Positions 1 to 13,063 of a stretch of DNA of 13,063 nt are shown in pieces (the first letter of the stretch is position 1; each line of letters begins with the position of its first letter). The stretch comes from Anaerolineae bacterium. Its GTDB lineage: Bacteria; Chloroflexota; Anaerolineae; 4572-78; J111. The notes under the pieces were generated by a model. That model worked only from the letters and a program-made list of their open reading frames with translations, was not told the DNA's origin and did no database searches. The DNA is taken from contig JAGRCC010001013.1 of NCBI GenBank assembly GCA_020433785.1, positions 1 through 13,063 on the forward strand. The letters are read 5' to 3'. The translations under genes and the position numbers were made by a program.

Positions 1-199
1 CTTTGTCCGCCACCCGCACCTGGCGGATGGTCACCTTTTTGGTGGGCGGCTCAGCGAAAGTGCCTTCGCCGGTTTGGTTCAAATCAACACCGTTGGCATC
101 GCCCGCCACCATGAAGGGGTGAAAGAGGATGACCGCATTACCATTTTTGTGATAGCCGTGCTTGGGAATTAAAACGCCGGTTAAAATTTTGGTTGCCAT
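1..199 (-). CDS. Small conserved protein, paralog of 11454-11798 (3' end missing)
   Basis: The gene reads leftward off the window edge, so only the first 66 codons are present. The protein begins MATKILTGVLIPKHGYHKNG and continues through a VAGDANGVDLNQTG segment and EPPTKKVTIRQVRV. Over these 66 residues it matches the product of 11454-11798 at 54 positions (82%), so the two are recent paralogs. The start at 199 is supported by AAAGGA about 7 nt upstream, the same signal used by the paralog. No signal peptide, cysteine or membrane segment is visible. The predicted character is a small beta-rich soluble protein. I do not recognise the family and assign no function. A promoter-like block lies 60-100 nt upstream. 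Confidence 0.8.
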   Translation of the reverse strand, partial: MATKILTGVLIPKHGYHKNGNAVILFHPFMVAGDANGVDLNQTGEGTFAEPPTKKVTIRQVRVADK

Positions 200-256
200 T
201 TTTCAAATCCTTTTATTTGAATTAATAGGTAGTTAAGTTAAATTGTATGGTTTATT

Positions 257-300
257 GTTCGCGAACTTGATTACATTATGACCCATCGCGTACCGGGTTT
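257..300 (-). promoter_or_regulatory. Promoter-like conserved block upstream of the 199 gene
   Basis: A 41-nt stretch (260-300) recurs at 808-848 with 38 identities, at nearly the same distance from the next start codon. On the minus strand it contains CATAAT (275-280), a plausible -10 box about 76 nt before the start at 199. The -35 position is poor (AGTAAA at 298-303). A perfect palindrome GTTCGCGAAC (257-266) lies just downstream of the -10 box and could be an operator. Conservation of the block where flanking DNA diverges is the main evidence. The promoter role is inferred. Confidence 0.45.
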
Positions 301-375
301 ACTACGAAAAAACTCCCTAGTTCGGCAAAAATCTCTCGGTATTTTGGGCCTTTTGAGCCGTATTGGCGGGAATGA

Positions 376-410
376 AAAAAGCCACCCCATTTATTTAAGG
401 GTGGCTTTTT
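376..410. terminator. Bidirectional intrinsic terminator
   Basis: A perfect 12-bp inverted repeat, AAAAAGCCACCC (376-387) and GGGTGGCTTTTT (399-410), encloses an 11-nt AT-rich loop. The GC-rich core is flanked by an A-run on one side and a T-run on the other, so it can terminate on either strand. By position it most probably ends leftward transcription of the 65-aa ORF (557-754) and insulates the promoter of the 199 gene. Confidence 0.85.
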
Positions 411-433
411 GGGGTTATCAGCTACAGAAACCC

Positions 434-516
434 AGGTGACAGTCACTTATGGTCGATAAATCAGAAGTTGAATAGCTGAAACAGGTCAATTTAACGTGAC
501 CAAGTGACTGTCACCT
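434..516. repeat. Short palindromic element with 15-bp terminal inverted repeats
   Basis: AGGTGACAGTCACTT (434-448) and its exact reverse complement AAGTGACTGTCACCT (502-516) bound a 53-bp interior. Each arm is itself a hyphenated palindrome (GTGAC-N-GTCAC), so each could be a protein-binding site or fold separately. The layout resembles a REP/MITE-like dispersed element. It has no coding capacity and no clear target duplication. Its right edge abuts the end of an alternative reading frame (TAA at 517-519) of the neighbouring small ORF. Confidence 0.6.
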
Positions 517-556
517 TTAGCACTGCGTAAGTCCTGCGGCCGTGGCCGCGTCACAA

Positions 557-754
557 TTAAAGTCGTTTGGCATGGGCAGGGCGTTTGCGTTTGGGGCCAG
601 GTCGGCCAGGTTTATGGCGGTTTCGCTCACGATCGCGGCTATCGGACAATAGCTCGTATCGACGCGCCCAACCTTTGCCCGAACCGTTGCCGTCGGCGTT
701 GGCCCAACCTTTGCCGGAACCGTTTTCTTGTTGATAAGAATCATTTGGTGCCAT
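557..754 (-). CDS. Hypothetical 65-aa basic protein with tandem NGSGKGW repeat
   Basis: The ATG at 754 sits 7-8 nt after AAAGGA, in the same upstream context as the two conserved small-protein genes (starts at 199 and 11798). The frame encodes 65 residues. They include two copies of NGSGKGWA (encoded by 23-nt direct repeats at 666-688 and 702-724, 22 identities, 36 nt apart and so in frame) and a strongly basic Arg/Lys/Pro-rich tail. A longer overlapping frame (517-834) lacks a ribosome site at its possible starts. I do not recognise the protein. It could be a real small basic (perhaps nucleic-acid-binding) protein, or a broken gene placed behind a copied expression signal. Confidence 0.45.
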   Translation of the reverse strand: MAPNDSYQQENGSGKGWANADGNGSGKGWARRYELLSDSRDRERNRHKPGRPGPKRKRPAHAKRL

Positions 755-807
755 TTTTCATGTCCTTTCATTGATATTAATGATTTATAGAGTGTTGGTT
801 TGAGGTC

Positions 808-848
808 CGCGAACTTGGTTTCATTATGACCCATCGCATACCGGGTTT
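808..848 (-). promoter_or_regulatory. Second copy of the promoter-like block, upstream of the 754 gene
   Basis: This 41-nt block matches 260-300 at 38 positions and ends 54 nt before the start at 754. On the minus strand it carries the same CATAAT (-10-like, 823-828), with GGCAAA 17 nt further upstream (846-851) as a weak -35. It overlaps one arm of the inverted repeat at 839-867. Confidence 0.45.
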
Positions 849-867
849 GCCATAGAGAAACCCGGTA
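839..867. repeat. 10-bp inverted repeat between the XRE gene and the 754 promoter
   Basis: TACCGGGTTT (839-848) and AAACCCGGTA (858-867) form a perfect stem with a 9-nt loop, 33 nt past the stop of the XRE gene (minus strand). No T-run follows on either strand, so it is a weak candidate terminator. It overlaps the -35 region inferred for the 754 gene, so it could instead be an operator. The sister block at 260-300 lacks the second arm. Confidence 0.45.
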
Positions 868-900
868 TTTCGATTACTAATTCACCGTACTTTGGGTTAT

Positions 901-1449
901 TTATTGGAGGCTGTCCGGGATGGCAATCAAATATAAGCTGTGGAAGGTAATGCCATTGGCGAGGCGCTTGGCCGGCGTATCACCAGGCGCAATGGCCCAG
1001 ATGACTTTGGTGGCGGGGTCGGTCTGACCGATCACCAGGCTGGCCAGTTGAGCCAGGTCGGCCCCCTGGCCGGCGATGGCTTCGAGTTGGGTTAACTGGG
1101 CCGGTGAGAACGGCTGGGTGGTGGCGTTATGGCCGGGAAAAGCGTGCTGGAGTTCCGAGTCGGTCAGGGGTTCCCACAGCCACTCCTCAACCATTACGGC
1201 GTTCCAGACGTTGAGGAACTGCTGATAATCGTGCCGGAGGCCCAGCTTGTCCACCAGGTAGATGATAAAGTCCGGCCGGCGGCGGCCCCAAGGTTTGCTT
1301 CGGCCTGATTCCCAGTTGGCAATCGAGCCATAGTCGCTCATTTTAAAGAATTCAGCGGCTTGGCCCTGACTCACTTTAGCCTTCTGGCGAAGCTCAATCA
1401 AGATATCCAGTTTTTGCGGATCAAACTTGGGCTTGTTGTAGGCTGACAC
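901..1449 (-). CDS. XRE-family helix-turn-helix regulator (182 aa)
   Basis: Residues about 13-60 form a Cro/C1-type HTH: LRQKAKVSQGQAAEFFKMSD followed by a recognition-helix region SIANWESGRSKP. A segment with the pattern P..RRPDFIIYLVDKLGLR and W-rich VEEWLWEPL follows. This is typical of XRE proteins found near large signalling genes in Chloroflexota. The C-terminal 80 residues have no family I recognise. The GTG start at 1449 is chosen because AGAAGG lies 7 nt upstream. The gene diverges from the 2106 operon, and a dyad overlaps its likely promoter, which suggests autoregulation or control of the divergent operon. No membrane or enzymatic domain is seen. Confidence 0.8.
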   Translation of the reverse strand: MSAYNKPKFDPQKLDILIELRQKAKVSQGQAAEFFKMSDYGSIANWESGRSKPWGRRRPDFIIYLVDKLGLRHDYQQFLNVWNAVMVEEWLWEPLTDSELQHAFPGHNATTQPFSPAQLTQLEAIAGQGADLAQLASLVIGQTDPATKVIWAIAPGDTPAKRLANGITFHSLYLIAIPDSLQ

Positions 1450-1475
1450 GATCTGGCCTTCTAATGATTGGTTGA

Positions 1476-1507
1476 CTTATAGTTTGCAAGATGGCGTTGT
1501 CGCCATC
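1476..1507 (-). promoter_or_regulatory. Probable promoter and operator dyad of the XRE gene
   Basis: On the minus strand TATAAG (1476-1481) is a good -10 box 27 nt before the GTG start. A perfect inverted repeat GATGGCG/CGCCATC (1490-1496 and 1501-1507, 4-nt spacer) covers the -35 position (GCGACA, 16-nt spacing). A dyad over the -35 of a repressor-type gene is the usual layout for autorepression. That role is inferred. Confidence 0.45.
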
Positions 1508-1554
1508 GGCTCATTTCGATTGGGTGGACTTCAGAGGTAACGGGTTGGTACTAT

Positions 1555-1624
1555 GGGGCTGAATTTAGCTCAAACCCTTGTTATTAATAGTTAGATATGT
1601 TAAAATATAAGGGTTTTCAGCCCC
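1555..1624. repeat. Composite inverted repeat with an internal promoter-like sequence
   Basis: Outer arms GGGGCTGAA (1555-1563) and TTCAGCCCC (1616-1624) and inner arms AAACCCTT (1572-1579) and AAGGGTTT (1609-1616) pair in register, with an 8-nt bulge on the left side and a 29-nt AT-rich loop. The left inner arm and the loop contain TTGTTA (1578-1583), 17 nt, then TAAAAT (1601-1606), a plausible sigma-70 promoter reading rightward. It may be a MITE-like element or a structured RNA. It is not followed by a T-run and so is not an ordinary terminator. Confidence 0.5.
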
Positions 1625-1716
1625 ACCTTCGATTACCTTTATCCCGAAATCGATAATGTGCGATACTTACTAAATGGGTTGTTACCGCCATCAGCTTAAC
1701 CGAGGCCGATTTCATC

Positions 1717-1813
1717 ATCGTGTCTGTAGGGTACGACTTTTCCCGTTGATTTGGCTGATTTAATTGATTGAAGTTGATCAATGATTGACCAACTCAAATT
1801 TGACTAGTGTAAA
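1717..1813 (+). promoter_or_regulatory. Operator and promoter region upstream of the TPR membrane gene
   Basis: Several TTGAT units precede a near-perfect palindrome, GTTGATCAAT (1773-1782), G, ATTGACCAAC (1784-1793), with one mismatch between arms. The right arm contains TTGACC (1785-1790), a good -35 hexamer, and TGTAAA (1808-1813) follows at 17-nt spacing as a -10. Positions 1717-1770 align without gaps to 11887-11940 at 40 of 54 bases, and both copies end in ATTGACCA. This gives a likely regulated promoter with a leader of about 285 nt to the start at 2106. The binding protein is unknown; either XRE protein of the window is a candidate. Confidence 0.5.
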
Positions 1814-2105
1814 CTGTTAACTAGAACACAGACAGCTTTAACAAAGTGTGTTAATATTCAATGTTAACCGGGATGAGGCTCCCAGTTCGAAATTTCAACT
1901 AACAATCGATCTCACTTTATAGACCCATATAAATCACCAACCGTCTTCCTCTCCGTATTCAAATTCATTTCTTTGTCTTCCTAAAAAGCCCTAAATAATG
2001 TCCCAGTACAAATAGAATGAATCAGCGCGCCGCAACACGTTAGCGGGTACTCAGGCTATTAAGCTGCTCCTGTTAACGGTTAAGTTTTCGAATGTTGAGG
2101 ACAGC

Positions 2106-3635
2106 ATGACGGACGAATACATTGATCAAAAAGCGGGTAATCGGGCTACTCAGGTGGGGAAAGTAGGCCGAGACCTGATTATCTATAACCTTAAAATCCC
2201 TTGGTTATGGCTTTTAGGGGGTAGCCTGCTGCTGGGGTTGGCCTTTCTTGGCTGGCTTTACGAGCCTGATCTGTACCATTGGTATCGGTATCGTGCTGCC
2301 GACAATGAACTTCTTATAATGATTGCCGATTTCCAAGATAACGGTATCCCCCATTATGACGTCGCCAATAACATTGAAAAATCTTTACAACAAGAGATGG
2401 CAGAATACGATCTACCAAATGTTAAATTGGTTCGGATTAATCATACGTTCACAGACTCTGAAATCGAGCGGGTGAAGCGCTGGGGCGACAGCTACAATGC
2501 CACGTTATTCATTTGGGGACACTACGATGATGCCGGGATGTATCCCCAGTTTCTTGTTTTAAAGTCGGAAATGGTAGAGGTATTACCGGGGAAGCCGACT
2601 GCAAGATGGGATAATTTAGGCGCGCCGCAGGCCAGTTTTCCCCAGTACGTCAATCACGACTTACCGGTCCAAATGACCTACTTAACCCAATTTACCCTGG
2701 GCCAAATCTTCCATTTGAACCAAGATTATGCCCAGGCCCTGAAACTTTTCGAAGGCGCTCTTAAGTCAGCCGGTAGTTTAGCCGACGAAAACGCACTGCC
2801 ACCCCAAAATTTAGCGATTGTTCACCTGTACACGGGGTATATTCATCTCATAAAAAATGATCTTGACCAAGCTTTGGCCGACTACAATGAGGCCGCTCGC
2901 TTAGACTCAGAAAATGCCGATGCGTTTAATAATCGAGGGGTGGTCGAGGCTAATCGGGGTGAATTGAAAGCCGCCATTACCGATTATACTCAGGCAATTA
3001 AATTAGACGCTGATCACACTCAAGCCTACTACAACCGCGCCCTGGCCCAGTATCGCCTTCAGGAATTTGCTAAAGCGATTGCCGACTTTACCCAAGCCAT
3101 TAAATTGGGTCGAACCGATGCCCAAATCTACCTTGATCGGGGGATTGCCTATTATTATGCGGGCAACTTTAAGGCGGCTCGCGACGATTTTTCGCAAGTA
3201 ATCACATTAGATAAATCCAATCCGCATGCGTACTATGACCGGGGCTTGACTTACCACCGTCTCGGCGAATTCAATACAGCGATCGGCGATTTTAAACAGG
3301 CAATAACCTTAAACCCGGATTTTGCCGACGCCTATAACTCTCTCTGCTGGACGTCCAGTCTGCTGGGCCAGGCTGAAGCAGGGATGAGCGCGTGCGAACA
3401 AGCCGTTAAACTGGCCCCCCAGGAAGGCATCTTTCGGGATAGTCGGGGGCTGGCTCGGGCCTTGGTCGGCGATATCGCGGGAGCCATTGACGATTTCACG
3501 TTCTTTGTAGGATGGTCAAAAAAGCAAAGTGGGTACGAGCAAGAACGTTCAGAACGAGCAACTTGGATTGCTGAATTAGAAGCCGGTAAAAATCCCTTTA
3601 ATTCGGCAAGTTTACAAAAACTTGCCATGGAATAA
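2106..3635 (+). CDS. Membrane protein: QVG motif, TM helix, FlgO/TolB-like sensor domain, TPR array
   Basis: This is a 509-aa protein. Residues 6-28 form a short polar glycine-containing segment with core ATQVGKVGRD, resembling RHIM/PP-type amyloid signalling motifs. Residues about 31-52 are one transmembrane helix, so the motif should face the cytoplasm. Residues about 67-195 look like the FlgO/TolB-type domain often found before TPRs (LLIMIADF strand, then ATLFIWGHYD). From about 195 to 470 there are roughly seven TPRs with NRG..Y...G....AI.D...AI.L repeats, a protein-interaction surface predicted outside the membrane. The rest of the CHAT protein (4230-6779) after its membrane helix has the same architecture. 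The start has GAGGA 5 nt upstream. It is the first gene of the rightward cluster, 51 nt before the next CDS. No enzymatic motif is present. Function is inferred as sensing and scaffolding. Confidence 0.85.
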   Translation: MTDEYIDQKAGNRATQVGKVGRDLIIYNLKIPWLWLLGGSLLLGLAFLGWLYEPDLYHWYRYRAADNELLIMIADFQDNGIPHYDVANNIEKSLQQEMAEYDLPNVKLVRINHTFTDSEIERVKRWGDSYNATLFIWGHYDDAGMYPQFLVLKSEMVEVLPGKPTARWDNLGAPQASFPQYVNHDLPVQMTYLTQFTLGQIFHLNQDYAQALKLFEGALKSAGSLADENALPPQNLAIVHLYTGYIHLIKNDLDQALADYNEAARLDSENADAFNNRGVVEANRGELKAAITDYTQAIKLDADHTQAYYNRALAQYRLQEFAKAIADFTQAIKLGRTDAQIYLDRGIAYYYAGNFKAARDDFSQVITLDKSNPHAYYDRGLTYHRLGEFNTAIGDFKQAITLNPDFADAYNSLCWTSSLLGQAEAGMSACEQAVKLAPQEGIFRDSRGLARALVGDIAGAIDDFTFFVGWSKKQSGYEQERSERATWIAELEAGKNPFNSASLQKLAME

Positions 3636-3686
3636 CCACCTTTTTGTCACAAGAAAGCCTATTTTATCATGTTAAAAGGAGCTAAA

Positions 3687-3977
3687 ATGACTCAAGCGTC
3701 ACCATCTAACCTAATCCCATTTTTAGAAGTGCTTGATACCGATTACATCGAAAAGGATCAATTTATCGAATATCTGGCGTCGTTTGATGTCGCAGATATC
3801 CAGGCGATCCAGGCCTTGTTGCGAATGGCCTATCGGACCAAGATGGTCATCGAGGGCGAAGACCTGGATCCGTCCCAAGACTGGGGCCCTGGTCGCCCCA
3901 TCGGCCTGGGCAGACCCGGCCCTTCCGGGCCTGGCGGCCAAAGCGGGCCCAGAAGGCCAGGTGGTCGGCGAAGATGA
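3687..3977 (+). CDS. Hypothetical 96-aa protein, acidic helical N-terminus and Gly/Pro/Arg tail
   Basis: The ATG at 3687 is preferred over 3669 because AAAGGAG lies 6 nt before it. Residues about 8-55 are acidic and amphipathic, predicted helical (LEVLDTDYIEKDQFIEYLAS, then DIQAIQALLRMAY). Residues about 66-96 are low-complexity Gly, Pro and Arg (for example GRPGPSGPGG and PRRPGGRRR), like a short disordered RG/collagen-like tail. There is no membrane segment or cysteine. It lies between the TPR membrane gene and the CHAT gene on the same strand, and could be an adaptor or an interaction partner of one of them. That is only a positional inference, and I do not recognise the family. A frameshift at the GC-rich tail is possible but not shown. 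Confidence 0.65.
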   Translation: MTQASPSNLIPFLEVLDTDYIEKDQFIEYLASFDVADIQAIQALLRMAYRTKMVIEGEDLDPSQDWGPGRPIGLGRPGPSGPGGQSGPRRPGGRRR

Positions 3978-4171
3978 CAGGGTCGCACTTAAAATTAGGC
4001 TTAAAACGCAGATCAAGCCCTCAGCCGACTCTTGCTCTTGATTAACGGGGCCTGGTTGAGGAGACAATCCATTCCGTTTCAGTCTCAAATTGATCCCTAC
4101 GGCGCTTTGAGTTTGCCTGAAATTTTTGCTTTTGTTGTTAACGACAGACTCGTAGGATGAGTTGTAAATGA

Positions 4172-4189
4172 ACCCGCATTGGTGCGGGT
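4172..4189. repeat. Small dyad (ACCCGCA/TGCGGGT) upstream of the CHAT gene
   Basis: A perfect 7-bp stem (4172-4178 with 4183-4189) and a 4-nt loop lie about 40 nt before the preferred CHAT start. They fall inside a 7-codon ATG frame (4168-4191). On the minus strand the flanks read GTTTA before and TTCATTTAC after the stem, which resembles the layout of type I-E CRISPR repeats. Only one copy exists, so no array is called. It could modulate translation of the CHAT gene. The 252-nt gap around it (3978-4229) shows nothing else I can name. Confidence 0.4.
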
Positions 4190-4229
4190 AAACGATCCAC
4201 CTTCAGCATGGAAGAAAGGAACCCCGATA

Positions 4230-6779
4230 GTGCGCCATGCTAACCTTGAGATCCGGATTCTCGACCTTACCCCGGAAGGCTATCCGGTCGAGATCACGTT
4301 TGACGGCGAACAGAGATTCCCCCGTGGTTATCTCCAGCTGGATATCGTGCCCTGGATACCGAGCGCCTCCCCTATAACCGACGGTGAGCGGCTGTTCAAT
4401 CGGCTGCTGGCCGATGACCGGCTCAAGACGGCCTGGGCCGCAGCCCGGGGGCAAAGCCCTCGACGCCGCATTCGCTTGTGGATCGATGCCGCCGCGCCCG
4501 GACTGCATACTATTCCCTGGGAACTTTTGCGCGACGCCGGCCCGGGTCTCATGCCCCAAACCCTGGCCGCCGATATCGACACCCCGTTCTCACGTTATCT
4601 GGCCGATCCGCAGCGACCTGATACCTCCATCGTCGACCGGCCCATCAAACTCCTGGTGGCTCTCGCCAACCCGGCTAACCTGACCGATTATAATCTGCCC
4701 CCGCTCGATATCGAGACTGAGCGCCAGTTAATAATCCAGGCGGTTTCCGGTTTGGGCAACGATCAGCTCGGCATTAAATTTTTAAAGCCGCCGGTGACCC
4801 TATCGGCCCTGGAAGACGAGCTAAAGCACGGTTGTCATTTGCTGCATATTGTGGGACATGGCCGGTTTCATCCACAGCGAAAAGAGGCGGTTCTCTTTCT
4901 AGCCAACGATGATAATCAGGTTGAGCGGGTTAGCGCAGCCGAGTTAGCCGAACTGGTGGCCCGGCAGGCCGAGTCGCCGCGGCTGGTCTTTTTGGCCGCT
5001 TGCCAAACCGCCACCCGCAGCCCGGCTGAAGCCTTCCGTGGCTTTGCTCCCCGATTGATCGCCGCCGGGGTGCCGGCTGTCGTGGCCATGCAGGATATCG
5101 TGCCTATCGACGCTACCCGAGAATTTACCCGCACCTTCTATAGGCGGCTTCTCCATCACGGTCAGGTCGATCTGGCGGCTAACGAAGGCCGGTCGGCGCT
5201 GCTGGCCGGACGGGACGATAGCTGGGCGGTGCCGGTGCTCTACTCCAGGGTGCCGGATGGGGTTATTATGAAGCCGGCGCCCACGGTGTGGGAGAGGTTT
5301 CTTCAGTTCCCCATTGTCACCAGAATACTGGCGGTAGCTAGTGTGTTGGTTGGTGTGGTGTCGGTTATTGCTATGCTAGTGGGGTTATTTGTCGATATTC
5401 AGGCTTTTACCCCAACTCCAACCGCTACGGCTACCCCAATCCGGCCGATGTCAGACAAAGGGTTTTATATCGCTGTCGCCCAGTTTGCCCCAGGCAAGGG
5501 GGTGGTGCAAAGTCAGGCTTTTCAACGTGACAGCAAAGAATTGAGCGAATGGCTCTTCAATGCCGTCGAAAAAATAAACGAGAAATTGCCTTATTCGCTG
5601 CGCACAGACGAAGCCCGGGGGCCGGATCTAATCGGAATCGTCAATAGTGACAATTTGGCGGAGGTTATGAAAAAACATAACCCCACTATTCTGGTTTACG
5701 GGGTAATTAACGTCGGTCATGAGGGTTATGAAGTCCAGCCAGAATTCAGTATTGCAGAAGAGGGTTATCTTTATGCCCCTGAAATAACGGGGCCTAACCG
5801 CTTGGGCCAGCCTGTGCCTTTTGAGCTACCTTTGGGTGACCCCGGCACATTGTTTGGTCTTAACCAAAAACTAGATGCTCGCGTAGAAGCATTACAATAT
5901 CTTATCTTGGGGTTGGCTGAATTATACGCTCCTGACGACGCTGACCTGCTGAATAACTCAGCCTATGAGAAGTTTAAACGGGCTACCACCGTTGAGAATT
6001 GGCAGCCGGCAGAGGGGCAGGAGGTCGTTTATCTGTTGATGGGTGCGGCCAAATTGCGTGCTGCCACCGTTCCTAACACCACCCTAACGGATCGTGACAA
6101 GGCCTTAATTGACGCTTCGGACGCTTTCACTGAGGCTTATCGACTAAATCCGGATTATGCCCGCAGTTATCTGGGACTCGGAGGCGTCGCACTTGAACGG
6201 GCCAAGGTATTCAATTCTACAGGAAAACTCATTGGAATAGATTCAATTAAGCTGGCTGAGGCCAGCGATTGGTATTCAAACAGTCTAAGGGCTTTGGATA
6301 ATCCTGTACAAGCTTATGTATCAATTAAGGCAACCTATGGTCAGGGTCAAGTTCATCTGGCCGGCTATACAGCCCATTTACCCGGTTGGTCTGCGTCTGA
6401 GGCTCAAGACTTCTTTACTCAAATTACCAGGAAATATATTAATAAAAACCCGCCACCTGAGATAGCTTGGTTCGTCGGCAACGCTCACGGTAATTTGGCC
6501 TTGTTGGCCGAATCGGTAGAAAATTGGCAAGTAGTGCTAGATGAGTGCGATCTGGCTAACAAAATTTTCAAGTCACTAACAGACTCTTCCTCTGGCAGAC
6601 GAATAGCCTATTGCCACGATCAAATGGGACTCGCTTATGAAAAGTTGGGACAATTCGACAAGGCTTGCATAGCTTACAATAAAGCCATCCAAAAGGGTCG
6701 CGAGGTCGGACTTTCAGAAAATGAACTGGACCAATGGGAGATGTCACTTAATAGGTTAAATCAGAAAGGAGCATGCTAA
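4230..6779 (+). CDS. CHAT (caspase-like) protease fused to TM helix, sensor domain and TPR region
   Basis: With the GTG start at 4230 the protein has 849 residues. The start is chosen for GAAAGGA 9 nt upstream and because RHANLEIRILDLTPEGYPVE is the usual opening of CHAT proteins. A TTG at 4179 would add 17 residues but has no ribosome site. The CHAT domain (about 40-360) shows IPWELL, the catalytic His in LLHIVGHG (H210) and the catalytic Cys in FLAACQTA (C258), so the clan CD dyad is intact. One membrane helix (about 365-390) follows, then a TPTPTATATP linker and a FlgO/TolB-like domain (VAQFAPG about 412, ILVYGVI about 485). TPR-like segments at about 620-660 and 789-825 end the protein. 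The predicted topology puts the protease in the cytoplasm and the sensor outside. CHAT enzymes cleave partner proteins on activation. The substrate here is unknown; the neighbouring proteases are candidates. GC content falls from the CHAT half to the sensor half. Confidence 0.9.
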   Translation: MRHANLEIRILDLTPEGYPVEITFDGEQRFPRGYLQLDIVPWIPSASPITDGERLFNRLLADDRLKTAWAAARGQSPRRRIRLWIDAAAPGLHTIPWELLRDAGPGLMPQTLAADIDTPFSRYLADPQRPDTSIVDRPIKLLVALANPANLTDYNLPPLDIETERQLIIQAVSGLGNDQLGIKFLKPPVTLSALEDELKHGCHLLHIVGHGRFHPQRKEAVLFLANDDNQVERVSAAELAELVARQAESPRLVFLAACQTATRSPAEAFRGFAPRLIAAGVPAVVAMQDIVPIDATREFTRTFYRRLLHHGQVDLAANEGRSALLAGRDDSWAVPVLYSRVPDGVIMKPAPTVWERFLQFPIVTRILAVASVLVGVVSVIAMLVGLFVDIQAFTPTPTATATPIRPMSDKGFYIAVAQFAPGKGVVQSQAFQRDSKELSEWLFNAVEKINEKLPYSLRTDEARGPDLIGIVNSDNLAEVMKKHNPTILVYGVINVGHEGYEVQPEFSIAEEGYLYAPEITGPNRLGQPVPFELPLGDPGTLFGLNQKLDARVEALQYLILGLAELYAPDDADLLNNSAYEKFKRATTVENWQPAEGQEVVYLLMGAAKLRAATVPNTTLTDRDKALIDASDAFTEAYRLNPDYARSYLGLGGVALERAKVFNSTGKLIGIDSIKLAEASDWYSNSLRALDNPVQAYVSIKATYGQGQVHLAGYTAHLPGWSASEAQDFFTQITRKYINKNPPPEIAWFVGNAHGNLALLAESVENWQVVLDECDLANKIFKSLTDSSSGRRIAYCHDQMGLAYEKLGQFDKACIAYNKAIQKGREVGLSENELDQWEMSLNRLNQKGAC

Positions 6780-6780
6780 C

Positions 6781-8457
6781 TTGAACTCTGGCAGCAGCAG
6801 GCCAAAGGCTGGTCTATTAATCGTTTACTTGGTAATTATGATAATGGTCTTTTTCTGTGGCACAGGGATTGGCCTGTTGTTTTCAGGTTGGTGGGCTGAA
6901 ACATCCCGTCCGACCTCAGTAGCCTTTTTTACAGTTACGCCTGGTTCACCTCAAAGTACATTAATGGGAACAACATCTTCCAGCAGCGACCCGGCTGCCG
7001 ATGGATGCGCTCCACCACCGGCTGGTTGGATGGCCTACACGGTCCAGTCTGGTGATACATTGTCAGAATTTACCATACAGTTCCAGATAAGCGAGGGACG
7101 CCTCATGCGGGCAAACTGCCTGACCTCGCCTGACCTACAAGCTGGTCAACAGTTATACCTACCGCCACCGGCCACACCTCAGCCGTGCTTATCCACACCA
7201 CCGGCGGGGTGGGGACCCTACACGATTCAAAGCGGGGACACTTTATCGGCCCTGGCTGCAGAACGAAGTGTCACCGTCGATCATATAAAACAGATCAATT
7301 GCTTAAGCTCAGAGAATCTTGTACAAGGACAACTACTCCACATTCCCATCCTGCCGACACCCACACCGTGCCAAATCTCTCCCCCGGCGAGTTGGGAATC
7401 CTACGCAGTTCAGAGCGGTGATACACTATTTGGTATCGCTTCCGCTCGAGGAACAACTGTTGCCGAGGTAATGCGGGTCAACTGCTTGACTTCTGACTCT
7501 ATTCAAATTCACCAAACTACTCTATACTTGCCTCCGTTGCCTACGCCGACTCCTTCTCCCACCACACCCCCACCAACGCCGTTACCCCCCCCACCGCCAC
7601 CAGCTCCTCAATCTTTCCCAGGTTCAACTATTGGTCAGCCCCCGGGATTAGCTCCCCAGCCGCCTACGGTAGGGGTCATCGATAGTGTATTCGGCCGCCA
7701 GATTGGTTTGCTATCATTAGCCCTTGCATCTGGCTCACCCAACGCACCTGCTAATCCATGTGATAATAAGGAAAAACCTGCCACCGTAGCGCCAGGAGAT
7801 CCTTGGATTGACGCCCGTTCACTCCTTTCAGAACATCGCGTTGAATACGGTGAGCAAGTTTTCTTCTTTGCTTGTGATTTTACTAAACCAGCATTAACGC
7901 CAGAACCAGCATTTGAATTTACCGCTAAAACAATTTGGCGTGACCGTAAAGAGTACCCCACCAACATTCAATTTTACATACCTCCCTATGACTACGAAGG
8001 CGCAGGGTCCGCAGAAGGGGTTATTGTTTGGAGTGCAAGGTGCGATTTGGATGAAGGTGACTATACGCTTGTTGTAGAAGGCCAGCCAGCACAGTCAGCC
8101 GTGTATACCTTCACCTTAGAGGTGGCTAGTAGCCCACAGATATTGGTTGTGCCACCGGCTGCATCAGCAGGAAGTATTTTTGACATCTACTATTGTGGCT
8201 TTAAGGCTAGCGCGAACACCGAGATTAGTGTTGAGCTTTATTACCAAACAGCACGACGCCCTAAAGAACCAATTACAGAAAATAGAGCCATTTGGGGATA
8301 TCTAGCCAGTTGGAAAGTGCCTATCAATCCTAATGGCAAGGCAAAACAAACGCTCCCATCATCGATCGACGATCCTGGTGGCCGTTATTTATTCACTTAT
8401 GATTTTGACAATGATGGCATTCGAGATGGAGAAAAGTCAATGTGGCTTCTCCGCTAA
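6781..8457 (+). CDS. Membrane-anchored protein with three LysM domains
   Basis: The TTG start at 6781 follows the CHAT stop by 1 nt and has AAAGGAG 9 nt upstream, so the two are translationally close and co-transcribed. Residues about 10-38 are a hydrophobic signal-anchor. Three LysM domains follow (about 85-128, 147-189 and 208-251), each with Y.VQSGDTL or Y.IQSGDTL and a late NCL. Each is preceded by a Cys near PP(A)GW, giving one probable disulfide per repeat. LysM binds N-acetylglucosamine polymers such as peptidoglycan. A Pro-rich linker (about 254-285) leads to a 270-residue C-terminal region of beta-sandwich character with a few cysteines, which I do not recognise. The gene probably provides cell-envelope contact for the sensor proteins. 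It is 558 aa and complete. Confidence 0.85.
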   Translation: MNSGSSRPKAGLLIVYLVIMIMVFFCGTGIGLLFSGWWAETSRPTSVAFFTVTPGSPQSTLMGTTSSSSDPAADGCAPPPAGWMAYTVQSGDTLSEFTIQFQISEGRLMRANCLTSPDLQAGQQLYLPPPATPQPCLSTPPAGWGPYTIQSGDTLSALAAERSVTVDHIKQINCLSSENLVQGQLLHIPILPTPTPCQISPPASWESYAVQSGDTLFGIASARGTTVAEVMRVNCLTSDSIQIHQTTLYLPPLPTPTPSPTTPPPTPLPPPPPPAPQSFPGSTIGQPPGLAPQPPTVGVIDSVFGRQIGLLSLALASGSPNAPANPCDNKEKPATVAPGDPWIDARSLLSEHRVEYGEQVFFFACDFTKPALTPEPAFEFTAKTIWRDRKEYPTNIQFYIPPYDYEGAGSAEGVIVWSARCDLDEGDYTLVVEGQPAQSAVYTFTLEVASSPQILVVPPAASAGSIFDIYYCGFKASANTEISVELYYQTARRPKEPITENRAIWGYLASWKVPINPNGKAKQTLPSSIDDPGGRYLFTYDFDNDGIRDGEKSMWLLR

Positions 8458-8478
8458 ATTACGGAAGGAGTAACAAAA

Positions 8479-9846
8479 ATGGCAGTTGATGATCAAAGAA
8501 AAGAACAATTTTTGAACCAGCCGGACGATAATACTAGAAATTTGTATATCGGCCACATTGACCTGGTCAAAGGTAAAGTTAATGGGACGCTTGAGGCTAA
8601 TTTTGCCGGCGAAATCTTGCTCTATGGTCATCCCGAGGATGATATTTTTGTGGTCGAGCAACTACGGCGTCTAGCTCTCTATGGAAAACTACAAGAGCCT
8701 AATGACTTTCCAGAACTTGGTATAATTTCATTGGCAGGTCCTATCAGTAATACCCAACTGGTGCCAACTCTAGATGACCCTAAAAGCGGTACTGTATTCA
8801 TAGTACATTTGCAACTGCACTATGATGATCTGACGAAGCGCAGAAGAGCTATCAGATACAGCGGAGATGCTGTGTTTCCTAGAGTAGAAGTGTTATTAAC
8901 TAATTTAACCTGGAAACAAGAGGGCGTTCCTGACGAATCAAAAGTGCAGTTGATAGTTGGACTGCCTGCCAGCAACTTAGTTGGACAGGTAAATGGAGAA
9001 GGTCTCATACAATCAGTAACCTTTGATCCATTGTTACTTCCATTCCATTTGGCCGGCACTGGACCTTCAATTAGCAGAAAGCAGCATAATTCATTGGGAG
9101 GATGCCCTGACCCGATTGGAAAATGCGGTCCATGCAACAAAAAAATAACTACCCCAGTACGTCAGCTTCCTCTTAAATTTATCAATATCACCCAAAAAAC
9201 TGCAGAAGAATTGGAGGCGCTTTGCCAGACTCAGATCACTAATGCATGTCGGGTTTGGCGAGATAAAGCTGGCTTAGAGCTAGACATTGACCCCCAAATC
9301 GGAGGCGATGACATTGATGTCATGATTAAGGATAATTATCAGGGTATTCTCACCAGTACCCAGCAGTCAGATCTATATGATAGCGTCCCGCCTTCCGGTA
9401 ATCCTCCTGATTACGTGCCCATCTATTTAGTGACTGGAATGAGGGACTCTGACGGACAGAATGTTCAGGGCTTTACTCGGAATTGTGGTCAAGCCAGTGC
9501 TTTTTCTTTACTGCGGGTTGGTAGGAGTGGTCGTAATCCAATAGAGAACTCGTTACAAACAAATCCATTCCTATTAGCCCATGAAGTGGGGCACATTTTA
9601 GGTATTAGCCACCCCGGAGACTCAACCCCTGAGTATTTTCCTGACCAGCACGGGTTCGTGGATAGTCACCTGGGGGCGGCCGGTTCCGTAATGCAGATGC
9701 AAGATCCTAACGTAAACATAAATACATGTGAGAATTTTGAAATCTTTGACAAGTGGCCGGGCCCCACTACAATTAATATCTTTGTTCCCCTCAATGCCAT
9801 TTGTTTAGCAGATCCATCGCAAAATGATTGCTTCCGCCCTGATTGA
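8479..9846 (+). CDS. Metzincin-type zinc metalloprotease (455 aa)
   Basis: The catalytic motif AHEVGHILGISH gives HExxHxxGxxH with zinc ligands H368, H372 and H378 and general base E369. The Met-turn candidate is GSVMQM (M405), so the metzincin signature is complete. The region before it (ACRVWRDKAGLELDI, then VPIYLV) fits the upper subdomain of this fold. The first 230 residues have no family I recognise and end in a Cys cluster, C209, C216 and C219, that could hold a metal or a disulfide, or act as a latency element. No signal peptide or membrane helix is present, unusual for a metzincin, so export by the general pathway is unlikely. GGAAGGAG lies 8 nt before the ATG. The gene starts 21 nt after the LysM gene and is probably in the same operon. 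Confidence 0.85.
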   Translation: MAVDDQRKEQFLNQPDDNTRNLYIGHIDLVKGKVNGTLEANFAGEILLYGHPEDDIFVVEQLRRLALYGKLQEPNDFPELGIISLAGPISNTQLVPTLDDPKSGTVFIVHLQLHYDDLTKRRRAIRYSGDAVFPRVEVLLTNLTWKQEGVPDESKVQLIVGLPASNLVGQVNGEGLIQSVTFDPLLLPFHLAGTGPSISRKQHNSLGGCPDPIGKCGPCNKKITTPVRQLPLKFINITQKTAEELEALCQTQITNACRVWRDKAGLELDIDPQIGGDDIDVMIKDNYQGILTSTQQSDLYDSVPPSGNPPDYVPIYLVTGMRDSDGQNVQGFTRNCGQASAFSLLRVGRSGRNPIENSLQTNPFLLAHEVGHILGISHPGDSTPEYFPDQHGFVDSHLGAAGSVMQMQDPNVNINTCENFEIFDKWPGPTTINIFVPLNAICLADPSQNDCFRPD

Positions 9847-9964
9847 TAAGAGTCCCAGACAGACCGTGTTTAACCAACTTCTGGCATTGCTAATCCTAAC
9901 AACGGGTTTGGGGATACTCAAATTAAATGCAGCTTAGTTTTCAGCGTAAGGGGTAAAGCAAATC

Positions 9965-11404
9965 ATGTCCACACACCAACTCCACTTCAACGGCCTCAAC
10001 GGCGCCACCGGCGACTACCTCCTGCCGGCCATGACCCCCCGGCAGATCTCAGATATCGCGCGGGGCGAACCGCAGGATGCCGACCACTTGCGCGAACTTA
10101 AGTGGTGGTTTCAGCGGGTGAGCCAAGCCCATTTGGGGCCTAAAGAAGGGGTCGATCCTAAAAACCTGGCCGAAAGCGGGTGGGGCGTCATTTTTAGCCA
10201 TGACGCCGATCCTGCGGTTCGGGAGGCGTTGGGTGAACTGTTGGCGCACCGGCGGGCGCAGGCGGCGCAAAAGCAAGAGCATTACTATCAGGAGTACACC
10301 GGGGTCAAGGCCTACCGGCCGGACGAGTCAAAACCGAAATTCCTGGCTCGCCACGGCATCGGCCCCGGTCCGGCCGATCCGGATAAAGTGCCGTACTACC
10401 TGCTCATCGTGGGCAATCCGGAGGCCATTCCTTACCGCTTCCAATATCAGCTCGATGTGCAGTATGCCGTGGGGCGCATTCACTTCGATACCCCGGACGA
10501 GTATGCCAACTATGCCCGCAGTGTAGTCGAGGCCGAGACCAAGCCTGTGCCGCGGCCTCGACAGGCGGCTTTCTTCGGCGTCCGCAATCCCGACGACCGG
10601 GCGACCGGCCTGAGCGCCGAGCACCTGGTCAAGCCCCTGGCTGAAACCCTGGCCGATCACCACCCTGACTGGACAGTCCCGGCCCACTTGGCCGAGGCCG
10701 CGACCAAGGCGCGCCTGACCCAACTCTTGGGCGGCGATCAGACGCCGGCGCTGCTGTTTACCGCCAGCCACGGTATGGGCTTTCCCAACGGCGATCCGCG
10801 CCAACTGCCCCACCAGGGGGCGCTGCTGTGCCAGGACTGGCCCGGCCCTAACGCCTGGCGTCAGGCCATTCGCCCGGACCATTATTTCGCGGCCGATGAT
10901 GTCGGCGACGACGCTGATTTACTGGGTCTTTTGGCCTTTCATTTTGCCTGCTATGGGGCCGGCACACCCCGCTTGGACGACTTTGCCCACCAGGCCTTTC
11001 GGGAGCGGGTGGCTGTCGCCCCCCACGCTTTTGTCGCTCGCCTGCCGCAGCGGCTGCTGAGCCATCCCCACGGGGGTGCTCTGGCCGTGGTCGGTCACGT
11101 CGAACGGGCCTGGGGCTACTCTTTTTTATGGCCGCGAGCCGGGCGACAGTTGCAGGTCTTTGAAGCCGCCCTGGAGCGACTGCTAGACGGTCACCCCATC
11201 GGCTCGGCTATGGAATATTTCAACCAGCGTTACGCCGAACTTTCGTCTGACTTAAGCGTCGAATTAGAAGAGATCGACTATGGCAAAACGCCGGATGAGC
11301 TGGCTTTGTCGGGGATGTGGACGGCCAATAATGATGCTCGCAGCTACGTCATCATCGGCGACCCGGCGGTGAGGCTGATAGCGGCTGAGACAGGAGCCGG
11401 CTAA
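9965..11404 (+). CDS. C25 (gingipain)-like clan CD cysteine protease
   Basis: This is a 479-aa protein without a signal peptide. The segment [20 protein letters not shown] followed by VGRI and a later [10 protein letters not shown] matches the upper part of peptidase C25 domains. The dyad is H269 in FTASHGMGF and C329 in [12 protein letters not shown], spaced 60 residues apart as in caspase-fold enzymes. The end ([13 protein letters not shown]) is also typical of C25-like and CHAT-related domains. It is GC-rich and compositionally unlike the LysM and metzincin genes just upstream, which suggests a separate acquisition. The ATG at 9965 has AAGGGG about 11 nt upstream. A 118-nt gap separates it from the metzincin gene. 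It could be a target or a partner of the CHAT protease. Specificity is unknown. Confidence 0.8.
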
Positions 11405-11453
11405 GATTGAACGGTCGGCATAAAAATATATTTTTCGTTAGGTCTGGGCCAAG

Positions 11454-11798
11454 TTAATCTTCAACTTCGCCCATGATGAGGAAGGACAAGGCTCTGATTT
11501 CGGTGTTGCCGTTCGTGTTCCAATCGACGGTCAGATACTTGAGGTTGGGAGCCCCATCGGTGAAGTTGATAATCCCCAGGTCTTTGTCGCCGGGAGTGGC
11601 TTCATCACTCACGCGCACCTGGTGGATGGTGATCTTTTTCGTGGGCGGTTCCGTGAAAGCGCCTTGGCCGGTTTGGTTCAAATCAACGCCGTTAGCATCA
11701 CCCGCCACCATAAAGGGGTTAAAGAGGATGACCGCGTTGCCATTTATCTGAAAGCCTTGTTTCGGGATTAAAACGCCGGTTAAAATTTTGGTTGCCAT
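11454..11798 (-). CDS. Small conserved protein (114 aa), full-length paralog of the 1-199 gene
   Basis: The start at 11798 (MATKILTGVLIPKQGFQING) has AAAGGA 8 nt upstream and is identical in position to the paralog start. An ATG eight codons earlier lacks a ribosome site. The protein is 114 residues, mostly predicted beta-strand, with a conserved VAGDANGVDLNQTG stretch, TKKITIHQVRV, and an acidic end (GEVED). It has no cysteine, signal peptide or membrane helix. It is convergent with the C25-like gene, with stops 49 nt apart, and divergent from the XRE/QVG gene. Having two copies about 11 kb apart in the same orientation suggests a duplicated accessory protein belonging to this locus. I do not recognise the family. 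Confidence 0.8.
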   Translation of the reverse strand: MATKILTGVLIPKQGFQINGNAVILFNPFMVAGDANGVDLNQTGQGAFTEPPTKKITIHQVRVSDEATPGDKDLGIINFTDGAPNLKYLTVDWNTNGNTEIRALSFLIMGEVED

Positions 11799-11886
11799 TT
11801 TTGAAATCCTTTCATTGATCATGACTTCGGTTCAGACTTTGAAGATAACGGGTATATCAGAGCTAAAGACTTAGTATTGCTATTGG

Positions 11887-11979
11887 ATCGTGTCTACATC
11901 ATAAAACTTTTTCTGTTGATTTGGGTGATGGAATTGATCAATAGTGCCGATTGACCAGAGTAGCTAAAGATATTCTATT
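11887..11979 (+). promoter_or_regulatory. Operator and promoter region upstream of the XRE/QVG gene
   Basis: Positions 11887-11940 match 1717-1770 at 40 of 54 bases without gaps. TTGATCAAT (11934-11942) and ATTGACCA (11950-11957) then repeat the dyad halves with a longer spacer. TTGACC (11951-11956) with TCTATT (11974-11979) at 17 nt is a plausible promoter, giving a leader of about 78 nt. It probably answers to the same regulator as the promoter at 1717-1813. Confidence 0.5.
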
Positions 11980-12063
11980 AGTATCACCCTTATTGGGGCC
12001 TGCTTACCGCTTGCCCAGAACAATCCGACAATCTGTTGGTAAACATCATAGGAGCATAAAATT

Positions 12064-12387
12064 ATGGCTGATACCGAATTAAAAAAGAAATTTAAATATT
12101 ATCTAACCCGCAGTCATTATGACTCTCAGGAAGAATTGGCGGGGTTGTTAAATGTGGCTCCCAGCACACTGAGCAAGTGGCTTTCCGGTGCTAATCCCTG
12201 GGACACCGGACGGCTCAGCCGGGCCTGTGAGTTGTTGGAACTCAACGAGAACGAAACGCGAGAACTGTTTCAATTGGCTAATCTTACCGGAGAAAAAACG
12301 GAGTTAGGCGATGCGACTATAAACCAAACCGCCGGAGACAATGCCAAACAAGTTGGCCAGATTTTTGGCGATGTTACCTTCAACTGA
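12064..12387 (+). CDS. XRE-type HTH protein with C-terminal QVG motif (107 aa)
   Basis: Residues about 20-70 form an XRE-type helix-turn-helix (QEELAGLLNVAPSTLSKWLS, then RLSRACELLELNENE). After a short linker the last 22 residues (86-107) carry a glycine/asparagine-rich tail with core AKQVGQIFGD ending in VTFN. Nine of 21 aligned positions are identical to residues 6-26 of the TPR membrane protein (2106-3635). Such tails in Chloroflexota and other bacteria resemble amyloid-forming RHIM/PP-like motifs that mediate homotypic contacts; this assignment is by eye. The start has AGGAG 9 nt upstream. It could bind the dyads at 1773-1793 and 11935-11957 as an autoregulator. A long hairpin follows the stop. 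Confidence 0.8.
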   Translation: MADTELKKKFKYYLTRSHYDSQEELAGLLNVAPSTLSKWLSGANPWDTGRLSRACELLELNENETRELFQLANLTGEKTELGDATINQTAGDNAKQVGQIFGDVTFN

Positions 12388-12430
12388 CGTATCTATGCAG
12401 CAGGCATAGCCGAGACGACATATTTATAGC

Positions 12431-12488
12431 GGGGATGAGGGGATGAGGAGATTTTATCTAAAAAATCATCCCCGCATCCCCCCATCCC
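12431..12488. repeat. Long imperfect hairpin after the XRE/QVG gene
   Basis: GGGATG (12432-12437), GGGGATG (12439-12445), GG (12447-12448) and GAT (12450-12452) pair in register with ATC (12468-12470), CC (12472-12473), CATCCCC (12475-12481) and CATCCC (12483-12488), with single mismatches between blocks. The stem therefore has about 18 pairs over 21 positions. The left arm is a GGGGATGA repeat. It starts 44 nt after the stop at 12387 and may stop transcription, but no T-run follows, so a dispersed repeat element is an alternative. Confidence 0.5.
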
Positions 12489-12548
12489 GGCCAAAAATGG
12501 ATGGTTTGGCCGACCTGCTGAATGGTTACCAACTGACGATATATACTG

Positions 12549-12576
12549 TAAAGAAAATGTCATTCGCCGCCGATAA
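12549..12576 (+). promoter_or_regulatory. Sigma-28/sigma-D-type (flagellar) promoter
   Basis: TAAA (12549-12552, continuing G as TAAAG) is followed after 16 nt by GCCGATAA (12569-12576), the full -10 consensus of FliA/SigD promoters. The spacing is at the long end of the range known for SigD. Initiation would fall about 7 nt downstream, leaving a short leader that still includes GGAGG (12586-12590) before the ATG at 12597. The downstream gene is of the YjfB family, whose Bacillus member belongs to the motility regulon, which fits. Confidence 0.65.
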
Positions 12577-12596
12577 TAGAACTACGGAGGTAACTT

Positions 12597-12803
12597 ATGA
12601 ACATATCTAGTGTATCCGCCGCCGGTTATGGCGGTGGGCAAATGGCAACCAGTCTCGCAGCCAGCGCCAGTCAAGTCAAGAATCTCCAGGTTCAAGACGA
12701 GATAGCGGTCTCGGTCATCCGCCAGGTGCAGGATCAGCAAAAACAGATGGCTGAAAGTCTGGTCAAAATGATGGATCAAAGTACAGTTGATGTGTATGCT
12801 TAA
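12597..12803 (+). CDS. YjfB-family putative motility protein (68 aa)
   Basis: The 68-residue length, the MNISS opening, and the pattern VQDEIAVSVIRQVQDQQKQM followed by AESLVKMMD match the small YjfB family (putative motility protein), in which a central VS-V-K/R helix with glutamines precedes a leucine-rich helix. The biochemical role of the family is not known. ACGGAGGT lies 5 nt before the ATG. A sigma-28-like promoter directly upstream and a strong terminator directly downstream make it a single-gene transcription unit, separate from the protease cluster. Its presence suggests the host has, or descends from, a flagellated lineage; no other motility gene is in the window. Confidence 0.75.
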   Translation: MNISSVSAAGYGGGQMATSLAASASQVKNLQVQDEIAVSVIRQVQDQQKQMAESLVKMMDQSTVDVYA

Positions 12804-12825
12804 TCCATCATAACTTTCTCTCTCG

Positions 12826-12865
12826 AAAAAAGGCCCGTGATTTGCGTAAATCACGGGCCTTTTTT
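12826..12865. terminator. Strong bidirectional intrinsic terminator
   Basis: A perfect 18-bp stem (12826-12843 with 12848-12865) has a 4-nt GCGT loop, a GC-rich core GGCCCGTGA and A/T runs on both flanks. It serves the YjfB gene (plus) and the converging SnoaL-like gene (minus), whose stop codon directly abuts the stem at 12866. Confidence 0.92.
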
Positions 12866-13063
12866 CTACACCGGCACTGAATTGCCTTCCTCTTGACCGG
12901 GGGTGGGCAGAGAAACGTGAGACTGGACCAGGAGCCATTCGTCGCCTCGGTGTTCCAGAACAGCGGTCATCCGGAAAGGAAACGATATCGCCTGGCCGCC
13001 GACCTGACCTTGGCCCAAGCCCTCCGCCGAGACCCAGGCTACCGGCCCCGCCGCTGAAACTTG
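12866..13063 (-). CDS. SnoaL/NTF2-like domain protein, C-terminal part
   Basis: The minus-strand frame is open from the window edge to TAG at 12868-12866, giving the last 65 residues. The segment VAWVSAEG, then FPFRMTAVLEHRGDEWLLVQ and SHVSLPTP is the terminal beta-hairpin pattern of SnoaL_3/NTF2-like (DUF4440-type) proteins: R.T.VL...G.W...Q.H.S. These small cone-shaped domains bind ligands or act as isomerases; the ligand cannot be told from this fragment. The N-terminal half lies outside the window. It converges on the YjfB gene and shares its terminator. Confidence 0.7.
   Translation of the reverse strand, partial: QVSAAGPVAWVSAEGLGQGQVGGQAISFPFRMTAVLEHRGDEWLLVQSHVSLPTPGQEEGNSVPV

Follow-up and report, generated by a model that had tools for sequence, protein, structure and literature searches.

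The window, i.e., the whole stretch of 13,063 nucleotides analyzed here, includes two plus-strand genes at some distance from each other. The first (2106..3635) codes for a 509-amino-acid protein with TPR repeats (from here on, the TPR protein), as determined from the ORF list, the Pfam matches to TPRs and an AF2 model. The second (12064..12387) codes for a 107-amino-acid XRE-type HTH protein with a motif at its C-terminus (the XRE protein). A gap of 8,428 bases separates the end of the TPR gene (3635) from the start of the XRE gene (12064). The plus-strand genes identified within this interval using the ORF list and Pfam (3687..11404) are a small ORF starting at 3687, followed by those coding for a CHAT protein that, by eye, includes a TM segment (4179-6779), a LysM protein (starting at 6781), a weakly matching metzincin-like protein (starting at 8479) and a C25-family peptidase-like protein (9965-11404). 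A small ORF of 122 amino acids is located on the minus strand at 11454-11822.

The small minus-strand gene is present in two copies that flank the cluster, one of them cut (2-199) and the other at 11454-11822. The two copies share 87% identity over 207 nucleotides (11-217 vs. 11610-11816), and the gene has no match in Pfam, NCBIfam or PADLOC. A 101-nucleotide repeat (73%; 248-348 and 796-896) is located upstream of two small minus-strand ORFs. A 105-amino-acid minus-strand ORF at 517-834, with an alternative frame at 557-754, includes the sequence GPTPTAT and a cysteine-containing tail, and its product, judged by eye, may be a small peptide that is secreted or modified. There are also two inverted repeats. 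The one at 434-516 (28 nucleotides, 79% complementary) has AGGTGACAGTCAC in its arms, and the one at 12825-12866 is perfect (19 bp, 4-nucleotide loop), looks like a terminator by eye and comes after a YjfB-like gene (12597-12803; 22.8 bits, below the Pfam cut-off).

The TPR protein consists, from the N- to the C-terminus, of the motif, a TM helix, an alpha/beta domain and the TPR repeats. The receptor-side motif, delimited by alignment and profiles, encompasses residues 6-28 (2121..2189, plus strand), within a region (residues 1-30) where the pLDDT is below 50. The TM segment, recognized by eye, spans residues 31-52 (2196..2261, plus strand) and the alpha/beta domain, defined by the AF2 model and a Nostoc relative, spans residues 69-151 (2310..2558, plus strand). 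The model, which was based on four sequences, has a mean pLDDT of 75.8 and shows a long helix (residues 32-62) that takes in the TM segment, then the alpha/beta domain and then a TPR solenoid. TPR-repeat proteins were the top rows when the model was compared to the PDB with Foldseek. The alpha/beta domain had no Pfam match and the PDB fold search did not identify it. The protein matched 23 Pfam families, which are TPR and other helical-repeat models, and there was no NTPase domain among them. Following the positive-inside rule, the N-terminus of the protein is probably cytoplasmic.

Relatives of the TPR protein differ at the N-terminus. A scan of genome contigs with two peptide patterns returned a single locus, L001 from Nostoc, where a gene (9659-11608) codes for a protein with the same alpha/beta and TPR parts (42% over residues 64-199 of the TPR protein). 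The motif and TM segment are replaced in this protein by another N-terminal segment, which is HNH-like by eye and has no Pfam match to back this name. A profile of the N-terminal part of the TPR protein found matches in 2 of 339 cyanobacterial genomes, this Nostoc and G196, and the relative in G196, in which a TM segment was recognized by eye, lacks the motif. No relative of this part was found in viral contigs. Given the HNH-like segment in one relative and the motif-free N-terminus in the other, the N-terminal slot looks exchangeable, and it may be analogous to the effector/adaptor slots of conflict proteins.

The XRE protein matched the Pfam models HTH_31 (27.8 bits) and HTH_3 (24.5 bits), both over the cut-off, and its AF2 model shows the HTH followed by a tail (residues 76-107) with pLDDT below 50. 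The partner-side motif, delimited by alignment and profiles, consists of residues 86-107 (12319..12384, plus strand). Residues 6-28 of the TPR protein and 86-107 of the XRE protein can be aligned locally without gaps, with 10 of 22 columns identical and a BLOSUM62 score of 47. The first-pass annotation of this DNA had pointed out a pattern with nine identities shared by both segments. This pattern is real, and the nine identities fall within the 18 columns of the core, from I to D. When the 40-residue ends of 11 window proteins were compared, this pair was at the top of the 220 terminus pairs (score 47, next 34), and when the XRE tail was shuffled 20,000 times, 47 was reached against the TPR N-terminus only once. 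The comparison of the whole proteins was less striking than that of the ends (the score was reached by 47 of 5,000 shuffles), and the TPR/XRE pair (47) came second to TPR/CHAT (58) among 55 pairs of this kind, with 46 and 45 next. A profile of the motifs of the TPR protein and its relatives P0003 and P0004 had XRE as its second match in the 396 ORFs of the window (E 4.8e-4, next 1.0). In the reverse direction, the TPR protein came second in the same set with a profile of the motifs of XRE, P0002 and P0005 (E only 0.089), and again after five cyanobacterial motifs were added to it (E only 0.11).

The two motifs show no similarity in their coding DNA, whose score is equalled by 171 of 1,000 null sequences, and only one of the nine identical residues is encoded by the same codon. 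Therefore, the motif is not the product of a recent DNA duplication, and this origin was discarded. Both motifs have low confidence in the AF2 models, where they are drawn as a helix with no beta structure; such a low-confidence helix in the XRE tail would have no bearing on a beta assembly. Matches to 18 PDB sequences obtained with the profile at E 10, mostly designed or cell-surface proteins plus the ribosomal protein bL9, were taken as chance. Searches of plasmids produced no match with XRE, and none and one (E 10, an aquaporin) with the two motif peptides.

Both motifs are kept in close relatives. XRE and its relative P0002 share 21 of 24 residues in the motif, 4 of 10 in the linker and 65 of 73 in the HTH, and the TPR motif shares 27 of 28 residues with P0003 and 22 of 28 with P0004. 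A protein search with a four-copy motif bait over 170 candidates recovered three proteins at E <=10. Two of them are the bait sources, and the remaining one, P0005 (E 2.9), is a 436-amino-acid Ser/Thr kinase. PD-T4-6 kinase models are the top PADLOC matches of this kinase. The extreme C-terminus of P0005 matched XRE with a score of 97 (19 of 30 columns identical, none of 2,000 shuffles); therefore, an HTH regulator and a kinase carry nearly the same tail. The TPR protein matched the kinase more weakly. While the whole proteins were not significantly similar (772 of 2,000 shuffles), residues 1-60 of the TPR protein against the whole kinase gave 33 of 2,000, the whole TPR protein against the last 40 residues of the kinase gave 26 of 2,000 and the comparison of end against end gave 0 of 2,000. 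The best site for the TPR motif in the kinase is the tail.

Related motifs were also found in neighboring genes of cyanobacteria. In each of three genomes (G001, G307 and G383), such a motif begins an NB-ARC-type gene and another ends the product of the gene directly upstream, which is a CHAT protein in two cases and a small, helical one in the other. A 23-residue single query gave weak matches only, in 4 of 292 genomes, and, of 194 cyanobacterial genomes, one was matched at E 0.1 by a narrow motif profile (A3). The top match of the narrow profile in Nostoc sp. LEGE 12450 (G001) was at residues 4-20 of an NB-ARC-type protein (E 0.06), whose domain score was 22.6 bits, just below the cut-off of 23.5. 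The gene just upstream codes for a CHAT protein (Pfam, 40.9 bits) that ends in a related motif, and the CHAT-side and NB-ARC-side motifs have a score of 60. Ungapped matches to the NB-ARC-side motif were obtained with P0004 (21 columns) and XRE (16 columns), neither of them reached in 3,000 shuffles, and the TPR motif matched it over 17 columns (1 of 3,000). The CHAT-side motif had no direct match to XRE (0.52 of shuffles) or TPR (0.20).

A further profile, A4, was assembled from six motifs, the Nostoc NB-ARC-side motif among them. At E 0.5, some match was present in 79 of 386 cyanobacterial genomes, and only three had matches below 1e-4: G001, which belongs to the training set, G383 (7.6e-11) and G307 (1.3e-10). 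In G383 and G307 a second A4 match (3.8e-5 and 2.2e-6, respectively) was located at the end of the immediately upstream gene. The G307 and G383 receptors scored 24.8 and 26.2 bits, above the NB-ARC cut-off, and the identity between the G307 and Nostoc receptors is 54%. The three receptors constitute one family and, therefore, the three loci are not independent. The partners of this family (L008-L010) are CHAT proteins in Nostoc and G383 and the small helical protein in G307, so that the motif has been retained through a change of partner. The small protein of G307 was named BELL-like because PMC7889193 describes BELL as a small bundle of helices that includes a hydrophobic one; the name is not accompanied by a Pfam model match.

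A profile of the six cyanobacterial motifs alone placed XRE first among the 396 window ORFs (E 7e-4, none of 2,000 shuffles) and, in a set of five proteins, found P0004, the TPR relative (E 1.4e-4); it missed the TPR motif of the window (-0.9 bits, 79 of 2,000 shuffles). The test has only partial independence, since the window motif had served to find the first of the cyanobacterial motifs. Of the two proteins, TPR is the less securely linked, its window motif being missed by this profile. An XRE profile had matches in none of 339 cyanobacterial genomes, a result that shows little since the search had no positive control. A match at L003 was dropped as an internal repeat in a large protein.

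The motif at the C-terminus of the P0005 kinase comes after a BELL-like helical segment homologous to the small protein of G307 (33% over 130 amino acids, E 2e-16 in a single comparison, motif included). A profile based on the kinase tail and the G307 protein had matches in 28 of 386 cyanobacterial genomes, G307 included, with 38 rows, which include G307, a training sequence, and its downstream receptor. Thirty loci were read. Four were left out for having no suitable ORF (L050, L051, L053 and L057) and two for being in the wrong frame (L054 and L062), and another (L063) has no long downstream ORF, so that the counts are based on 24 ORFs and 23 pairs, which are not independent because several loci are related to each other. 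The domains of the downstream genes in the 23 pairs were scanned for G307 only. In 13 of the 23 pairs, G307 included, the small protein ended with a sequence similar to that at the start of the downstream product (<=1 in 500 shuffles). The XRE motif scored 57 and 56 against the small-protein tails of G307 and L039, with none of 400 shuffles reaching either score. Summed over the 24 helical-protein ORFs, the XRE score (748) and the TPR score (640) were above those of all 300 shuffled motifs (maximum 693 and 588, respectively). The places of the best matches did not stand above those of shuffled motifs, either at the tail (XRE 15 of 24, reached by 40 of 300 shuffles; TPR 9 of 24, reached by 132 of 300) or near the start of the downstream ORF (XRE 10 of 23, 28 of 200 shuffles; TPR 6 of 23, 76 of 200). 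Thus, the outcome is mixed for the enrichment of the motif at the termini of paired genes, to which the first-pass annotation had tied its proposal: the summed similarity stands above the shuffles and the count of tail placements does not. Under a looser rule, with no control and with the two wrong frames in, the best match fell within the last 25 residues in 20 of 26 cases for XRE and 12 of 26 for TPR. A second type of cyanobacterial pair was observed at L043, L044, L048, L061 and L067, where the small helical protein has an end of the type KQVGKI...V.F (KMVGKI in L061) and the downstream gene has TQVG, TQIG or NLIG near its start.

The upstream regions of the TPR and XRE genes have a 52-bp element in common. 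Copy 1 (1717..1768) is located 337 bp before the start of the TPR gene and copy 2 (11887..11938) is located 125 bp before that of the XRE gene, and 40 of the 52 positions are identical. This was the best of 90 comparisons of ten intergenic regions (44, next 32), and none of 200 first-order Markov null sets reached 44 (95% level 30, maximum 35). The next-best comparison, between 200-516 and 1450-2105 (32), was likewise above the 95% level. The sequence TTGATCAAT is found at or just past the end of the element in both copies. Upstream of the TPR gene it is directly followed by GATTGACCA (1774..1791, plus strand), and upstream of the XRE gene ATTGATCAAT is followed, after 6 bases, by GATTGACCA (11933..11957, plus strand). 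The spacing differs between the copies and the two 9-mers are out of register. A further TTGATCAAT is present on the minus strand within the codons of the TPR motif (2121..2129), 15 bp after the start. The window has four matches to TTGATCAAT (sites 1774, 2121 and 11933/11934; 0.15 expected) and only two to GATTGACCA (1783 and 11949; 0.07 expected), with the reservation that both words were picked after the alignment had been seen. Neither element was found to include a sigma-70-like promoter. Both copies lie between divergent genes and, therefore, they could also serve the minus-strand neighbors. The element, new in this analysis, links the TPR and XRE genes in a second way that is independent of the motif, and its copies are candidate operators that a common regulator, perhaps XRE, may bind.

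A motif shared by opposite ends of a TPR protein and a DNA-binding protein suggests a connection from a receptor to a gene switch. We hypothesized that a TPR membrane sensor and an XRE regulator are joined by a BASS-like motif and act on the shared element and the protease gene run, a proposal to which we give an even chance of being correct. The homotypic motif would be on the receptor side at the cytoplasmic N-terminus of the TPR protein and on the partner side at the C-terminus of XRE. The extracytoplasmic alpha/beta and TPR part would sense a ligand or the state of the envelope and cluster, and the clustered N-terminal motifs, meeting the XRE tails in the cytoplasm, would nucleate or capture them in a beta-rich assembly. 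Upon assembly, the occupancy by XRE of operators in the element found before both genes would change, and this could modify, in one direction or the other, the expression of the TPR-CHAT-LysM-protease gene run.

Other explanations have to be weighed. The one that survives best, which we consider unlikely and still a serious contender, is that the motifs are real BASS-like motifs and the TPR and XRE proteins are not direct partners but members of a wider network, with the true partner, e.g., a kinase or STAND protein, encoded elsewhere. It is consistent with the presence of nearly the same tail on the P0005 kinase and with the higher score of the XRE motif against this tail (97) than against the TPR motif (47). 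The partners are adjacent in the three cyanobacterial loci, as BASS pairs are, while 8.4 kb and other genes lie between the TPR and XRE genes. However, the profiles single out these two proteins among the 396 window ORFs and their upstream regions share the 52-bp element, which favors the direct pair. Less probable is a non-amyloid homotypic docking, in which a small, defined beta-arch or beta-hairpin complex is formed and no fibrils are templated. The peptides that PMC8086366 (section 13) reports to be amyloid-like are BASS3-type or fungal, outside the TPR/XRE group, as this explanation would allow, but the receptor-N/partner-C placement is common to this motif group and the BASS motifs.

We regard it as quite improbable that the similarity arose by chance in two terminal tails that contain Gly and Gln and have unrelated roles. 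The match is short (18-22 columns), shuffles of the whole proteins reach its score 47 times in 5,000, the reverse profiles place the TPR protein at E 0.089 and 0.11 only, and the window TPR motif is missed by the cyanobacteria-only profile. Nonetheless, the pair is at the top of 220 terminus pairs with 1 of 20,000 shuffles, the motifs are kept in relatives, the TPR-family profile gives XRE an E of 4.8e-4, and P0004 matches the Nostoc NB-ARC-side motif over 21 ungapped columns (0 of 3,000 shuffles).

The RHIM/PP/BASS3-type assignment, for which the Q-V-G of both proteins and the I-Q-V-G of P0004 could speak, is already disfavored and has very little chance of being correct, with no match to Pfam RHIM (PF12721) in any of five group peptides, a Frankia BASS3 peptide used as positive control matching at E 0.0013, and the four motifs scoring within shuffles (0.11-0.93) against two BASS3-type peptides (Frankia and Methanothrix). 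The I-Q-V-G of P0004 presumably fits the RHIM core. Q-V-G alone is no sign of RHIM, and T or K precedes it in the window copies. The Frankia peptide was taken from PMC8086366, section 13. The first-pass annotation had described the motif as putatively amyloid-type, RHIM/PP-like and located at the N-terminus of a receptor and the C-terminus of its partner. The terminal, receptor-N/partner-C location holds, as seen in the cyanobacterial pairs and the kinase tail; the RHIM/PP identity was discarded. With the fungal sigma motif, XRE had a score of 33, above most shuffles (0.011 of 3,000, with P0002 at 0.041 and TPR at 0.38), which was taken as a probable effect of shared Gly/Gln/Asn composition.

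The direct TPR/XRE pairing thus remains the preferred reading. A bolder version of it is an NLR-independent amyloid-type pathway, in which a single-pass membrane TPR sensor templates the assembly of XRE and switches the CHAT and other protease genes. We put it forward tentatively, as somewhat less probable than not. If it is correct, envelope sensing would be linked directly to transcription in a prion-like manner. The locus offers a concrete case, in which a membrane TPR protein and a DNA-binding regulator both bear a BASS-like motif and a kinase encoded elsewhere has nearly the same tail, and, if the reading holds, the templating by such motifs would be a general plug that connects many receptors to many outputs, gene control included.

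Known systems resemble this pair to different extents. RHIM, fungal PP and BASS3 motifs have in common with it the Q-V-G core and the short length, but the TPR/XRE group does not match Pfam RHIM. PMC8195603 describes TRADD-N systems with an ECF-like HTH in which a transcriptional response is proposed as one output of a conflict-type system. The likeness is in this output; those systems use a folded TRADD-N domain, whereas the TPR and XRE proteins carry a short terminal motif, and TRADD-N was not among the Pfam matches of the window proteins. In the literature covered (passages of PMC12261475, PMC8086366, PMC7889193, PMC10907252 and PMC8195603), there was no mention of a motif-bearing XRE regulator or non-NLR TPR membrane protein.

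By its similarities, the TPR/XRE motif is grouped with the other bacterial amyloid-signaling-type (BASS-like) motifs. BASS, the bacterial amyloid signaling sequences of Dyrka et al. 2020 (as cited in PMC7889193, PMC8086366 and PMC12261475), are motifs of 20-40 amino acids that one protein carries at its C-terminus and a second one at its N-terminus, as XRE and TPR do. Kin of the TPR/XRE motif are found on CHAT, small helical BELL-like and NB-ARC-type cyanobacterial proteins, and the kinship to NLR-paired motifs is evident for XRE (E 7e-4 in 396 ORFs, 0 of 2,000 shuffles). In contrast, BASS genes are adjacent or overlapping and the TPR and XRE genes are 8,428 bases apart, the TPR protein is not an NLR receptor with an NB-ARC or NACHT NTPase, and XRE matches HTH models only, instead of being a BELL, CHAT or TIR partner. 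Because of these three differences, TPR/XRE was not filed as a canonical BASS pair; it is a predicted pairing that would work like BASS pairs, yet with a membrane TPR protein and a DNA-binding regulator at its two ends.
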